From IMG/VR virus record IMGVR_UViG_3300028189_000001, positions 1 through 60,501 of that record: a DNA stretch of 60,501 bases; one strand, written 5' to 3'. Origin of the DNA: a virus. The position numbers were made by a program, and so were the translations under genes. The notes below the pieces were generated by a model. The model ran no database searches and was not told the origin of the DNA. It saw nothing but the letters and a program-made list of their open reading frames with translations. Positions 1 to 60,501 of the stretch are shown here, piece by piece. Each line of letters begins with the position of its first letter. The stretch's first letter is position 1.

Positions 1-80
1 AATACTGGGGTGACTTTAACGATGAATATTTTATACCAATAACAAAAACTGGAGGAATGCCTAACAATTTTTTTAGATAA
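1..80 (+). CDS. 3' fragment of small early gene (duplicate of the end of 60116-60454)
   Basis: The frame starting at base 3 encodes the last 25 residues (ending in GGMPNNFFR) of the 112-aa protein found whole at 60116-60454, with the stop at 78-80. It is partial only because the circle was opened inside this gene. Function is unknown. It should not be counted as a separate gene. Confidence 0.9.
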   Translation, partial: YWGDFNDEYFIPITKTGGMPNNFFR

Positions 81-127
81 TACACTTAAAAGCCTTGCTA
101 CCATTGGTAGTGAGGCTTAAGGTGGTA
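1..127. repeat. Terminal overlap, left copy (circular contig)
   Basis: Identical base for base to 60375-60501. The two ends join to make one circle of 60,374 unique bases, and the gene truncated at base 1 is complete across the other end. The 127-bp length matches a common maximum assembler k-mer, so I read it as an assembly artefact of a circular or circularly permuted genome and not as a biological terminal repeat. Confidence 0.93.
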
Positions 128-134
128 TAACTAA
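91..134 (+). promoter_or_regulatory. Leader hairpin plus ATAACTAA element (copy E)
   Basis: A 12-bp stem (91-102 with 106-117, loop ATT, two G-U pairs) lies 10 nt after a stop codon and is followed by GGTGGTATAACTAA. The same stem occurs at 59196-59222 with two compensated stem positions. It lies 34 nt upstream of the start at 168. There is no T-run, so it is not a standard intrinsic terminator. An intercistronic RNA control, processing or stability element is likelier. Confidence 0.6.
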
Positions 135-167
135 ATAACAAAATTATAAACCTAAATAAATAACATT

Positions 168-263
168 ATGAAAAACCCAACTTGGGCAATCGCACTAGCT
201 TTACTGCTAGTGTTTGCATATACGTTAGTAATTATAGATATTATAACATTTTTAATAAACTAA
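168..263 (+). CDS. 31-aa single-span membrane microprotein
   Basis: The ORF reads MKNPTWAIALALLLVFAYTL and continues with further hydrophobic residues, so nearly the whole product is one transmembrane segment (about residues 6-30) with a short charged N-terminus. It follows the hairpin/ATAACTAA leader at 91-134 and is 11 nt upstream of the start at 275. Function is unknown; tiny membrane proteins in early phage regions often act on the host envelope or in superinfection exclusion, which is only inference here. It competes with an overlapping TTG-initiated N-terminal extension of the next gene, which I reject. Confidence 0.55.
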   Translation: MKNPTWAIALALLLVFAYTLVIIDIITFLIN

Positions 264-274
264 AACTATACAAA

Positions 275-850
275 ATGAAAAAAGATGTAAGATTAAAAAA
301 ACAAACCCGTAAAGTGGGGGTTGCTGGTAGTTTTATCAATCAAATGATGGGCAATAATTCAAGTGAACCTGTTGTTGGTGAAGGTGCAACAATATTAATG
401 TATTCCGATAGAGTAGCTTATGAGGTAACTGAAGTTTCCGATGATGGTATGCAATGTGTTATACGTCAAATGGATGCAAAAAATATTGGCTCTGGTTATG
501 GCGATGAGCGTTATACATATGAGTCAAATATTAAAAATCACACAATGACATTAGAGTGGAGCAATAAAAAACAATGTTGGAGTTCTGTTGGATATTCTGT
601 TGAAATCATCAAATCATTAAGAGGTAAGTACGATAAAGAATTCGGTTACGGCTCAACAAAATATTTATTAGCAGACTATGGAATTGAATCATATCAACAT
701 TTATATGAAAATCCAAATGATGAAGATGGAAATTATTACAATCAAATGATGATAATTTCTGGTATAACCAAACGATACAAAAACTTTGATAAAATATCAG
801 TAATATTTGGAATAATGGAAGAATACCGAGACCCAAGTTTTAAAAAATAA
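275..850 (+). CDS. Conserved early phage protein of unknown function
   Basis: 191 aa starting MKKDVRLKKQTRK. I chose ATG 275 because the frame upstream (from TTG 182) overlaps the 31-aa membrane gene and reads as low-complexity sequence. The basic N-terminus (residues 1-14) is followed by a segment VGEGATILMYSDRVAYEV (about 34-51) that looks like a small beta-rich domain, then a mixed alpha/beta C-terminal half. There is no signal peptide or membrane span and I recognise no family. It is an early-arm gene and so is expressed before the structural genes; its role may be host takeover, but nothing in the sequence shows this. Confidence 0.75.
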   Translation: MKKDVRLKKQTRKVGVAGSFINQMMGNNSSEPVVGEGATILMYSDRVAYEVTEVSDDGMQCVIRQMDAKNIGSGYGDERYTYESNIKNHTMTLEWSNKKQCWSSVGYSVEIIKSLRGKYDKEFGYGSTKYLLADYGIESYQHLYENPNDEDGNYYNQMMIISGITKRYKNFDKISVIFGIMEEYRDPSFKK

Positions 851-865
851 TGTATAATTTAATCA

Positions 866-894
866 GGGAGGGCAATTTGCTCTCCCATAACTAA
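866..894 (+). promoter_or_regulatory. Leader hairpin plus ATAACTAA element (copy A)
   Basis: The stem GGGAGGGCA/TGCTCTCCC (866-874 with 878-886, one G-U pair, ATT loop) is followed immediately by ATAACTAA (887-894) and then a strong Shine-Dalgarno sequence GGAAGGAG before the ATG at 912. The position between a stop codon and the next ribosome binding site is the same as in copies B (2002-2029), C (60075-60103) and E (91-134). Confidence 0.6.
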
Positions 895-911
895 AAAGGA
901 AGGAGAATAAT

Positions 912-1046
912 ATGACTATCAAAGTACTAACAAAAGAGTCACTATACATTACAATAAATAATACTACTTACTACATAGATGACTCAACCAATGAGCAAAT
1001 AATGGATAAGTGGAATAATGATAAACTAAAAAAGAAAGGAGAATAA
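912..1046 (+). CDS. Small early protein, unknown function (44 aa)
   Basis: This 44-aa ORF starts MTIKVLTKESLYITINN and ends in the basic stretch KLKKKGE. It has a near-consensus Shine-Dalgarno sequence (AAGGAAGGAG) 6 nt before ATG, and its last codons contain the AAAGGAG that serves the next gene at 1049, so the two are translationally linked. The predicted product is a short beta-strand pair followed by a helix. I recognise no family. Confidence 0.6.
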   Translation: MTIKVLTKESLYITINNTTYYIDDSTNEQIMDKWNNDKLKKKGE

Positions 1047-1048
1047 TT

Positions 1049-1615
1049 ATGCCGAATTGGGTTTACAACAGAATTGTTTTTTCAGAAGAATTAACAACTG
1101 AACAAAAACAGAAAATAGAGGTAATGAAAATGCAGAAGGGGATGTGTAGATACTACACCCCAATGCCTATTGAACTTGAAGGGGGTAGTCACCCATCACA
1201 GACCAATCAAGATAATTGGTATGACTTTGCTATCAGAGAGTGGGGGACAAAGTGGGGTGATTGTGATTTTGATTTTGATTTTGAGGATGAAATTATATCG
1301 TTCGATACTGCTTGGTCACCCATATCCAACAAAATACTTAATCTACTCGCAAAAGACTTTCCCAACTTTACCTATGAGTTTGAAGAGGAAACAGAGTGGG
1401 GTGGGGAAATAGAGTACGAGAATGGAGAGGTCATTAGGTCTTGGGCTTATGATGAACCGAATTGGGAATACTATGAGGATGGTAATGAATACCAAATCAC
1501 CGAACTACAGAGTGAGCATCCCTTGTATGAGGATGATGGGGTTGGATTTTATTATGCGTATTCACGAGAGTATTTAGGTGAAACTTTAGATGAAGCAATC
1601 AAAAATTATAACTAA
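1049..1615 (+). CDS. YubB/Api92-like ferredoxin-fold protein (DUF1281-type)
   Basis: 188 aa. The N-terminus MPNWVYNRIVF, the internal PMP segment (residues 37-39), and the WYDFAIREWGTKWG block (about 56-69) followed by an acidic run and DTAWSPI are the hallmarks of the YubB/Api92 ferredoxin-like family carried by plasmids and phages. The biochemical function of the family is not established. The protein is strongly acidic, with a D/E-rich middle, which could suggest nucleic-acid mimicry or metal binding (inference). The Shine-Dalgarno AAAGGAG lies inside the end of the upstream ORF. Confidence 0.75.
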   Translation: MPNWVYNRIVFSEELTTEQKQKIEVMKMQKGMCRYYTPMPIELEGGSHPSQTNQDNWYDFAIREWGTKWGDCDFDFDFEDEIISFDTAWSPISNKILNLLAKDFPNFTYEFEEETEWGGEIEYENGEVIRSWAYDEPNWEYYEDGNEYQITELQSEHPLYEDDGVGFYYAYSREYLGETLDEAIKNYN

Positions 1616-1635
1616 TAAAAAGGAAGGAGAATAAA

Positions 1636-1974
1636 ATGAAGAAAATAGAACTAAATAAAATAGCTAAGAAGTTACAACACTTAGAGATTATTGAGTTGAG
1701 GGATTCGGGGTTAAAGAATCGCAATGGTGGTTTTGCTATTGTAGAGATGTATGATTATGATGATGAAATCCTATACGTGACAGTACAAACGGGTGTTCAA
1801 ACGGGCAATGATGATTTTTCATCAACAGTGAGAGATAGGAAAATAAACAGAGAAACATTGGAGTGGTATACCATCCCCGACCCCAATGCAGTAGATTGTA
1901 ACAACTGTGATGGGCAGGATTTTCATTTGGATGAAATATGTCCTGATTGTGGAAGAGATAATTTTACTAAATAA
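1636..1974 (+). CDS. Small early protein with C-terminal zinc ribbon
   Basis: 112 aa. The N-terminal 85 residues form a beta-rich domain of unknown family. The C-terminus carries two Cys pairs, CNNC (about residues 88-91) and CPDC (about 102-105), spaced as a zinc ribbon, so it probably binds zinc and may bind nucleic acid or protein. It sits 20 nt after the YubB-like gene with GGAAGGAG before ATG, and is followed by leader hairpin copy B. A similar C-terminal Cys arrangement occurs in the next gene. Confidence 0.7.
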   Translation: MKKIELNKIAKKLQHLEIIELRDSGLKNRNGGFAIVEMYDYDDEILYVTVQTGVQTGNDDFSSTVRDRKINRETLEWYTIPDPNAVDCNNCDGQDFHLDEICPDCGRDNFTK

Positions 1975-2001
1975 AGCAGTAATAAAATAACATAAACAAA
2001 G

Positions 2002-2029
2002 GGAGGGCATTTTGCCCTCCTATAACTAA
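2002..2029 (+). promoter_or_regulatory. Leader hairpin plus ATAACTAA element (copy B)
   Basis: Stem GGAGGGCA with TGCCCTCC (2002-2009 with 2013-2020), loop TTT, followed by TATAACTAA. It sits between the stop at 1974 and the Shine-Dalgarno AAAGGAG before ATG 2049. Compared with copy A the stem keeps pairing while the sequence changes (the G-U pair 871/881 in A becomes G-C here). Confidence 0.6.
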
Positions 2030-2048
2030 AAAGAAAGGAGAATAAAAT

Positions 2049-2423
2049 ATGACTAATTTAACAGACTATATTGATTGGGTTTCTATAGATGTGGATTTCA
2101 ATTTACGAACCGATTTAAAAAGTATTAAAATTCTTTCTAGAATAGAGTCCAGTTTGAAAGATTATATAAACAACAACAGAGATTGGGATAACATAGATGC
2201 GTTTGACTTTTTATATACGCATAATGGAACACAAATTAATCGCACCGAGTTTAACAATAATGTTCCACTCGGATGGATGCTTGACCTTGACCATGAACTA
2301 GTGTATGATTATAGGGGTTACAAGGCACAACACCAAGAGATATTATTCTCATGTTGTGGTGATGAAATTACTGGGGATATACTTGACTATGGTAGATGCC
2401 CAACTTGTAAAGAAAATTTATAA
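2049..2423 (+). CDS. Early protein with Cys-pair (zinc-ribbon-like) C-terminus
   Basis: 124 aa. Residues 1-95 are helical and acidic. The C-terminus has CCGDE (about 99-103) and CPTCK (about 118-122), which would form a zinc-binding knuckle pair. The architecture matches a class of short phage proteins that end in a rubredoxin-like ribbon, but I cannot assign a function. It follows hairpin copy B and a good Shine-Dalgarno sequence, and ends 11 nt before the next ORF. Confidence 0.7.
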   Translation: MTNLTDYIDWVSIDVDFNLRTDLKSIKILSRIESSLKDYINNNRDWDNIDAFDFLYTHNGTQINRTEFNNNVPLGWMLDLDHELVYDYRGYKAQHQEILFSCCGDEITGDILDYGRCPTCKENL

Positions 2424-2434
2424 AACAATTTAAA

Positions 2435-2662
2435 ATGAAAAGTTTACTAGATAGATTAGAAACGAAAGGAAAAGATATGTTGAATGCTCATTCAATTAAG
2501 TACAGACATACTGGCAGACACCTAACTTTGATGTTAACACAACATAAAAGTCTTATGGATATGGAGTTCGGAGATGTTTGGGCTTTATCTTATGTATTTG
2601 AATGTGATATTATAAATGTTTTGGATTATTTTAAAATGGATAGCTATGAAGAAGTATTATAA
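2435..2662 (+). CDS. Hypothetical early protein (75 aa)
   Basis: 75 aa starting MKSLLDRLETKGKDMLNAHS; predicted to be mostly helical with a central HLTLMLTQ strand. No recognised motif, signal or membrane span. It is spaced 11 nt from the upstream gene and lacks the strong GGAGAAT Shine-Dalgarno sequence of its neighbours. Likely real because it fills the space between same-strand genes and codes in the right frame, but the function is unknown. Confidence 0.6.
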   Translation: MKSLLDRLETKGKDMLNAHSIKYRHTGRHLTLMLTQHKSLMDMEFGDVWALSYVFECDIINVLDYFKMDSYEEVL

Positions 2663-2690
2663 TAATTTCAAGGAGATAGTTAGGAATGTG

Positions 2691-2771
2691 ATGGATGTAT
2701 TTTACATTATCATTATTCCTATCTTTATAATTTTATTAACGATACATTTGTTATTACTATGGATGAGATAG
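2691..2771 (+). CDS. 26-aa hydrophobic microprotein
   Basis: The ORF MDVFYIIIIPIFIILLTIHL continues to WMR, giving one transmembrane helix and a single C-terminal Arg. AAGGAG lies upstream at 2670-2675, with an in-frame GTG at 2688 as an alternative start. It overlaps the following gene by 13 nt, a typical phage arrangement. Low size makes it uncertain, but two similar one-helix peptides (168-263, 9012-9101) occur in the same arm. Confidence 0.4.
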   Translation: MDVFYIIIIPIFIILLTIHLLLLWMR

Positions 2772-3127
2772 ATTTAAAAATTTTAATTATCAAAGGAATG
2801 GAGGAGGCGTTTAGCACAAGAGGTAAAAGAAAGAACTTACTCAAAGCAAAATGTCCTCCAATAGATACATTAGGTTCTGCCGTTTGGCAAGGCTTAATGG
2901 CACACTCAAATAAATTCAAGTTAGGCATGGCTCATGTCATGTATCTAACTGGTGAGAGAAGAGAGGTTTTTGACTACTTAATTAAGTTAGGGTCAAGGGT
3001 TGACCTTTCGGGTATGGATTTAGATGCCAATATATTGGCTGACTTTTTTGACTTCGAGGTTTTGGACATGATAGATTGGGAAACCGAAGATGATTTTATT
3101 AATGATGATGATGAACCTATATTTTAA
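2759..3127 (+). CDS. Hypothetical early protein (122 aa)
   Basis: 122 aa, largely helical, with a basic patch TRGKRKNLLKAK (about residues 19-30) and a very acidic C-terminus (ETEDDFINDDDEPIF). No known domain recognised. The start overlaps the upstream 26-aa ORF by 13 nt. The acidic tail resembles that of protein-interaction tails of SSB-like proteins only superficially. Function unknown. Confidence 0.6.
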   Translation: MDEIDLKILIIKGMEEAFSTRGKRKNLLKAKCPPIDTLGSAVWQGLMAHSNKFKLGMAHVMYLTGERREVFDYLIKLGSRVDLSGMDLDANILADFFDFEVLDMIDWETEDDFINDDDEPIF

Positions 3128-3131
3128 AAAT

Positions 3132-3524
3132 ATGAAACAACTAAAAGTACTACAAATTAAAGAAGGCACTCGATGGTATGATGTTAAGATTGATGACAAA
3201 GCCATAATGAGTACTGGATATTCTGAAGATATAAAAGAAAAATTCAGAAATCAAATAAATAAATATGACCAAGAGTTAAGAGTGGTATCAGTTTACTACC
3301 CATTACTTGAGGCATCAGTCATAACATTGAATAATGATGACTTGACTTATAGGGTAACAACTGACCTAACAAAGTTAGATGCAGAGGATGTTAACAAGTT
3401 AAGCTACCTATTCGAGGTTAGTACTGAAACAAAAGAAAATCAATGGGGAGATAACGGACTGGTACACACCCTATTGCACCGAATAAATTTTACCGATGAT
3501 GAATTTATAACTTTAAATATTTAA
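3132..3524 (+). CDS. Hypothetical early protein (130 aa)
   Basis: 130 aa from ATG 3132 (MKQLKVLQIKEGTRWYDVK). An upstream in-frame ATG at 3090 would add a non-native-looking Met-rich stretch overlapping the previous gene, so I prefer 3132, four nt after the upstream stop. Mixed alpha/beta, acidic, no membrane segment and no recognised family. Confidence 0.65.
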   Translation: MKQLKVLQIKEGTRWYDVKIDDKAIMSTGYSEDIKEKFRNQINKYDQELRVVSVYYPLLEASVITLNNDDLTYRVTTDLTKLDAEDVNKLSYLFEVSTETKENQWGDNGLVHTLLHRINFTDDEFITLNI

Positions 3525-3527
3525 GAC

Positions 3528-3707
3528 ATGAAAAAATCACAGATTATAGATGGAGTGACAATAACTTTTCACGACAATAAACTAAACTTTAATATCCCAT
3601 CTTCATGGGATGGCATTGACTACTCCAGTTGGAAGAGTAGAAATCTTAATGATATAAATATTCTCCACAAAGAGATGAAGGAATTAAGGAGGTCTGAGGA
3701 TGTATAG
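3528..3707 (+). CDS. Hypothetical small early protein (59 aa)
   Basis: The ORF of 59 codons begins MKKSQIIDGVTITFHDNK, contains a Trp-rich middle (SSWDGIDYSSWKS) and ends RRSEDV. It sits 3 nt after the upstream stop and its last codons contain the AGGAGG Shine-Dalgarno sequence of the next gene, whose ATG at 3700 overlaps it by 8 nt. This tight overlap supports coding. Function unknown. Confidence 0.6.
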   Translation: MKKSQIIDGVTITFHDNKLNFNIPSSWDGIDYSSWKSRNLNDINILHKEMKELRRSEDV

Positions 3708-4104
3708 TGATAAAGAAATATTCAAACAAGCAGAGTCAGACCCTACTTGTTTGATAATAAAAGATGAAATTACTTATGCCATTATAAATAACGGAACCAG
3801 AATAGAAAGGTTTGATGATGGTACATATGAATATATGAACACCTCTACAAGTGGAGATTATTATGAGCCGTTAAGTTCAGAGTGTAAGATGACAATAGAA
3901 TCTTACGGATGGGCTTTAGGTACACTCAAGGTTAAGCTTGTTAATAATATATACAAACTCAATAGGATTGAGGTTGCGATAAAAGATGAGGTTAATAGTA
4001 GACAAAACCCAAAAATACTTACCTTCCTCAAAAGGAGGAGGGAAGAGGTTATGGAGGTCTATAATACCTCCGTAAAAAAAACAAAGAAACTAAAAAGTTA
4101 TTGA
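3700..4104 (+). CDS. Hypothetical early protein with basic C-terminus
   Basis: 134 aa. The N-terminal half has beta strands around EITYAIINNGTRIERF; the C-terminal third is strongly basic (LKRRREEV, then KKTKKLK at the end), which suggests nucleic-acid contact. It is the last gene of the small-gene run before the promoter at 4114. The Shine-Dalgarno sequence AAGGAGG is inside the upstream ORF. I recognise no family. Confidence 0.65.
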   Translation: MYSDKEIFKQAESDPTCLIIKDEITYAIINNGTRIERFDDGTYEYMNTSTSGDYYEPLSSECKMTIESYGWALGTLKVKLVNNIYKLNRIEVAIKDEVNSRQNPKILTFLKRRREEVMEVYNTSVKKTKKLKSY

Positions 4105-4121
4105 TATTTTTTGTATCTTTG
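4101..4121 (+). promoter_or_regulatory. Bacteroidota-type promoter, -7 box TATCTTTG
   Basis: TATCTTTG at 4114-4121 matches the Bacteroidota -7 consensus TAnnTTTG. The preceding ATTGATATTTTTTG is shared almost exactly with a second site at 9561-9582 and, on the other strand, with 27988-28010, so there may be an extended phage promoter class. No good -33 TTG at the usual 19-21 bp is visible. It would drive the recombination genes from 4335 with a ~205-nt leader that includes a tRNA-like minihelix. Confidence 0.6.
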
Positions 4122-4265
4122 TGGACACTTCCACACCTATTTATGGTGACACTTTACACATACCTAAGATTATATTTTAATTTTAATATATTACATATGC
4201 TATAGACATTTAGCTGATAGCGTCAGCTCAGCTCTAAAAAAAAGGCGTTGGTCAAAAAGAAGAGA

Positions 4266-4297
4266 GGGTGATGAGGATTCGATTCCCTCATCACTCA
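4266..4297 (+). other. tRNA-like acceptor/T-arm minihelix in the 5' leader
   Basis: GGGTGAT (4266-4272) pairs with ATCACTC (4290-4296) as a 7-bp acceptor-like stem stacked directly on a T-arm-like hairpin with the loop TTCGATT (4278-4284). Positions 54-58 of a tRNA (T, T, C, R, A) are all matched; the 53-61 pair is A-C, not G-C. No D-arm or anticodon arm is present between the stems, so this is not a functional tRNA. It lies 38 nt before ATG 4335. It could be an RNase P/Z processing signal or a relic of a tRNA. A second example is at 59787-59829. Confidence 0.45.
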
Positions 4298-4334
4298 CTA
4301 TTAAATTTTAATTCTAATTAAACACAAATTTATT

Positions 4335-4937
4335 ATGAGTAACACTAAAGATTACACAAATGTTTTTAACACATTGAATTCAATTGATGTTAAACCAATG
4401 ATTGAAAAGAAGGGTAAGATGAATTACGTTTCTTGGTCACACGCTTGGCGTTCAGTCAAGACATTATTCCCTAACGCCACACGAAAAGTATACGAGGCAG
4501 AGAATGGCTTGAACTATTTCACAGATGGAAGAACTTGCTTTGTAAAAGTTGGAGTAACTATTAATGATGAGGAGATGATTGATTATCTACCTATCATGGA
4601 CTATCGGATGCAGAGTATTACTGCTGACAAGGTAACTTCAATGGATGTTAATAAGGCTATACAACGTAGTATGACCAAGGCTATAGCTATGCATGGACTT
4701 GGCTTAGAGTTATGGTATGGTGAGGACTTGCCAGTTGAGGAGAAGAAAGACCCTAACAAAAAAGCTAAGCTATCTACCGACTCTCCTAACTATGACAAGG
4801 TATTGGTATTTATAGAGGGCAAGGCTAAGTCAGGAGTATCATTCGCAAAATGTATGACTGACATTGAGAAGAAGTATGAGGTAACACCTCAAACTAAAAA
4901 AACTCTTAGTGCTAAATATAAATCAGCATCAGTCTAA
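4335..4937 (+). CDS. Rad52-like single-strand annealing protein (DUF1071)
   Basis: 200 aa. The segment from YVSWSHAWRSVKTLFPNATR (about residues 31-50) through VTINDEEMIDYLPIMDYRMQ to DVNKAIQRSMTKAIAMHGLG (about 104-123) is the signature of DUF1071/Sak3-type annealing proteins, members of the Rad52 superfamily used in phage recombination. The last ~60 residues are a basic, less conserved tail. It would anneal single strands made by the exonuclease encoded next, whose ATG overlaps this stop codon region (4937). Sole missing partner is a classic OB-fold SSB, supplied perhaps by 5673-5972. Confidence 0.85.
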   Translation: MSNTKDYTNVFNTLNSIDVKPMIEKKGKMNYVSWSHAWRSVKTLFPNATRKVYEAENGLNYFTDGRTCFVKVGVTINDEEMIDYLPIMDYRMQSITADKVTSMDVNKAIQRSMTKAIAMHGLGLELWYGEDLPVEEKKDPNKKAKLSTDSPNYDKVLVFIEGKAKSGVSFAKCMTDIEKKYEVTPQTKKTLSAKYKSASV

Positions 4938-5662
4938 TGGATGTTATTACCGAACTAAGAGATGATGCAAAATATTATGGGGAATTTGGCAAACAATATG
5001 TCAGTGCCTCAGATATCGGAACTCTACTAAACAATCCTTCTGAATTCAAGAAGGATAAGACTCCAACTATTCCTATGTTGCAAGGACATATGTTCCATCA
5101 GCTAATATTAGAACCTAGCAAGGATGTTAAATATCATGTCGTTGATGCCAATACAAGGAGTACAAAGCACTACAAAGATTATGTGAATAGTAATCAGGTA
5201 GACCAAGCTTACCTGCAAAAAGAAGTTGATGCAGTTGAATCATGGGTTGATGTCGTAAAGAACAACTTTTTAATTTATGATTTGATTACGCAGGAAGGGA
5301 ACCTATATGAAGTACCTGCCGTTGGTGAGATTATGAGTACTCCATTCAAGGGAAAAGCTGATATTGTTGGTGATAAGATATATGATTTAAAAACCACAAG
5401 TGATATCAATCAGTTCATGTGGTCAGCAAAGAGATATAACTACGATAGTCAGGCTTACATCTATAAACAACTATTCGATAAGGACATGGTATTCATTGTG
5501 GTTGATAAACAAACCAATCAACTGGGTATCTTTGAATGTTCTCAGCAGTTCTATGATAATGGGAGAGACAAAGTAGAACGTGCATTAGAAGTATGGGATA
5601 GGTACTACTCTCCATTAAGTACAGAGGATATTAATTCAAGAATTATTTACCAAACATTATAA
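4937..5662 (+). CDS. RecE/RecB-type PD-(D/E)XK exonuclease
   Basis: 241 aa. Visible motifs: QGHMFHQ (50-55) with the His typical of phage exonucleases; Glu125; GKAD (139-142); DLK (150-152), the catalytic D-x-K; and SQAY (171-174). This order fits the PD-(D/E)XK exonuclease family that degrades one strand of duplex ends with Mg2+. It shares 1 nt with the annealing-protein stop codon, the standard exonuclease plus annealase operon of phage recombination systems. All catalytic residues are present. Confidence 0.85.
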   Translation: MDVITELRDDAKYYGEFGKQYVSASDIGTLLNNPSEFKKDKTPTIPMLQGHMFHQLILEPSKDVKYHVVDANTRSTKHYKDYVNSNQVDQAYLQKEVDAVESWVDVVKNNFLIYDLITQEGNLYEVPAVGEIMSTPFKGKADIVGDKIYDLKTTSDINQFMWSAKRYNYDSQAYIYKQLFDKDMVFIVVDKQTNQLGIFECSQQFYDNGRDKVERALEVWDRYYSPLSTEDINSRIIYQTL

Positions 5663-5672
5663 ATATATTATT

Positions 5673-5972
5673 ATGAGTGAAAAAAAAGAAGTGCTATTTG
5701 CAGATGGAATTTATTTTAAAAGAAATGAAAACGCACCAGAGTTTGTGGTGGGCAAGGTTAAATTTAAAGTTGATGAAGCTATAAAGACCTTGAAAGAATT
5801 CCAGAGTGATGGATGGTTGTCAGTTGATATCAAGCAATCAAAGAGTGGAAACTACTATGTAGAAGTTGATACTTGGAAGCCTGAAGGTGGGTTTAAGAAA
5901 AAAAAAAATGACACACCTGTGACAGAAAATGACACACCTGTGACAGAAACTACTGAAGAACTACCATTCTAA
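5673..5972 (+). CDS. SSB-like protein with acidic EELPF tail
   Basis: 99 aa. A compact beta-rich domain (about residues 5-72) is followed by a Lys run (KKKK) and an acidic C-terminus ending ELPF, closely like the DDIPF tip by which SSB recruits partner proteins. The position after annealase and exonuclease supports single-strand DNA binding, but the OB fold itself is not provable by eye. The linker contains an exact tandem repeat of NDTPVTE (21-bp unit repeated). A terminator follows at 5999. Confidence 0.6.
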   Translation: MSEKKEVLFADGIYFKRNENAPEFVVGKVKFKVDEAIKTLKEFQSDGWLSVDIKQSKSGNYYVEVDTWKPEGGFKKKKNDTPVTENDTPVTETTEELPF

Positions 5973-5998
5973 CTATCAGTTATTTACCATTAAAATAT

Positions 5999-6029
5999 GG
6001 GGAGGTAATGACAATCCTCCCCTATTTTT
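5999..6029 (+). terminator. Rho-independent terminator after recombination genes
   Basis: GGGGAGG (5999-6005) pairs with CCTCCCC (6016-6022) around a 10-nt loop, followed by TATTTTTA. It lies 27 nt after the SSB-like stop and separates the recombination operon from the primase-helicase gene. Confidence 0.8.
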
Positions 6030-6091
6030 ATATATATACAACTAATAACTTTCTAATATTTGTATATTTTTTTTTATTGATTTTGATAAAT

Positions 6092-6185
6092 TATCAGTCA
6101 TTCAGTCATTAAGGACTTATAAATATTGATAATCAAATAGTTAAAAGGTAAATGCATCTGTCATTTATCTGTCATAAATTGTCAC
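6092..6185 (+). promoter_or_regulatory. Iteron module 1 (CTGTCATT-type direct repeats)
   Basis: TATCAGTCATTCAGTCATTA (6092-6111) differs at one base from 58428-58447. It is followed by TCTGTCAT at 6157, TCTGTCAT at 6168 and ATTGTCAC at 6178, spaced 11 and 10 bp (one helical turn). The same trio with the same spacing recurs at 58549-58576. The repeats end 20 nt before the primase-helicase start, so they may be an operator, or replication iterons bound by a phage initiator. Confidence 0.65.
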
Positions 6186-6204
6186 TAATATAAATTAAAC
6201 ACAA

Positions 6205-8631
6205 ATGAAAATAACAATATTTAAAGACATAAGGGAGACAGAACAAAAACACATTGTTGATGTTGGGGTTATGTTAGAAAGGATTAAGAATGGGTCTAAG
6301 AGTAAAGACCTAATTAAATCTATTAGAGTTGAGAAGGATTCAACCAAGAGGCAACAACTAAAAATGAAGTTGCCCTCTATTTTATTCTCAGGAGAGTTTG
6401 TGGGTAGAAAAGATTCTGACATTGTAAATCATAGTGGGTTGATATGTTTGGACTTTGACAAGTACGATAGTCAAAAAGATATGCTATCAGATAAAGAGAA
6501 GTTTACCAAGGATAAGTTCACTTACTCAGTATTTATTTCTCCTTCAGGTAATGGATTGAAAGTGCTTGTTAAGATACCTAAAGATATACCTAATCATAAG
6601 CTATACTTCAATGCCTTACAGAAGTATTATAACAACCCACATTTTGATACCACATCTAAGAATATTGCAAGGGTATGTTATGAGAGTTATGACCCATTGA
6701 TTTTTACTAATGGTATTAGTAGTGTGTGGGAAAAGTATGAAGAGCCTGAGCACAGAGAGATAGAGTTGGATTCTAAAAGAAAGACCATTAAAATAACCGA
6801 CAAACCTAAAATAATAGATATACTTCAGAAGTGGTGGACAAAGAAGTATCCTATGATTGAGGGCGAGAGAAATAATAATGCGTATGTATTTGCCCAAGCT
6901 TGTAATGAGTTTGGAGTATACCCAGTGCAAAGCAAGAACGTGCTTTCAGAATATTGTGGCAATGGATTTTCTATTGAAGAGATGGAGAAGGTTGTTGATT
7001 CTGCTTACAGACAAACTGAAAAGAACAACACAAAATTTTATGAAGATGAGGATAGAATAAATAGAATTAAACAGCAAGTTAAATCAGGAGCACCAAGAAC
7101 AGAGATACACAGAAGTGCTGATGATGATATTGAATCAGACATAATAGATTCTATTATAGATGAAACGATTAATGAGGCTGATGAGTATTTGTTTTGGAGC
7201 ATAAGCGATAGAGGCGTTGTTCGGCTACAACCTAATACCTTTAAACATTTTTTGGAGGACAATGGGTATTATAAATATGCGATAGAAGGTTCAAATAATT
7301 ATACATTTGTTAAGGTAATCAACAATCTTATAGAGGCTACAGACGTTAATGATATAAAAGATTTTACCCTTAACTATCTTATTAAACTATCTAACATTGC
7401 AATCTATAATCACTTTGCTGATAGCACGAGGTACTTTACAGATAACTATCTAAGTCTAATAGATACAATTGATATATTCTTTATTGAGGATACTAAAGAC
7501 GTTAGCTATTTATACTATAAAGATTGTGCTATTAAAGTAACAAGTGGTGATGTTGAAATAATAGATTATATAGACTTAGGTGGCTATGTATGGAAAGACC
7601 ACATCATTGATAGAAACTTTAAAATAGTTAAGGTTGATAAACATTCTGACTATCCTAAATTTATTGGTAACATATCCAATAACAAAAGTGATAGACGCAG
7701 GTCAATGGAAAGTACAATAGGTTATCTTATGCATGGATATAAAACTCCATCGTATGCACCTGCTGTTATTCTTAATGATGAGATTATTTCTGACAACCCT
7801 GAAGGCGGTACTGGCAAGGGTATTTTTATGAACGCTTTATCTCATATGAAGAAGGTGGTTACTATTGATGGTAAGAGTTTTAGCTTTGAGAAAAACTTTG
7901 CTTATCAGTTAGTTAATTCAGATACTCAGATATTATTATTTGATGATATCAGAAAACACTTTCCTTTTGAAAGATTGTTTAGCGTGGTAACTGAAGGTAT
8001 TACTATAGAGAAAAAGAATAAGGACTCGGTTAAGGTTCCTTTTGAAAAATCTCCAAAGGTAGCTATCACTACTAACTATGCTATCAGAGGAGCAGGTAAT
8101 TCTTTTGTCAGAAGAAAGTGGGAACTAGAATTACATCAGTATTATAATGCAAATTATACACCACTAGATGAATTTGGTAAGATGCTTTTTTCAGATTGGG
8201 ATGATGACGAGTGGTCACAATTTGATAACTATATGATTTCTTGTTTGCAAGTGTACATGTCTCAGGGATTAGTATCTTCAAGCTTTGTTAATCTTAAGAT
8301 AAGACATTTGTCTGCCGAGACATCACATGATTTTGTGGAGTGGCTTGGGCTTGTAGATGAGGATAAGAATGACTTTAATAAATACTCAGTGGTTGGTTGT
8401 AAAATTAGCCTTAGTGAGGCTATGGGAGATTTCATATCTGATTATCCTGACTACCAAGCTAAGAGTAAGTTTGCTTTGTCATCTAAAAACTTCAAAAGTT
8501 GGTTCCAATCTTATGCTATATATAAGACTGGAGAAAAAGCTGAGAACGGAAGAGACGCTACAAGTAGATGGTTTAGGCTCAAAACGGAGCAGGAAATATC
8601 TGCTTCAGTACAAACTAAAATTAATATATAA
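6205..8631 (+). CDS. Primase-helicase (VirE-N/BT4734-like domain, PriCT, SF3 helicase)
   Basis: 808 aa. Residues ~1-175 resemble the BT4734/VirE N-terminal domain seen in Bacteroidota mobile elements, with LICLDFD (about 76-82) and the SPSGNGLK segment (about 112-119). Residues ~225-275 match a primase C-terminal helical domain. The helicase part has Walker A GGTGKG (534-539), Walker B LLFDD (577-581) and an ITTNY sensor segment (about 620-625), typical of SF3/D5-type helicases. It should prime and unwind at the phage origin, with polymerisation by the host because no phage DNA polymerase was found. Iteron-like repeats precede it. Confidence 0.85.
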   Translation: MKITIFKDIRETEQKHIVDVGVMLERIKNGSKSKDLIKSIRVEKDSTKRQQLKMKLPSILFSGEFVGRKDSDIVNHSGLICLDFDKYDSQKDMLSDKEKFTKDKFTYSVFISPSGNGLKVLVKIPKDIPNHKLYFNALQKYYNNPHFDTTSKNIARVCYESYDPLIFTNGISSVWEKYEEPEHREIELDSKRKTIKITDKPKIIDILQKWWTKKYPMIEGERNNNAYVFAQACNEFGVYPVQSKNVLSEYCGNGFSIEEMEKVVDSAYRQTEKNNTKFYEDEDRINRIKQQVKSGAPRTEIHRSADDDIESDIIDSIIDETINEADEYLFWSISDRGVVRLQPNTFKHFLEDNGYYKYAIEGSNNYTFVKVINNLIEATDVNDIKDFTLNYLIKLSNIAIYNHFADSTRYFTDNYLSLIDTIDIFFIEDTKDVSYLYYKDCAIKVTSGDVEIIDYIDLGGYVWKDHIIDRNFKIVKVDKHSDYPKFIGNISNNKSDRRRSMESTIGYLMHGYKTPSYAPAVILNDEIISDNPEGGTGKGIFMNALSHMKKVVTIDGKSFSFEKNFAYQLVNSDTQILLFDDIRKHFPFERLFSVVTEGITIEKKNKDSVKVPFEKSPKVAITTNYAIRGAGNSFVRRKWELELHQYYNANYTPLDEFGKMLFSDWDDDEWSQFDNYMISCLQVYMSQGLVSSSFVNLKIRHLSAETSHDFVEWLGLVDEDKNDFNKYSVVGCKISLSEAMGDFISDYPDYQAKSKFALSSKNFKSWFQSYAIYKTGEKAENGRDATSRWFRLKTEQEISASVQTKINI

Positions 8632-9008
8632 TGGAGTATAAACAAATTGTAAACCAGTTAGCAGGTCAGGCTTTAAGAGGGCTTGACTTTGCTGACATAA
8701 TAAATAATGTTATGAAGATGAATAACCGTAAAAAAATTGAAGTCTTATTAAAAGCTAGAAGGCATTTGATAGATGGTGATTACAGATTCATATGTACGTC
8801 TGTAAAAGCTGTTCTCCTGAATGATTCTGGAATAAGGGTTAGCTTAACTGATGTAGGAATAAAGTTCTTTCCTGAGCTGAGTGCTTACATCCCTATTAAA
8901 CCACATGAAAAACTCACAGGCTTAGAGGTAAGATTAAATATCATTGATACAATAATTGATATGATATTGTTTGAGGATAATGTAAAACTAATGTCAATAA
9001 AAAAATAA
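8631..9008 (+). CDS. Hypothetical protein linked to primase-helicase
   Basis: 125 aa, mostly helical (MEYKQIVNQLAGQALRGLDF). The start overlaps the primase-helicase stop codon by 1 nt, implying coupled translation and perhaps an accessory role in replication. No catalytic motif or known family is visible. Confidence 0.65.
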   Translation: MEYKQIVNQLAGQALRGLDFADIINNVMKMNNRKKIEVLLKARRHLIDGDYRFICTSVKAVLLNDSGIRVSLTDVGIKFFPELSAYIPIKPHEKLTGLEVRLNIIDTIIDMILFEDNVKLMSIKK

Positions 9009-9011
9009 GTT

Positions 9012-9101
9012 ATGTTTAAATTTAAAATGAGTAACACCGAGACAGCAATTGTATGGCTGATTACAGCCGTTTGTATAACATTAATAATAATAAATAACTA
9101 A
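9012..9101 (+). CDS. 29-aa single-span membrane microprotein
   Basis: The ORF starts MFKFKMSNTETAIVWLITAV and ends with a hydrophobic Ile-rich stretch and NN. Residues about 11-27 form one membrane helix with a basic N-terminus. It fits between genes with gaps of 3 and 2 nt, which supports coding. Function unknown. Confidence 0.5.
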   Translation: MFKFKMSNTETAIVWLITAVCITLIIINN

Positions 9102-9103
9102 AC

Positions 9104-9565
9104 ATGGAAATATTAAAAGCAATAGAAAAACTATTCGAGGGTAATTTAGAAATACTCGTTAAGAAAAATAATGACTATGCTTCATCAGAGCCTGAGAATT
9201 TCTTCAGGAACTTTGAGGCATCAGCTCATGTCGCAGGTATATCAGTAGAGCAAGGTATCATAGTTAGATTAATGGACAAGGTTTCTAGGATAAGTAATCT
9301 ACTAACAAAAGATGCTAAGGTAGAAGATGAGAAGATAACTGATACTATATCAGACCTCATTAACTATGCGGCTATACTATACGCCTACTTAGATAGGGAG
9401 CATAGCTTGTTTGAAAACTATAATCCTGATAGCGAAGATGATTGTGAGCCTAGTAATGAGGAGTTAGATAGTATGGTAATTGAAGACTTTTGTACAACAA
9501 CATTTACCTATAAAAAAGGTGATACCTGCTGTCATTCAAGTATAAATAAGTCAACAACTTATTAA
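9104..9565 (+). CDS. DUF1599 (nucleotide-modification-associated domain 1) protein
   Basis: 153 aa. The pattern NNDYASSEPENFFRNFE (about residues 22-38), VRLMDKVSRISNLL (about 54-67) and DTISDLINYAAILYAY (about 80-95) matches DUF1599, a helical MazG/dUTPase-like family associated with phage base modification or nucleotide pools. The acidic extension after residue 100 ends in a Cys/Thr-rich tail (CTTTFTY, CCHSS), which is unusual and may bind metal. No partner DNA-modification enzyme was recognised, so house-cleaning nucleotide hydrolysis is equally possible. Confidence 0.7.
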   Translation: MEILKAIEKLFEGNLEILVKKNNDYASSEPENFFRNFEASAHVAGISVEQGIIVRLMDKVSRISNLLTKDAKVEDEKITDTISDLINYAAILYAYLDREHSLFENYNPDSEDDCEPSNEELDSMVIEDFCTTTFTYKKGDTCCHSSINKSTTY

Positions 9566-9582
9566 TATTTTTTGTATCTTTA
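9561..9582 (+). promoter_or_regulatory. Promoter-like extended -7 element (TATCTTTA)
   Basis: ATTAATATTTTTTGTATCTTTA matches the promoter at 4100-4121 at 20 of 22 bases. The last base of the -7 box is A, not G. It overlaps the stop of the DUF1599 gene and lies 18 nt before ATG 9600, which it probably transcribes together with the helicase/GH16 genes. Confidence 0.55.
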
Positions 9583-9599
9583 CATCTTAATAAAATTTT

Positions 9600-9833
9600 A
9601 TGATAGAAATATTAAGCCACACCATTTTTAATGGGGAGAAAGGTAAGGATATTCCTTATCTTCACGAAATCAATTCGCAAGATGAATTGAATGAACACCG
9701 AGCCAAGCTTCTTAAGAAATACTTAGCCAAGAAACCTAAGGTACATCACATACAGCACAATAAAGAGAAACCTCTTCGTGTATTTTTTACATTAAGATAT
9801 TCTCCTGATGAAACGAGGAGGCTGCGTGGGTAG
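9600..9833 (+). CDS. Hypothetical small basic protein (77 aa)
   Basis: 77 aa, rich in Lys and His (KKYLAKKPKVHHIQHNKEK), with a C-terminus of RYSPDETRRLRG. It is the first gene after the 9575 promoter. The basic character suggests DNA or RNA contact, but there is no recognised domain. Its 3' end overlaps the next ORF. Confidence 0.6.
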   Translation: MIEILSHTIFNGEKGKDIPYLHEINSQDELNEHRAKLLKKYLAKKPKVHHIQHNKEKPLRVFFTLRYSPDETRRLRG

Positions 9834-10041
9834 TATATGGGATGATATGCGTAATCCAGCAGAACAGCTAGAGAGATTAAAGTCTATGCTTAAAGTTATG
9901 GAACGCAAGGTTCCTGCGAAGGGTCAGATAAAACGCAGGGGTCAAGAGGCACATATGGTATATAGGTTTAGAACAACATCTGACAATGAAATTAGAATTA
10001 AATTAAATAATAAAATAAAAGAATATGAAATACACAATTAA
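9808..10041 (+). CDS. Hypothetical small basic protein (77 aa)
   Basis: 77 aa from ATG 9808. Alternative starts in frame are GTG 9826 and ATG 9847, the last giving a 64-aa product starting MRNPAEQLERLKSMLKVMER. The core is an amphipathic helix followed by a basic strand region (KRRGQEAHMVYRFRTTSDNEIRIKL). Overlaps both neighbours (26 nt upstream, 17 nt downstream). Function unknown. Confidence 0.5.
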   Translation: MKRGGCVGSIWDDMRNPAEQLERLKSMLKVMERKVPAKGQIKRRGQEAHMVYRFRTTSDNEIRIKLNNKIKEYEIHN

Positions 10042-10486
10042 AAAGGGGAGGCATTATGCCGCCTTTACAATCAACAGACTATTTCCATTTAGCAGTAGAA
10101 GTAAAGAGGGGAGTATAAAGTTTTCTAAAGAATGCCTAGAGGAAGGGGATATAAGTGGGTGGAATAAACTCACAGGCATAGCTAGTGCAGAGATTCATAA
10201 GAACTCAGGCAGATTAGTGTGGCGTTCTAACGGAAATTCAATAATGATATCAGGTTATGTCTATATGAATGGAGTAAGGAGAGAGATGTTAATCACAAGT
10301 ATAGATGTGGACAAATGGTATGACTTCAGTATTGAGTACTCTAACAAGGTTTGGAGGTTCAGTGTTAATGGTAGACAGATACTCATGTCTGGATATCTTC
10401 CTAGCAATGTACTAAACTTTAAGTGTTTCCCATACTTTGGAGGTCAGAGTGTAGCACCTCAGACTATGTATGTATGGGTTAAGTAG
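10025..10486 (+). CDS. Beta-sandwich (concanavalin-like) protein, unknown function
   Basis: 153 aa dominated by alternating beta-strand sequence (GRLVWRSNGNSIMISGYVYM, then WYDFSIEYSNKVWRFSVNG) and ending with FGGQSVAPQTMYVWVK. The strand pattern, particularly the Y-x-V-x-W element and the closing strand after a GG turn, resembles a LamG/GH16-type jelly roll without visible catalytic residues. It lies two kilobases before a GH16-like enzyme (12099-12851) in the same operon, so it may be a sugar-binding partner; this is inference. Confidence 0.5.
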   Translation: MKYTIKKGRHYAAFTINRLFPFSSRSKEGSIKFSKECLEEGDISGWNKLTGIASAEIHKNSGRLVWRSNGNSIMISGYVYMNGVRREMLITSIDVDKWYDFSIEYSNKVWRFSVNGRQILMSGYLPSNVLNFKCFPYFGGQSVAPQTMYVWVK

Positions 10487-10491
10487 TTCCG

Positions 10492-11724
10492 ATGGAGTTA
10501 AGAGACTATCAAGAAAAAATAAAGAACGAAGGGTTGAAAATCATTAGGCAACATCGCTTATTGTATCTATCAATGGAGGTGAGGACTGGAAAGACCCTCA
10601 CTTCCTTAAGTATAGCTCAAGAGCTAGGGGTAGATAATGTCCTCTTCATCACAAAGAAGAAGGCTATCTCTTCTATCAATGATGACTATGATAAGTTATG
10701 TCCTCACAACTTTTCTTTATTTATTATAAACTATGAGTCTATGCATAAGCTTTCCAAGATAAAATGGGATATGATTATATTGGATGAGGCTCATACGCTA
10801 GGTGCTTTCCCTAAGCCTAGCAAGAGAAGTAAGCAATTAAAAGACTTACTAAAAACTAATTATTCATTTGTGTGTTTGTTGAGTGGAACGCCTACACCTG
10901 AATCATACAGTCAAATGTATCATCAGGTGTATGGCATACCCACTAATCCTTTTAAACAGTACACAAACTTCTACAAATTCTGCCATGATTATGTAGATGT
11001 GAAGCAAAGAAAGATAAATGGTTTATATATCAATGATTATTCTAGAGGAAAGGATACAATACTTGATGCAATGAAACCATATACCATAAGCTACACTCAG
11101 AAAGCAGCAGGCTTTGAGTCTGAGATTCAGGAGGAAGTCTTATACGTTCCAATGAAACCAATTACCTACCAGTTAGTTAAGCGATTAAAAGATGATTTAA
11201 TTATTGAAGGTAAGTCAGGTGAGGTTGTCTTAGCAGACACAGCAGTTAAGTTGATGATGAAGCTTCATCAGTTGTACTCAGGCTCAGTTAAGTTTGAGTC
11301 AGGCAACTCTATGATAACCGACACCTCTAAGGCAGAGTTCATAAAAGAAAACTTTGCAGGTAAGAAGATAGGTATATTCTATAAGTTTAAGGCAGAGTTA
11401 GAAGTCCTCAAGGAAGTATACGGAGACAAGCTAACAACAGACTTGAAAGAGTTTGAAATTACAGACAAGAATATAGCCTTGCAAATTGTGTCAGGTAGAG
11501 AAGGCATCTCATTAAGATGGGCTGACTACTTGGTATACTACAACATTGATTTCTCAGCCACAAGTTATTGGCAGTCGAGAGATAGGATGACTACTAAAGA
11601 TAGGACTTTCAACAAGGTCTATTGGGTTTTTGCTGACAAAGGTATGGAGAAGGATATATACAAGGCAGTTACTAAAAAGAAGGACTACACGTTAAAACAT
11701 TTTAAACGAGACAATGAAGACTGA
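10492..11724 (+). CDS. SNF2-like superfamily 2 helicase
   Basis: 410 aa. SF2 motifs are in order: RTGKT (31-35, motif I), LDEAH (97-101, motif II), LSGTPT (130-135, motif III), VSGREGISL in the C-terminal RecA-like domain (motif V) and QSRDR (361-365, motif VI arginine finger). The compact length and the N-terminal LRDYQ Q-motif fit the phage SNF2-family helicases. It overlaps the next gene, a VRR-NUC nuclease, by 11 nt. This helicase-nuclease pair is common in phage replication operons and probably processes branched intermediates. Confidence 0.88.
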   Translation: MELRDYQEKIKNEGLKIIRQHRLLYLSMEVRTGKTLTSLSIAQELGVDNVLFITKKKAISSINDDYDKLCPHNFSLFIINYESMHKLSKIKWDMIILDEAHTLGAFPKPSKRSKQLKDLLKTNYSFVCLLSGTPTPESYSQMYHQVYGIPTNPFKQYTNFYKFCHDYVDVKQRKINGLYINDYSRGKDTILDAMKPYTISYTQKAAGFESEIQEEVLYVPMKPITYQLVKRLKDDLIIEGKSGEVVLADTAVKLMMKLHQLYSGSVKFESGNSMITDTSKAEFIKENFAGKKIGIFYKFKAELEVLKEVYGDKLTTDLKEFEITDKNIALQIVSGREGISLRWADYLVYYNIDFSATSYWQSRDRMTTKDRTFNKVYWVFADKGMEKDIYKAVTKKKDYTLKHFKRDNED

Positions 11725-11959
11725 ACAACAAGTCCAAAGCAAACTCATTAAAGAGCTGGAAGCTAAGGGGTATTACGTTCTCAAGCTTGTCAAGACAAAC
11801 AAAAATGGAATACCTGATGTGTTGGCTATACCACCTGACAGTGACGTTGAGTTCTATGAGGTCAAGCGTAAGAATGGTAAAGCTTCTAAGCTTCAAGAGT
11901 ATAGATTAAAAGAACTAAACAATCTAAATATTAAAGCAGAAATATATAGAGGTGATTAG
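11714..11959 (+). CDS. VRR-NUC nuclease
   Basis: 81 aa, a minimal VRR-NUC domain: N-terminal helix with Glu/Gln (EQQVQSKLIKELEAKGY), GIPDV (32-36) giving Asp35, FYEVK (47-51) giving Glu49 and Lys51, and Gln61 in the following helix. These are the D...ExK...Q residues of the PD-(D/E)XK-like VRR-NUC family, which includes junction-resolving and flap nucleases. Overlap with the SNF2-like helicase gene suggests coupled function. Confidence 0.88.
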   Translation: MKTEQQVQSKLIKELEAKGYYVLKLVKTNKNGIPDVLAIPPDSDVEFYEVKRKNGKASKLQEYRLKELNNLNIKAEIYRGD

Positions 11960-11961
11960 CT

Positions 11962-12102
11962 ATGAAGAAAACTATTGAACACAAAATATGGTTTGAGTGT
12001 GACCATTGTCATACAAAGAGCAGGGATTATAAATTTATATCAACAACAGATGATGATAGCTTTGTAAGCTGTCCAGTCTGCACTAAACAAAATAGACTAT
12101 GA
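11962..12102 (+). CDS. Small zinc-ribbon protein (46 aa)
   Basis: 46 aa with CDHC (residues 13-16) and CPVC (37-40), a classical two-knuckle zinc ribbon, and a basic N- and C-terminus. It starts 2 nt after the VRR-NUC stop and its stop overlaps the next start (ATGA), so it is surely translated in this operon. A DNA-binding or transcription-modulating role is likely but not shown. Confidence 0.65.
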   Translation: MKKTIEHKIWFECDHCHTKSRDYKFISTTDDDSFVSCPVCTKQNRL

Positions 12103-12851
12103 GAAATTTTTTTGAAAGGCTAAGGTTTTATCTTAGCAGAATACCTGATTATACTACATTAAATTACATAGACAAAGATTCTGTTGTAATTGATGCTAAG
12201 AACATTACCTTTGGCAATATGCCTTGGAAGAAAGGGTGGACTAAAAGTTTTAACTCCAGTGACGGTGACCCATTTTTCAGACCTTCACGCCCTTGGAATA
12301 CCTCACTAAGTAAGCCGCAGAATTGTTATACTGAAGACGGTTTAATTAGATTAACATTCCCTAAGAACCAAATAAAAGATGCATATATGCAGTCTAACTT
12401 TACAATAAAGATAGGTACAGTCAAGGCAGTTGTTAAGGTTCCTAACGTTAAGTATGCGTGGTCAGCCTTCTGGTTATTTGGCGAGGATGGTATGCCTGAG
12501 TGTGATATGATGGAGCACTGTGGTTCTTGGAAAGATGAAGTATCAGTTACTCATCATTGGGGATATGACTATAACAATATTAGAGGCAAGAAGATGACCC
12601 ACAACAATGCTAGAACTAACAGAAAGTTTAAGCCAACTGAAAACTTTTACCTGTATGAGGTTGAGCTAACTCCTTATGAAGTTATATATCGTATCAACGG
12701 TATTGTGGTACGCAAAATGAAACAGGGTGTTCCTTCAGGAGGAAATAACATTATCTTTGATGTAACTCAAGGTAATTATTGCGACAATGGCATCCCAACA
12801 CAAGATGCAACGATGGAAATAAAACAAATAATTATAAATAAAATATCATAA
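12099..12851 (+). CDS. GH16-like glycoside hydrolase inside the replication operon
   Basis: 250 aa. Residues ~28-248 read as a beta-jelly roll with YAWSAFWLFGED (119-130) followed by ECDMMEH (134-140), which contains the GH16 catalytic signature E-x-D-x-x-E (Glu134, Asp136, Glu139). Downstream VTHHWGYDY and the closing strands also fit family 16 (laminarinase, agarase, carrageenase and similar endo-beta-glycosidases). No signal peptide or tail-attachment domain is visible. Its ATG overlaps the upstream stop, so it is co-expressed with early replication genes, an odd place for a depolymerase. It may attack host capsule or storage glycan from inside, or be released on lysis. Confidence 0.72.
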   Translation: MRNFFERLRFYLSRIPDYTTLNYIDKDSVVIDAKNITFGNMPWKKGWTKSFNSSDGDPFFRPSRPWNTSLSKPQNCYTEDGLIRLTFPKNQIKDAYMQSNFTIKIGTVKAVVKVPNVKYAWSAFWLFGEDGMPECDMMEHCGSWKDEVSVTHHWGYDYNNIRGKKMTHNNARTNRKFKPTENFYLYEVELTPYEVIYRINGIVVRKMKQGVPSGGNNIIFDVTQGNYCDNGIPTQDATMEIKQIIINKIS

Positions 12852-12856
12852 ACACA

Positions 12857-13378
12857 ATGAAAGAAACAGATTTAATTATTAAACTGGTAGAAAGAGAATT
12901 TAATATTGATAATATATTAACTAAGTCTAGAGAAAGACAATATATTGATGCAAGAATGTTTGCATATCAACTGATGAGAGACCTAGACTATAGTCTAGTA
13001 CAGATAGGTAGGCGTATGAACAAGAACCATGCTACCGTTTTGTGGGCTATCAAACAGTTTGGGTATATAAGAGAGTTTGATTTAGATGTTAGTAATAGAT
13101 ACGATAGCTTGTATGTAAAATTAAAAGAAGATTATGAATTGGTTTTAGATACCAACAGAACCAATGATAATCTTAATGATATGCTTAAGAGAAAGCTTGA
13201 TAAGGTTATTCAGGATAATGAAAGAATAACTAAACTCTACTCTGAATTAAAAGAAACAAAGGAAGAGACAGAGTTTGATGATGTATTTAAACTCATTCGT
13301 TCTAAGCTTAATCCTAGGAATAAGGAAGCCTTTTACATAAAAGCAAACGGCATACTTAATGGATTAATAGATAAATAA
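12857..13378 (+). CDS. Orphan DnaA domain IV-like DNA-binding protein
   Basis: 173 aa. Residues ~5-68 match the C-terminal duplex-DNA-binding domain of DnaA: a helix with the conserved Arg/Ala (SRERQYIDARMFAYQL), then LVQIGRRMNKNHATVLWAI (48-65), equivalent to the DnaA signature ending in HTTV. There is no AAA+ ATPase. The C-terminal 100 residues form a charged coiled coil (about 85-145) suited to dimerisation. It may bind DnaA-box-like sites or the CTGTCATT repeats and recruit the helicase, or antagonise host DnaA. Confidence 0.78.
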   Translation: MKETDLIIKLVEREFNIDNILTKSRERQYIDARMFAYQLMRDLDYSLVQIGRRMNKNHATVLWAIKQFGYIREFDLDVSNRYDSLYVKLKEDYELVLDTNRTNDNLNDMLKRKLDKVIQDNERITKLYSELKETKEETEFDDVFKLIRSKLNPRNKEAFYIKANGILNGLIDK

Positions 13379-13380
13379 TT

Positions 13381-13572
13381 ATGACAAAAATTCCGAGTAC
13401 AGACAAGAGTAGGTTAACCCATATTAATTTTACGACCAATGATTTATACAACAGTGTAGATATAATATCGGAGGCGTTAGTAGATAAGGATTATACCGTG
13501 GCAAAGATGGAGGCACAAGAGTTAATTAAAAAATGCAAAACACTAGCCGATTCTATTATGGGTCGCATATAA
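13381..13572 (+). CDS. Hypothetical small helical protein (63 aa)
   Basis: 63 aa, two predicted helices (NDLYNSVDIISEALVDKDY and VAKMEAQELIKKCKTLADSI), starting 2 nt after the DnaA-like gene. Helical hairpins of this kind are common as small accessory proteins in phage replication operons. No motif or known family recognised. Confidence 0.65.
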   Translation: MTKIPSTDKSRLTHINFTTNDLYNSVDIISEALVDKDYTVAKMEAQELIKKCKTLADSIMGRI

Positions 13573-13583
13573 AACTATAAACT

Positions 13584-14690
13584 ATGAGCAGTAAAAGAAT
13601 GAGATTACAGCCTATTGAGGCTCAAATACTAGGAAAAAATACAATGATTAAAGAAAAGGGCAGGGGTACTGTCCGTGCATATCTCAATGAAGAGGAGCAA
13701 AATAAACTATCACAGATTCGTGAGAGTGATTCTGCATTTGAGAATGAATGTAAAGCCCTAGGCATTGAACCTCACACTGTAAGTAATTATTGGTATAAAG
13801 GAAAGCATTTTTCTATACACACCAAGCCTAACCAAACAAACATTGAAGATATTAAGGATGATATTATCTCTCAGATGAATGAGCATTCTCCTAAGTATAA
13901 GAAAGTGTTTCATAGCTCTAAACCTAACCCACACCTGTTAGTTATTGACCCTGCTGATATTCATGTAGGTAAGTTAGCCACAGCTATGGAATCAGGAGAG
14001 GAATACAATATGCAGATAGCAGTGCAAAGAGTTTTGGATGGAGTTCAGGGTATATTGGATAAGTCTAAAGGGTTTCATATAGACCAAATTCTTTTAGTGG
14101 GTGGTAATGATGTGTTACACATTGACTCACCCTCAAGAAAAACCACATCAGGCACACCTCAGGATACAGATGGGATGTGGTATGAGAATTTTATGATGGC
14201 TAAACAGTTATATGTAGATGTAATTGAGATGCTTGCAACCCACGCACCATTACACTTTGTGTTCAATCCCTCTAACCATGATTATATGTCAGGATTTTTT
14301 TTAGCGGACGTTATTAAGTCTTGGTTTAGGCAACACCCTCATGTCTCATTTGACACCTCTGTAGCTCATCGTAAGTATTTTCGGTATGGTAACTCATTAA
14401 TTGGAACAACGCACGGTGACGGAGCTAAGAATGCGACCCTGCCTATCCTAATGGCTCAAGAAGCTCCTAAGGATTGGGCATTCACTAAGCATAGATATAT
14501 CTACACTCATCATCTGCACCATAAGATTGCACAAGATGTAGTTGGTGTGACAATAGAAGCATTAAGAAGTCCGTCAGCTACAGACAGTTGGCATCATAGG
14601 AATGGATATCAGCACGCACCTAAGGCTGTTGAAGGATTCCTCCATCACCCTGAGCACGGTCAGGTTGCGAGGTTAACTCATATATTCTAA
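13584..14690 (+). CDS. Calcineurin-like metallophosphoesterase
   Basis: 368 aa. The phosphoesterase motifs are present in order: DIH (125-127), GGND (173-176), SNHD (230-233, a variant of GNHD), THGD (276-279) and HHLHH (309-313), giving a dinuclear metal site. Residues 1-110 form a separate N-terminal domain with a helix-turn-helix-like region (ECKALGIEPHTVSNYWYKG). Such proteins are frequent in Bacteroidota phages and may be Mre11-like nucleases or phosphodiesterases; substrate is not deducible. It lies near the end of the early operon. Confidence 0.82.
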   Translation: MSSKRMRLQPIEAQILGKNTMIKEKGRGTVRAYLNEEEQNKLSQIRESDSAFENECKALGIEPHTVSNYWYKGKHFSIHTKPNQTNIEDIKDDIISQMNEHSPKYKKVFHSSKPNPHLLVIDPADIHVGKLATAMESGEEYNMQIAVQRVLDGVQGILDKSKGFHIDQILLVGGNDVLHIDSPSRKTTSGTPQDTDGMWYENFMMAKQLYVDVIEMLATHAPLHFVFNPSNHDYMSGFFLADVIKSWFRQHPHVSFDTSVAHRKYFRYGNSLIGTTHGDGAKNATLPILMAQEAPKDWAFTKHRYIYTHHLHHKIAQDVVGVTIEALRSPSATDSWHHRNGYQHAPKAVEGFLHHPEHGQVARLTHIF

Positions 14691-14693
14691 TAG

Positions 14694-15068
14694 ATGACAG
14701 AGGAATTCAAACGTGGTACTATGGATTTATTTGTCTCCATATTTGATGGAACTTATGTATCCGTTCCCAACCAGAAAGATTTAGTAGAGGTGTTTGATTC
14801 CAATGGAAGTCTTATTGCTACAGCTTTGATAGTGGAGGGGGAAGGAGAGATAAAAGACTCCTATCCCCTCACTATCTCAGCACGAAAGCTCTTGCCTACA
14901 CTATCCAACCGAATGACAGTCGTAATTATATGGAGCTGTTCAGATGGTATAATATATGGGAGGCTCAATCAAATTGAAGGCTCCATAAAGTGGGCAGGTC
15001 ACAAAAATTATGGTGAACCTGCCTGTTATTTTTATAAACAAACTAACTTGAAGTACAAGAAAGTATAA
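14694..15068 (+). CDS. Hypothetical protein, last gene of the rightward arm
   Basis: 124 aa, beta-rich, ending NLKYKKV. No recognised family, signal or membrane segment. Starts 3 nt after the phosphoesterase gene. Its stop (15066-15068) is only 3 nt from the stop of the opposing giant gene at 15072, with no terminator between, so early and late transcripts must run into each other here. Confidence 0.65.
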   Translation: MTEEFKRGTMDLFVSIFDGTYVSVPNQKDLVEVFDSNGSLIATALIVEGEGEIKDSYPLTISARKLLPTLSNRMTVVIIWSCSDGIIYGRLNQIEGSIKWAGHKNYGEPACYFYKQTNLKYKKV

Positions 15069-15071
15069 AGC

Positions 15072-18000
15072 TTACTTCTTTTTCTTGTTATAATCTTTAT
15101 ATAATTGCCTTAAGGTAACTCTTCTTATATCTTTATATAAAGGTAGTATACCAATTAAACCTAAAGCATCTACTGTTCCTCTTACTTTTAATTCCTTAAT
15201 ATTTTTCTGTCGAGTATCCCATCGGTTACTTGATGTGGCTCTTTGAGCCAAGGTTCCTGCTCTGATTCCTCCTTTAATGTAAGGAGACATCGCACCTGAA
15301 AACCCTTGAATTAAAGTTTTAGAAATGTTACCCTCTGTTAAATCTTGAAACGATACAGGAGAGAACAGTATAGAATGCTCAAATGAATCATAGTCTTGGT
15401 CAGGATAAGACCTTAAAAAACCTCCATGTTCTTTATTCATGGCTTCAACTCCCCAAGCTATAGGCATACGTCCTATTGCTCCTAGATTACGTTGCAATAA
15501 TAGTGTGGCTATTGAACCCGTCAACTGTCGCTTCATCAAAGCCGTGTAGTCTATTTCCTCTTCTTCAAAGTCATCAAATAGCATACTGCCTAGCATGACA
15601 TCAAACATTTCCCTAAGTAAAGAATACATTACCATATAACTAGACATCCTTAGTGTGGCTGCTGCTATTAAGGCTAAGCCTTTACGTCTACTTATTTTCC
15701 CTCCATACACTAACCCTAGGATACCATCTCTAAATGTGGTATATTCATATATCATAAAGGTCTGCATAAATCCGTTTATCTTTTTCCAAAGAACGGTAGC
15801 AGTATTGTCATCAGGGTTTATCTTCCCACTAAGTACACCATTAAATATATTAACAGAGGTGGCTGCCATTGTTACTTCTTTATCAGCCTTAAGTCTAGCT
15901 TTTTTAATAGCTGCTTTATGTTCTTTCAAGTAAGCCTTGTCATTTTCTCTGATAGCATCAAAGTTAATGTCTTGACCACTCTCTTTCTTAAACTCAATAG
16001 CCATTGTTCCAAACCAAAGAGGTCTAGATACCATCATATCAGGTGTTGATATCAGACCTGTGTGAAGGTAGTCTATACCTTTTAGAGGATAGTTTAAATA
16101 TTTTCCTACAACAGAGGTTACCCTACCTGCAACTCCTTTTGCTTTAGCTTTTTTTACAGACTGCTTTGTATCAAACATAGTTGACTCCATGAATTTACCT
16201 AAAGCTTTTCTACCAAATGCTTTGTTAGTGGCTTCAGACAGTGAATTACTCATAATATCCCTACTGTCTGCTCTCATTGAAAGGTTAGCGTATTTACTTA
16301 TACCTACACCATATCCTTTAGGCTGTGCTATCAGTACATACCCTAAGTTAGAAGAAAATTCAGCACCTGCTCTAGGTATGGACGCAAGTAAAGCTTTATA
16401 TCCTATACCTTCCATTCTAGCCAATACACTATTTTTTTTATGAGCCATATTAGAATCGAAAGCTATTTTTAATGCCTCATTAAAAGCATCTCTAACAGCT
16501 ATTAGCGATTCTAAATGTTCTTCGTTTATTTCTGGTTCATTGGATGCTTTGTATATAGCTTTATTTATGGTTCTCTGAATTGTTTTCACAGGATTTGTCA
16601 TATGAAAATCAAGTAGCGTTTCTCTTGCTCCATTTAATGTAGCGGCTAATGGGTCAAAGTTTATATTTTTAACACCCTCTGTTCTTTCTTGTAATGTGCC
16701 TGCCTTTATTGATGCTGATTTAAACCTGTTAAATATTTTTGATACAGCTTGGTTAGCTTGCTTTTCATTAGCATACACAGTATCGTGACGTATATAATTG
16801 TTATACATTGTAGGTCTGCTACCTCCTATGGTTGCTCCTGCATGTAAAGCTTTCTCATATACCACTTCATTAGTTTTGTCAACAACCTTAATCATTTCTT
16901 TTTGAAGAGGGTCAAGCGAATTAAATAATTTCTCTGCTGATATTTCACCATTTTCATCTTGGATACTTTTATCACTAAGAATTTTCTCAAATATTACTTG
17001 GTCTTTCTTATCATAGTATGATACCTCTCTCTTCTTTATACCATCTATCTGAGCTTCAAGAGCTTGTTTACCTGAGAATGTTGTACTCTCTTTACTAGGA
17101 TTTGAATCCCTCTCACGCTGAAGTAGATAGGTCATTACCCTCCACTTGAACTCAGCTATTTTATTAGGATTTCCTATGAATTTATTGTCAATTTTATTGT
17201 CAATATACAATATCTTTTCAGCCAACTTATCTACCTCTGCTCCAAACTTTGACATACTTACACCAGCCTTGCCAAATATCTCATTATATATAGCATGGTC
17301 TTCATGGTTACCAAACACAGCATCTATAGAGTGAAGAGGATTATTAGTTATAGCACTAAGCTCTTTGGTTTTATTCCCAAAAATATACGACCTAATTTTA
17401 GCTGTAGCTTTTTCCACCATAAGCTTTATGCCTCCTTCTGTCTTGTCATATAATATCTCTGACGCTGGTAAAGATTCAGCCTCAATGGCTACGTTGTTTC
17501 CGTATGCAGAAAAGTACCCATTTTTTATTTGGTCTAGTAAATCAGGTATATTTTCTAGCATACTTAAAGGCATTTTCTGTAGCTCCACCTTCTTTAATAG
17601 CTCTAATAAGTAATCTGCCCGCTCATTGTCATACTCATTCTCTGTTGTTTCTTCTACCTTAAAGTCTTTAAGCAAGGTTTTTATTTCTTTCTCAAGCTCC
17701 TCTTTTCTCTCTTGTATTTCTTCCTCAGTTTTAGGTTCACTCTTTAGTGAAGGAAGAATAAGGCTTTTATATTGCCTTATAATGTTAGCGGTTTCTTCAT
17801 CTAACTCACCTTCTTTAACCATTCTAGCAATGGTCTTAGCAAAGTCCACCTTGATACCGTCTTCACCCAAAGCTAGGTTAGGCGATGACATTATAAGACT
17901 GTTGTACAGTGGGATTTTTTCATATACATTACTAACTTCTTCTAATATTTTTTCTGCTTTAGCTACAATAATATCCTTCTGTTCAGGAGTAAGTACAGCT

Positions 18001-21000
18001 TTAGATGAACCGAATTGATTTACTAAAGATACATAATCTTCTAGAACAGAAGCGGGTATAAGCTTAGCTCTAATACTAAACACAGAGTCAAGTAAATCAA
18101 ATGTTGCATTTATAGCACCCACTTTCTTTCTTATATTCTGCTTAGCTTTCTTGCGTATCTTATCACTGCGTACCATTCTCTCAGCTAATTCAGCCTTCTC
18201 AAATATTTTTTGAGTAAACTCTGTGAAATTCTCTACTTGCTTAGAACTAAACACATTAAGTTTCATAGCTTTTTCAGACAGAACAAGTGCTTGATACTGT
18301 GTGAGCTTGCCTATTGTTCTTAATTCTTTTATAGTTTTAATTATTTCTTTAGCTATTCTAGTTCTTTCTTTCAAGGTGTTTCTAGCCTGAGATGCTGATA
18401 ACTTTATCTGCTCTATCAATGAAGTATACTCTTCAGTTGCTACCTGACTATCAACTGTACCCTTATCAACAGCAGTTTGTAATTGACTCTTGATACCGTT
18501 AACAAATCTAGTTATGGTAGCCTTAAGGTTATTTACTTGTTTATCTGTAAGATTTTTTCTTTTATTCCACTTTTCTAGTAGCTCCTGTGCTCTTGATTTT
18601 TGCTCCTTGTTACCATTAAGTAAAGCCTCGTTTAGTTTCTGGGCATACTTTTCAGTAACCTTCTTAGTAGGTGCAACCTTCTTAGTAGGTGCAACCTTCT
18701 TAGGTGTAACCTTCTTAGTAGGTGTAACCTTCTTAGTAGGTGTAACCTTCTTAGTAGGTGCAACCTTCTTAGGTGCAACCTTCTTAGGTGCAAGATTTTT
18801 TTCTCTTAGCTTGCTTAAATCTTTTTTGTTTTTTTCATTATCTACATTAAAACTTGCTGATGCTCTCCAATAATTTTCATTTATATTTTTCTTCTCTTCA
18901 TTGTACTTATCAGTAGAATATATATTCACCCAACCTTCTAACTCCTTAATCTCATTATTATGGTTTTTCTTTAAGGCTTTTAATTTACCATCAACTTCAT
19001 CTATCTTATCTTGAATCTTTTTCTTCTTGTCAAGATAAACCTTATCTGTGCTTTCTACCATAATAGGTTCTGCTTTAGACCCTTTAGTAGATGTATCTTT
19101 GATAGCTTTTTTTAGTAATTGCATATCCCCTCGCCACAATGCAATCTTTTTATTACTAGCTTTAATAGAGTTATTTTTTACATTGGTTGTCCTAGCTAAA
19201 CTTTTTTTATGTTTATCTAAACTCTCCTTAGTTTTAGCATTCTCTATCTTCTTCTTAATATTTGTAGAGTTATCCTTAAATGTATTTAGTACTTTTGTTT
19301 TTTTCTGTTCCTCTGCTTCTATATTATTTTTTAACTCAGCGATAGCTAATTCGGTTGCCTCTTCTTTATCAGCTCTCTGAAACTTAGTATCACTCTCCTC
19401 GTCAGGTCTCCAACTAAAATTATTTTTCTCTTCGTTAGCCCACTCTGCTATCCTTTCAGACCGTAGTACCAGTGGGGGAGCGGCTTCTCTAAGTCCTCGT
19501 CCGCCATCTTGTCTCCATGCAGATAGCTCATCGCTAAGGATTGTGTTAGCTCTTCTCCCAAGGAGTTTGCGAATATCTCCGCTGCTTTTAATGATTCTAA
19601 GTCCACTATCTGTCGCCCATTTTGGGAATCGTTTTCTTGTTTCTTCCTCATTTCTAAAGTATTGTATTGATGAAATTATTAATGACCTTTCTTCTTGTGT
19701 TATGTTTCCTTCTTCTATCTCTTTTACCAAAGCCTCAGATAAATCAAAGAAGTATTTTTTCTCATCATTTGTTCTTTGAGCATTGTTAACTCCAAAGGCT
19801 CTCTGAGCTTCCCAAGTAATTGATTGTAACTCTCTCGCACTTAACCCAACCTCTGCTGCTACTTCTTGGTATGCTTCTTTTATAACATCATACATAGCAG
19901 ATTTACCTTGGTCAAATAACTTGATGCCACCTGCATCATTTACAGAAGCAGGCAGGTTTAAAGCTACGGAAGCTGCGTGAGTATCTGCTGTTATGTAATC
20001 GTTCTCATGGTCAGGGTGTAGAATGTTATTTATAAAGTTTCTAACCTTATTCCCGTAACCTATTTGCACTGAGACATTCTCTCTACTGCCATCTAAGTAT
20101 AGACTAATAGCCTTAGCTATCTCGCTGTTTGAATTCCAAGTAATGGGTGTGCTGTTAAGCACAATATTACCTTTCTCATCCTTAAGTATCTTGCCATTAG
20201 GGTCTGTCTGAGCTACCCCAGAACTATTGTTCGCTTGGTCTTTTATTCTAACAACAGTAGCTACCTGCTGTAGTCTGTTTATGTAATCATTATCAGCCTC
20301 ACCTTTACCTTGAGGTGCAAGCAACTCGTCTATTGTCATTCCAATAAATTCTTTTGCTGCATCAATAGATTTAAGGAAAGTGCTTTTGCTGTCATTACGA
20401 CCAACATAGTTCTTTACCTTTTGCCACTCTTCCTGTGTAAGAGGCTTATCATTTTGATTAGTAAGAACATCCAAGACTCTCTCGGCTCCTGATATATTGT
20501 TGAACCAATCATTTTGTGGGGATAGTACTGCAAGTATACCAGCTACTTGAGGTGTACTGAGTTTGCTACCATCAGGTTTTACATATGTATCCTGAAGGTT
20601 TCTAGCAATTCTATGAGCACCATTATACCACTTCTTTGAATTCTCTATAAATTCAGAGTCTAAGGTATTATATATACTTCTTATATTAGCCTTAGCCATT
20701 TCTTTAAAACCATCCATCACTTTTTTAGCTAAAGGAACCATAAACTTTTCAGTCCAATCAGACTTTTTATCCATTCCACTTTCCTTAAAAAGCTCCTTAT
20801 GATTATCTCTAAGGCGTGATAATTCCTTGGCTTCTCCCATCATTGAAAAGGGTAGAGAAAACTTGGATGAAAATATAACTTTTTTAATTGCTCTATCAAT
20901 GTTATTTTTATCCTTAGCCTCAGCTTCTTTAGCTGTGATGCCGTGCTTTTCTTCAGAATCCTTATAAGTTACACCTTTGTTCCATGTATATATTCCTTTT

Positions 21001-24000
21001 GCTATACTTGTAGCCATACCTAGAATATGAGAATTAACTTGACTCTTTGCATTATTCAATTGGTCTTGAATACTACCATTACCAAGTTCTGTGTGCTTTG
21101 TATCTCCTCCTATTTTTTTCTTGTCGGCAACAGAAGGTATAGCATCTTCTTTCTTTCCTTTGAAGTCATACTTTTCTTCACCAGTTACGTTTAGGTTAGT
21201 AACATCTTCTATCTGTAATTTTGTCTCATCTTCAGAAATCTCAACTGCGTCCTTCTGCTGACGGGCTTTAGGGAGTTGGGGAGTTGCTGAAGTCTCAGTA
21301 ACCAATGGAGATTGCTTTATATCTCTACCTTTAGCAATGGCATTTAACAAAGTTTTTGTTTCACCTGCTGTGGATACACTAACACCTTTTACTCTTAACT
21401 TGTTTAAGATTCTATTAAGCCACTTCATTATCAGCTCTTTAACGCTCAGTGACATACTATCATAATTCTGAGCAAGTATGCCTGCTAATTCTGCCAGCAT
21501 TTCCTCTTTCTGGCTAGACTTTTTATAATTCTTAGCAAATTTTTCTAGTTTTATTTTAATATCTCCATCAACCTTACCTATAATAGAGTCAAGCATTCTG
21601 CTTGTAAGTTCAATTATTTCCTTATTACTAAGGTCACCACTATCTAATACAGCATGAAGCACTTCATGTGCTACAGTTCTAGGGTTAGCCTTCTCACTAT
21701 TAATATATATAACGCCTTTACTATAAGCACCTGCACCTGTTTGTCTTTGAGCCTTAGTTCCACCCATCCTTTCATCGTTACTAAAATCCTCAGTGCTGTC
21801 GTGTATAACAAATTTTACATTAGGAAAGCTTTTCTTAAGAGCTTTTTTATATTTTTTTACCTGCTTAGTAACCTCTTTTATACCAATGCTTTTTTGGCTA
21901 GTATCCTCCTCTACAATGTTAGGACTCTCCTGAGCCTCTTCTGCTTTAGCTTCTTCTGCTACCACCTCAATGAGCTGAGTCCTTGGTTGACCTGACCAAT
22001 CATACCCTACCTCGAAAGTTTTCGCACCATCTTTTGTTTTTACAACAGAAACATTGTCAGTCTTTTTATTGAGCTTATTCTTGAATGTAAAGTTATCATC
22101 ACCTTTAATTCTTAGTTGTGCTGTTCCATCTTGAAATACTAAACCCTCTGAATGAGCAACTGACTCTTGGTTAAATGTTTTAGCAAACTCAACAGCATGC
22201 TCCAATGATAGGTTAGGAACAAAATAAGAGTTCTCTGCTGTTCCATACTTACCCGTAAGCCTCCGAGGTGTATATCCTTTTTGCTTTAACCAAACCCAAG
22301 CTTTTTTATTAAGCGATGCATTCTCCTCTTCTGTTAATGGCTGAGCCTCAGGATTCTCACCAGTCAATATACCAAACTCTCCATCTAACTCTTCCTTTAA
22401 CTGCTCAATATCTTCTTCTTTTAATTCAGCAACAGAATCCTCTACATATTTTGGTTTTGTTCTAGCTGACTTTCTCTCAGCTTTTTGTTTTTCTGTAGGC
22501 ATCTTAACTCTTACACCTGCTATAAGAACATCACCGTCTTTGTCTTCTTTTGTGTCAGTCTCAAATGTAGCTTGCTCAATCTCAGCACCTTCATTGATTT
22601 CGTTCCGAAGGATTTCGTATACCTCAGTATAAACTTCTTGGTCTGTCTTACCTTCAGTATCAAGACTTTCCTTAACCTCAGCACCTTTGTCTCCAAAGAC
22701 TTCATCAACAGCGTTTGTGTAGTCTATAGAGTTCATTATCTCTGCCTTAGCATCAGATAAAACATTTATAGACTCCTGAAACTCAGCAGCTTCTTGTTTG
22801 CTTAAAGTTGCTCTATGCTTTTTTAGTTTTATATCAATTTGCTTAGGACTATCAGTTCTCTCAACACCTGCCTGTTTCAGTAATTTTGACATGAGGTTGT
22901 CGTATGTTAAAAGGTCACCAACTTTTTTTCCTCCTAGCAAAACAACATCCGCCTCTGCGTTCTTAACAAGACCGCTTATTTTCTCTACCAAGTTATTAAT
23001 CTTATTGTGTACCGCTGACCTTTGAGTGTCGCTCAATGGAGCGTTAAGCATACTCTTGTACCCATCTATTATATCGAACGCTTTTTTGAGTTGGTTCTTG
23101 TACTTTTTTATACCTACATCCTCCATAATCTTAGAGTAAGCTATGGAAGGAGCTGAGGAACCTGCTGAGGAAATAATTGATGTCACAGCAACATCATCTA
23201 ACTGGGAGAAGTCTACATCGTCACCCAAAATAAGACCATTAGAAAGTTGATATAATGACTCTATTGAAGTCTCCTCTACAATCTCTGAAGTTGTACGTTT
23301 ACCTAATTCTAATACAGGTTTCCATCCTGATTTGTTTCCGTTAAGAACACCATAAACAAACTTGTTAGGCTTGACTTTAGATAAGTCCTTAAGTATTTTC
23401 ATTGAGTTAGGAACTGTACCAACAAATCTTGTTATACTTCCTTCCACAAAACCAGCAGCAACGGCAGCTCTTATGAGGTCTTCCTCAGATATGTCTGATA
23501 TTTTTCTCTGTCTTTCAAGTTGATACTTCTGTTGGTTGTACTCTGATTCAGGTAATATATTCTTATTTTCCTCCAACTCTAACAATGCATCATCTATATC
23601 ACCTAATGCTCCTTGTCTTTCTTTCAGGTCTGCATATGTAGCACCATAAGACGATACTCCAAATATTCCTGCTGTAGTTGTAGCCACAGGTAACCCTAAG
23701 GTTCCTCCTGATGCTCCAATACCTATAGCCATTAATGTGTAAGGTAGCTGTGTTGTAAACTCTCTAGTGGCAAACTCCCAAGCGTTACCGTCATCAGCAA
23801 AAGCCTCCTTATATGTTTCCTTAATTGGAGTTGTAGCATAATACTCTTCTACCCTTTCCTTCTTATGCTCTAATATCTCGTTTATGTTTGCGTCTCTTTG
23901 TTTAGGGTCTCCAAAGCCTAATCCTTTATTAAGGGAATTCAAGGCAATTGATACATCTTCAGCTAACCCTACTGTTGTGAACATAAAGTCCTTACCTAAA

Positions 24001-25067
24001 GTATTCAATAAATTGTAATCTTTTTGTGCAGCTCCTAAATAATCACCAAGCTCTTGGGATTTTCCTAAAGCATCCCTAATTTCTTGTGTCTTTAATTTAT
24101 AAAGCTTCTCTCCTTCTTGCTGAAGCTTTAGTAACTCTTGATTTATTGCTCTGGTTACCGTCTCTTGATATGGTGTAGGGTTATTTATTTTAATCTGCAC
24201 AACAGGAAATCCATCGTCTTTACTTAATGTAGCAACTTCAAACATCTGACCTTCTTGTATGTCCAAATCATCAGGTATGCTTTTAAGCATAGATGTAGTC
24301 ATGCTGTCTACTGAATCTGTATACCACTGTAAAAATGCCGCAAGTTCTAATGTTCCACTTTCTGCTTTTTGATTCGTAAGGGTAAATCTTTCTTGTAAAA
24401 TTTTTTTTACTTTCTTTCTTACCTCTTCAGGTAATTCCCCCATAACTTTTTCTATAGCAATATCTTTCTGACGGTCTTGCATAGCTAAAGAGATATTGCC
24501 TCTCTGCATCTCCTCCCACTCACTAACTGTCTCAGGAGAGAATTTCTGATATTGAATTGTTTTTATCTCTTCAGGAGTATAGTCTCTGTATACTTGTTTT
24601 GGAACAGACATAGCACCATCAGGTGTGTATTCCATTACATCCTTTATCTCATACACACCACCTTTTCTTTCAGACTCTGTTAATTCAACTATCTCTCCTT
24701 TTTGTTCGGCATACTTAGATAAATCCAAAAGGTAGTCCGTGTTATATAGAGCTTCATTTAGCCTATTTTCATCTATTTCTAGGGAACGTTTATTAACTTT
24801 ATCAAGCTTTTGAATTAATGGGTCAATATCATAAAGAGGAGTAGACTTTCCATACTCCCTATAAAGCTCACCCAACTCACTAACCTCGTCTTGTTTTAGT
24901 AGATAATTAAAAGCCTCCTGTTTACCTAACACTGACTCGCCCAAGTGATTATAAATTTTATCTCTATACTCTTGACTTGTGGCTATAAGCTTATCAAAGC
25001 TCTCTTTCTTACCTAACACTGACTCGCCCAAGTAATTATATAATTTATCTCTATACCTTTTGTCCAT
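15072..25067 (-). CDS. Giant (3331-aa) virion/ejection protein with peptidase-like domain
   Basis: About one sixth of the genome. Order: two near-identical 29-aa N-terminal repeats (YRDK..YN.LGESVLGK); a Gly/Ala-rich possible membrane-active segment near 440-480; a metallopeptidase-like HEVLH (1134-1138) with a downstream EEMLAE helix that could give the third ligand; a conserved block around SPQNDWFNNISGAERVLDVL seen in large polyvalent phage proteins; a Lys/Pro/Val repeat (18656-18792); long coiled coils; and a hydrophobic segment near the C-terminus. It is the last gene of the late operon after two smaller internal-type proteins, like T7 gp14-gp15-gp16. I infer it is packaged in the head, ejected, and involved in crossing the envelope. 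Confidence 0.72.
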   Translation of the reverse strand: MDKRYRDKLYNYLGESVLGKKESFDKLIATSQEYRDKIYNHLGESVLGKQEAFNYLLKQDEVSELGELYREYGKSTPLYDIDPLIQKLDKVNKRSLEIDENRLNEALYNTDYLLDLSKYAEQKGEIVELTESERKGGVYEIKDVMEYTPDGAMSVPKQVYRDYTPEEIKTIQYQKFSPETVSEWEEMQRGNISLAMQDRQKDIAIEKVMGELPEEVRKKVKKILQERFTLTNQKAESGTLELAAFLQWYTDSVDSMTTSMLKSIPDDLDIQEGQMFEVATLSKDDGFPVVQIKINNPTPYQETVTRAINQELLKLQQEGEKLYKLKTQEIRDALGKSQELGDYLGAAQKDYNLLNTLGKDFMFTTVGLAEDVSIALNSLNKGLGFGDPKQRDANINEILEHKKERVEEYYATTPIKETYKEAFADDGNAWEFATREFTTQLPYTLMAIGIGASGGTLGLPVATTTAGIFGVSSYGATYADLKERQGALGDIDDALLELEENKNILPESEYNQQKYQLERQRKISDISEEDLIRAAVAAGFVEGSITRFVGTVPNSMKILKDLSKVKPNKFVYGVLNGNKSGWKPVLELGKRTTSEIVEETSIESLYQLSNGLILGDDVDFSQLDDVAVTSIISSAGSSAPSIAYSKIMEDVGIKKYKNQLKKAFDIIDGYKSMLNAPLSDTQRSAVHNKINNLVEKISGLVKNAEADVVLLGGKKVGDLLTYDNLMSKLLKQAGVERTDSPKQIDIKLKKHRATLSKQEAAEFQESINVLSDAKAEIMNSIDYTNAVDEVFGDKGAEVKESLDTEGKTDQEVYTEVYEILRNEINEGAEIEQATFETDTKEDKDGDVLIAGVRVKMPTEKQKAERKSARTKPKYVEDSVAELKEEDIEQLKEELDGEFGILTGENPEAQPLTEEENASLNKKAWVWLKQKGYTPRRLTGKYGTAENSYFVPNLSLEHAVEFAKTFNQESVAHSEGLVFQDGTAQLRIKGDDNFTFKNKLNKKTDNVSVVKTKDGAKTFEVGYDWSGQPRTQLIEVVAEEAKAEEAQESPNIVEEDTSQKSIGIKEVTKQVKKYKKALKKSFPNVKFVIHDSTEDFSNDERMGGTKAQRQTGAGAYSKGVIYINSEKANPRTVAHEVLHAVLDSGDLSNKEIIELTSRMLDSIIGKVDGDIKIKLEKFAKNYKKSSQKEEMLAELAGILAQNYDSMSLSVKELIMKWLNRILNKLRVKGVSVSTAGETKTLLNAIAKGRDIKQSPLVTETSATPQLPKARQQKDAVEISEDETKLQIEDVTNLNVTGEEKYDFKGKKEDAIPSVADKKKIGGDTKHTELGNGSIQDQLNNAKSQVNSHILGMATSIAKGIYTWNKGVTYKDSEEKHGITAKEAEAKDKNNIDRAIKKVIFSSKFSLPFSMMGEAKELSRLRDNHKELFKESGMDKKSDWTEKFMVPLAKKVMDGFKEMAKANIRSIYNTLDSEFIENSKKWYNGAHRIARNLQDTYVKPDGSKLSTPQVAGILAVLSPQNDWFNNISGAERVLDVLTNQNDKPLTQEEWQKVKNYVGRNDSKSTFLKSIDAAKEFIGMTIDELLAPQGKGEADNDYINRLQQVATVVRIKDQANNSSGVAQTDPNGKILKDEKGNIVLNSTPITWNSNSEIAKAISLYLDGSRENVSVQIGYGNKVRNFINNILHPDHENDYITADTHAASVALNLPASVNDAGGIKLFDQGKSAMYDVIKEAYQEVAAEVGLSARELQSITWEAQRAFGVNNAQRTNDEKKYFFDLSEALVKEIEEGNITQEERSLIISSIQYFRNEEETRKRFPKWATDSGLRIIKSSGDIRKLLGRRANTILSDELSAWRQDGGRGLREAAPPLVLRSERIAEWANEEKNNFSWRPDEESDTKFQRADKEEATELAIAELKNNIEAEEQKKTKVLNTFKDNSTNIKKKIENAKTKESLDKHKKSLARTTNVKNNSIKASNKKIALWRGDMQLLKKAIKDTSTKGSKAEPIMVESTDKVYLDKKKKIQDKIDEVDGKLKALKKNHNNEIKELEGWVNIYSTDKYNEEKKNINENYWRASASFNVDNEKNKKDLSKLREKNLAPKKVAPKKVAPTKKVTPTKKVTPTKKVTPKKVAPTKKVAPTKKVTEKYAQKLNEALLNGNKEQKSRAQELLEKWNKRKNLTDKQVNNLKATITRFVNGIKSQLQTAVDKGTVDSQVATEEYTSLIEQIKLSASQARNTLKERTRIAKEIIKTIKELRTIGKLTQYQALVLSEKAMKLNVFSSKQVENFTEFTQKIFEKAELAERMVRSDKIRKKAKQNIRKKVGAINATFDLLDSVFSIRAKLIPASVLEDYVSLVNQFGSSKAVLTPEQKDIIVAKAEKILEEVSNVYEKIPLYNSLIMSSPNLALGEDGIKVDFAKTIARMVKEGELDEETANIIRQYKSLILPSLKSEPKTEEEIQERKEELEKEIKTLLKDFKVEETTENEYDNERADYLLELLKKVELQKMPLSMLENIPDLLDQIKNGYFSAYGNNVAIEAESLPASEILYDKTEGGIKLMVEKATAKIRSYIFGNKTKELSAITNNPLHSIDAVFGNHEDHAIYNEIFGKAGVSMSKFGAEVDKLAEKILYIDNKIDNKFIGNPNKIAEFKWRVMTYLLQRERDSNPSKESTTFSGKQALEAQIDGIKKREVSYYDKKDQVIFEKILSDKSIQDENGEISAEKLFNSLDPLQKEMIKVVDKTNEVVYEKALHAGATIGGSRPTMYNNYIRHDTVYANEKQANQAVSKIFNRFKSASIKAGTLQERTEGVKNINFDPLAATLNGARETLLDFHMTNPVKTIQRTINKAIYKASNEPEINEEHLESLIAVRDAFNEALKIAFDSNMAHKKNSVLARMEGIGYKALLASIPRAGAEFSSNLGYVLIAQPKGYGVGISKYANLSMRADSRDIMSNSLSEATNKAFGRKALGKFMESTMFDTKQSVKKAKAKGVAGRVTSVVGKYLNYPLKGIDYLHTGLISTPDMMVSRPLWFGTMAIEFKKESGQDINFDAIRENDKAYLKEHKAAIKKARLKADKEVTMAATSVNIFNGVLSGKINPDDNTATVLWKKINGFMQTFMIYEYTTFRDGILGLVYGGKISRRKGLALIAAATLRMSSYMVMYSLLREMFDVMLGSMLFDDFEEEEIDYTALMKRQLTGSIATLLLQRNLGAIGRMPIAWGVEAMNKEHGGFLRSYPDQDYDSFEHSILFSPVSFQDLTEGNISKTLIQGFSGAMSPYIKGGIRAGTLAQRATSSNRWDTRQKNIKELKVRGTVDALGLIGILPLYKDIRRVTLRQLYKDYNKKKK
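18656..18792 (-). repeat. Tandem 15/18-bp repeats coding for Lys/Val/Ala/Thr-Pro linker
   Basis: Eight or so units of ACCTTCTTAGTAGGTGCA-type (18 bp) or its 15-bp short form run head to tail inside the giant gene, coding on the minus strand for (T)KKVAP and (T)KKVTP units. The product is a positively charged flexible linker between two large helical regions. Unit length variation in multiples of 3 keeps the frame. Confidence 0.85.
24924..25057 (-). repeat. 87-bp tandem duplication at the 5' end of the giant gene
   Basis: ACCTAACACTGACTCGCCCA occurs at 24924 and again at 25011, with similar flanks, a period of 87 bp (29 codons). It makes the two N-terminal YRDK-YN-LGESVLGK repeats of the 3331-aa protein. 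The near-identity at DNA level suggests a recent duplication or selection for a repeated binding motif. Confidence 0.85.
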
Positions 25068-25095
25068 CCTTTCGTGCTGTTATATTTATTTTTTT

Positions 25096-26817
25096 TTACT
25101 GACGCTCTGCATTCAGGTCTATTTTGTTTCCTACTGCTCCTGATGTATCATAGTTCTTTACTTCAACATATTTATCCTTATTATATGGTATAAAAGGTTT
25201 TAAGGCAGACATTAGGGCTTTCTTTTTATTCTGTATACTGTAGTCATCCTCACCTAAACTCCATAGGATATCACCGTCTTCTTTCACACTTACACCATTC
25301 TGTTGGTCTACGTTCAGCCCTTTAATTTCTAAGCTGCGAATCAATGTTGCAATATTATTTTTTATATTTTCATAATCTTCACCCTTTTTAATCAAGGCAT
25401 CCTTCCAGTTAGCATCAAAGGTTCTCTCTGTAGATTCATCTTTAGTTAGGGTATGGTTGTATTTATCAGGAGAATAGCCAGAGCTTGTTGTATTAAATTC
25501 TTTATTACTCATGTGTTTAGCCAATACTTGATTAAAATCAGAACTGTTAGTAATAAGATTTGCCAATTCCATTAAGAAGTTTTCCTTAGTTTTTAACTGA
25601 CCACTTCCATCCTTAAATGCTATAGTTACAGCAGGAGAGCCATCGCTTGGTACAACATAAACACCCTCTTCAGTTCTCTTTATAAATTTAGCTTTACCAT
25701 CCTTTATGTTTGCTAAGTATGTAGCTGCTGACGTAACACTTTGATTATCTCCAAACCATAAAATGTCTAGATTAGATACCATGTCTATTGCTTTTACCTC
25801 TCCTCGAGATAGTTTTTCTTCTATATCTTTAGGTATCGTTTTTTTATATTCTTTTTGGGACGTCTCCGAAAGCTCTAGAACTTCTTTGAAATGATTGGAT
25901 ATAGCTTCCTTATGTTCCTCTGACAGCTTAACTCCTTCCTCTATCACATTCTCAGGGTTCCAATAAATATACTGACTTCCTGTTTTTTCACGGTCAGTTG
26001 TTAATTCATAAGCTATACCCTCCTCTGTTGTGCCTATATAATTTATAAGTATATCCACGCCATTTAAACCATTGGTTCCTATTTCTGCTGTAACTAAAGA
26101 ATCAAAGGCTTTTTGAAAATCTTGAATCGCCTTTTTATCTGTCTTTTTAAATAGATATTCTTGACTCCCGTAATTTTCTCTAATATATTTAACTGTGCTG
26201 CCTATACCATTTTTTATTGTTGTAACTCCTGACTTATAGTTATACCCATCATATTCTATGCTATTCATTTTCATTATATACTCAGGAACTATTTTATCAT
26301 TTGTTACCGTGTTCACTAAGTAAAACCCACCATCATCGTGAGACCGAACTTCCAAATTCTCAGGATTAGCATTATCAAGTTGCCACCCTAAAATAGCTTG
26401 CTCTATAGGATTAGCTCCTTCAGCACCTCTTTGAGTTACATTACTAATATGCGTTTGAGCACCCTCACCCATTCCAAAGTATCCCTCAACACCAGAAGTA
26501 TTGTTATCAATGATTCTATTAAACTTAGAAGATGTTATTTCACCAGCTTGAAATCTTCTTAAAGCTTCTCCGTTAGACTCCACAATATGGTCTGAAATTT
26601 TATGATTAAGATTATTGATATGGTTGGATGAAGTCATACCTTTACCATAATCCTCGGCTGTCTTTGTAGCTTTATCTGCTTTTCCTTCAAGTTCTTGCTT
26701 GTACTTTTCCCAGCCTATTCCAGCGTCTGTGATACCTCTACCTAATTTGGATATAGCACCACCTATATCGGCTAAGTCTTTGCCTTCTCTTTCTTTGTAT
26801 TTATAGTATGTAGCCAT
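25096..26817 (-). CDS. Probable internal virion (ejection) protein
   Basis: 573 aa, soluble, acidic, mostly helical, starting MATYYKYKEREGKDLADIGG, with a helical N-terminal segment (EKYKQELEGKADKATKTAEDYGKG). No membrane span. By position (second of three genes after the tail proteins) and size it resembles T7 gp15-like or crAss cargo proteins, packaged in the head and ejected with the DNA. This rests on context; I see no sequence signature. Confidence 0.6.
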   Translation of the reverse strand: MATYYKYKEREGKDLADIGGAISKLGRGITDAGIGWEKYKQELEGKADKATKTAEDYGKGMTSSNHINNLNHKISDHIVESNGEALRRFQAGEITSSKFNRIIDNNTSGVEGYFGMGEGAQTHISNVTQRGAEGANPIEQAILGWQLDNANPENLEVRSHDDGGFYLVNTVTNDKIVPEYIMKMNSIEYDGYNYKSGVTTIKNGIGSTVKYIRENYGSQEYLFKKTDKKAIQDFQKAFDSLVTAEIGTNGLNGVDILINYIGTTEEGIAYELTTDREKTGSQYIYWNPENVIEEGVKLSEEHKEAISNHFKEVLELSETSQKEYKKTIPKDIEEKLSRGEVKAIDMVSNLDILWFGDNQSVTSAATYLANIKDGKAKFIKRTEEGVYVVPSDGSPAVTIAFKDGSGQLKTKENFLMELANLITNSSDFNQVLAKHMSNKEFNTTSSGYSPDKYNHTLTKDESTERTFDANWKDALIKKGEDYENIKNNIATLIRSLEIKGLNVDQQNGVSVKEDGDILWSLGEDDYSIQNKKKALMSALKPFIPYNKDKYVEVKNYDTSGAVGNKIDLNAERQ

Positions 26818-27459
26818 TTATTCGTCTTCTTTTTGTTGAATCAAGAAATTGTTATTTATTGCGTCATATGCCTTAAAAGTTTTATCCCAATCCATTTTAC
26901 CAATTTTCCCCTTATTAACAAATCCTGAACCTATGGCTACGGCTCCTCCTAGTGCTTGCATACCACTTTCCATTGCTTGAGACTCATATGCTGCTTGAGC
27001 TTTAGCTGCTTCTGCTGCCGCAACTTGAGCACCTTCGGCTTCTTGTAAATCTATTTTAGATTTTTCAGACATAAGCCTAGCTTCCTCCGAGGCTACTGTT
27101 TTTTCTAAGCCTAAAGCTTCTTGACCCATTGCCGATTGTATTTGCTGCTGCTGCTTGTTTTGAGCCATCTGCACTCTACCTGCTGTAGCTGCCGCACCTC
27201 TTACATCACCCTCCTGTGCTGCTTGTAAAGCCATCTTACCTTGAGCAAGAGAAGCTTCCCTTGCTAATTCGTATGGCTCTTTCTTAATAGAGAGGGCTTC
27301 ATATACATTAACATCTAACTTTGACTTAGCTTCTTCCATTGCATTTTCAGCAGCTTTATTAGCCTGCCTTTTCAATCTTTTTTGTTTTTGTGCTAGAGCA
27401 TAACTTGTTGCCGCTCCTATAGCCGCAACTGCTACACCACCTACTACTATTCCTGCCAT
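26818..27459 (-). CDS. Probable internal virion protein (gp14-like)
   Basis: 213 aa. An N-terminal Gly/Ala/Val hydrophobic segment (AGIVVGGVAVAAIGAATSYALA, residues 2-23) is followed by a basic stretch and a long Ala/Gln-rich helix (about 28-165), then a second Gly/Ala segment (about 168-185). This layout is that of small ejection proteins that enter the host membrane. It begins a set of three (213, 573, 3331 aa) at the end of the late operon. Overlaps the upstream cupin-like gene by 13 nt. Confidence 0.6.
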   Translation of the reverse strand: MAGIVVGGVAVAAIGAATSYALAQKQKRLKRQANKAAENAMEEAKSKLDVNVYEALSIKKEPYELAREASLAQGKMALQAAQEGDVRGAAATAGRVQMAQNKQQQQIQSAMGQEALGLEKTVASEEARLMSEKSKIDLQEAEGAQVAAAEAAKAQAAYESQAMESGMQALGGAVAIGSGFVNKGKIGKMDWDKTFKAYDAINNNFLIQQKEDE

Positions 27460-27983
27460 AATTGTTTTTTTATTATTGAAGATGGCAATTTTCTAAAGTC
27501 TGTTGTATAAACCTCTTTCTCTGCCTCCTCTATTGTTTTTGCATCTGTTTTGTATACGCATACCCAAGTAACATCTGAATGCATATAAGCCACTCTCTGT
27601 GTTCCGAGTTCAGTCATTACTTTCATTGGTGCTTTAATTCTTTCTACCTCTCCTGTATCTGTTAATATAGACATTTCTCCTTTTAAAAAAAAAGAAGGAT
27701 GGTTTTGTTTATGGATATAGCTAACAACGAAAGACCCTTGAGGCATAGACACCTCTCTTGTATACAAACCATCTTTTAAGTCGTGCTTAGTAGGGAACAA
27801 TTCCTCATGTTCCTTTGTGCCATTAACAGCCATCCCCTCTATGTCTTCTAGTTGTAATCTGAATTCATTTATATCTTCATACAACATACCTCTATCCTTA
27901 TGAACGGTACTGAGTATTATCTCAGCCTGCTCCCTTATTAAAGAGGATTTATATTTCTTTATAATATTCTTTATAAATTTCAC
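27447..27983 (-). CDS. Cupin-like phage protein
   Basis: 178 aa from GTG 27983 (first residues KFIKNIIKKYK). The core DLKDGLYTREVSMPQGSFVV...HKQNHPSFFLKGEMSIL...KAPMKVMTELGTQRVAYMHSDVTWVCVY reads as a small cupin barrel with His residues in the two cupin motifs, a type common in phage late operons and of unknown function. The start is uncertain: TTG 27998 lies inside the promoter-like box at 27988-28010, GTG 27983 would be at the transcript 5' end, and ATG 27887 (MLYEDINEF) has AAGGA at a good distance. Confidence 0.65.
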   Translation of the reverse strand: MKFIKNIIKKYKSSLIREQAEIILSTVHKDRGMLYEDINEFRLQLEDIEGMAVNGTKEHEELFPTKHDLKDGLYTREVSMPQGSFVVSYIHKQNHPSFFLKGEMSILTDTGEVERIKAPMKVMTELGTQRVAYMHSDVTWVCVYKTDAKTIEEAEKEVYTTDFRKLPSSIIKKQLWQE

Positions 27984-27987
27984 ACAA

Positions 27988-28010
27988 CAAAGATACAAAA
28001 ATATTATGGA
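27988..28010 (-). promoter_or_regulatory. Promoter-like extended -7 element (TATCTTTG)
   Basis: On the minus strand the sequence reads CATAATATTTTTGTATCTTTG, closely matching the early-arm sites at 4101-4121 and 9561-9582 (one T fewer). It overlaps the stop of the upstream gene at 28004 and would transcribe the cupin-like and internal virion protein genes. Confidence 0.5.
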
Positions 28011-28756
28011 TTACTTTTCATAACATTAGATTCTATAGCAAAAAGTTCAGTCCTTGTTGTTGAGGAGTTTTCTAAAGCCACGTTTATATAGTGACCCAAC
28101 ACTCCCTGAGACTCAGCCTCTACGTTTTTGGCTACAAGAACCATAGCTCCATTTTTTATCTGTTGGTCTGAAATATGGCTTGTTTGAACAGTAACGCTAG
28201 TATCAGTCTTAGCTGTAATAGTTCCTGCTGATACAGGTACATACGAAGGAGATTCTGCGTAAAGAACTGTGTCTCCAATACTTATAATAGTATCAACACT
28301 GTTAAGATTACAGGTTTCAAAGAATCCAACCTTATCTATAGAGCTTGGCACACCCAATCCTTGTACACTTCTTACATCATAACTGTTTGTGTTTACATTC
28401 CTTATGAATGCATACCAAGTATTCTCTTTCTTTTTAAACCAAGCTGCGTCTATAGTTCCTACATTGTCTGTGTCAGAAGTAACCCCAATACTCCAAGCCG
28501 TGTCAGACTCCAAAGATAAAGTCTTAAATAATTTTTGCTCAAAAGGATTTTGATTTATAACTGTATCAATAGTAGAGTTATATTGAGTACCATAAAAATT
28601 ATTATAAGTAGAATTCTTGTCATGCTCCCAAATGTTTCCACCTTTAAAAGAGTAAAACCTACCATTCATACCTAACATTCTGTCAGGCACATAAGAGAAA
28701 AAAGAAGTCCATCCTTTGTTCTCTTGACTATATGCTAATGTTTTGTTATTTGCCAT
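28004..28756 (-). CDS. Virion protein resembling the C-terminus of crAss/P22-type stabilisation protein
   Basis: 250 aa. The N-terminus AYSQENKGWTSFFSYVPDRMLGMNGRFYSF (split over about residues 8-37) followed by HDKN...NNFYGTQYNSTIDTVINQNP and LFKTLSLES is the pattern found near the C-terminus of the large tail stabilisation proteins of crAss-like phages. Here it is a separate gene two places after the 1616-aa stabilisation protein. It is predicted to be all beta and to belong to the tail hub. Assignment to the tail is fairly firm, exact position is not. Confidence 0.6.
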   Translation of the reverse strand: MANNKTLAYSQENKGWTSFFSYVPDRMLGMNGRFYSFKGGNIWEHDKNSTYNNFYGTQYNSTIDTVINQNPFEQKLFKTLSLESDTAWSIGVTSDTDNVGTIDAAWFKKKENTWYAFIRNVNTNSYDVRSVQGLGVPSSIDKVGFFETCNLNSVDTIISIGDTVLYAESPSYVPVSAGTITAKTDTSVTVQTSHISDQQIKNGAMVLVAKNVEAESQGVLGHYINVALENSSTTRTELFAIESNVMKSNP

Positions 28757-28765
28757 ATCTATATA

Positions 28766-29695
28766 TTAAGGAGCTTCACAATCAATTATTTCTACTATAA
28801 CCCCATTCGCCACCCTATAAGCATTTTGGTCTCCTTGCTGACCAAACCACCCATTACTAACAGCAGTTACTCCATTAGCATCAGTGAACACCCAGTCATA
28901 TAACCCTAAATCCAAAGGTGCTTTACCGTTTACATATGCCACATAAAAGTTTTCATAGTATACAGAAGAAAGGCAGGCTAAGTTTGAGGTTGACTGAATG
29001 CCTGTTGTAACCATCATATCTAATGCTTGAGGACATCCTAATTCCATACTCCAATTGGAAGAGGCACTGTTAATAACCTCAATTGTTAATTGGCTATCAG
29101 TTGAGGTAGGTTTAGGTACAATACAGTAATAGGCTAGCGAAGGTACTGTAACACTAGAACTATAAGACTCGTCTCCTGTTTGAAATGAGTAACTTAAGTT
29201 ACTGCCTGAATCCACCCAAGCACTTCCGTTCCATGTGTATATATCATATGATACAGGAGAGTGAGACGGAACAGTTGGGTGAGCATAAGAATCATCACCA
29301 ACTAAAACAAAGTTCCCTGAGTTGGATGTGTTGTGATATCCGTCATACTTAGCAGACAGTGCCGTGTAAGTAACCCCCTCGTATATAGCCCTAAACCCAT
29401 CTGCTACTAATCCTACATCAAACTTAATAACAATAGCACCTGTTGTATTGCCCATCATAATTTCATTTCTGTATACAACATTTAAACCACCTGTTGCTGA
29501 GTACTCAACATCACAAGGGTCACCGCAATCAGGACAAGGTACAGCAGGTTGTAAGTACCCACTTACCTGCCTTCTGGATATTGTGCCTGAAGAGTAATAT
29601 CCATCAGTCGCTTTAGTGGTCAGAGCTGCATCGGTGAAAACCGATAAAGCATCTGCTAAAGTATTTCCATCTAAATAATATTTTGTTGCTGCCAT
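28766..29695 (-). CDS. Beta-rich tail-associated virion protein
   Basis: 309 aa, Thr/Ser/Gly/Tyr-rich, with a CPDCGDPCD cluster (about residues 54-62) that could bind metal or form disulfides. The start MAATKYYLDGNTLADALSVFTDAALTTKA is typical of phage tail/adhesin accessory proteins. It overlaps the upstream 1616-aa gene by one base and lies between it and the 250-aa tail protein, so it is very probably part of the same tail structure. No known family recognised. Confidence 0.55.
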   Translation of the reverse strand: MAATKYYLDGNTLADALSVFTDAALTTKATDGYYSSGTISRRQVSGYLQPAVPCPDCGDPCDVEYSATGGLNVVYRNEIMMGNTTGAIVIKFDVGLVADGFRAIYEGVTYTALSAKYDGYHNTSNSGNFVLVGDDSYAHPTVPSHSPVSYDIYTWNGSAWVDSGSNLSYSFQTGDESYSSSVTVPSLAYYCIVPKPTSTDSQLTIEVINSASSNWSMELGCPQALDMMVTTGIQSTSNLACLSSVYYENFYVAYVNGKAPLDLGLYDWVFTDANGVTAVSNGWFGQQGDQNAYRVANGVIVEIIDCEAP

Positions 29696-32600
29696 TATAA
29701 TATAAATGTATAATCATTAATTAAATCATTCCTTTCGTTCTCAGTCCTAGTTTTAACATCAGCATCAACCTCGTTATAAGCACTTACTAAGTGAGATTGT
29801 ATTTGGGTGTTCAGATTGTCTGGACTAGTTCCGTAAACTGTCCATCTTCCATCACCTAAGTCTACAGTCGATGGATATAACTCTGCAAAGGTATCTAAGT
29901 CTATTCCTTCAGCTATGTTGTCATCCCTATTATCTTGATTGGAAAGAGGAAGGTATTGGTCAAAACTAGCATAGTATCTGTCAGAAGTAATTCCTGTTTG
30001 AATAGGTATCTTAAACCCTACATATTCAGTAATGAATTTTTCTTCTGTGTCACTGTCCTCCCATCTAACCTGTCCAAAATAAAAGCTCTCACAAGTTAAG
30101 TTCTGTGATATAGTTTGGCAATCACAACAAGCGTCTTCAGGCAGCGTAGAATCATAACACAAATAATTAGGTACTGACTCTCTTAAATCCCACACAAAAT
30201 ACAGGTGTGAACCTGTGGTGGGCATAGTAAAGTCAGCATAGTATCTATCAGTTCCACTAACATTCTCTATTGGAGAAGCTTGTGTAGAGCTGGTTAGTAG
30301 TGATGTTATATCTGTGTCGTTATTACCATACGCAGTATTGGTTCTCATATACCTAAACTTGTGCATATTATGACGGAACGTAAATGTATCTCCATCTTGT
30401 TGGTCTGCAATAATAGAAACTGTTGCACCATCCGCAGGAATATATCCGCCTCCTTGGTTCCCTGTAAAAGAGTTGTAAAAAGAGACCACGGGTGATGTTG
30501 GGCTTGAAGCCATTGTTACAAAGTTGGAATGCAATGGGGAAACAAAGCTCCCATCAGTCCATCTGTAGTTAGCATGTATAGTCTCTCCAACATAATTACC
30601 GTTGGACACCACTACATTTACAACCGTAATTTCCTCAGCCAAAGGACAGTCTATCATCACTCCCACTATAGCAGTTCCTGTTGTTGTGGTTAGCTCAACA
30701 TCTACAGTTGATACTGATACAATATTTTTATCAAAAGTATAACCTCGTCCTGCTGGTGTGCTTGCTGTACGGCTGGTTGTAATACTATTATATGTCGTAT
30801 CTATAGTTACGCTACCCTCAGTGCTAATTAAATCCCAATTAACCCGTGCGTTACCAACAAGGTCTCCCAAGTCAACACACAGATTCACAGGAGTTCCTGC
30901 GGTAACTGTAAACGTTTTATACACACCACAATCTACACAAGATTCTATAACAGGCTTCTCTTGACTGTTAGTTGAAAGTATGTATTGGTCGTTAAACATA
31001 TCATAACCGCCTACCTTTTCTGTGTTGAAATAATCCGACATCATATCCTTAAAGTATCCATCCATACCTTCGTTAGATATAACTGTTAATACTTCATTAG
31101 AGTATGCTCCACCTACCAAGCTGAGTACCGCCCCTCTCTTTGCGTCTGTAAAAAACTTACTAGCTCCATATGTTGCAAAGCTTTCAGGGTGATTACTTAT
31201 ACCATACTCCTCTAGTCTTGCTAGCTGCGTTCCAAACACCTCAGGTATAGAGGCTATTGTTCCACCTGCGGCTGCATCTGATAATAAATTTTTACCTGCT
31301 AGTACATAGGATATTTTATCCTCTTGCAGCACAAGTATATCTGTTTGTCTTCCTACAATCTTCATAATCCTTCCAAAGGAATCTTCTAAAGACTTGAAGT
31401 TTAACAATCCCATATTAAACACATTGAGTCTGTTTAAGTTTGACTCATCATTATATACACCGCTATAAGTTAAGTCAGCGAATCTATCTGCCTGCTTGTA
31501 ATCCTGTTCTGATACGGTGGTTACTCTGTTGCCTAATCTTAACTGTCTACCGTCAATTGCGTCTCTAACCTTAAAAGATTCTACTCCATTACCAAAGGCA
31601 TAACAATTGAAAAACTCTGTATCTATAATGGCTGATGTAAATGTGCTTATGTCTTGGTTTTGAACATTACCTGAATGATTACCACTAGAGTCTATGGAGT
31701 AAGACACTGAATCCTCATACCATATATCAGGATTGGTATCACTAGGTTCTGTTTCAAATACAAGTGTTGAGTTATTTCTGTAGATAGTTATAGAAACATT
31801 GGCACATAACCTTTTTGCTTTATTACCTGTTCCTGTTAAATCACAACTATGAGTACCTAAAACTGTTAGCATTAATTCATTGGTTGCGTTCCTGTGAAAT
31901 CCATAGAAGTTAGTCCACTGCCCATTATCGTTTGGATACCAATCCCAATAAACACCTGTGTTAGGGTTATACTCAGTATTCCACAAAGTATTTTGTAGCT
32001 CAGTAAAGAAAACATTGTCAATATTATTACTATGGTCGCTTGTTCCTGTCTGAACAATGACATCAAGATTATCCCCTACAGCCCAATCAAATATATTATC
32101 ATAATCTCTTGAGGCAAATATAGTTTTGGTTAAATCATAATTAACTTCATTACATTTTCCCTTACCCTCTCTGTCAAAATTAAATCGTAATTCTATCCTA
32201 CTTCCCTCAGGTATAGTGTAATCATACCAATCACCGTTACCGTCCTGCAAGGATGTGGTGTAGTTTATCTGAGGTCTACTCTGAGAAGCACCACAAACTT
32301 CCTCACTACCTAAAGTTACCACAGTAAGTGTATCTTTTGATACAGCAAAGTTGTTAGCCCTTACCTTCATATATACACCAGCAGGTACATAGGCATTTTC
32401 AGTAGGGTCTTGAGTGCTTGGAACGGTAATAAAGTTAGCCGCTTTTGATTCTTTTTCCAAAACGGTAGTGTAAGTGCAAGGGCTTACAGCTCCGTTTGCA
32501 TCCACCTTAACCTTTAGTCTATCTCCTGTCTCTACCTTTTTAGAGTTTTCACCGTCTAATAGTATATATGTATAACCTGTCTCTATATCAAAGAAGGATA

Positions 32601-34545
32601 TTCCTCCGTATATTGTTTCATAAAATTCCTCATTCTGTTTTGCTACAAATTTATAACGAGCAGCCCAACTAGGAGCAACCTGTTGCGAAGGTATTTCTAC
32701 CCTTGCAATATTTGATTTGTTACTGGCATTACAAGGAACGTGGATGGTATTGTTATTACTAACAAGAGCTGTTGTCGAGCGATTATATTCATCCATATAA
32801 ACAATTCCTAACTCATAATCCCTGTCGCTATGTAAACTTTTTAAGGTACTAACATCTGTATAGGTTGCTTCAGCATTACTTATTCTGAAGTACTCAATGG
32901 CTTGTTGTGTTACAGTAGTTATATTATCAACATACCTCATAGCATTTACTTGGATTATCAGCTCGTCTGTTGCTGTTGCTGAGACTGAAAATGATTCCCC
33001 CCAATTGTCTCTACCCGACTCAAGCTTGGTATATGTTCCGCTATCTAAAGTTTGAAGGCAGTTGCAGTTAAATAAATCAGTAATAGAGTATCCTAAACAA
33101 GAATTTGATACGGGTATACTGGTGGTTATTTCTTCCAAGAACTCTGAAGATGCCACCATTTCCGCTAGGCTTGTATAGTCCTTGGGCAAGACAAAAGAAA
33201 ACCCTGCTGAAACAAAAGTATTTGTATCCGTAGGAGTTACACTTCCCTCCCAGTGTTCATGTGACACCTCCATAACTAACGATATAGCTACACCTTTTAT
33301 AAGTGGTTTATTCGACAGGTCTATACTTACAGTTGACTGAGGTATCACCTCATTAGAAAACCCACCCACATTATATGTGCCATTTGACAGGTTAGATGTT
33401 ACGCTAAACGATGCAACATCTTGTGTTACTAAAGATGTATTGTACTCTAACTTAGTTTCAAAACCACTACTGTCTTTTAGGTCATAACCATCTGTGTATC
33501 CTCCGTACACTAATCTGTTTCCCATAACTGTAAGGGTCTCAGCCTTTAAAGGTACATTGTCATACAGCCTTAATATTTCCGAGTCGCTAAGCACTGTGTA
33601 TACTTTGCTATTATCAAATGTGTAAATCAGGTCTGTATTATCTGATAACCCTAACTCTTCTTTATCTAGTTTCTCTATTACCTTTATAGTGTTACTACTC
33701 ATTTCTTTGAATAGCAAATCAACTCCAACAACAAGACTACTTCCTGTATTATAAGTAATCTCCACAGCATTCGCAGAGTTTATCATTCCTTCATTAAGCC
33801 CTGAATCTATATTGTAATTAAAGTTGTTGGGAATAAAAGACGGCTGAGTGAATTGAGATGTAGCAGAATACTCACCATTTTCATAACGATATCTATAAGC
33901 AAATGATAAAAACCTATCTTCTATATAGTTATCAGAATTAGGTATGGAAATTTCTGATGTAGTTGGAGAATTAATAGGTGGTTTTTTTACTACCAACAAT
34001 TCTTCTGCTGTAAATCCATCAATATATAAATTGACATAAGGAGCATAACCTTTTTTTACATTAATAAATCTTGGTTGGTTATAGTTGTCAGTCCATAATA
34101 AAAGGTCTTCAATTTTTACCACACTGTGAATGGGATATTCTGTATTAAAATTTAAAGTAGTGGTATTTTTTGTGCCTTCCCTAGTAGATGTAAGGTGATT
34201 TGTGAGTGATTTTGTTTGAGTATTGTAAGACACAATCATATCAATCTTTCCCACAGGTCTGGTGGTGTGTGTCATCTCATCGTGTATAAACCAATATATA
34301 GTTTCGTTAGAGCCATCCTCATAGCTGCCTATAACTTTTGCATTTGAACTTAATGACACTTGATTCCAAATTATATCAGTTAGCTGAGTATTACCCATAG
34401 CGTTTTCAGCAACTCCCTGCTGCCCCCCATCATTAGAGTTAACCCTAACATTTAAAGCATCAACATACTCCCCATCCTGAATAAGACGCTCATCCAACTT
34501 CTTATTCATTTTGCCCTGTACAAAAGTTCTTTTTAATTCTGCCAT
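29695..34545 (-). CDS. Large tail stabilisation protein (crAss-like / P22 gp10-like)
   Basis: 1616 aa. The N-terminus AELKRTFVQGKMNKKLDERLIQDGEYVDALNVRV (read across residues 2-35) and the following N...ENAMGN...GSYEDGSNETIYWFIHDE...LLLWTDNYNQPRFINV pattern match the stabilisation/tail hub protein of crAss-like phages, distantly like P22 gp10. The rest is beta-rich with Cys-containing inserts in the middle. It should close the portal channel after packaging and form the tail hub. Sits directly after the two ring/tail-tube genes, as in crAss-like genomes. It is longer than the usual family members, with C-terminal insertions. Confidence 0.78.
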   Translation of the reverse strand: MAELKRTFVQGKMNKKLDERLIQDGEYVDALNVRVNSNDGGQQGVAENAMGNTQLTDIIWNQVSLSSNAKVIGSYEDGSNETIYWFIHDEMTHTTRPVGKIDMIVSYNTQTKSLTNHLTSTREGTKNTTTLNFNTEYPIHSVVKIEDLLLWTDNYNQPRFINVKKGYAPYVNLYIDGFTAEELLVVKKPPINSPTTSEISIPNSDNYIEDRFLSFAYRYRYENGEYSATSQFTQPSFIPNNFNYNIDSGLNEGMINSANAVEITYNTGSSLVVGVDLLFKEMSSNTIKVIEKLDKEELGLSDNTDLIYTFDNSKVYTVLSDSEILRLYDNVPLKAETLTVMGNRLVYGGYTDGYDLKDSSGFETKLEYNTSLVTQDVASFSVTSNLSNGTYNVGGFSNEVIPQSTVSIDLSNKPLIKGVAISLVMEVSHEHWEGSVTPTDTNTFVSAGFSFVLPKDYTSLAEMVASSEFLEEITTSIPVSNSCLGYSITDLFNCNCLQTLDSGTYTKLESGRDNWGESFSVSATATDELIIQVNAMRYVDNITTVTQQAIEYFRISNAEATYTDVSTLKSLHSDRDYELGIVYMDEYNRSTTALVSNNNTIHVPCNASNKSNIARVEIPSQQVAPSWAARYKFVAKQNEEFYETIYGGISFFDIETGYTYILLDGENSKKVETGDRLKVKVDANGAVSPCTYTTVLEKESKAANFITVPSTQDPTENAYVPAGVYMKVRANNFAVSKDTLTVVTLGSEEVCGASQSRPQINYTTSLQDGNGDWYDYTIPEGSRIELRFNFDREGKGKCNEVNYDLTKTIFASRDYDNIFDWAVGDNLDVIVQTGTSDHSNNIDNVFFTELQNTLWNTEYNPNTGVYWDWYPNDNGQWTNFYGFHRNATNELMLTVLGTHSCDLTGTGNKAKRLCANVSITIYRNNSTLVFETEPSDTNPDIWYEDSVSYSIDSSGNHSGNVQNQDISTFTSAIIDTEFFNCYAFGNGVESFKVRDAIDGRQLRLGNRVTTVSEQDYKQADRFADLTYSGVYNDESNLNRLNVFNMGLLNFKSLEDSFGRIMKIVGRQTDILVLQEDKISYVLAGKNLLSDAAAGGTIASIPEVFGTQLARLEEYGISNHPESFATYGASKFFTDAKRGAVLSLVGGAYSNEVLTVISNEGMDGYFKDMMSDYFNTEKVGGYDMFNDQYILSTNSQEKPVIESCVDCGVYKTFTVTAGTPVNLCVDLGDLVGNARVNWDLISTEGSVTIDTTYNSITTSRTASTPAGRGYTFDKNIVSVSTVDVELTTTTGTAIVGVMIDCPLAEEITVVNVVVSNGNYVGETIHANYRWTDGSFVSPLHSNFVTMASSPTSPVVSFYNSFTGNQGGGYIPADGATVSIIADQQDGDTFTFRHNMHKFRYMRTNTAYGNNDTDITSLLTSSTQASPIENVSGTDRYYADFTMPTTGSHLYFVWDLRESVPNYLCYDSTLPEDACCDCQTISQNLTCESFYFGQVRWEDSDTEEKFITEYVGFKIPIQTGITSDRYYASFDQYLPLSNQDNRDDNIAEGIDLDTFAELYPSTVDLGDGRWTVYGTSPDNLNTQIQSHLVSAYNEVDADVKTRTENERNDLINDYTFIL

Positions 34546-34546
34546 A

Positions 34547-35449
34547 TTACTTCAACCATTTATCTTTGTTACGCATTACTTGCATTATTTTAGACGGATG
34601 CATATCGCTAATCCTAATCTTAGCATTTCTAAGAAGTGCTGTCTTTCTTTTTCTAGCTCTATGTACAATATATTCCTGCACTCCAAGTTTTGAGTTAAGC
34701 ATTTCTGCCTCTATGTATGCGTATACATACTGTTCAAATAATTTGTTTACACCTATTGAAGAGTTGTCTCCGTTTTCCATTCCATCTGATATATACTCAA
34801 GTATACAGCTTTCTCCTAACATTTCAGAAGAGAAGTTAATAACGCCAGTCTTTTTATCTATACGAAATGTTGGGTTCATATTTGCTGTCTCAGTATTAAG
34901 ACCAAACCTTGCACCCATATTGAATTTAAAATACCAATCCCCATCTAATTCATATCCTTCCATACCATGAAATGGATTTCTAGGATTCAGGTATATACTT
35001 CTTTTAGTTCCGTCCAATCTATCTGAGTTAATCTCTGAATCAATAAGAACTACACTCCCATCTGAATTAAATATTACATCACCATCAGCTTCCTGTGAGT
35101 AAGCCTTTGCGTAATTTGTCTGAACATTTTGTGTTAACGGTCTTAATACACCATCCTTATATAAGGATATTCTAACCCAATTTACATAATCAGGAGGCAG
35201 TATAAATGTTAAGTTGTCTGTAACATTTAACTGAAGAACTTTTAATTCTCTAGCTGCATCATAGTTCAATTCCTGAATAGCTCTCTTAGCGTGGAATAGT
35301 ATTTTATATCTTTCCTCATTATTTATTAATGAGTGATTACCTGTATACATCAGCATAAAGTTGTTAACTATATCTTGCAATGATACATACTGATAGCTAC
35401 CGTGATTAGCAGCATTATCATAGTAATTCTTATCTGTAATATAACCCAT
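34547..35449 (-). CDS. Tail tube/ring protein (crAss-like, P22 gp4-like)
   Basis: 300 aa. HAKRAIQELNYDAARELKVLQL (about residues 53-74), LTFILPPDYVNWVRISLY (about 79-96) and the basic C-terminal helix (HRARKRKTALLRNAKIRISDMHPSKI) are characteristic of the crAss-like tail adaptor/ring proteins that sit below the portal. It lies between the 321-aa ring protein and the stabilisation protein, separated by 5 and 1 nt. Confidence 0.78.
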   Translation of the reverse strand: MGYITDKNYYDNAANHGSYQYVSLQDIVNNFMLMYTGNHSLINNEERYKILFHAKRAIQELNYDAARELKVLQLNVTDNLTFILPPDYVNWVRISLYKDGVLRPLTQNVQTNYAKAYSQEADGDVIFNSDGSVVLIDSEINSDRLDGTKRSIYLNPRNPFHGMEGYELDGDWYFKFNMGARFGLNTETANMNPTFRIDKKTGVINFSSEMLGESCILEYISDGMENGDNSSIGVNKLFEQYVYAYIEAEMLNSKLGVQEYIVHRARKRKTALLRNAKIRISDMHPSKIMQVMRNKDKWLK

Positions 35450-35454
35450 ATCTT

Positions 35455-36420
35455 TTATGATTGTTGTTCTTGTTGTTCGTTATAAACCTCTTCTGATTTT
35501 GTATAAGCCACGACCTCTGCCTCTCTTATACTCACACCTGCATATTGTAATATCTTCATAACCAAATTAGGTTCGTCTGATGATGGAAGCTCAAAGTCTT
35601 GGTAGTCTACTGCTGATGAGTCAAACACAGGCTCTCCTCCGCTCAGGGATATATAAGTCCATTTAGGCTCTTTTGGATATCGTATACAGTTAGCCTCAAT
35701 TTCCCCGAAGCTGTAAACTCTTACAGGAAACAATTCTACTGTATCGGCTTGCATAACATAAGCAGGAAATGAATCAGATGGCTGTGTTAATAAGCTATTC
35801 ATTAACATTTGAATCTTACTTCTGGATATCTTTTCTACATCTACAGAATTATAATTAACAGGTCTACTTACAGAGTAGCTGATACCTGATGCGTTAAACA
35901 ACAAACCTGTTGTTGCTAATGTTGTTGAGTTGGGTATAGCTGTTATAAAAACTCTTCCTGTGGATGTTATCACAGTATCCCCTACAGCCACTTGGTCTTC
36001 TGTGGTAGCAGTAAAGTTTGCACTTGAATCTATTAGTAGATTTTGGGCAGCGTCTGAGCTTGTTGTCGTTCCGCTAGTAAGTATTCCCCTTTTTATAATA
36101 GAGTTAACAAGGTAGTAGTTGTAACCTTCTACATTTTCTCTTGGCAGGTAAAACACGTTACCGCTCGCCACTGTATTTAATGTGGTAACCTCACTGAAAT
36201 CCTCTATAACTTCTAGTATGCTTTTTGCAATATCTGCATTATCTGAGTGACTACGCCTTGCATTCTCTTTTGTTATTTGTGTGTTATAACTATAAAAATA
36301 ATCCTCAAATAAATCTAACTGTGCTTGTTTAGCAAACAGGTTAAAATCAGAAGGTGATATATAGCCGTAGTTATTCTTATTGAGAATTGACAGCACTGTG
36401 TTTCTAACTGAGTTAATCAT
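35455..36420 (-). CDS. Ring/tail adaptor protein (crAss-like)
   Basis: 321 aa. The N-terminal helical region (YISPSDFNLFAKQAQLDLFEDYFYSYN, read over about 19-46), a central beta domain, and a C-terminal helix (EPNLVMKILQYAGVSIREAEV) match the first ring/adaptor protein of crAss-like phages, where it binds the portal. It is the first gene after a strong terminator and has its own promoter (36438-36445), so the tail genes form a separately started transcript. Confidence 0.7.
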   Translation of the reverse strand: MINSVRNTVLSILNKNNYGYISPSDFNLFAKQAQLDLFEDYFYSYNTQITKENARRSHSDNADIAKSILEVIEDFSEVTTLNTVASGNVFYLPRENVEGYNYYLVNSIIKRGILTSGTTTSSDAAQNLLIDSSANFTATTEDQVAVGDTVITSTGRVFITAIPNSTTLATTGLLFNASGISYSVSRPVNYNSVDVEKISRSKIQMLMNSLLTQPSDSFPAYVMQADTVELFPVRVYSFGEIEANCIRYPKEPKWTYISLSGGEPVFDSSAVDYQDFELPSSDEPNLVMKILQYAGVSIREAEVVAYTKSEEVYNEQQEQQS

Positions 36421-36437
36421 ATCTTGATAATTTTGTA

Positions 36438-36445
36438 CAAAGATA
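36438..36445 (-). promoter_or_regulatory. Late tail-operon promoter (-7 box TATCTTTG)
   Basis: On the minus strand TATCTTTG lies 17 nt upstream of ATG 36420, just downstream of the terminator at 36449-36484. Perfect match to the Bacteroidota TAnnTTTG box; no clear -33 TTG because that region is occupied by the terminator hairpin. Confidence 0.65.
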
Positions 36446-36448
36446 ACA

Positions 36449-36484
36449 CAAAAAAAGGATAACCCATTTCTGAGCTATCCTTTT
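36449..36484 (-). terminator. Rho-independent terminator after head gene
   Basis: On the minus strand AAAAGGATAGCTC (36472-36484) pairs with GGGTTATCCTTTT (36453-36465) around AGAAAT, followed by a T-run. It closes the head-gene transcript 20 nt after the stop at 36504 and immediately precedes the tail promoter. Confidence 0.85.
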
Positions 36485-36503
36485 GCTTTTAGTTAAAATG
36501 AAC

Positions 36504-37247
36504 TTATAACAGATTGTTTAGCATACTAAAAACTTCCTTGCCGTCTTCTGTTTTAAAGTACTCAGCACAAGCGTCTTCAACTGTTCTACCAAACTCTACT
36601 GTTAGCATACGCTTTTTGTTTCCCTCCAAGTTAAAGAAAACCTCTCTACCTTTGTTACGAGACAGTATCATTCTTTGGTCAAAGAATGTTTGTATCTCTG
36701 ACTTGAACTTCATTGTAGGGTCTTCCATTGCTTGATTGAAATCAGTAGGATTAGTCTTTGCAAAAACCAATACATCCCTTTTCATTTCTGCTGTAGTTAT
36801 TACACTAGGGTCTTTGCCGAACAATCCTCTGGTAAGCATTTCCAATTGGTCTATGGTAAGGCTTGTAGCTATTGTTAAGGCTTGAGCTTCTGCATTAATT
36901 ATATCAACCTCAACGGAGGCATCTTTCTCTTTATCTATCTCTACGAATTTTTTATTATACAATGGATGTATGTGTAGAAACTTTTGAAGTGTTTGGTTTT
37001 CTTTACCAACAGTCAGCATACCATCTTCAAAAATGATAGGCTCTAGGATTGCATTTGAATCCTGCTCGTCTTCAAAGACTGAACGTTGGTTAGACGCATA
37101 CCTCATTGCTCTTTGTGTTCCTGAATCTTCATCAAAATAAAGTAAAGGTGAGCGTCTTGTATGTCTTGATGGAAGCATATATGATAAAGGTGCTTCATTC
37201 CTTACGAGCTTATAAGCTCTGTCTACATATTCTTGTTTTTTCTTCAT
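36504..37247 (-). CDS. Conserved virion protein downstream of capsid gene
   Basis: 247 aa. The start MKKKQEYVDRAYKLVRNEAP followed by SYMLPSRHTRRSPLLYFDEDSG, FEDEQDSNAILEPIIFEDGML and QTLQKFLHIHP is a pattern I associate with head-region proteins of Bacteroidota phages, but the function is not known to me. The protein is soluble and helical in the C-terminal half. It has terminators on both sides (37266-37298 upstream, 36449-36484 downstream), so it may be a small transcription unit with its own level of expression. Confidence 0.6.
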   Translation of the reverse strand: MKKKQEYVDRAYKLVRNEAPLSYMLPSRHTRRSPLLYFDEDSGTQRAMRYASNQRSVFEDEQDSNAILEPIIFEDGMLTVGKENQTLQKFLHIHPLYNKKFVEIDKEKDASVEVDIINAEAQALTIATSLTIDQLEMLTRGLFGKDPSVITTAEMKRDVLVFAKTNPTDFNQAMEDPTMKFKSEIQTFFDQRMILSRNKGREVFFNLEGNKKRMLTVEFGRTVEDACAEYFKTEDGKEVFSMLNNLL

Positions 37248-37265
37248 TACAATAAATTATATAAA

Positions 37266-37298
37266 ATTAAAAAATAGGGAGAGGATTTCTCCCCTCCC
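37266..37298 (-). terminator. Rho-independent terminator after major capsid gene
   Basis: On the minus strand GGGAGGGG (37291-37298) pairs with CCTCTCCC (37277-37284) with one G-U pair, followed by TATTTTTTAA. It is placed 20 nt after the capsid stop, as expected for the most highly expressed late gene. Confidence 0.85.
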
Positions 37299-37317
37299 AA
37301 AAAATATACTCATCTTA

Positions 37318-38745
37318 TTACTCTTGGAATAAAAAGAAGTTGTTTGCACCTAAAGTACAGATAGCTCTCTCTGATAGGAAGTTAACCTGCATTGCATCAA
37401 GGTCGCTAGTAGCTGCACCACCTGCTGAACCTGTAATCCAAGTTTTATACTTTCTATCTTCAGTAGATGACTTACGATACCTAACGTGTAGGAAAGGACG
37501 CTTAGCATTCTTACCCATTACTTGGTCATACACAGAAGTAGTTCCTGCTGGAACAAGTAAACCATGAATAGCACCTGAGCCTGAACCTAACTTTAAACCG
37601 CCACGCATTGTAGGGTCGTTAAGGTATTTCCAGTCAGTTTTATAAAAGTCATATCCTCTACGGAATCCATTGAACCCTAGGTTTAAAGCCATGTTCTCAC
37701 TGTTGTCAAAAAGACCATAAGATACTCCGCCTGCTGCATTAGAAGATTGAGCTGCTAACATATCATCAATGTCAAAGCTAAATCCTCTGTCTAAGAATAA
37801 TGCATTCTCTTCAATAGCACCTTGCTTATCAAGACGAGATACCACTGTGTCAAACTCAGCAAGTGTACTTGGGTTTCCTCCACCCCATACATTTCCTCTG
37901 TTACCTACAGTGTAGAATACACCTTCAGAACCTTTGTTACCAAAGGTTGGGTTGTGAGTAGCATTAACTACACCTGAACCTGTTTCAGCAGGAACAGCTT
38001 CTATCATAGAAGTCTCTAGATAATCATCAAAACGTAGACGAGTTTCTGACTCACTCTTTAGATACCATAGGTATCCATTTGCTCCGTTCTCAGTAGTAAC
38101 TTCAATCCAACCGATTTGAGCCATATCAGAACCACTAACTTCGTAGTTGTCTTTAAGGATAATTGGGCTGTTGTCAAAGATATCATCTTCAGCTTCTAAA
38201 GAACCTTCCATTCCAACGGTTCCTTTTTTAAACTCAGAACCATAAATGAATACTGTAAAGTCTGCATTACCTACACCTGTACCCGCTACAGCAAGTCCAC
38301 CTGCTTCATAGAAAGCCACATCAAATGTTTTTGCTGTTGTATTTACAGCAACAACGATACCCTTATTAGAGCCTACACCGATGTTAGCAGTTACCATTAC
38401 GGTCTGTCCTTTACGAATAGCTAAGTAGTCGCTAATAGTATCATTAACTTGAAATGTTACTTTGTCATCACCATCAGTTCCTGTGGCTGCCCCTACGTCT
38501 ACATACTTGGTGTGTAATCTTCCTTGCTCTGACCATTTAATCATATCAGAATCAGTTGGAAGTTCCGCTGACACCATTCTTAAGAATGATGATATACTTC
38601 TGTTTCCATAACGCTCGAATTCTTTTTCGTACACATCTGGAAGATATTGATTTAAGAAATCAAAATTTGTTATATAGTTTGTGCTCAAAGCAACCTGTTT
38701 GCTGCTTGGCTGTAAACTATATGTTGGTGTTGCATTTATTGCCAT
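37318..38745 (-). CDS. Major capsid protein (HK97 fold, crAss-like)
   Basis: 475 aa. The N-terminus with ATPTYSLQPSSKQVALSTNYI and the C-terminal block RPFLHVRYRKSSTEDRKYKTWITGSAGGAATSDLDAMQVNFLSERAI (read over about 415-462) are hallmarks of crAss-like major capsid proteins. Size and position, after the scaffold gene and before a terminator, agree. No protease gene or cleavage site is obvious. The insertion about residues 70-180 with Gly/Ala/Thr-rich beta strands is probably a surface domain. Confidence 0.85.
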   Translation of the reverse strand: MAINATPTYSLQPSSKQVALSTNYITNFDFLNQYLPDVYEKEFERYGNRSISSFLRMVSAELPTDSDMIKWSEQGRLHTKYVDVGAATGTDGDDKVTFQVNDTISDYLAIRKGQTVMVTANIGVGSNKGIVVAVNTTAKTFDVAFYEAGGLAVAGTGVGNADFTVFIYGSEFKKGTVGMEGSLEAEDDIFDNSPIILKDNYEVSGSDMAQIGWIEVTTENGANGYLWYLKSESETRLRFDDYLETSMIEAVPAETGSGVVNATHNPTFGNKGSEGVFYTVGNRGNVWGGGNPSTLAEFDTVVSRLDKQGAIEENALFLDRGFSFDIDDMLAAQSSNAAGGVSYGLFDNSENMALNLGFNGFRRGYDFYKTDWKYLNDPTMRGGLKLGSGSGAIHGLLVPAGTTSVYDQVMGKNAKRPFLHVRYRKSSTEDRKYKTWITGSAGGAATSDLDAMQVNFLSERAICTLGANNFFLFQE

Positions 38746-38771
38746 TACTTCAAAAATTTAAAAGTTATTAA

Positions 38772-39926
38772 TTAGCTCCCTCTTGGAGCTTTTATTTTTA
38801 ATCCTCGTCCTGATGATTGGCTTACGGCTCTGGCTTGGAATCCATCTGATTGGGATTTAGATGGAGTTCTTCGCTCGTCCATATTTACATTTTTAATTTT
38901 CTTTGTCACATCTTCTGTAGCTTTCGCTACTCCTTGCTCATAAAAAAACTTAGCGAACCTATCAGGATTCATTGCTACTGCTAAAGCCTTGTGGTATTCA
39001 GCCACGTTAATGATGGTTCCGTCATCATCCATATATTTCCCCACAAAATTACGGATATCTTTCTGACTATCCCTCACCTTTTCAATGTCATTCACTTGAT
39101 ATGAAAGACTAGTATCCTCTCCAATACCGAATTCAAAACCTTTGAAGTCTTTGTTAAAAACACTATCTGTCTCACTCTCAAATGCAGACCTTCTACGCTC
39201 GGCTGCTTCCTCCGAAGTTTTAGCATTTGCTATATATTGCTTATAGCTTTCGTAATCCTCCTTGTCTTCAGCAGATACATTTGATTGAGACTCTGACACA
39301 GCAGCCTCTTTGTACATTTGCTTTTGTTCATTGAAGTATTCCTTAGCTTTTACAATCGCTTTTTTCTTGGCTAGTTTTGCTTTCTTAATATCCATATCAT
39401 CATCAAGGTCTTCATCATAGTCAAAGTCTTGCATATATATGTCAAGGTCTTCTTCGTCTATTCCTTCTTCAGTTAATAATAGATACTCTTTAATCAAAGT
39501 ATCGCCATTCATTGCATCAAAGTCTCTGTTTAGTTTAACATAATCATCAACTCCTCTGCCTGTACTCTTCTTATATTCTAAGAACGCTTGCACATCTTCA
39601 GGTAGTTCTTGAGGAGTAGGCTCCCCTTTATTGAACAACTCATCAATGCTATTTAACTCTAAACCATCCCGTTTAGATTTAATATACTCAAGTACCTGCT
39701 CTTCTGAAAGCTCAGGCACATCTTCTTCTTTAGTTTCTTCTTCTTCTACGGGAGCTTTCTCCTCGGTAGGTTCAGTAGGTTGGCTTAAATCAATTTTAGG
39801 TACACCTACTTCTTCTTCCTGCAATTCCGTATGACCTTCGGTAGAGCTGAGGACTTCTTCTTCACGCTCGGCTTTACTTTTTTCTTCTTGTACTGCATCT
39901 TTTACTTTTACGTTTTTAAATTCCAT
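38772..39926 (-). CDS. Capsid scaffolding protein
   Basis: 384 aa, extremely charged: acidic residues ~13-190 (EEKSKAEREEE..., then DEEDLDIYMQDFDYDEDLDDD), a helical coiled-coil centre with KKAKLAKKKAIVKAKEYFNEQKQ (about 181-203), and a basic C-terminus ending RGLKIKAPRGS. An acidic helical body with a basic C-terminal capsid-binding tail, immediately upstream of the major capsid gene, is the classic scaffold design. A possible -7 box TAGTTTTG lies upstream on the minus strand at 39961-39968. Confidence 0.8.
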   Translation of the reverse strand: MEFKNVKVKDAVQEEKSKAEREEEVLSSTEGHTELQEEEVGVPKIDLSQPTEPTEEKAPVEEEETKEEDVPELSEEQVLEYIKSKRDGLELNSIDELFNKGEPTPQELPEDVQAFLEYKKSTGRGVDDYVKLNRDFDAMNGDTLIKEYLLLTEEGIDEEDLDIYMQDFDYDEDLDDDMDIKKAKLAKKKAIVKAKEYFNEQKQMYKEAAVSESQSNVSAEDKEDYESYKQYIANAKTSEEAAERRRSAFESETDSVFNKDFKGFEFGIGEDTSLSYQVNDIEKVRDSQKDIRNFVGKYMDDDGTIINVAEYHKALAVAMNPDRFAKFFYEQGVAKATEDVTKKIKNVNMDERRTPSKSQSDGFQARAVSQSSGRGLKIKAPRGS

Positions 39927-40005
39927 GTATATATAAATTAAATTAAATTGTATATGTTTACAAAACTATATAAAATTACTTACTATTTTTTCTATTTTTA
40001 CCACT

Positions 40006-40197
40006 TTACTTTTCGTTTCCACCAATAATCATACTCACTATTGCTATCATAGCCATCATAACTCCTGCAACTGTATCTCTTACTTTAGGGTCAAGATGTT
40101 CTCCTGTTATAACCGCCCTTATAAAAGTTAATATTATAAATAGGGCTATAAAGACTATTATTAATATAGACAGTCTGTATTTCTGATTGCTATTCAT
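40006..40197 (-). CDS. Small two-span membrane protein between portal and scaffold
   Basis: 63 aa with two hydrophobic helices (about residues 10-31 and 44-58), a short polar loop (TGEHLDPKVRDT) and a charged C-terminus. The topology is that of a small class II holin, but the lysis cassette lies elsewhere (46004-46975), so it may instead be a membrane protein of virion assembly. It is 3 nt downstream of the portal stop codon. Confidence 0.55.
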   Translation of the reverse strand: MNSNQKYRLSILIIVFIALFIILTFIRAVITGEHLDPKVRDTVAGVMMAMIAIVSMIIGGNEK

Positions 40198-40200
40198 TTA

Positions 40201-42639
40201 CTATCTAGGGTCAAATTCTCCTAAATGGAATCCATCTAAGCTATCTTCATTAGACTCAAACTTTAAGGGAGCACCTTTAGTTTGTCTTTGATTTATAAGT
40301 TCAGACTGTTCGCTATTCTGTTGTGATATCCGTTCAGACTTCTTATCTTCTCTTTTATTTTCTCTCTCACTTAACTGCTGTGCAGTCTGTCCTTGTATGG
40401 TCATCTGATAATTAAACTCTCTTTCCATTAACATTAGCTTGAGCTGGGCTTCCTTATTTAGTTTAGCTATTTCAAATTGGCTCTTAGCTTGCTCAATGGT
40501 AACCTTGCTGTTTGTTTCAGCCTCAGCTTTTTGTTGAGCGACTTGTGAGGACATTTGTTGTTGCTGTAGCTGCATCTGCTGTTGCATAGCTTGTTGCTGC
40601 ATCTGCATCTTCTCATCACGTTCTTGCTTACCTTTACGCTTAACTTTGAGTAATTGGTTTGCAAGTTTGGTGTTGTTTATATCCCTAATATCAATAGCAT
40701 CCTCTAGGTATATATCACCTTTAGATAAAGCCATTTGTATATTCTGCTCTAGCATTTGCTTTGCCTCTTCATCAGGAGCAATCTCAATATATATACCAAA
40801 ATCATATAAATATAAACCTGATATTTGGTCTAGTAATGAAGAGTTATACTTGCCTACCTTAGATACAAAATCTTCTCTAAATGATGCATACTCTAAGATG
40901 TCTGCTATTCTTAAAGATGAAGCTTCAGATATCATATGATACATATAAATACTTCCGTCAAGTATGTGACGAGTAGCTGTATTAGAATTTAATGCAGCCA
41001 TTTTCTGTAACCCAACCAACCCTCTTGGGTCGGGAGTGCTGCCATCTCTCGCTTCATTTAAACCTGTTACAGTTCTAATCATATTGAGGTAATGGTTGTA
41101 GTTACCTATAAGCATCTGAGTTTTATTTGCTCCACTATTATGGCTAAGCTCTTGGATAGGAATTTTACCATGATTGTATTCCCCCTCTGATGTGTAGCTT
41201 CTACCAATAACAGAACCTGTTTGAAAGTAAAGTTTTAGTGCCTCCTCAGGTGAGTAAGCCTCTCCATTCCCTAGGTCTATTTCATTAAGACCATCTGCGT
41301 CAATGTACACACCATCGGGAGTTACCCTTGATATTACTTGCTGCAACTTAAGGTGAGTCATTTGGATTAAATCAGCAAATGGAATCATACGCCTAACTAA
41401 GGACTCTAACGAACCCTTGTATATTCTTGGAGCAACAGCAACATACATAGACATTGCGTGTTGGGATGATGATTTAGGTCTCACCATATTTTCAGCCATC
41501 TCCCATTTAATAACAATGTCTGTTCCCGCTACCATTACTCCTTCATACCAAACATCAATAGTTTTTTCAATCTTCTCAAACCTTCCCTCCTCTAACATTT
41601 CTTCAGGAGGATTAAACTCGTCAGTCTTTTCAATCATTTTCATTGCACCTGAATCAAGAATTTTTTTCTTGTATACAACTTTATTGGTAGTCTTAAAATT
41701 AAAATACATTAAAGAACAAGTTTCTCCTGTATATATACTGTCATCTACCTGATTGATACCGTGATACTGATACCAGTCTGTGCTTGCCTGTGAAATGTCT
41801 TTTATATCCTCAGGCGTAAGGTCAGGTTTAATTTTAAACAACTCTGTTAAAGGCATTGTTTTAAACTCTCCCCAATAGAATACATCACTAAAGTGTGGGT
41901 CTTCTGTGTATGAATGAACTACATTAGCAGGGTCAACATAAGAAATTTTAACACCTTCTCCCTTAAGAAATTCATGTTTCGCAACTCCCATTCCTAAGGT
42001 AACTATATCGTAATCAACCTGCTTACGAATTAAATCATATTTATTATCCTTAAGAACAGATTCAATAGCAGCCTCTTCAGCCATCTCAATAGCGGGCTTA
42101 TATTTTAACTGCATATGCAACATCATCTCTTCATCCGTCTGAGGCATATCACCCTCGTCTAGCATAAAAGGATTAATATTACCTTTCTCTTTTATCAAAG
42201 ACAACGCTTCCCTAGAAACCATTTGAGCTTCTAAGGTATCTTGGTATTGGTTCTTCCTTTCTTGTGATAACGGGTCAATAGCAGTACATACGGGTCGTAA
42301 GTCTCTTTCATTTAATCCATTAACAACTATATCAACAAACTTTGGTATGATTGGAACGGGAGTCCAATCTAGATTTAGGTAAGACAAGTCACCATCAACG
42401 GCTATCTCATTTTTATATTTTGCTATACTTTGTTCTCCTCTTGAGTACCTTCTTAGATTATCAAATTCATTATACCTTGAATAAAATCTAGAGTCTGATG
42501 CTCCACCTCTTTTAAACCATTCGTATTGAATGGCTTGACCTACCTGTAATCCATACTCTATAGTATCCTTCTCTTTGTCACCGACTGCCGAGCTAGGAAA
42601 GCTTGTGTAAGAAACACTTACCATTGAATCTTCTTTCAT
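40201..42639 (-). CDS. Portal protein (crAss-like)
   Basis: 812 aa. The N-terminal two thirds show portal features of crAss-like phages (YNEFDNLRRYSRGEQSIAKYKN near residues 52-73, VVNGLNERDLRPVC, and the VSRVTPDGVYIDADG segment). The C-terminus is a long Gln-rich coiled coil (EKMQMQQQAMQQQMQLQQQQM...) typical of the barrel/crown, ending with a charged tail. It forms the dodecameric DNA gate. It follows terminase by 4 nt and precedes the scaffold region, the standard head-gene order. Confidence 0.85.
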   Translation of the reverse strand: MKEDSMVSVSYTSFPSSAVGDKEKDTIEYGLQVGQAIQYEWFKRGGASDSRFYSRYNEFDNLRRYSRGEQSIAKYKNEIAVDGDLSYLNLDWTPVPIIPKFVDIVVNGLNERDLRPVCTAIDPLSQERKNQYQDTLEAQMVSREALSLIKEKGNINPFMLDEGDMPQTDEEMMLHMQLKYKPAIEMAEEAAIESVLKDNKYDLIRKQVDYDIVTLGMGVAKHEFLKGEGVKISYVDPANVVHSYTEDPHFSDVFYWGEFKTMPLTELFKIKPDLTPEDIKDISQASTDWYQYHGINQVDDSIYTGETCSLMYFNFKTTNKVVYKKKILDSGAMKMIEKTDEFNPPEEMLEEGRFEKIEKTIDVWYEGVMVAGTDIVIKWEMAENMVRPKSSSQHAMSMYVAVAPRIYKGSLESLVRRMIPFADLIQMTHLKLQQVISRVTPDGVYIDADGLNEIDLGNGEAYSPEEALKLYFQTGSVIGRSYTSEGEYNHGKIPIQELSHNSGANKTQMLIGNYNHYLNMIRTVTGLNEARDGSTPDPRGLVGLQKMAALNSNTATRHILDGSIYMYHMISEASSLRIADILEYASFREDFVSKVGKYNSSLLDQISGLYLYDFGIYIEIAPDEEAKQMLEQNIQMALSKGDIYLEDAIDIRDINNTKLANQLLKVKRKGKQERDEKMQMQQQAMQQQMQLQQQQMSSQVAQQKAEAETNSKVTIEQAKSQFEIAKLNKEAQLKLMLMEREFNYQMTIQGQTAQQLSERENKREDKKSERISQQNSEQSELINQRQTKGAPLKFESNEDSLDGFHLGEFDPR

Positions 42640-42643
42640 ATAT

Positions 42644-44956
42644 TTATGTTATGCGTTGACTGTTGTTGCCTGTATTATTATACCGTGCAAAGTTAACACT
42701 AATTTTTGAATCTTTCTTTTCAGCTTTATATAGGTGTTTTTGACAGGCAAGTATAGCTAACCCTGATGATATGGAAGCATCAAACTTAGTTCTGTTATTA
42801 ATATCAAATTCCGCCCAATCAATTAGAGTTCTATTGAAAGGCATCATACCTATGTCTTCTGAGTCTCTAAACAAACCTTCGTAATCATAACCCACATATT
42901 TCTCTATATAAGCCTCTATTGAGGCTGCGTGTATTTGCTTTACATCTTCACTAGAGTTAGGTATTCCTCCTAATTCTTTTTCAGACTTGGATAACTTTGT
43001 GTAATGTTTATCAGGTCTATTCATACTATATCCTCTGTACCCCCTGTTCTTAAAGTGATACAACAGACGAGGCTTATTGTTCTCTGCTAGTATAGGCATC
43101 CCATAAAAGACACAAGCCATAAGAACATCTTCAAAAAATATCTCAGCAGTCTGTGGTCTAGATATATACTCTAAAAAGAATTCATTACTTGGAGCATTGT
43201 CCATATTAAACTTAGTCAATCCATGTAAAGAACCCTTGGAACCCCCTCCTCCTACTGTTCCTGATATGTCATAACTATCACAGCCAAATGCACCTAAGTG
43301 TTCGTTAACAGGATAGTATATACCATTACGCTTTTCTCTAAGGTTTGTTAATCTTTTTTCAGGAGTCCAACTAATCCTAAATCTTCCTCCTTGCTGAGGT
43401 GAGAATATTACCTCCGTATCTTTTATTCCATCCTTCCAAGTGAAGTTTCCTGATGTAACATGATGAGACTCAATGTTACCATCATTATAATCTATCTGTT
43501 CATTAATTTTAGTTAGATTAAATAAAGACTGCTTGCTCTCATTTCTAAATGCGTGAGATTCAGTTCTTGGAAACTGTCTGTAAAACTCATTAAGAGCAGA
43601 GGCATCTCCTTTAAGTGAGTCAACTTCTCCTTCCCAATACTCAACAGCACCTATGTCAATCATTTCATTATCAACTCCCAACACTGGTTTAGGAGGAGTA
43701 TTGATAACAGGCATACCATATCTATCTATGAACCCCTCTAGGTTAAACTCCATAGGAATGAATATTTTATATAGCCCACTCTTAGTCTGACCGTTACTAT
43801 TTCTTTTTGTCAGGTCAGAATCAAAGTACATATCCTTAAACTCTTTACCTCCCTTGTTCTGTGCGTTGACAGTTGAACCCATCATACACTTGCCTATAAT
43901 CTTTTTACCTAACCTAAGACAAGTTTTTTGGACACGCCATGATTCTTTTATATCGTTAGGCTTTAAATATTTACCACTCTCATCGTGTACCAAATACTGT
44001 AATTTTTCACCATCATAAGAGTTGTTGTCTGTGTTCCTCCAATCTATTGTGGTATCCAAACCTTGTGTGTATTCACCATCATCTTCAATGGTCATATTTT
44101 TTTTAGTAATCTTTGCTGCTGGAATCCTGTAAGCTAATTCAGTTTTAGGTTTATCCATACCATCCATGATGGGCTTGAAGAAGAATGGCAGGTTTGTATT
44201 CATAGGTACAACCTTGTCAGTAAACATCTTCTTAGCATCAGCACCTGTCTTGGATACGATACCAATCCTAGCGTTCTTTGATATAGTTCCTATATCCACA
44301 GCATTTGAAGCAGACATAAAAGAAAATCCTGAACGCCTAATCTTAACATAGTTCATTCCGTAACTTCTATTGTCAGCCTGACAAGCAGCCCAGTAGATAA
44401 ATAAAATTCTATTGGCTTCACGGAAGTCTGCATAACCCACATCAATCTTACACCACTGAAGATACATATAGTGTGAGCCTGTAATATAAGTAGGCTTGCC
44501 ATTGTTAGCAAAGAATACTCCTCTCTCACGCCTATCAAATTCATTCTCCACATAAGGAACCCATAAATCCTTAAAATACTTTGGCTTATCGTTCCACTGA
44601 AATATTGTTTTAATTTGGTCTATTGCCTTAGGAGGAGAAGTTCTCTCCCAATATTGCTCACTCTTTTTTTTTGACCTAACAATAATTAACTTGTCCTTAG
44701 GATTAAACAGAGGTAACCCAATCCTTAGTCCTTGAATGTTATATATATCACCTACTTGACCTGTTTTAGATATAACAACTAAATCACTCTCTTTATCATA
44801 CCCATACTTCCATAATCTCTTACCGTTCTTTATGGACAGCTCCCTCTTTGAAAGAAGGTGAGGTTCCGTGGTGTATAACTTATCTAGACTTTGACTCTGC
44901 AAATCCTGTTCCTTTAGTTGATATAGCCTTGCCACCATTTTCTTTAATAGCTTCAA
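42644..44956 (-). CDS. Large terminase subunit (crAss-like)
   Basis: 770 aa. Packaging ATPase: degenerate P-loop KIRRSGFSFMSAS (205-217), Walker B YLVHDE (321-326), and C-terminal nuclease Asp residues in GAFGCDSYDISG and in DFDASISSG-like context near the C-terminus. The N-terminal SKRELSIKNGKRLWKYGYDKESDLVVIS is typical of crAss-like terminases. The normal P-loop Lys is not at its usual place, Arg residues precede the Gly. The start overlaps the upstream gene by 77 nt, and a later start is not available before residue 164, so the exact start is open. Confidence 0.85.
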   Translation of the reverse strand: MKLLKKMVARLYQLKEQDLQSQSLDKLYTTEPHLLSKRELSIKNGKRLWKYGYDKESDLVVISKTGQVGDIYNIQGLRIGLPLFNPKDKLIIVRSKKKSEQYWERTSPPKAIDQIKTIFQWNDKPKYFKDLWVPYVENEFDRRERGVFFANNGKPTYITGSHYMYLQWCKIDVGYADFREANRILFIYWAACQADNRSYGMNYVKIRRSGFSFMSASNAVDIGTISKNARIGIVSKTGADAKKMFTDKVVPMNTNLPFFFKPIMDGMDKPKTELAYRIPAAKITKKNMTIEDDGEYTQGLDTTIDWRNTDNNSYDGEKLQYLVHDESGKYLKPNDIKESWRVQKTCLRLGKKIIGKCMMGSTVNAQNKGGKEFKDMYFDSDLTKRNSNGQTKSGLYKIFIPMEFNLEGFIDRYGMPVINTPPKPVLGVDNEMIDIGAVEYWEGEVDSLKGDASALNEFYRQFPRTESHAFRNESKQSLFNLTKINEQIDYNDGNIESHHVTSGNFTWKDGIKDTEVIFSPQQGGRFRISWTPEKRLTNLREKRNGIYYPVNEHLGAFGCDSYDISGTVGGGGSKGSLHGLTKFNMDNAPSNEFFLEYISRPQTAEIFFEDVLMACVFYGMPILAENNKPRLLYHFKNRGYRGYSMNRPDKHYTKLSKSEKELGGIPNSSEDVKQIHAASIEAYIEKYVGYDYEGLFRDSEDIGMMPFNRTLIDWAEFDINNRTKFDASISSGLAILACQKHLYKAEKKDSKISVNFARYNNTGNNSQRIT

Positions 44957-45191
44957 GCATATTTTTTTCTTGCTCTATCCTGTTGAGTATTTCAAATGCA
45001 TCAAATATTGCTAGTTTCTTTGTGGCTGCCGCATTCTTTAACCTGTCAGCAGCAAGAGCTTCTTCTTTTTCAGAAAGAGTTTCCTTGTCACCTGCCTTTT
45101 TAATTATACTTTCCTTTGCTACTTTAATTAGTTCCTTAACAGCTTGCTCACCTGCACTAATTATTTCGCCTTTCATTTTCTCAACATCCAT
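44880..45191 (-). CDS. Small helical protein upstream of terminase (candidate small terminase)
   Basis: 103 aa, almost wholly helical, charged, with EILNRIEQEKNMLEAIKENGGKA (about residues 67-89) and a basic N-terminal half. Immediately upstream of the large terminase in the same transcript, where small terminase subunits lie; no helix-turn-helix is clear, so the assignment is tentative. Its 3' end overlaps the terminase ORF by 77 nt, which is unusually long. Confidence 0.5.
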   Translation of the reverse strand: MDVEKMKGEIISAGEQAVKELIKVAKESIIKKAGDKETLSEKEEALAADRLKNAAATKKLAIFDAFEILNRIEQEKNMLEAIKENGGKAISTKGTGFAESKSR

Positions 45192-45195
45192 AGTA

Positions 45196-45762
45196 TTATA
45201 TTTTTATTGTAATCATATGGTCATATACCCTATAATAAATCTCACTATCAATTATAAACTCGTACTCTGAGTCAGGAGCAAACTTAATCTCATCACCCCT
45301 TTTTAAGCCCTGTGAGAGCAGATAGTCATTTGGATGTGTTAACACCCCAGTTAATGGTTCGAGTCCATTAGAGCTGATGTATTTATCTTCTTTCATTTTA
45401 ATAGGCTTAACGAAGCAGTATCTATCATATGCATACCATTCGTTATTCCTTTTGTACATATAGAACTGGTCAGGGTCAATTAAGAACAGGTCTTCCTTAA
45501 GGAAGGACTTACCGCTCTTGCGTCTACCCTTCATGTCATTGTAAAACTTAAATACATTATGGTGAACAAGTAGTATGTCTCCTACCTTTACTCCTGATGT
45601 ATTACCTGTTAACGGCAAAGCCACAACCTCGGCATACCTATTGCTAAAATTATGGTCTTCTTCAGATGTAGATGTAATAATTTCTATTCCACCCATCTCT
45701 TTAGTGTTGTCATACCTGCGTCCGTCCACTGGTTTAACAAGATACTGATGTAATGGTCTCAT
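45196..45762 (-). CDS. GroES-fold (T4 gp31-like) protein, second co-chaperonin candidate
   Basis: 188 aa. The segment RPLHQYLVKPVDG (2-14), then NRYAEVVALPLTGNTSGVKVGDILLVHHNVF (about 41-71) resembles a GroES barrel; the C-terminal part GVLTHPND...GLKRGDEIKFAPDSEYEFIIDSEIYYRV repeats the pattern. Proteins of this type beside terminase/lysis genes are annotated as GroES-like in other phages. It differs from the true 87-aa GroES at 56361 and may be a chaperonin cofactor for capsid folding or a virion protein. Function by fold only. Confidence 0.5.
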   Translation of the reverse strand: MRPLHQYLVKPVDGRRYDNTKEMGGIEIITSTSEEDHNFSNRYAEVVALPLTGNTSGVKVGDILLVHHNVFKFYNDMKGRRKSGKSFLKEDLFLIDPDQFYMYKRNNEWYAYDRYCFVKPIKMKEDKYISSNGLEPLTGVLTHPNDYLLSQGLKRGDEIKFAPDSEYEFIIDSEIYYRVYDHMITIKI

Positions 45763-45992
45763 TAAAATTCTATATTATATTCTACACTAACAGGCATTGA
45801 AGGTGTAAAACTTTTCCATAGGAATATACAACCATCGCTGTTGTCTTCTATGTAAATTTTATAAACACCTGCGTCCTGTTCAAACACAACAAGGTGAATT
45901 GTGTGTGAACCATGAAGGATATCCTGACCTACAACATAATGCATTGCTGTCTTATAATCCACACCAACGGCTATCTTCCTTATATCGTGCAT
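45762..45992 (-). CDS. Hypothetical beta-rich protein (76 aa)
   Basis: 76 aa with alternating strands (TIHLVVFEQDAGVYKIYIED, FLWKSFTPSMPVSVEYNIEF). It shares one base with the start of the next gene (ATG at 45762), so translation is coupled. No signal peptide or recognised domain. Located between the 3TM holin and the GroES-fold gene in the late operon. Confidence 0.6.
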   Translation of the reverse strand: MHDIRKIAVGVDYKTAMHYVVGQDILHGSHTIHLVVFEQDAGVYKIYIEDNSDGCIFLWKSFTPSMPVSVEYNIEF

Positions 45993-46003
45993 TTTTATTA
46001 TAT

Positions 46004-46387
46004 TTATTTTTTTATCTTCTCAAATGAACGTCCTCCAAAGTACGCTCCTATAACTGTTATTAACACTAACTGTAATAAGTCTACCCACTTATCCTGAACG
46101 GTAAATCCTATCCACCCCGCATCTATAAAGACAAGCAGTACTGTGGATGTCACTAAAAATATTAAGACCATAGGTCTTACGTTCTTAGACAACCAAGAAT
46201 CACTTTTCATATCTGCCTTCCAACGCTGAGTTATACCCTTTTCAAGCTCGACCTCCGAACTAACAATTAAGTCTTTCATCTTAATCTTTAATTCTTCCTT
46301 CTCTTCCTTAGTGGTTATAACCTCATCAATTATATCCGTAGCGTTACCAAGAAGACCTCCTATAATTTGTGTTATCCAACCTGCCAT
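46004..46387 (-). CDS. Holin of the 3TM type
   Basis: 127 aa. A cytoplasmic helical N-terminal half with many Lys/Glu (EVITTKEEKEELKIKMKDLI) and the conserved RWKADMKSDSWLSKNVRP (about 63-80) precede two strongly hydrophobic helices (PMVLIFLVTSTVLLVFIDAG and WVDLLQLVLITVIGAYFGG). This matches 3TM_holin (PF11351), known from gene-transfer-agent and phage lysis cassettes. Overlaps the amidase gene upstream by 16 nt, forming a lysis operon. Confidence 0.78.
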   Translation of the reverse strand: MAGWITQIIGGLLGNATDIIDEVITTKEEKEELKIKMKDLIVSSEVELEKGITQRWKADMKSDSWLSKNVRPMVLIFLVTSTVLLVFIDAGWIGFTVQDKWVDLLQLVLITVIGAYFGGRSFEKIKK

Positions 46388-46791
46388 ATCAAACCATATT
46401 CTTTTGTAGCATCAAAACTTGGACATTCTTTGTCCGAAAAATCCCTATGTCCGTGTATGGATGCCTGTGGAAATATATTTTTTAAAACTTCTAAGAGTAA
46501 AAGGATAGACTCCTTCTGCTCTTCTGTTCTGTTATCTTCAGGATTCATATCCTCATCACATCCCCCTGCATAGCATATCCCTATACTATCAGCGTTATGA
46601 CCTGAGCAATGTGCTCCCTGTGTCTCTAATGGTCTACCTATCTCTATCTGACCATCTCTTTTTATAAAGTAATGATAGCCAATGCCTGACCAACCTCTTT
46701 CTAAATGCCATTCATTTACCATCGCAGCATCTACATACATATTGGGAGGTGTATCAGCACAATGGATTATTATTTCATTTATCTTTCTCAT
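46372..46791 (-). CDS. N-acetylmuramoyl-L-alanine amidase (T7 lysozyme-like endolysin)
   Basis: 139 aa, an Amidase_2 domain with no other domain. His10, His115 and Cys123 are the zinc ligands and Tyr39 and Lys121 the catalytic residues: each is exactly 7 residues before its T7 lysozyme counterpart (17, 122, 130, 46, 128). It cleaves the amide between muramic acid and L-Ala of peptidoglycan. No signal peptide, so it needs a holin, encoded on both sides (46004-46387, 46775-46975, both overlapping). Whether it inhibits RNA polymerase like T7 lysozyme is unknown. Confidence 0.92.
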   Translation of the reverse strand: MRKINEIIIHCADTPPNMYVDAAMVNEWHLERGWSGIGYHYFIKRDGQIEIGRPLETQGAHCSGHNADSIGICYAGGCDEDMNPEDNRTEEQKESILLLLEVLKNIFPQASIHGHRDFSDKECPSFDATKEYGLIWQVG

Positions 46792-46975
46792 TTGTTTTGG
46801 TTATTTTTATCATTAAATAAGCCATAGTTAACAAACCTACTAGCATACCAATAACTCCATTTGCCACCTCCATTTGTTCTGTAACAGAAATAGACATCAA
46901 TTTAAAGTTCGCAAATGAAACAATGCCTCCGACCAATGTTGTTAAAATAGTCCTAAGATTTTCCATTATACCCAT
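46775..46975 (-). CDS. Two-span holin-like membrane protein
   Basis: 66 aa with two hydrophobic helices (about residues 8-22 and 41-60) and a polar C-terminal tail KITKTNEKDK. Overlaps the amidase start by 17 nt and the upstream gene by 10 nt. The size and topology suit a class II holin or a pinholin, giving two holin candidates flanking the endolysin, possibly holin and antiholin. Confidence 0.6.
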   Translation of the reverse strand: MGIMENLRTILTTLVGGIVSFANFKLMSISVTEQMEVANGVIGMLVGLLTMAYLMIKITKTNEKDK

Positions 46976-47283
46976 TCGTTATACCAATGTTTTTCTTCTA
47001 CTATATATTTGCTCACAGGTAATTCATAGTCACTCACTATATCAACTGCAAAATCTTCATTAAAACTTGCTTCTGTTAATATTTCGCCCTCTTCATCGTA
47101 TGTCGCTGCAATAGGCACATTGCCAACTTCTCTAACTGTTATGCTTCCCTCTGCAATTTGAGCAGTATATATTGAATGATTTGGATAGTTACCATCTTCA
47201 TCAGGTAATACAAAAGTATTTCTAACCGAAATCCATTCATCTTTTGTTGTAAAACTTAATCTATATATCATTTTTTTATTCAC
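46966..47283 (-). CDS. Hypothetical late protein (105 aa)
   Basis: 105 aa, beta-rich and acidic, with strands such as MIYRLSFTTKDEWISVRNTF and GSITVREVGNVPIAATYDEEGEI. No signal or membrane segment. Overlaps the holin-like gene by 10 nt, so it is the first gene of the lysis cluster. A region with a perfect GTGTAA-TTG-TTACAC inverted repeat lies upstream (47336-47350). Confidence 0.6.
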   Translation of the reverse strand: MNKKMIYRLSFTTKDEWISVRNTFVLPDEDGNYPNHSIYTAQIAEGSITVREVGNVPIAATYDEEGEILTEASFNEDFAVDIVSDYELPVSKYIVEEKHWYNEWV

Positions 47284-47335
47284 TTATGGTTATAACTATT
47301 AGTTATTATATTATTTACTCTTGTTGTTTATATGT

Positions 47336-47350
47336 GTGTAATTGTTACAC
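47336..47350. promoter_or_regulatory. Perfect inverted repeat upstream of lysis genes
   Basis: GTGTAA-TTG-TTACAC, a 6-bp perfect palindrome with 3-nt spacer, lies in the 119-nt gap between the lysis cluster and a small membrane gene. It is an operator-like sequence for a dimeric repressor, or a weak RNA hairpin. No T-run follows. No repressor for it was identified. Confidence 0.3.
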
Positions 47351-47402
47351 TTGTGTTAATGCTGCTAATTCGCTTATAAATGAAAGTTTGTTTACCATTG
47401 TT

Positions 47403-47510
47403 TTATACCGTTAAATTTATTACATTAAATGCATCTAATATCGCTAATATTATTCCTGATAGTATCACTACTGCAAGTATTACTTGTGCATATTTCCAAA
47501 GTAGTTTCAT
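47403..47510 (-). CDS. 35-aa single-span membrane protein
   Basis: The ORF on the minus strand starts MKLLWKYAQVILAVVILSGI and continues through a hydrophobic helix to NLTV. A basic N-terminus and one membrane span make it a candidate for a small lysis or membrane-associated protein. It starts 3 nt after the homing endonuclease stop. Confidence 0.45.
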   Translation of the reverse strand: MKLLWKYAQVILAVVILSGIILAILDAFNVINLTV

Positions 47511-47513
47511 TGT

Positions 47514-48233
47514 TTATGGGTTTGTTAATTTTTTAAATATCATTCCCTTATATTTACCACGTTGTACAGGTACATTATATTTAATACTTCTTAAAATAGA
47601 TGTTTTATTTATACCTAATGTTTCTGTTATATTCCACATATAATATATCTTATCAGTTGTTATTTCTCTCACCTGTATTCCATTTTTGCGTCTTACTTCA
47701 GTAGATTTTTCTAGTGCCTCCTTACTAAGCCTTGAATATTTCTTAACTTCTTTCATTTTAGCTATTGATTCAGGAGTGTGCTTTTTACCTTTTGCAGCTG
47801 CAATAACCTTAGGATTGTTTGTTCTGCTTTTACTTATTTTATCTCTTGTTTCTTGTGTAACAATATGTCCTTTATTAGCTAATGACACTTTAAGCCTAAC
47901 CTCTTTACTGCGTTTTTTACCTCTATTTTTACTTGCAATTCTTTCAATAGTTTCTTTTGTATGTTTTAACCCAAAAGCACCCTCGCCACCCAATGTTTGA
48001 TTACAAAGATTTGATATACCAATCTCACTTATAAGGAATATTTCTAATTCTTTAGCTTGTTCGATTGATACATCATCTTCTATAATTTCAATAGTCCTTT
48101 CATATTTATTATAAACTCTAGTCCAGTGGGTATTTCTATTTGCACATCTCTGTGCTCTTTTAATAGTATTCCCTATCCCAATATAGAATACTGAATTATC
48201 ACAAGGTTTTCTATGTGCATAAACTATTGCCAT
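47514..48233 (-). CDS. GIY-YIG homing endonuclease with NUMOD repeats
   Basis: 239 aa. The catalytic domain has IVYAHR (3-8) and FYIGIG (16-21), the GIY-YIG pair, then Arg28 and a conserved Glu (about residue 68). Residues ~84-170 carry several NUMOD3-type repeats (FGLKHTKETIERI, then GKKHTPESIAKM and similar) and the C-terminus has a NUMOD1-like helix-turn-helix (ITETLGINKTSILRSIK). It is free-standing, 4 nt downstream of a tail fibre gene, and may spread by cutting phages that lack it. Confidence 0.85.
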   Translation of the reverse strand: MAIVYAHRKPCDNSVFYIGIGNTIKRAQRCANRNTHWTRVYNKYERTIEIIEDDVSIEQAKELEIFLISEIGISNLCNQTLGGEGAFGLKHTKETIERIASKNRGKKRSKEVRLKVSLANKGHIVTQETRDKISKSRTNNPKVIAAAKGKKHTPESIAKMKEVKKYSRLSKEALEKSTEVRRKNGIQVREITTDKIYYMWNITETLGINKTSILRSIKYNVPVQRGKYKGMIFKKLTNP

Positions 48234-48237
48234 AATA

Positions 48238-50319
48238 TTAAGGGCTTGTCAATAAGGACATTTCTGCATCACTCAAATAATCAAATACTGCAATTGCTTT
48301 TGTTTTGCCGTAGAAATCATTTCCACCCCCACCATCATCAAAAGAAAGTTCGGTTAATGTGTTTGCAGGTAATGTAGTACCCGATGATTGTGAATCAACC
48401 TCAGAACCATCAACCCAAAGTGAAAAATCTTCATTCGCCCATCTTACTGCTATCTTATGAGATACTGTAATATCAATAGCGTTTGTCGTTTGCCATCTAA
48501 CAGCACCGCCTACATTTAACATTATCCAAACCTCATCGCTTGTATTATATCCAATAAACACCCTGTTAGCAATAGTTCCATCAGAAATTGACAACCTATT
48601 ACTAACACCATCATCAGCCAAAGCAGCAATCTCTGCATACAATACTCCACTTGCATTATAATCTTTAAAGTCCTGTGCCGTTCCACTACCAGTACAAGCA
48701 TCTGCTACTCTTGAAGTAGTTGAGCCTTCTGATGTTGGTAGCATTAGACTACTTGCGTAACTACTTTGTTCCATTTGGGAATAAGCTATTTTGACACCGT
48801 AACCTAACGTTCCTGTATAAGTATTAGTTAAATGAGAACCTGTAGTCCATTGGGCATCTGAAAGAAATATAGATGGATATATGTCTGTTTTTCCGCTTTG
48901 ACCTGTCATTGTTAATTTATACCATCCATCAACCAATGCGGTTATTGAGTATGCTTCTACTGAATATCCTGTTCCATTCTGATACTCATATACTTTTTCT
49001 CCTGTAGTTAGATTAAACTGAACACCTAAATTATCACTACCGCCATAAATCCAAACCAATGATATGAAATTTCTCTCATCTGCTTTGGCATAAACACTCC
49101 AAGTATAATCAGTTGCAAGTGATATTCCTGATATAAAACTTCTATGTATGCTATGTACTCCCGTATTAGTACTCTCCACAAGTTTGTAAGCCTCTCTTTC
49201 AAAGCCTCCACCTGAGTAAGATGTTGCTTCTTTGACTGATACATCATCAACATAAAATTCACCTCCAGCACCATCACAAATAAATGCTACCCTTTGATTT
49301 AATGTAGCAGAATTAGATGTAAAATGTCCTGATAGTTTAACCCAAGATGCTGATGAGGAAGAACCTATTATATGAAATGTATCAGTTGCCCTTACTTGCA
49401 TAGTAACTGTGCCACTCTCTACATATACCCACGCAGAACATACATAGGTACTGTTCTGTGCCATTGCAATACCATCTTGTTTTATACCATCATAAGTATC
49501 ATTACCTACTATATGTCTTGAATATGTACCTGTATGCGCTCTTACACCACTTCTTTCATTGGTGGTTGGTGTGAAATAGTCTGTCCAATCACTATCCAAC
49601 TCCATATCTCCATTCGTTACCAACTCTACTCCGTTAGCAACGGGTATCTCTTTAGGTGCTTCAAAGCCTTGTACTTCTTTTACTGATATACTATTAAATA
49701 CAGAACCAACACCTACTGAATAGCCATTATTCAATCCTAACCAATCATTACTTGAGCCACCCGTCATATATATAGTTTGTACACCTACACTTAATGCTTC
49801 ACTATTGTTACCTCCTGCATAAATATTTGTTGTACCATCTAAACTTTCTACATCTACAACTATTTTATATTGTGTACCTGAAGTTATAACTACGCTTTGA
49901 TAAGCTAAACCACCACTTGTTTTTGTTAATTGTCCTCCTGATATACTTCCTGAACCACCCCAATCACTATCAGTAGCAAAATCTCCATTAGTAACTAACT
50001 CACTTCCTGCTGTACTCGGGTCTCCTTGAATACTCGCACCACTCTTTGTCCAATAACTATTACCAAATGAAATAGGATATGTTATTAGGTTAGTAGACGC
50101 TGGTTCGGTTAACAATGCACCTTCGGGAGAAGTTGCATAATCTATTCTCGCAGTATCTGAAGGAACAACTTCTATATAACCATCCTTATTAACCCTTGTA
50201 GTTGTACTTGACCTCGCAAAGTCAAAACTTCTATCAAAGTATTTACCTTCAATAACCCTATAAGCTAAGAGTTCATCTTCCTTAGTAGCCCACTTTCCGT
50301 TGCCTAATTTTATTCCCAT
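48238..50319 (-). CDS. Tail fibre/adhesin with CBM- and LamG-like domains (second copy)
   Basis: 693 aa. A short N-terminal head (GIKLGNGKWATKEDELLAYRVIEGKYF), then two or three beta-sandwich modules that open with ELVTNGDF-type motifs (carbohydrate-binding-module-like) and a C-terminal LamG-like domain ending in KTKAIAVFDYLSDAEM. It shares long stretches with the next fibre (GFERE AYKLVEST, the KEIPVANG linker and the C-terminal domain), so it is a paralogue. It is predicted to bind host surface glycans. Adjacent to a homing endonuclease. Confidence 0.75.
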   Translation of the reverse strand: MGIKLGNGKWATKEDELLAYRVIEGKYFDRSFDFARSSTTTRVNKDGYIEVVPSDTARIDYATSPEGALLTEPASTNLITYPISFGNSYWTKSGASIQGDPSTAGSELVTNGDFATDSDWGGSGSISGGQLTKTSGGLAYQSVVITSGTQYKIVVDVESLDGTTNIYAGGNNSEALSVGVQTIYMTGGSSNDWLGLNNGYSVGVGSVFNSISVKEVQGFEAPKEIPVANGVELVTNGDMELDSDWTDYFTPTTNERSGVRAHTGTYSRHIVGNDTYDGIKQDGIAMAQNSTYVCSAWVYVESGTVTMQVRATDTFHIIGSSSSASWVKLSGHFTSNSATLNQRVAFICDGAGGEFYVDDVSVKEATSYSGGGFEREAYKLVESTNTGVHSIHRSFISGISLATDYTWSVYAKADERNFISLVWIYGGSDNLGVQFNLTTGEKVYEYQNGTGYSVEAYSITALVDGWYKLTMTGQSGKTDIYPSIFLSDAQWTTGSHLTNTYTGTLGYGVKIAYSQMEQSSYASSLMLPTSEGSTTSRVADACTGSGTAQDFKDYNASGVLYAEIAALADDGVSNRLSISDGTIANRVFIGYNTSDEVWIMLNVGGAVRWQTTNAIDITVSHKIAVRWANEDFSLWVDGSEVDSQSSGTTLPANTLTELSFDDGGGGNDFYGKTKAIAVFDYLSDAEMSLLTSP

Positions 50320-50321
50320 TA

Positions 50322-53300
50322 TTATCTTATTATAAAGTTATTTGCTGTTGCCAATGCGTTAAATGTGTTATACCCTTCTTCGGTGAGTTTTACCATTTGG
50401 TCATCACTCAAATAATCAAATACTGCAAGTGCTTTTGTTTTGCCGTAGAATTTATTTGCTGTATTTCCCTTATGATAGTGAATTACTTCCAAAGTGGATG
50501 TTGGATATGAACAATCTAGTACACTTGGAGTTCCAACACTTGCACCATCTATATATAATTGCGCCCCATCACTATTCCATCTTACAGCTATTTTATGTAA
50601 ATCTGTTATATCCGATACTTGATATAATATAGTTGCTTTAGAGACATCACCTATCCTAACCACACCATAAATATAATTAGTCAATGATGAATAGTATATT
50701 GATACCCTATTTTCATCTGAGCCATCTGAACATAATGATATATATCTAGTTGTCAAATCATCACTATTAGCAGCAATCTCTGCATACAAAACTCCACTAC
50801 TATTAACCGAACTAAACAAACTTTGATTACCAGCATTTTCTATTGAATCGCCAACTCTACTTGTTGTACTTCCTTCTGTTGTTGGTAGCATTAGGCTACT
50901 TGCGTAATCGTTCTCTTCAAGTTGTGCGCCAAATATGTATAGTCCTTTGCCTGAGCCAGTGTAGTTGTATGTTCCGTCTGCATTAGCTAAATATCTTATA
51001 TATTCTACATTTGTGGAGGAAACTGTTACTGTAATAGAACATCGATACCATCCATTAGCCATTGTTGTAATAGAATAAGCATCTGGTGTGTTACCTCTTA
51101 CGCTTCCTATTGTTCCATCTGTTAAATTGAAAAAATAGCCACCAGCATAATAACCCTCATACAATAACAACCAATTTCTCTCACCTGCTTTAGCATAAGT
51201 TGATAATGTGACAGTTGCCCCACTTGTTACGGTAATTGGTGATTTAATAACATAATGAGAACCACCAGCACTACTCTCCACCAACTTATAAGCCTCTCTT
51301 TCAAAGCCTCCACCTGAGTAAGATGTTACTTCTTTAATGCTAACATTATCAATAGTTCCTGAAAAACTATTATCAGAACGTAATACAAATATACTTGTAC
51401 CTAAAGCAGTATAAGTTTCAGTATATGTTCCAACTGCACCACGTTTTACTCCACTATAAGCACTCTGTTTAAAAAATATACTTCCACTTGTAACACTCAC
51501 AACATCATAAGTAACTTGATACATTTTTCCAGTTACAAAACCTATTGCACTAGATTGTTGTAAATCACCTGTAATAGAAGCAGCAACAGCAACCCCACCA
51601 CCAATACTCCACCCTACTCCCTTTGTCCAACCCGTATCAGTATCAAAAGTTCCATTAGTTACCAACTCTGCTCCGTTAGCAACGGGTATTTCTTTAGGGG
51701 CTTCAAAGCCTTGTACTTCTTTGACTGATATATTATCAATCGTAAAAGCTGTTCCACCACTAATATTGTAAGCATATATCGATAGAGGATTTGTTGAAAC
51801 AGCAGTTGCATAAAAACTATGTGTACCAACTGTATAGTTTTTAAGATTTGCACCTTCTTGAAATAATACACCACCTACATTTGAGTTAAACCCTATACGT
51901 GCAGTTCCACTAACAACCTCAAATTGTATATAATATCTTTTATCTATCCCAAATGTAAACAATTGAGCTAATGCATTAAGGTTATTAACAGCATCATAAC
52001 TTGCAACACCACTTCCTATTGTCCAAGATGAGCCAGTAGTCCAATAAGTGCCTGTTGTACTTGCAGATTGCGTTCCTGTTAACACAAAATCTCCGTCTGT
52101 TATTAGTTCTGTATTAGTATTAGTAGCAACTAAATCACCCTCAATACTCGCTCCACTCTTTGTCCAATAACTATTACCAAAAGAAATAGGATATGTTATT
52201 AGATTTGTAGAAGCAGCCTCTGTCAATAGATATGGACAACTATCTCCACTATCATAATTTAGTCTTGGAACATTTGCAGCAACTTGCTCAATGTAACCAC
52301 TTGCGTTTCTTCTTGTAGTTGTGCTTGACCTTGCAACATCAAAATCAGTTTCAATATTAGGTGTCCAAGCAACAATGTCAGCACTTGACATATTGGTCAT
52401 CATTGCTGGATTGCCTTGTACTTGTTTTATTGATATGTTGTCTAAATCAAAGGCATCTCCTGCTGTATTTCCCCAAATAGAAATTCCAGTTGAAGATACA
52501 CTCGCAGTAAAATATCTAACATAAGACCCATTTCCCCAATTTTCATTACCAATATAAAGAGTTCCCGAACTCGCATCGTAAATAGAGAGATGTGCAGAAC
52601 CTGTACAATTCAATATCTCAAATTCAACCCTATAAGTATTACCTAATACTATCGGACAGTCTGTTCTTCTAATATTATTACTACTTAGTTCATCGTAACT
52701 TGCAACCCCCGAACCAATACTCCAAGGTGCTTCTATTGTCCATCCTGTTGAACCATTTGAAAAATCCCCATTCGTTACCATCTCACTCCCCAATGTTGCG
52801 TTTGTTTGGTCAGCAATCAATGGATAACTATCTAATATTCCATCGCCCATTTGGTAGTACAAATCCAAGTCATTAACAACACTCAAAGCAACATCTGTTG
52901 TTATGTCGCTTGATGACATATTTGTCATTGTTGCTGGGTTTCCTTGTACTTGTTTTATTGATATGCTATTTACAGTAACACCATCTTCAAAACTTGCTGC
53001 AACGAATTTAATATAAGTAAAATTAGTATAAGCCACAAAATAAATTGTTTGAGTACCATCCACAAAAGAAATTATATTGTTGGCGTCATAAGCACCATTT
53101 AATCTTATAGTACAATTAGTCATACCAATAAAATCAGACGCTGTAATATCTAATTGATATGTTTTACCTTCAATACCCGCAATGTTAAGTGTTCCTGATG
53201 TAGACAGAGCATTAGAAGCACCCACAGCAGAACCTGAATACATTTTCATTCCACTACCTGTATCTTGTTGGTAAGCACCATCTTGCGTAGGTGCATTCCA

Positions 53301-54614
53301 TCCTGTTAGCCCGTTGCTAAAATCTCCATTTATTACAAGTTCACTCCCCAAAGTAGCATCAGTTTGGTCTGCAATCAATGGGTAATCATCCAATGTACCA
53401 TCTCCCATTTGATAATAAGCGACTAAACTATCTGATGTAGCATCTGTGCTTAAATCAATAGGCTGACCTCCGTTGTATTGTCTTGTTATTTCGGCTTGGG
53501 TTAATGCTTTGTCGTAAATTCCTATATTGTCAATTGAGCCGTTGAAATATGAACCACCACCATACGCACCAAAAAACCAATCTCCTGTGTTATCTACATT
53601 TGTAGATGATGTGCTTGATATATTAGTTGCAGCAAAAGAAACACCATTTAAATATAATGTTAAGTTTGCACTTCTATTTATAGTTACAATTAAATTAATC
53701 CATTCGTTTTCAAAAGGAATTAAACTCCCCATTGTAGTATTCCAAGCATAAGAACCACCTATTCTACCCTGTGCCATAAATTGACCAGTACCATCAGCGA
53801 TAAATAATATTCGGTTACTATTATCTTGAAATTTAGCTAAAAAAGTAACATTTGTAAAATCAGAACAATTAACCCAAAATGAAAAACTTGCATCTGATGT
53901 ACCTAAATTATTAAAATTACTTACTTGCAAATAATCATCCACCCCATCAAACTCTACACTCTTTGTTGAACTTTGTGAGATGTCAGTACCATAAGATGCT
54001 GGTAACAACAAATCATTTGGACTTCCATAGTTGTAAATCTCGGTTACATCTGCTGCTGATAACTCACTACTGAATACTGCAAAGTCTGAAATTGAGCCTC
54101 CAAAATAATAACCACCTGATTGCTGGTCTGAACCTATGGTTAATCCTTCAGTATAAGCATTTAAACTGCCTGTGGTCAAGGTGGTTGATGCAGTTTGCAA
54201 TACTCCATCTACATATAACTTTGAGTTTGTTATATCATTTGTATCTGAATAAACTACCCAATGATGCCATTCGCCATCATCTTGTGCAGAATTGTCAACC
54301 CAATACCTATAATAACTGCTGCCTAAATACAACAAAGGTCGTGTGCCATCATAATTAAAATGAAAAGCACCTTTACTATATCCTCCATGTCCAAACACAC
54401 CTTCATTATTACTTGTTTCACTTGACTTACACCAAAAAGAATAAGTTGTTGGTTGTGCTACACTATCTCCATCAGTAATAAGACAATCATCAACACCATC
54501 AAACTCAAGGCTTGATTGCTCCGATACCTCTGGAGATGGCACTACATTGTAAAGTTTTTCAGCCTTGTAGCCACTCGGCTTTTGGATTAAAACAGCTTCA
54601 TCGTATATGCTCAT
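50322..54614 (-). CDS. Large tail fibre/adhesin with LamG and CBM-like repeats
   Basis: 1430 aa. Two N-terminal LamG (concanavalin-like) domains, each opening with EFDGVDD and closing with IDNIGIYDKALTQAEI-type strands (about residues 35-205 and 218-390), are followed by at least four ELVTNGDF-type CBM-like sandwiches linked by YYQMGDGxLDxYPLIADQT repeats, then the same C-terminal LamG-like domain as in the 693-aa paralogue. A modular adhesin for polysaccharide receptors, likely trimeric. Domain repeats at DNA level suggest growth by recombination. Confidence 0.78.
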   Translation of the reverse strand: MSIYDEAVLIQKPSGYKAEKLYNVVPSPEVSEQSSLEFDGVDDCLITDGDSVAQPTTYSFWCKSSETSNNEGVFGHGGYSKGAFHFNYDGTRPLLYLGSSYYRYWVDNSAQDDGEWHHWVVYSDTNDITNSKLYVDGVLQTASTTLTTGSLNAYTEGLTIGSDQQSGGYYFGGSISDFAVFSSELSAADVTEIYNYGSPNDLLLPASYGTDISQSSTKSVEFDGVDDYLQVSNFNNLGTSDASFSFWVNCSDFTNVTFLAKFQDNSNRILFIADGTGQFMAQGRIGGSYAWNTTMGSLIPFENEWINLIVTINRSANLTLYLNGVSFAATNISSTSSTNVDNTGDWFFGAYGGGSYFNGSIDNIGIYDKALTQAEITRQYNGGQPIDLSTDATSDSLVAYYQMGDGTLDDYPLIADQTDATLGSELVINGDFSNGLTGWNAPTQDGAYQQDTGSGMKMYSGSAVGASNALSTSGTLNIAGIEGKTYQLDITASDFIGMTNCTIRLNGAYDANNIISFVDGTQTIYFVAYTNFTYIKFVAASFEDGVTVNSISIKQVQGNPATMTNMSSSDITTDVALSVVNDLDLYYQMGDGILDSYPLIADQTNATLGSEMVTNGDFSNGSTGWTIEAPWSIGSGVASYDELSSNNIRRTDCPIVLGNTYRVEFEILNCTGSAHLSIYDASSGTLYIGNENWGNGSYVRYFTASVSSTGISIWGNTAGDAFDLDNISIKQVQGNPAMMTNMSSADIVAWTPNIETDFDVARSSTTTRRNASGYIEQVAANVPRLNYDSGDSCPYLLTEAASTNLITYPISFGNSYWTKSGASIEGDLVATNTNTELITDGDFVLTGTQSASTTGTYWTTGSSWTIGSGVASYDAVNNLNALAQLFTFGIDKRYYIQFEVVSGTARIGFNSNVGGVLFQEGANLKNYTVGTHSFYATAVSTNPLSIYAYNISGGTAFTIDNISVKEVQGFEAPKEIPVANGAELVTNGTFDTDTGWTKGVGWSIGGGVAVAASITGDLQQSSAIGFVTGKMYQVTYDVVSVTSGSIFFKQSAYSGVKRGAVGTYTETYTALGTSIFVLRSDNSFSGTIDNVSIKEVTSYSGGGFEREAYKLVESSAGGSHYVIKSPITVTSGATVTLSTYAKAGERNWLLLYEGYYAGGYFFNLTDGTIGSVRGNTPDAYSITTMANGWYRCSITVTVSSTNVEYIRYLANADGTYNYTGSGKGLYIFGAQLEENDYASSLMLPTTEGSTTSRVGDSIENAGNQSLFSSVNSSGVLYAEIAANSDDLTTRYISLCSDGSDENRVSIYYSSLTNYIYGVVRIGDVSKATILYQVSDITDLHKIAVRWNSDGAQLYIDGASVGTPSVLDCSYPTSTLEVIHYHKGNTANKFYGKTKALAVFDYLSDDQMVKLTEEGYNTFNALATANNFIIR

Positions 54615-54616
54615 AA

Positions 54617-54847
54617 TTATACCCCTTCATTAGATGTCCATGTATCAGTTGCCATTTCGGCAAGAATCTCTTCGTGGGTATATGCAGTGTAACTTGCCAA
54701 TAACGCAGGAGTTTCTCCCTCGTATTTTAGCACTACTCTATCCTCGCCTTGTACGGAATGTCTTAGACTGTTTATATTACTCTCAACAACCAATTCCATT
54801 ATCTCCTCGGTTACATCTTCAAATGGTATAATTATATATGTTCTCAT
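54617..54847 (-). CDS. Hypothetical small late protein (76 aa)
   Basis: 76 aa, ferredoxin-like strand-helix pattern (MRTYIIIPFEDVTEEIMELV..., RVVLKYEGETPALL) ending TDTWTSNEGV. It lies 2 nt from the large fibre gene start and could be a fibre chaperone or small tail protein. I recognise no family. Confidence 0.6.
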   Translation of the reverse strand: MRTYIIIPFEDVTEEIMELVVESNINSLRHSVQGEDRVVLKYEGETPALLASYTAYTHEEILAEMATDTWTSNEGV

Positions 54848-54848
54848 T

Positions 54849-55010
54849 TTATTGCAAATATTTTAAAAAAGATTTAACACACTCAATTCCCTCAACAATG
54901 CCTCCGTCATCTATAACCCTTTTCACATAAGCAGGTATTATAGAGGGGTCTACAGCACTTATTCCTGCTGAGTTAATACTTATTAATATTCCTATAATAT
55001 TATTATTCAT
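54849..55010 (-). CDS. Small protein (53 aa), unknown
   Basis: ORF MNNNIIGILISINSAGISAV... ending KSFLKYLQ, 53 aa, with a mildly hydrophobic N-terminus (residues 5-20) and a helical C-terminus. It fills the 163-nt space exactly, 1 nt from genes on both sides, which supports coding. Function unknown. Confidence 0.55.
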   Translation of the reverse strand: MNNNIIGILISINSAGISAVDPSIIPAYVKRVIDDGGIVEGIECVKSFLKYLQ

Positions 55011-55487
55011 CTACCAGAGTGCTATTATGTCTGACCCAAGTGTTGATGTGCTCCAAACCTTTACAACTTGAACGGGTAAAAAACTACCACTTGCAAGATT
55101 TGTAAAGGTAACATCGTGACCACCTGCTGTGGTAACCCTTACATCTCCTCCTGTTCCGATGTACAGAACACAACCATTATTATCACCTCCATATATCTGA
55201 TAAGTATTCCCTGCTGCAAATGTGCCGCCAGATAAAGGAAGGGTGTCTGTGTTAGTAGATTGGTTAACACCTGCTACAGTAGCCTGAACCCCTGTGGTAA
55301 CATTAACCACTATCATCCCTGTCTTAACTCCTAACTCAAAAAAGTTAGCACCCGTTACAGTTAAGGATGTAGCCGTAGAGCTTGACACAGTTCCAGTACC
55401 CCCATTTAAAAATATCTGAGGTATGTTTGTGTAATCACTTGGTACTACCTGCCAAGCACTTGTTGCTTGTAATTTTTGATATGCCAT
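55011..55487 (-). CDS. Virion structural protein (spike-base/decoration-like)
   Basis: 158 aa, all beta. The N-terminus YQKLQATSAWQVVPSDYTNIP and the C-terminus CVLYIGTGGDVRVTTAGGHDVTF...FLPVQVVKVWSTSTLGSDIIALW follow a pattern seen in small phage proteins of spike-base or capsid-decoration type; I am sure of the structural type, not of the location. It lies upstream of the fibre genes in the late arm. Confidence 0.6.
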   Translation of the reverse strand: MAYQKLQATSAWQVVPSDYTNIPQIFLNGGTGTVSSSTATSLTVTGANFFELGVKTGMIVVNVTTGVQATVAGVNQSTNTDTLPLSGGTFAAGNTYQIYGGDNNGCVLYIGTGGDVRVTTAGGHDVTFTNLASGSFLPVQVVKVWSTSTLGSDIIALW

Positions 55488-55560
55488 TGTTTAATATTTT
55501 TTTTTTACAAATGTACTACTATTTTTTGTTAATTCTTTTTAGACTGAATGACTACCCGTG

Positions 55561-55716
55561 TCATTTATTATAAGGCAGTAAGTTATTTAATCTCTCTTTT
55601 CTTTTTTCACACCCACACGGAGTGTTCGTTATTTTTGACACCTTATCCACTACAGCCTTTATTCCTGTTGCTTTTGTAATTTTTTCAACAGTGTCTCCAA
55701 TTCCCCTACTTCTCAT
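55561..55716 (-). CDS. Conserved Cys-containing small protein (51 aa)
   Basis: The minus-strand ORF begins MRSRGIGDTVEKITKATGIK and contains CGCEKRKERLNNLLPYN near its end. The GDTxEKxTKATGIK...CGCxKRKExLN pattern is one I recognise as recurring in Bacteroidota phage late regions, with no known function. It is basic and may bind metal through the CxC. A -7-like box TATTTTTG (55721-55728) lies only 4 nt before the ATG, so its transcript may be leaderless. Confidence 0.65.
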   Translation of the reverse strand: MRSRGIGDTVEKITKATGIKAVVDKVSKITNTPCGCEKRKERLNNLLPYNK

Positions 55717-55755
55717 ATTGCAAAAATACTAAAAATTATTTTACTTGCTTTCTGT

Positions 55756-56292
55756 CTAAATCCATCCATCATGTCCATCATCAGGTGGGTTTTTTGCATT
55801 CTCAACCCTAAGCCTCTTTACTTCAGTATTAAATATCTTAAACCATTCTCTCCAACCTTCAGCATTAGCCTTTGTTGAACGCATCATTGGATTTAAGCGA
55901 GGAAGAACCGATACCTCCCTGTCCATCCTTAATATAGCATATATCATCCTGCATATGGTGTCACCTTTAGAAGATAGAGCATAGTAATATTTAAGCTTGC
56001 CGCTATTCATAGTATAAGGAAACTTATCAACAAAACCTAAACTAACCATCCTCTTCAATCTGTCATACCTCCACCATACTAATTTCTGAAACTGATTAAA
56101 CATTTCCCTATCAAAATAATCCTCGGTATACATGAACAATAAAATACTCAAAGTAGCCCTAGTTATGTTATAACGTTCTAGAACGTATCGCTCTGCTATT
56201 GGGTAAAATTTTAAAAAATCATCCTTAGGCTTTGAACGTCTTGATTTCCAATATGTTGTAGTTCCTTTATTGTGATTGTAATATTTTGCCAT
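55756..56292 (-). CDS. Winged-helix (MarR-like) DNA-binding protein, tentative
   Basis: 178 aa from ATG 56292 (MAKYYNHNKG). Longer readings to 56355 run through the terminator at 56307-56334 and are rejected. Residues ~35-125 have the helical-winged layout ITRATLSILLFMYTEDYFDREMFNQF, WWRYDRLKRMVSLGFVDKF and a beta wing GKLKYYYALSSKGDTICRMI, similar to MarR/PadR-type regulators. It could control late genes or GroEL-GroES, just upstream. Tentative. Confidence 0.5.
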   Translation of the reverse strand: MAKYYNHNKGTTTYWKSRRSKPKDDFLKFYPIAERYVLERYNITRATLSILLFMYTEDYFDREMFNQFQKLVWWRYDRLKRMVSLGFVDKFPYTMNSGKLKYYYALSSKGDTICRMIYAILRMDREVSVLPRLNPMMRSTKANAEGWREWFKIFNTEVKRLRVENAKNPPDDGHDGWI

Positions 56293-56303
56293 ATACATAT
56301 AAT

Positions 56304-56334
56304 TAAAAAAAGGGAAGGCAATATACCTCCCCTT
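56304..56334 (-). terminator. Rho-independent terminator of the groEL-groES operon
   Basis: On the minus strand AAGGGGAGG (56326-56334) pairs with CCTTCCCTT (56310-56318, one G-U pair) with a 7-nt loop, followed by at least six T. It is placed 27 nt after the GroES stop and before the winged-helix gene. Confidence 0.85.
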
Positions 56335-56360
56335 ATCACTAAACACATTAAACACACAAA

Positions 56361-56624
56361 TTAACTATTCACAACGACTATATCTTGCTCTCTTATAACT
56401 GAGAGTTTTTCTTTTCCGTATAATATGGTATGACCTGCTGCCCTATCGTACACAACTTCCATTCCACCTTTAATAACATCTACAACATCTGTTCCTGCTG
56501 AAACAACCTCACCCTTGCGGTATCGGATGTCGTTAATATCTTCGGAAGAAAGTAACAGACCGCTTTCAGTCTGTACCTCTTCCTCTATGGGTCTGATTAC
56601 TAAATACTTACCTATAGCCTCCAT
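56361..56624 (-). CDS. groES: Co-chaperonin GroES
   Basis: 87 aa, single cpn10 domain: YLVIRPIEEEVQTESGLLLSS (7-27, including the mobile loop TESGLLL), KGEVVSAG (37-44), and the closing strand GGMEVVYDR...ILYGKEKLSVIREQDIVVV. A little shorter than the ~95-aa bacterial form. It lies directly after groEL (adjacent), the same order as the reverse of bacterial groES-groEL, so groEL comes first in this transcript. Confidence 0.9.
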   Translation of the reverse strand: MEAIGKYLVIRPIEEEVQTESGLLLSSEDINDIRYRKGEVVSAGTDVVDVIKGGMEVVYDRAAGHTILYGKEKLSVIREQDIVVVNS

Positions 56625-58196
56625 CTATACCTCCCCTTCTCTAGCAATAGTAACAATACTATTGGTGCTTAAGATTGTTACAGCTACAGACACAGCATTC
56701 TGTAATGCTTGCCTTGTTACCTTCGTAGGGTCTATGATTCCCATATTAATCATATTCCCACGGTTTAACGTTACCATATCATACCCTACTCCTTTTTCAC
56801 TAAACATATTATCAGGATATAGTGAGTCACCATTTTGTGATGCGTTCGCACAAATTTGTATCATTGGTGAACGTAATGCTTTATACATTATTTTATCTAA
56901 TGGCGTGTCTCCGCAGCAATACTTCGTAGCAATCTCTGCCAACGCTACCCCACCTCCTGATAATATTCCTTCCTCAGTAGCAGAGCGTACAGCTAGTACC
57001 GCATCCTCTACCCTGTCAAATAATTCTTTCTGCTCTATATCAGAGTTTCCTCCAACAAATATCTGCCCAATAGAGCCTGTTAAAGCAGCAACACGACTTA
57101 GTATAAACTCTTTGTCAGCCTTGGTATTACTCACGCTATCAAGGGCAAGCAATTGGTTCACTCTAACAGTTACCAACTCAGGGTCTATACTGTCGTGCTT
57201 TATTAATATTGTATCATCTCTAGACACTACAACCTTATGTGCTAAGCCCAAGTCCTGCTCAGTAATTAGAGATAGGTCATCACCAGTCTTCTCAGAAAAA
57301 TATGTCGCTCCTGTCGCAACAGCTATGTCTTGCATCAGCTCATGCTGACGGTAACCAAATTGTGGTGGAGGAACAGTTGCAATCTTTAAGTTACGCTTCA
57401 TCACATTGGCAGCCAGTGTGTTAGTCACATTGACCGATGTGGGAGCTATAATTAATAACGACTGCCCTTTCTTTATAACAGGCTCCAACACCTTCTCTAT
57501 CTGTAAAACATTTGATATCTCAGCGTCTGATACCAAGAGGCGAACGTCATTCTCAAAAATTACCTCGTCCTTCTTCTGGTCGTTTATAAATAATGGAGTA
57601 GTATAACCCCTGTCAAAACGTATACCGTCTGTTGTCTTATAATATGTCTCTGGTGTGTCACTCTTCTCAACAGTAACAATCCCATCCTTGCCCACCTCAT
57701 TGTAGCACTTAGATATCAGACCGCCCACAAAATGGTCGTTGTTTGAACTTATTATCGCCACATCCTTTAAACGCTTCTTTGATACAGACCTGCTCTTTTT
57801 CTTTAACTCACCTATCACAAACTTAGTCTCGTTAGTTATGTCACGCAATAATTGAGTCCTGTTATCAGTCATGTGCTCAAACCCACACTTGACAAACGCC
57901 TCAGCCAATACAATGGAAGTAGTAGTGCCATCACCAGCAGATGATGCCGTCCGCTCAGCAGCCTCCCTCATCATCCTAACAGCTAAGTTCTCAACTGGGT
58001 CAATAAGCTCTATTGATTTAGCAACAGTCACACCATCCTTGGTCACAGTCAAACCCTGTGTGTGATTAGGTGACTCCATTAGAACAGTGTTGCCGCTACT
58101 GCCTAATGTGCTCTTGACAGTCTTGGATATCTTTGTAATACCCTCGATTAATTTCTTCTGCCCGTCATCACCAAATGTTAAAGTCTTTGGATTCAT
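56625..58196 (-). CDS. groEL: Chaperonin GroEL (phage-encoded)
   Basis: 523 aa (bacterial GroEL ~545). TVTKDGVTVAKSIEL (50-64), SAGDGTTTS (86-94, catalytic Asp89, equivalent to E. coli Asp87), the apical domain and DRVEDAVLAVRSATEEGILSGGG near the C-terminus with the conserved Asp are present, so the ATPase and fold appear intact. The C-terminal GGM repeats are missing. With its own GroES it probably folds the capsid or tail proteins. First gene of the leftward arm, with a promoter at 58220-58227. Confidence 0.95.
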   Translation of the reverse strand: MNPKTLTFGDDGQKKLIEGITKISKTVKSTLGSSGNTVLMESPNHTQGLTVTKDGVTVAKSIELIDPVENLAVRMMREAAERTASSAGDGTTTSIVLAEAFVKCGFEHMTDNRTQLLRDITNETKFVIGELKKKSRSVSKKRLKDVAIISSNNDHFVGGLISKCYNEVGKDGIVTVEKSDTPETYYKTTDGIRFDRGYTTPLFINDQKKDEVIFENDVRLLVSDAEISNVLQIEKVLEPVIKKGQSLLIIAPTSVNVTNTLAANVMKRNLKIATVPPPQFGYRQHELMQDIAVATGATYFSEKTGDDLSLITEQDLGLAHKVVVSRDDTILIKHDSIDPELVTVRVNQLLALDSVSNTKADKEFILSRVAALTGSIGQIFVGGNSDIEQKELFDRVEDAVLAVRSATEEGILSGGGVALAEIATKYCCGDTPLDKIMYKALRSPMIQICANASQNGDSLYPDNMFSEKGVGYDMVTLNRGNMINMGIIDPTKVTRQALQNAVSVAVTILSTNSIVTIAREGEV

Positions 58197-58219
58197 ATTG
58201 TAGTTAATTTTATATTATG

Positions 58220-58227
58220 CAAATATA
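58220..58227 (-). promoter_or_regulatory. Promoter of groEL (-7 box TATATTTG)
   Basis: On the minus strand TATATTTG (TAnnTTTG) lies 23 nt upstream of ATG 58196, giving a short leader. No consensus -33 TTG is visible. It marks the start of the leftward arm, next to the repeat arrays at 58268-58300. Confidence 0.6.
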
Positions 58228-58267
58228 ATAAATATATTAATACTATTTTTAGTGGGTTATAAACATT

Positions 58268-58300
58268 ATGACGTTAAAATGACGCATCAATGACGCATCA
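58268..58300. repeat. 11-bp direct repeats ATGACGCATCA
   Basis: ATGACGCATCA occurs twice head to tail (58279-58289, 58290-58300) with a third degenerate unit ATGACGTTAAA at 58268, period 11 bp. The reverse complement ends in CGTCAT, similar to the TGTCAT core of the iteron module at 58428-58576. Likely protein binding sites beside the groEL promoter, of operator or origin type. Confidence 0.6.
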
Positions 58301-58427
58301 ATTAAAAACTAATTCGCTAACCGCTAGTCTGTTACAGAGGTTTTGTGACAAATGACAACAAAATCCTATAACTGCTGAACAACTTTACTGTAAACGTGCG
58401 TGTTTTATTTTGAGCGTTTTCCCTTTT

Positions 58428-58576
58428 TATCTGTCATTCAGTCATTATTATAATATATATTATATATTTATTTATTATAAAGTATTAATATTAAGTATAT
58501 TATATAGTATACAGTAAAGAATAAGAGAGATGACAAAAGTAAAAAAGAACTGTCATTGAACTGTCATTGGTGTCAC
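58428..58576 (+). promoter_or_regulatory. Iteron module 2 (candidate origin/operator)
   Basis: TATCTGTCATTCAGTCATTA (58428-58447) matches 6092-6111 at 19 of 20 bases. After a very AT-rich stretch (58445-58510, alternating TA), ACTGTCAT at 58549, ACTGTCAT at 58560 and GGTGTCAC at 58569 repeat the trio at 6157/6168/6178 with near-identical spacing. Repeats plus a neighbouring AT-rich unwinding-like element fit a replication origin; promoter control is an alternative. Confidence 0.65.
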
Positions 58577-58589
58577 ATACATAGAGGTG

Positions 58590-58890
58590 TTGGGTTATAT
58601 AATAAATTTTAAGTCACGCCCCCCAAAAGAAAAGTTGATTTTTATTTCCTCCCCCCCTCCACATTTCAGATTCCTTCCCCCATTTTTTTGCCGTTTTTCC
58701 TCGCCCGTATAGGATACGCACACGCATGTTTCCTTTCCAAGCGAGAGGGAATCTTCTGCCGTTTTGCGTGAAACATCCTTGTAACACGCTGAGGGTGAGG
58801 GCGTAACCCCTCCATACTTATTCTGCATACATATTTAATCCATTATGATTCTCCGATAACATTCTGATACTCCGACATTTGTAAAATAAA
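58590..58890. other. Non-coding C-rich region, unexplained
   Basis: About 300 bp without a credible gene. Poly-pyrimidine tracts (including C6 and C7 runs, 58619-58690) are followed by a mixed-composition part with the long-range pair ATGTTTC/GAAACAT (58726 and 58770 area) and by GGGTGAGGGCGTAACCCC. A 77-codon minus-strand ORF (58595-58828) is rejected as low-complexity. It could be a small RNA, an origin part or a packaging site. Confidence 0.5.
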
Positions 58891-58922
58891 TTTGGTAATG
58901 TCAAAAAATGGTTGTAGATTTG
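58891..58922 (+). promoter_or_regulatory. Main early promoter (TTG-N20-TAGATTTG)
   Basis: TTG at 58892-58894 and TAGATTTG at 58915-58922 are separated by exactly 20 nt, a full match to the Bacteroidota -33/-7 consensus and the best in the window. Transcription would start near 58929 and proceed through the structured leader into the early genes. Confidence 0.8.
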
Positions 58923-58928
58923 CAGTAT

Positions 58929-59255
58929 CAATCAACGATAAGTGTAGTTCGCACTTCTAAAACTGGACTGGGTGGCTATCGCCACTCTCTCGCCAAAACG
59001 ACACCTATAAGCTAAAAGCGAATGGGCGTTATTGTGGATAGGGCTTCTGTTGAGAAACACATAGCCATCCCGTTGAATGGGTTGAATAAAACATTCAAGC
59101 GATAACGTAAAAGGTGTTGTGGAGCGTGAGCAAAAATGTGACTATGGTGGTTGCGTGATGGGTATATTACACCCACAACCATACAAATTCGCCACAGCCT
59201 TGCATCCATTGGGTGTGAGGCTTTTGGTGGTATAACTAACTAATAAATAATTATT
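58929..59255 (+). ncRNA. Structured ~330-nt leader or non-coding RNA
   Basis: Downstream of the early promoter a string of stable hairpins appears: AAGTG/CACTT (58940-58956); GTGGC-TATC-GCCAC (58972-58985); a stem GGCT/AGCC with an inner TGTT-GAGA-AACA, that is a GNRA tetraloop (59036-59070); TTGAATG/CATTCAA (59073-59098); nested GTGG, TGGTTG/CAACCA and TGGGT/ACCCA (59119-59195); and finally the family hairpin with ATAACTAA (59196-59239). It is less AT-rich than its surroundings and contains no open frame. Either a regulatory 5' UTR or an independent ncRNA. Confidence 0.6.
59196..59239 (+). promoter_or_regulatory. Leader hairpin plus ATAACTAA element (copy D)
   Basis: The stem 59196-59207 with 59211-59222 (loop ATT) is the same as copy E at 91-117 except that T-A and A-T pairs become A-T and T-G, keeping the pairing. 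GGTGGTATAACTAA follows in both. It is the last element of the structured leader, 17 nt before ATG 59256. Confidence 0.65.
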
Positions 59256-59480
59256 ATGAAAATAACAACTAAAAGATTTTGTGCAGGAGAGTATTATGTA
59301 TATAGAGATGGTACTTATACTGGAACAATAAGTAATTTCACTACTGAAAAAGGTGTATGGGCTGTATTCGATGAGGATAACAACTGGCTTGGAACAACAG
59401 ATACAAAATGGTATTATTTAGATGCCTGTTTGCAGAATAATGAAGGTGCTGATTTATGGAATATATACAATAATAAATAA
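59256..59480 (+). CDS. First early protein, unknown function (74 aa)
   Basis: 74 aa starting MKITTKRFCAGEYYVYRDGT; beta-rich, aromatic (Tyr/Trp), acidic at the C-terminus. First gene after the main early promoter and the structured leader, so probably the earliest made. This suggests host takeover, but no family or motif is recognised. Confidence 0.65.
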   Translation: MKITTKRFCAGEYYVYRDGTYTGTISNFTTEKGVWAVFDEDNNWLGTTDTKWYYLDACLQNNEGADLWNIYNNK

Positions 59481-59516
59481 ATAAAAATAAAGATGGAAAC
59501 ACTAAAAACTAAAAAA

Positions 59517-59780
59517 ATGGAATTAACAACGAAAGAATTAGAATTATTAAATGAGATTAAAGACAGCCAGCATGAAGAGGGACATTCTGAATTTACGAAT
59601 GAAGATGTGCTGGATAAAAAAAGGGCTGGAGTGTTGAGCAATTTGGTTCAAAAAGGATTAGTATATGATTCTTATGAGAATTATGACAAATACGATAATC
59701 CAGACAACACAAAAATGTGGTGTCTTGAACATTCAGCCGTTGATATTGTAGGACTTCCAGAAGAATGGGGTAAATATTAA
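59517..59780 (+). CDS. Winged-helix-like early protein (87 aa)
   Basis: 87 aa from ATG 59517 (MELTTKELELLNEIKDSQ); an upstream in-frame ATG at 59493 would add METLKTKK. I prefer 59517 because the preceding CACTAAAAACTAAAAAA is a leader block also found just before ATG 59872. The ELELLNEIK helix, RAGVLSNLVQKGLVYDSYE helix and following strands fit a small winged helix, so it may be a transcriptional regulator. The tRNA-like minihelix at 59787 follows 6 nt after the stop. Confidence 0.6.
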   Translation: MELTTKELELLNEIKDSQHEEGHSEFTNEDVLDKKRAGVLSNLVQKGLVYDSYENYDKYDNPDNTKMWCLEHSAVDIVGLPEEWGKY

Positions 59781-59786
59781 AATAAA

Positions 59787-59829
59787 AGATATTATGGTAC
59801 TCTGGAGGGTTCGAATCCCTCCATATCTA
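59787..59829 (+). other. tRNA-like minihelix between two early genes
   Basis: A perfect T-arm: GAGGG (59805-59809), loop TTCGAAT, CCCTC (59817-59821). The acceptor strand ATATCT (59823-59828) pairs with AGATAT (59787-59792), leaving A59829 as discriminator-like base. Only 12 nt separate the 5' acceptor strand and the T-arm, so D- and anticodon arms are missing. It lies 43 nt before ATG 59872, a position much like that of 4266-4297. Confidence 0.5.
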
Positions 59830-59871
59830 CTTAAATAAACATAAATAATTTAAACACTAAAAACTAGAAAA

Positions 59872-60066
59872 ATGGAAACATTAAAAGTAACACCGAATTA
59901 CAGCAAAAGAACATTCACAATTAGAAAATATGACAATGGTAATGTATACTCAAAATATCGAACATCTCCTAGGTCAAGGGAAGAATTTGAATCGGAAGAA
60001 ATGAATACAGAAAGGGATTGGAGATATTTTTTGAGAAGTTCAAACGATTATTCAGTAATAAAATAA
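59872..60066 (+). CDS. Small basic early protein (64 aa)
   Basis: 64 aa starting METLKVTPNYSKRTFTIRK, Arg/Lys/Tyr-rich N-terminal half (RKYDNGNVYSKYRTSPRSREEF). The leader CACTAAAAACTAGAAAAATGGA resembles that before 59517. No recognised family. Followed by hairpin copy C. Confidence 0.6.
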   Translation: METLKVTPNYSKRTFTIRKYDNGNVYSKYRTSPRSREEFESEEMNTERDWRYFLRSSNDYSVIK

Positions 60067-60074
60067 CATAACAA

Positions 60075-60103
60075 GGGATGGCATATTGCCCTCCCATAAC
60101 TAA
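60075..60103 (+). promoter_or_regulatory. Leader hairpin plus ATAACTAA element (copy C)
   Basis: GGGATGGCA (60075-60083) pairs with TGCCCTCCC (60087-60095) with one T-C mismatch, loop TAT, followed at once by ATAACTAA. It lies 8 nt after a stop and 12 nt before ATG 60116, like copies A and B. Confidence 0.55.
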
Positions 60104-60115
60104 AACATTAAAAAA

Positions 60116-60454
60116 ATGATAACTTTAAATATTGGATTAAACGATAAAGATACTCAAAAGCAAATTGATATTAATCTTGCTAGAGAGTTATCACAATGTA
60201 CTTACTCACGCTTAGAAAAAAGCGATACAGAACTAACATTAATTTGTGCAGTTAAAAATGATGTTGTTACACTAGACTATATCAATAACTTACTAGAGAA
60301 ACTTAATCAGGACTGCATTGCCGTTAAACTTAGTAATGGTAATGGATACCTAATTCACCATAAGAACCCTACTAAATACTGGGGTGACTTTAACGATGAA
60401 TATTTTATACCAATAACAAAAACTGGAGGAATGCCTAACAATTTTTTTAGATAA
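60116..60454 (+). CDS. Early protein, unknown function (112 aa)
   Basis: 112 aa starting MITLNIGLNDKDTQKQIDIN, with ARELSQCTYSRLEKSDTELTLIC, a central helix-strand unit (VTLDYINNLLEKLNQDCIAV) and a C-terminus KNPTKYWGDFNDEYFIPITK. Compact alpha/beta protein with two Cys. Unknown family. Its last 80 bases lie in the overlap and are duplicated at bases 1-80; on the circle the next gene is the 31-aa membrane protein at 168. Confidence 0.7.
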   Translation: MITLNIGLNDKDTQKQIDINLARELSQCTYSRLEKSDTELTLICAVKNDVVTLDYINNLLEKLNQDCIAVKLSNGNGYLIHHKNPTKYWGDFNDEYFIPITKTGGMPNNFFR

Positions 60455-60501
60455 TACACTTAAAAGCCTTGCTACCATTGGTAGTGAGGCTTAAGGTGGT
60501 A
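60375..60501. repeat. Terminal overlap, right copy (circular contig)
   Basis: Identical to bases 1-127. See the left copy: it shows that the contig closes as a circle of 60,374 bp. Confidence 0.93.

Follow-up and report, generated by a model that had tools for sequence, protein, structure and literature searches.

What is the stretch of about 330 nucleotides that lies between a promoter and the first gene of the early-type arm in this virus? An earlier note on the DNA had proposed a structured leader or a new non-coding RNA. We analysed the whole virus record of 60,501 bases (the window) together with related phage loci. The leader is a real structured leader, and its surroundings hold two uncatalogued families of RNA elements, one of box-tailed hairpins and one of miniature tRNA-like elements.

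An untranslated leader at the start of the early-type arm

Because bases 1–127 of the window equal its last 127 (60375–60501), the genome is probably complete and closes circularly. The minus strand encodes terminase, portal, other virion proteins and GroEL; the plus strand forms the early-type arm, with a Sak-like annealing protein, an exonuclease and helicases. Protein relatives are podoviruses, for example MW202828 and Flavobacterium phage elemo. The leader stands at the start of the plus-strand arm, upstream of the divergent groEL gene (Table 1). In the region between the two, pyrimidine-rich tracts (CCTCCCCCCCTCC and CCTTCCCCCATTTTTTTG) are found at 58610–58700, and the sign of the GC skew switches nearby.

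The promoter sequence, TTTGGTAATGTCAAAAAATGGTTGTAGATTTG, fully matches the Bacteroidetes −33/−7 consensus TTTG/TAnnTTTG (PMC6847099); the earlier note had called it a consensus promoter. Given the spacing of 4–5 nt between the −7 element and the transcription start (PMC6847099), transcription is predicted to start near 58927. The full consensus occurs three times in the genome, compared with 1.6 ± 1.4 by chance, and the promoter call therefore rests on position and orientation and not on rarity. The interval 58927–59255 contains no ORF of note, the first plausible gene beginning at 59256, and its GC content of 0.425 exceeds that of the upstream (0.330) and downstream (0.308) flanks. Both the lack of an ORF over about 330 nt and the composition unlike the AT-rich neighbours, noticed earlier, are thus borne out.

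Table 1 Features of the leader locus and its surroundings in the window
Feature	Position	Strand	Remarks
GroEL gene	56625–58196	−	
Bacteroidota-type promoter, TTTG-N20-TAGATTTG	58891–58922	+	TTTG, −33; TAGATTTG, −7
Leader body, untranslated, multi-branched predicted fold	58927–59191	+	z −2.79; MFE structure
3' hairpin, GCCUUGCAUCC-AUU-GGGUGUGAGGC, then box UUUUGGUGGUAU	59192–59233	+	best R3 match in window, E 1.3e-7
First gene of the unit, 74 aa	59256–59480	+	start codon 22 nt past the 3' hairpin
Mini-tRNA-like element, AGATAT-TATGGTACTCT-GGAGGG(TTCGAAT)CCCTCC-ATATCT	59787–59828	+ (leader's strand)	R1 41.2 bits
Second hairpin copy	60461–60501 (= 87–128 through the end repeat 1–127 = 60375–60501)	+	R3 E 0.0093 at 87–128

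Fold of the leader

The whole leader has a significant fold of −101.6 kcal/mol (z −3.76), which none of 600 shuffles equalled; its antisense scores more weakly (z −1.92). The leader contains seven hairpins whose stem is 6 bp or longer and whose loop is 3–8 nt, as against 3.5 ± 1.5 in shuffled sequence (8 of 300 shuffles reach seven). The count of at least six hairpins given in the earlier note agrees with this, and the GNRA tetraloop hairpin that it singled out, TGTT-GAGA-AACA, is present at 59048–59059. The predicted body is composed of hairpins at 58940–58956 and 58970–58987, a long-range helix closing approximately 58998–59118, and a further part at 59136–59186. When the 3' hairpin is removed, the body (58927–59190, z −2.79) is matched by 5 of 600 shuffles. 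As 7.5% of equal-sized windows of the genome reach z −2.5, a rough figure from 16 shuffles each, the body is no folding outlier and only mildly exceptional. A scan with 200-nt windows gave scores of −1.5 for the one that begins at 58801 and −2.0 for the one at 59001. A second untranslated structured leader, at 4127–4334 (z −3.6; 0 of 600 shuffles as good), follows a promoter-like box, TATCTTTG, and ends in a T-arm-like hairpin (GATTCGATTCC), after which a gene begins at 4335.

No Rfam 15 family matches in the window at the gathering score, in accord with the earlier statement that the RNA belongs to no recognised class; at E values up to 10, three matches fall near the leader and none inside it. 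The leader has no blastn homologue in phage records. Searches with the leader against about 140 related loci by blastn and nhmmer recovered the 3' hairpin only, and the search of bacterial and archaeal genomes with a neighbouring protein yielded none. These results bear on the idea of a processive antitermination leader like put of phage HK022, in which the nascent fold would bind the polymerase and carry it past terminators of the early operon. A compact, hairpin-rich RNA made from a host-type promoter at the start of an early-type operon would suit that role, but the lack of an Rfam match and the unconserved leader sequence among relatives make it very unlikely.

A family of box-tailed hairpins

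At its 3' end the leader contains an RNA element that is genuine and conserved. These last 42 nt belong to an uncatalogued, intergenic family of hairpins followed by the box UUUUGGURGUA. In the relative L061, 12 such hairpins with a UUGGURGUA box lie on a single strand, mostly directly upstream of genes; L064 has at least four copies, and weaker members are found in L065, L080, L084, L142 and others. The covariance model R3, built from 16 sequences of L061 and L064 with none from the window and run unfiltered over the window, ranks the leader hairpin first and the copy at 87–128 second. This second copy is 84% identical over 60465–60501, and the changes in its stem are compensatory.

Among the L061/L064 hairpins, 95.6% of cells are paired (75.9% when shuffled). 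Their covariation score is 0.558 compared with 0.174 shuffled, and much lower with the partner slid; it describes the L061/L064 subfamily alone, out of 34 hairpins whose subfamilies MAFFT sets one column out of register. Covariation above background in homologues, to which the earlier note had looked for support, is accordingly found for the 3' hairpin family. The suggestion of a new non-coding RNA is supported only in part: the last 42 nt covary and have homologues, but they constitute an intergenic element that precedes other genes too, and the body has no homologue.

Most copies lie 1–35 nt past the upstream stop codon and 0–37 nt ahead of the next start codon. Some copies lie farther from the following ATG gene (40 aa or more): for two of L061/L064 the distance is 138 and 318 nt, and for the one at 87–128 of the window it is 146 nt. 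Another recurring intergenic hairpin, of the GGGAGGGCA-TTT-TGCCCTCC type and followed by ATAACTAAA and a start region, is found at 848–898, 1980–2028 and 60069–60105. Because hairpins stand before each gene, we considered hairpin promoters of an N4-type virion RNA polymerase; Pfam detects no polymerase domain in the proteins of 3331 and 1616 aa.

An intrinsic terminator was ruled out as a reading of the 3' hairpin: UUUUGGUGG comes after it, the terminator scan has no entry for it, and several L061 copies lack a U-run. Another reading is a free-standing phage small RNA that acts in trans on the host, for example on a polymerase, ribosome or nuclease, its position as a leader being incidental and the hairpin being its 3' end. 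The strong fold and a consensus promoter of its own would fit such an RNA, and natural processing of the tRNA-like 3' domain in the leaders of L006 and L099 (see below) would release a discrete RNA. We nevertheless judge it unlikely, since at 59233 there is no proper U-run terminator, a gene begins 22 nt further on, and the body is unconserved even where the next genes are 70–90% identical.

Leaders of related phages

Long untranslated leaders are found at the same or the corresponding place in L006, L099, L061 (153 nt), MW202828 (373 nt) and Flavobacterium phage elemo (approximately 245 nt), with a recurring range of about 150–370 nt; some other relatives have short leaders at the same place. 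A long leader is thus common here and its sequence is not conserved. Together with the promoter, the untranslated interval, the significant fold and the gene close behind the hairpin, these leaders uphold the structured leader of the earlier note. For elemo, 68 records contain the leader, all at least 99% identical; its fold is weakly better than shuffles (z −1.8), and neither the hairpin model nor the mini-tRNA model makes a confident match in the elemo genome.

In L006 and L099 the adjacent genes are retained: the homologue of 60116–60454 is 81–88% identical, and that of the first gene (59256–59480) is 71% identical in L006, where it lies downstream of the tRNA-like leader. Both leaders sit at the same place under a TAnnTTTG-type promoter. 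Blastn and nhmmer find no homology between them and the window leader, and the alignment has no shared blocks. The two can be aligned to each other, and their consensus fold keeps 53 of 53 pairs, 10 of them changed on both sides compared with 4.9 shuffled and at most 1 slid, in a comparison of two sequences only from which the tested fold was itself derived. Their 3' domain is tRNA-like, with an acceptor stem, a GG linker, a long helix and a T-arm with a UUCGAAU or UUCGACU loop. These domains (371–465 in L006; approximately 408–506 in L099) covary between the two and are preceded by predicted pseudoknotted helices. A DNA pattern of the L006/L099 leader matches those two only among viral contigs, and at the gathering score Rfam finds no tmRNA or other family in the relatives' leaders. 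Model R1, run unfiltered, finds no tRNA-like domain of acceptor stem and T-arm on the plus strand of the window leader, and the L006 and L099 leaders lack the box-tailed hairpin. As each kind of leader lacks the module of the other, hairpin and tRNA-like domain look interchangeable.

The differences in sequence among the relatives' leaders argue against a single conserved non-coding RNA with a fixed fold. They would also fit a reading in which the 3' hairpin and the promoter alone matter, while the untranslated body drifts in sequence and folds as it does by chance: a z of −2.8 is reached by several percent of genome windows, blastn and nhmmer found no homologue of the body among the related loci, and the leaders of relatives are completely different. 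This is possible but doubtful, given that leaders of about 150–370 nt recur here in several relatives, compared with a mean of 33 nt in F. johnsoniae (PMC6847099), that the two comparable leaders, those of L006 and L099, covary, and that the leader exceeds both flanks in GC content.

Miniature tRNA-like elements between genes

Located 550 nt downstream of the leader, 6 nt past one gene and 43 nt ahead of the next, is a mini-tRNA-like element with six acceptor pairs, an 11-nt linker containing GG, six T-stem pairs and a T-loop, a much shorter form of the linker and T-arm of the L006 leader. Its R1 score (Table 1) is not independent, the element being one of the model's training sequences. By sequence it has no D or anticodon arm, and ARAGORN calls no tRNA or tmRNA in the window.

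In viral contigs the linker and T-arm pattern matched at least 120 stretches; of 80 examined among the matches listed, 37 have a complementary acceptor stem 5 bp or more in length. When all loci were scanned with 12 perfect pairs required, 56 sequences were returned, whereas 3.06 Mb of reversed sequence gave none. Of the 56, at least three (L007, L018 and L117) resemble the 3' half of an ordinary tRNA-Arg gene. In an alignment of 39 sequences, 97% of cells are paired (54.5% shuffled) and the covariation score is 1.083 (0.208 shuffled). Selection accounts for part of the paired percentage, since the pattern fixed the linker and T-loop and the sequences were picked for complete pairing; it does not account for the variety of stems or for the empty control. 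Many of the elements lie 6–12 nt past a stop codon. Phage contig L233 contains six, most of them at gene borders, and others occur in L005, L006, L015, L188, L205, L237 and further contigs, as well as in contigs of bacterial and archaeal genome records (Lactobacillus, Lachnospiraceae, Dysgonomonas, Sphingobacteriaceae and others). The family has no Rfam match above threshold, and we found no description of it in the open-access literature searched. It is a more important lead than the leader itself.

A decayed element at approximately 687–740 of L099 has a 3' acceptor strand that fits the tRNA-like domain of the leader and not its own 5' strand, as if a mini element and the leader domain had recombined at their common T-arm. 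A second group of matches (L160, L178, L190, L194, L203 and similar) has the T-arm CCGG(TTCGAGT)CCGG followed by CCCTGACT or similar; it has no acceptor strand nearby and may represent a longer tRNA-like RNA.

A possible role in processing of early RNA

We propose, with a probability of roughly one half, that the stretch is the 5' leader of an early operon and that its end is formed by an intergenic RNA punctuation module of an interchangeable kind, probably for processing or protection of the mRNA. Transcription would be initiated near 58927 by host RNA polymerase that carries the primary sigma factor of Bacteroidota, and the leader would fold during its synthesis. The module directly before the first gene, the hairpin with box UUUUGGUGGUAU here and the tRNA-like domain in L006 and L099, and the modules of both kinds that recur between the following genes, would then be targets of host processing enzymes at the RNA level, the hairpins for an RNase III-like enzyme and the tRNA-like elements for RNase P or RNase Z. 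Cleavage would yield separate segments of the polycistronic RNA, each with protected ends, and free the leader as a stable RNA.

The part of a tRNA that RNase P and RNase Z recognise is the acceptor/T-arm minihelix with its elbow, which puts these two enzymes first as candidates for the mini elements. For the hairpins, a weaker candidate is RNase III, an enzyme for which their stems of 11–15 bp are short. Against processing, the mini elements have no encoded CCA, an aid to bacterial RNase P. Alternatively, the hairpin may influence translation, as it adjoins start codons, where structure tunes initiation in Flavobacterium (PMC6847099). The wider proposal, that many phages punctuate polycistronic RNAs with tRNA mimics and box-tailed hairpins cut by the host, the leader being the first released segment and a stable phage RNA, is put forward tentatively as a less probable reading.

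Should the modules prove to be sites of processing, phages of Bacteroidota and of other groups would control early expression at the RNA level through borrowed tRNA-processing enzymes, and many structured, unannotated gaps between phage genes would be explained. Such borrowing is known from mitochondria, and we found no phage example in the open-access literature searched. The question can be approached in a cultured phage–host pair with Flavobacterium phage elemo, which has a long leader at the corresponding place.

Comparison with known systems

The early region of phage T7 contains intergenic RNase III hairpins in its polycistronic RNA, on the same strand and near stop and start codons. The hairpins of the window and its relatives are placed likewise, but are shorter (11–15 bp) and are followed by a conserved box, UUUUGGURGUA, and their cleavage is something we infer. 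In T4-type phages, stem-loops lie between small early genes and may move with gene cassettes. The term promoter-early stem-loop (PeSL) occurs in PMC4503421. The present hairpins also lie between genes, but their copies have no obvious promoter and carry the conserved 3' box.

The 3' domain of the L006 and L099 leaders resembles the tRNA-like domain of tmRNA in its acceptor stem, its D-loop-like linker, which contains GG and has no D-stem, and its T-arm, but the order of its domains is different. In mitochondria, intergenic tRNAs or tRNA-like t-elements punctuate transcripts and mark the sites of RNase P and RNase Z. The phage mini elements, although reduced to an acceptor stem, a GG linker and a T-arm and only presumed to be processed, are likewise tRNA-like and likewise lie between genes.
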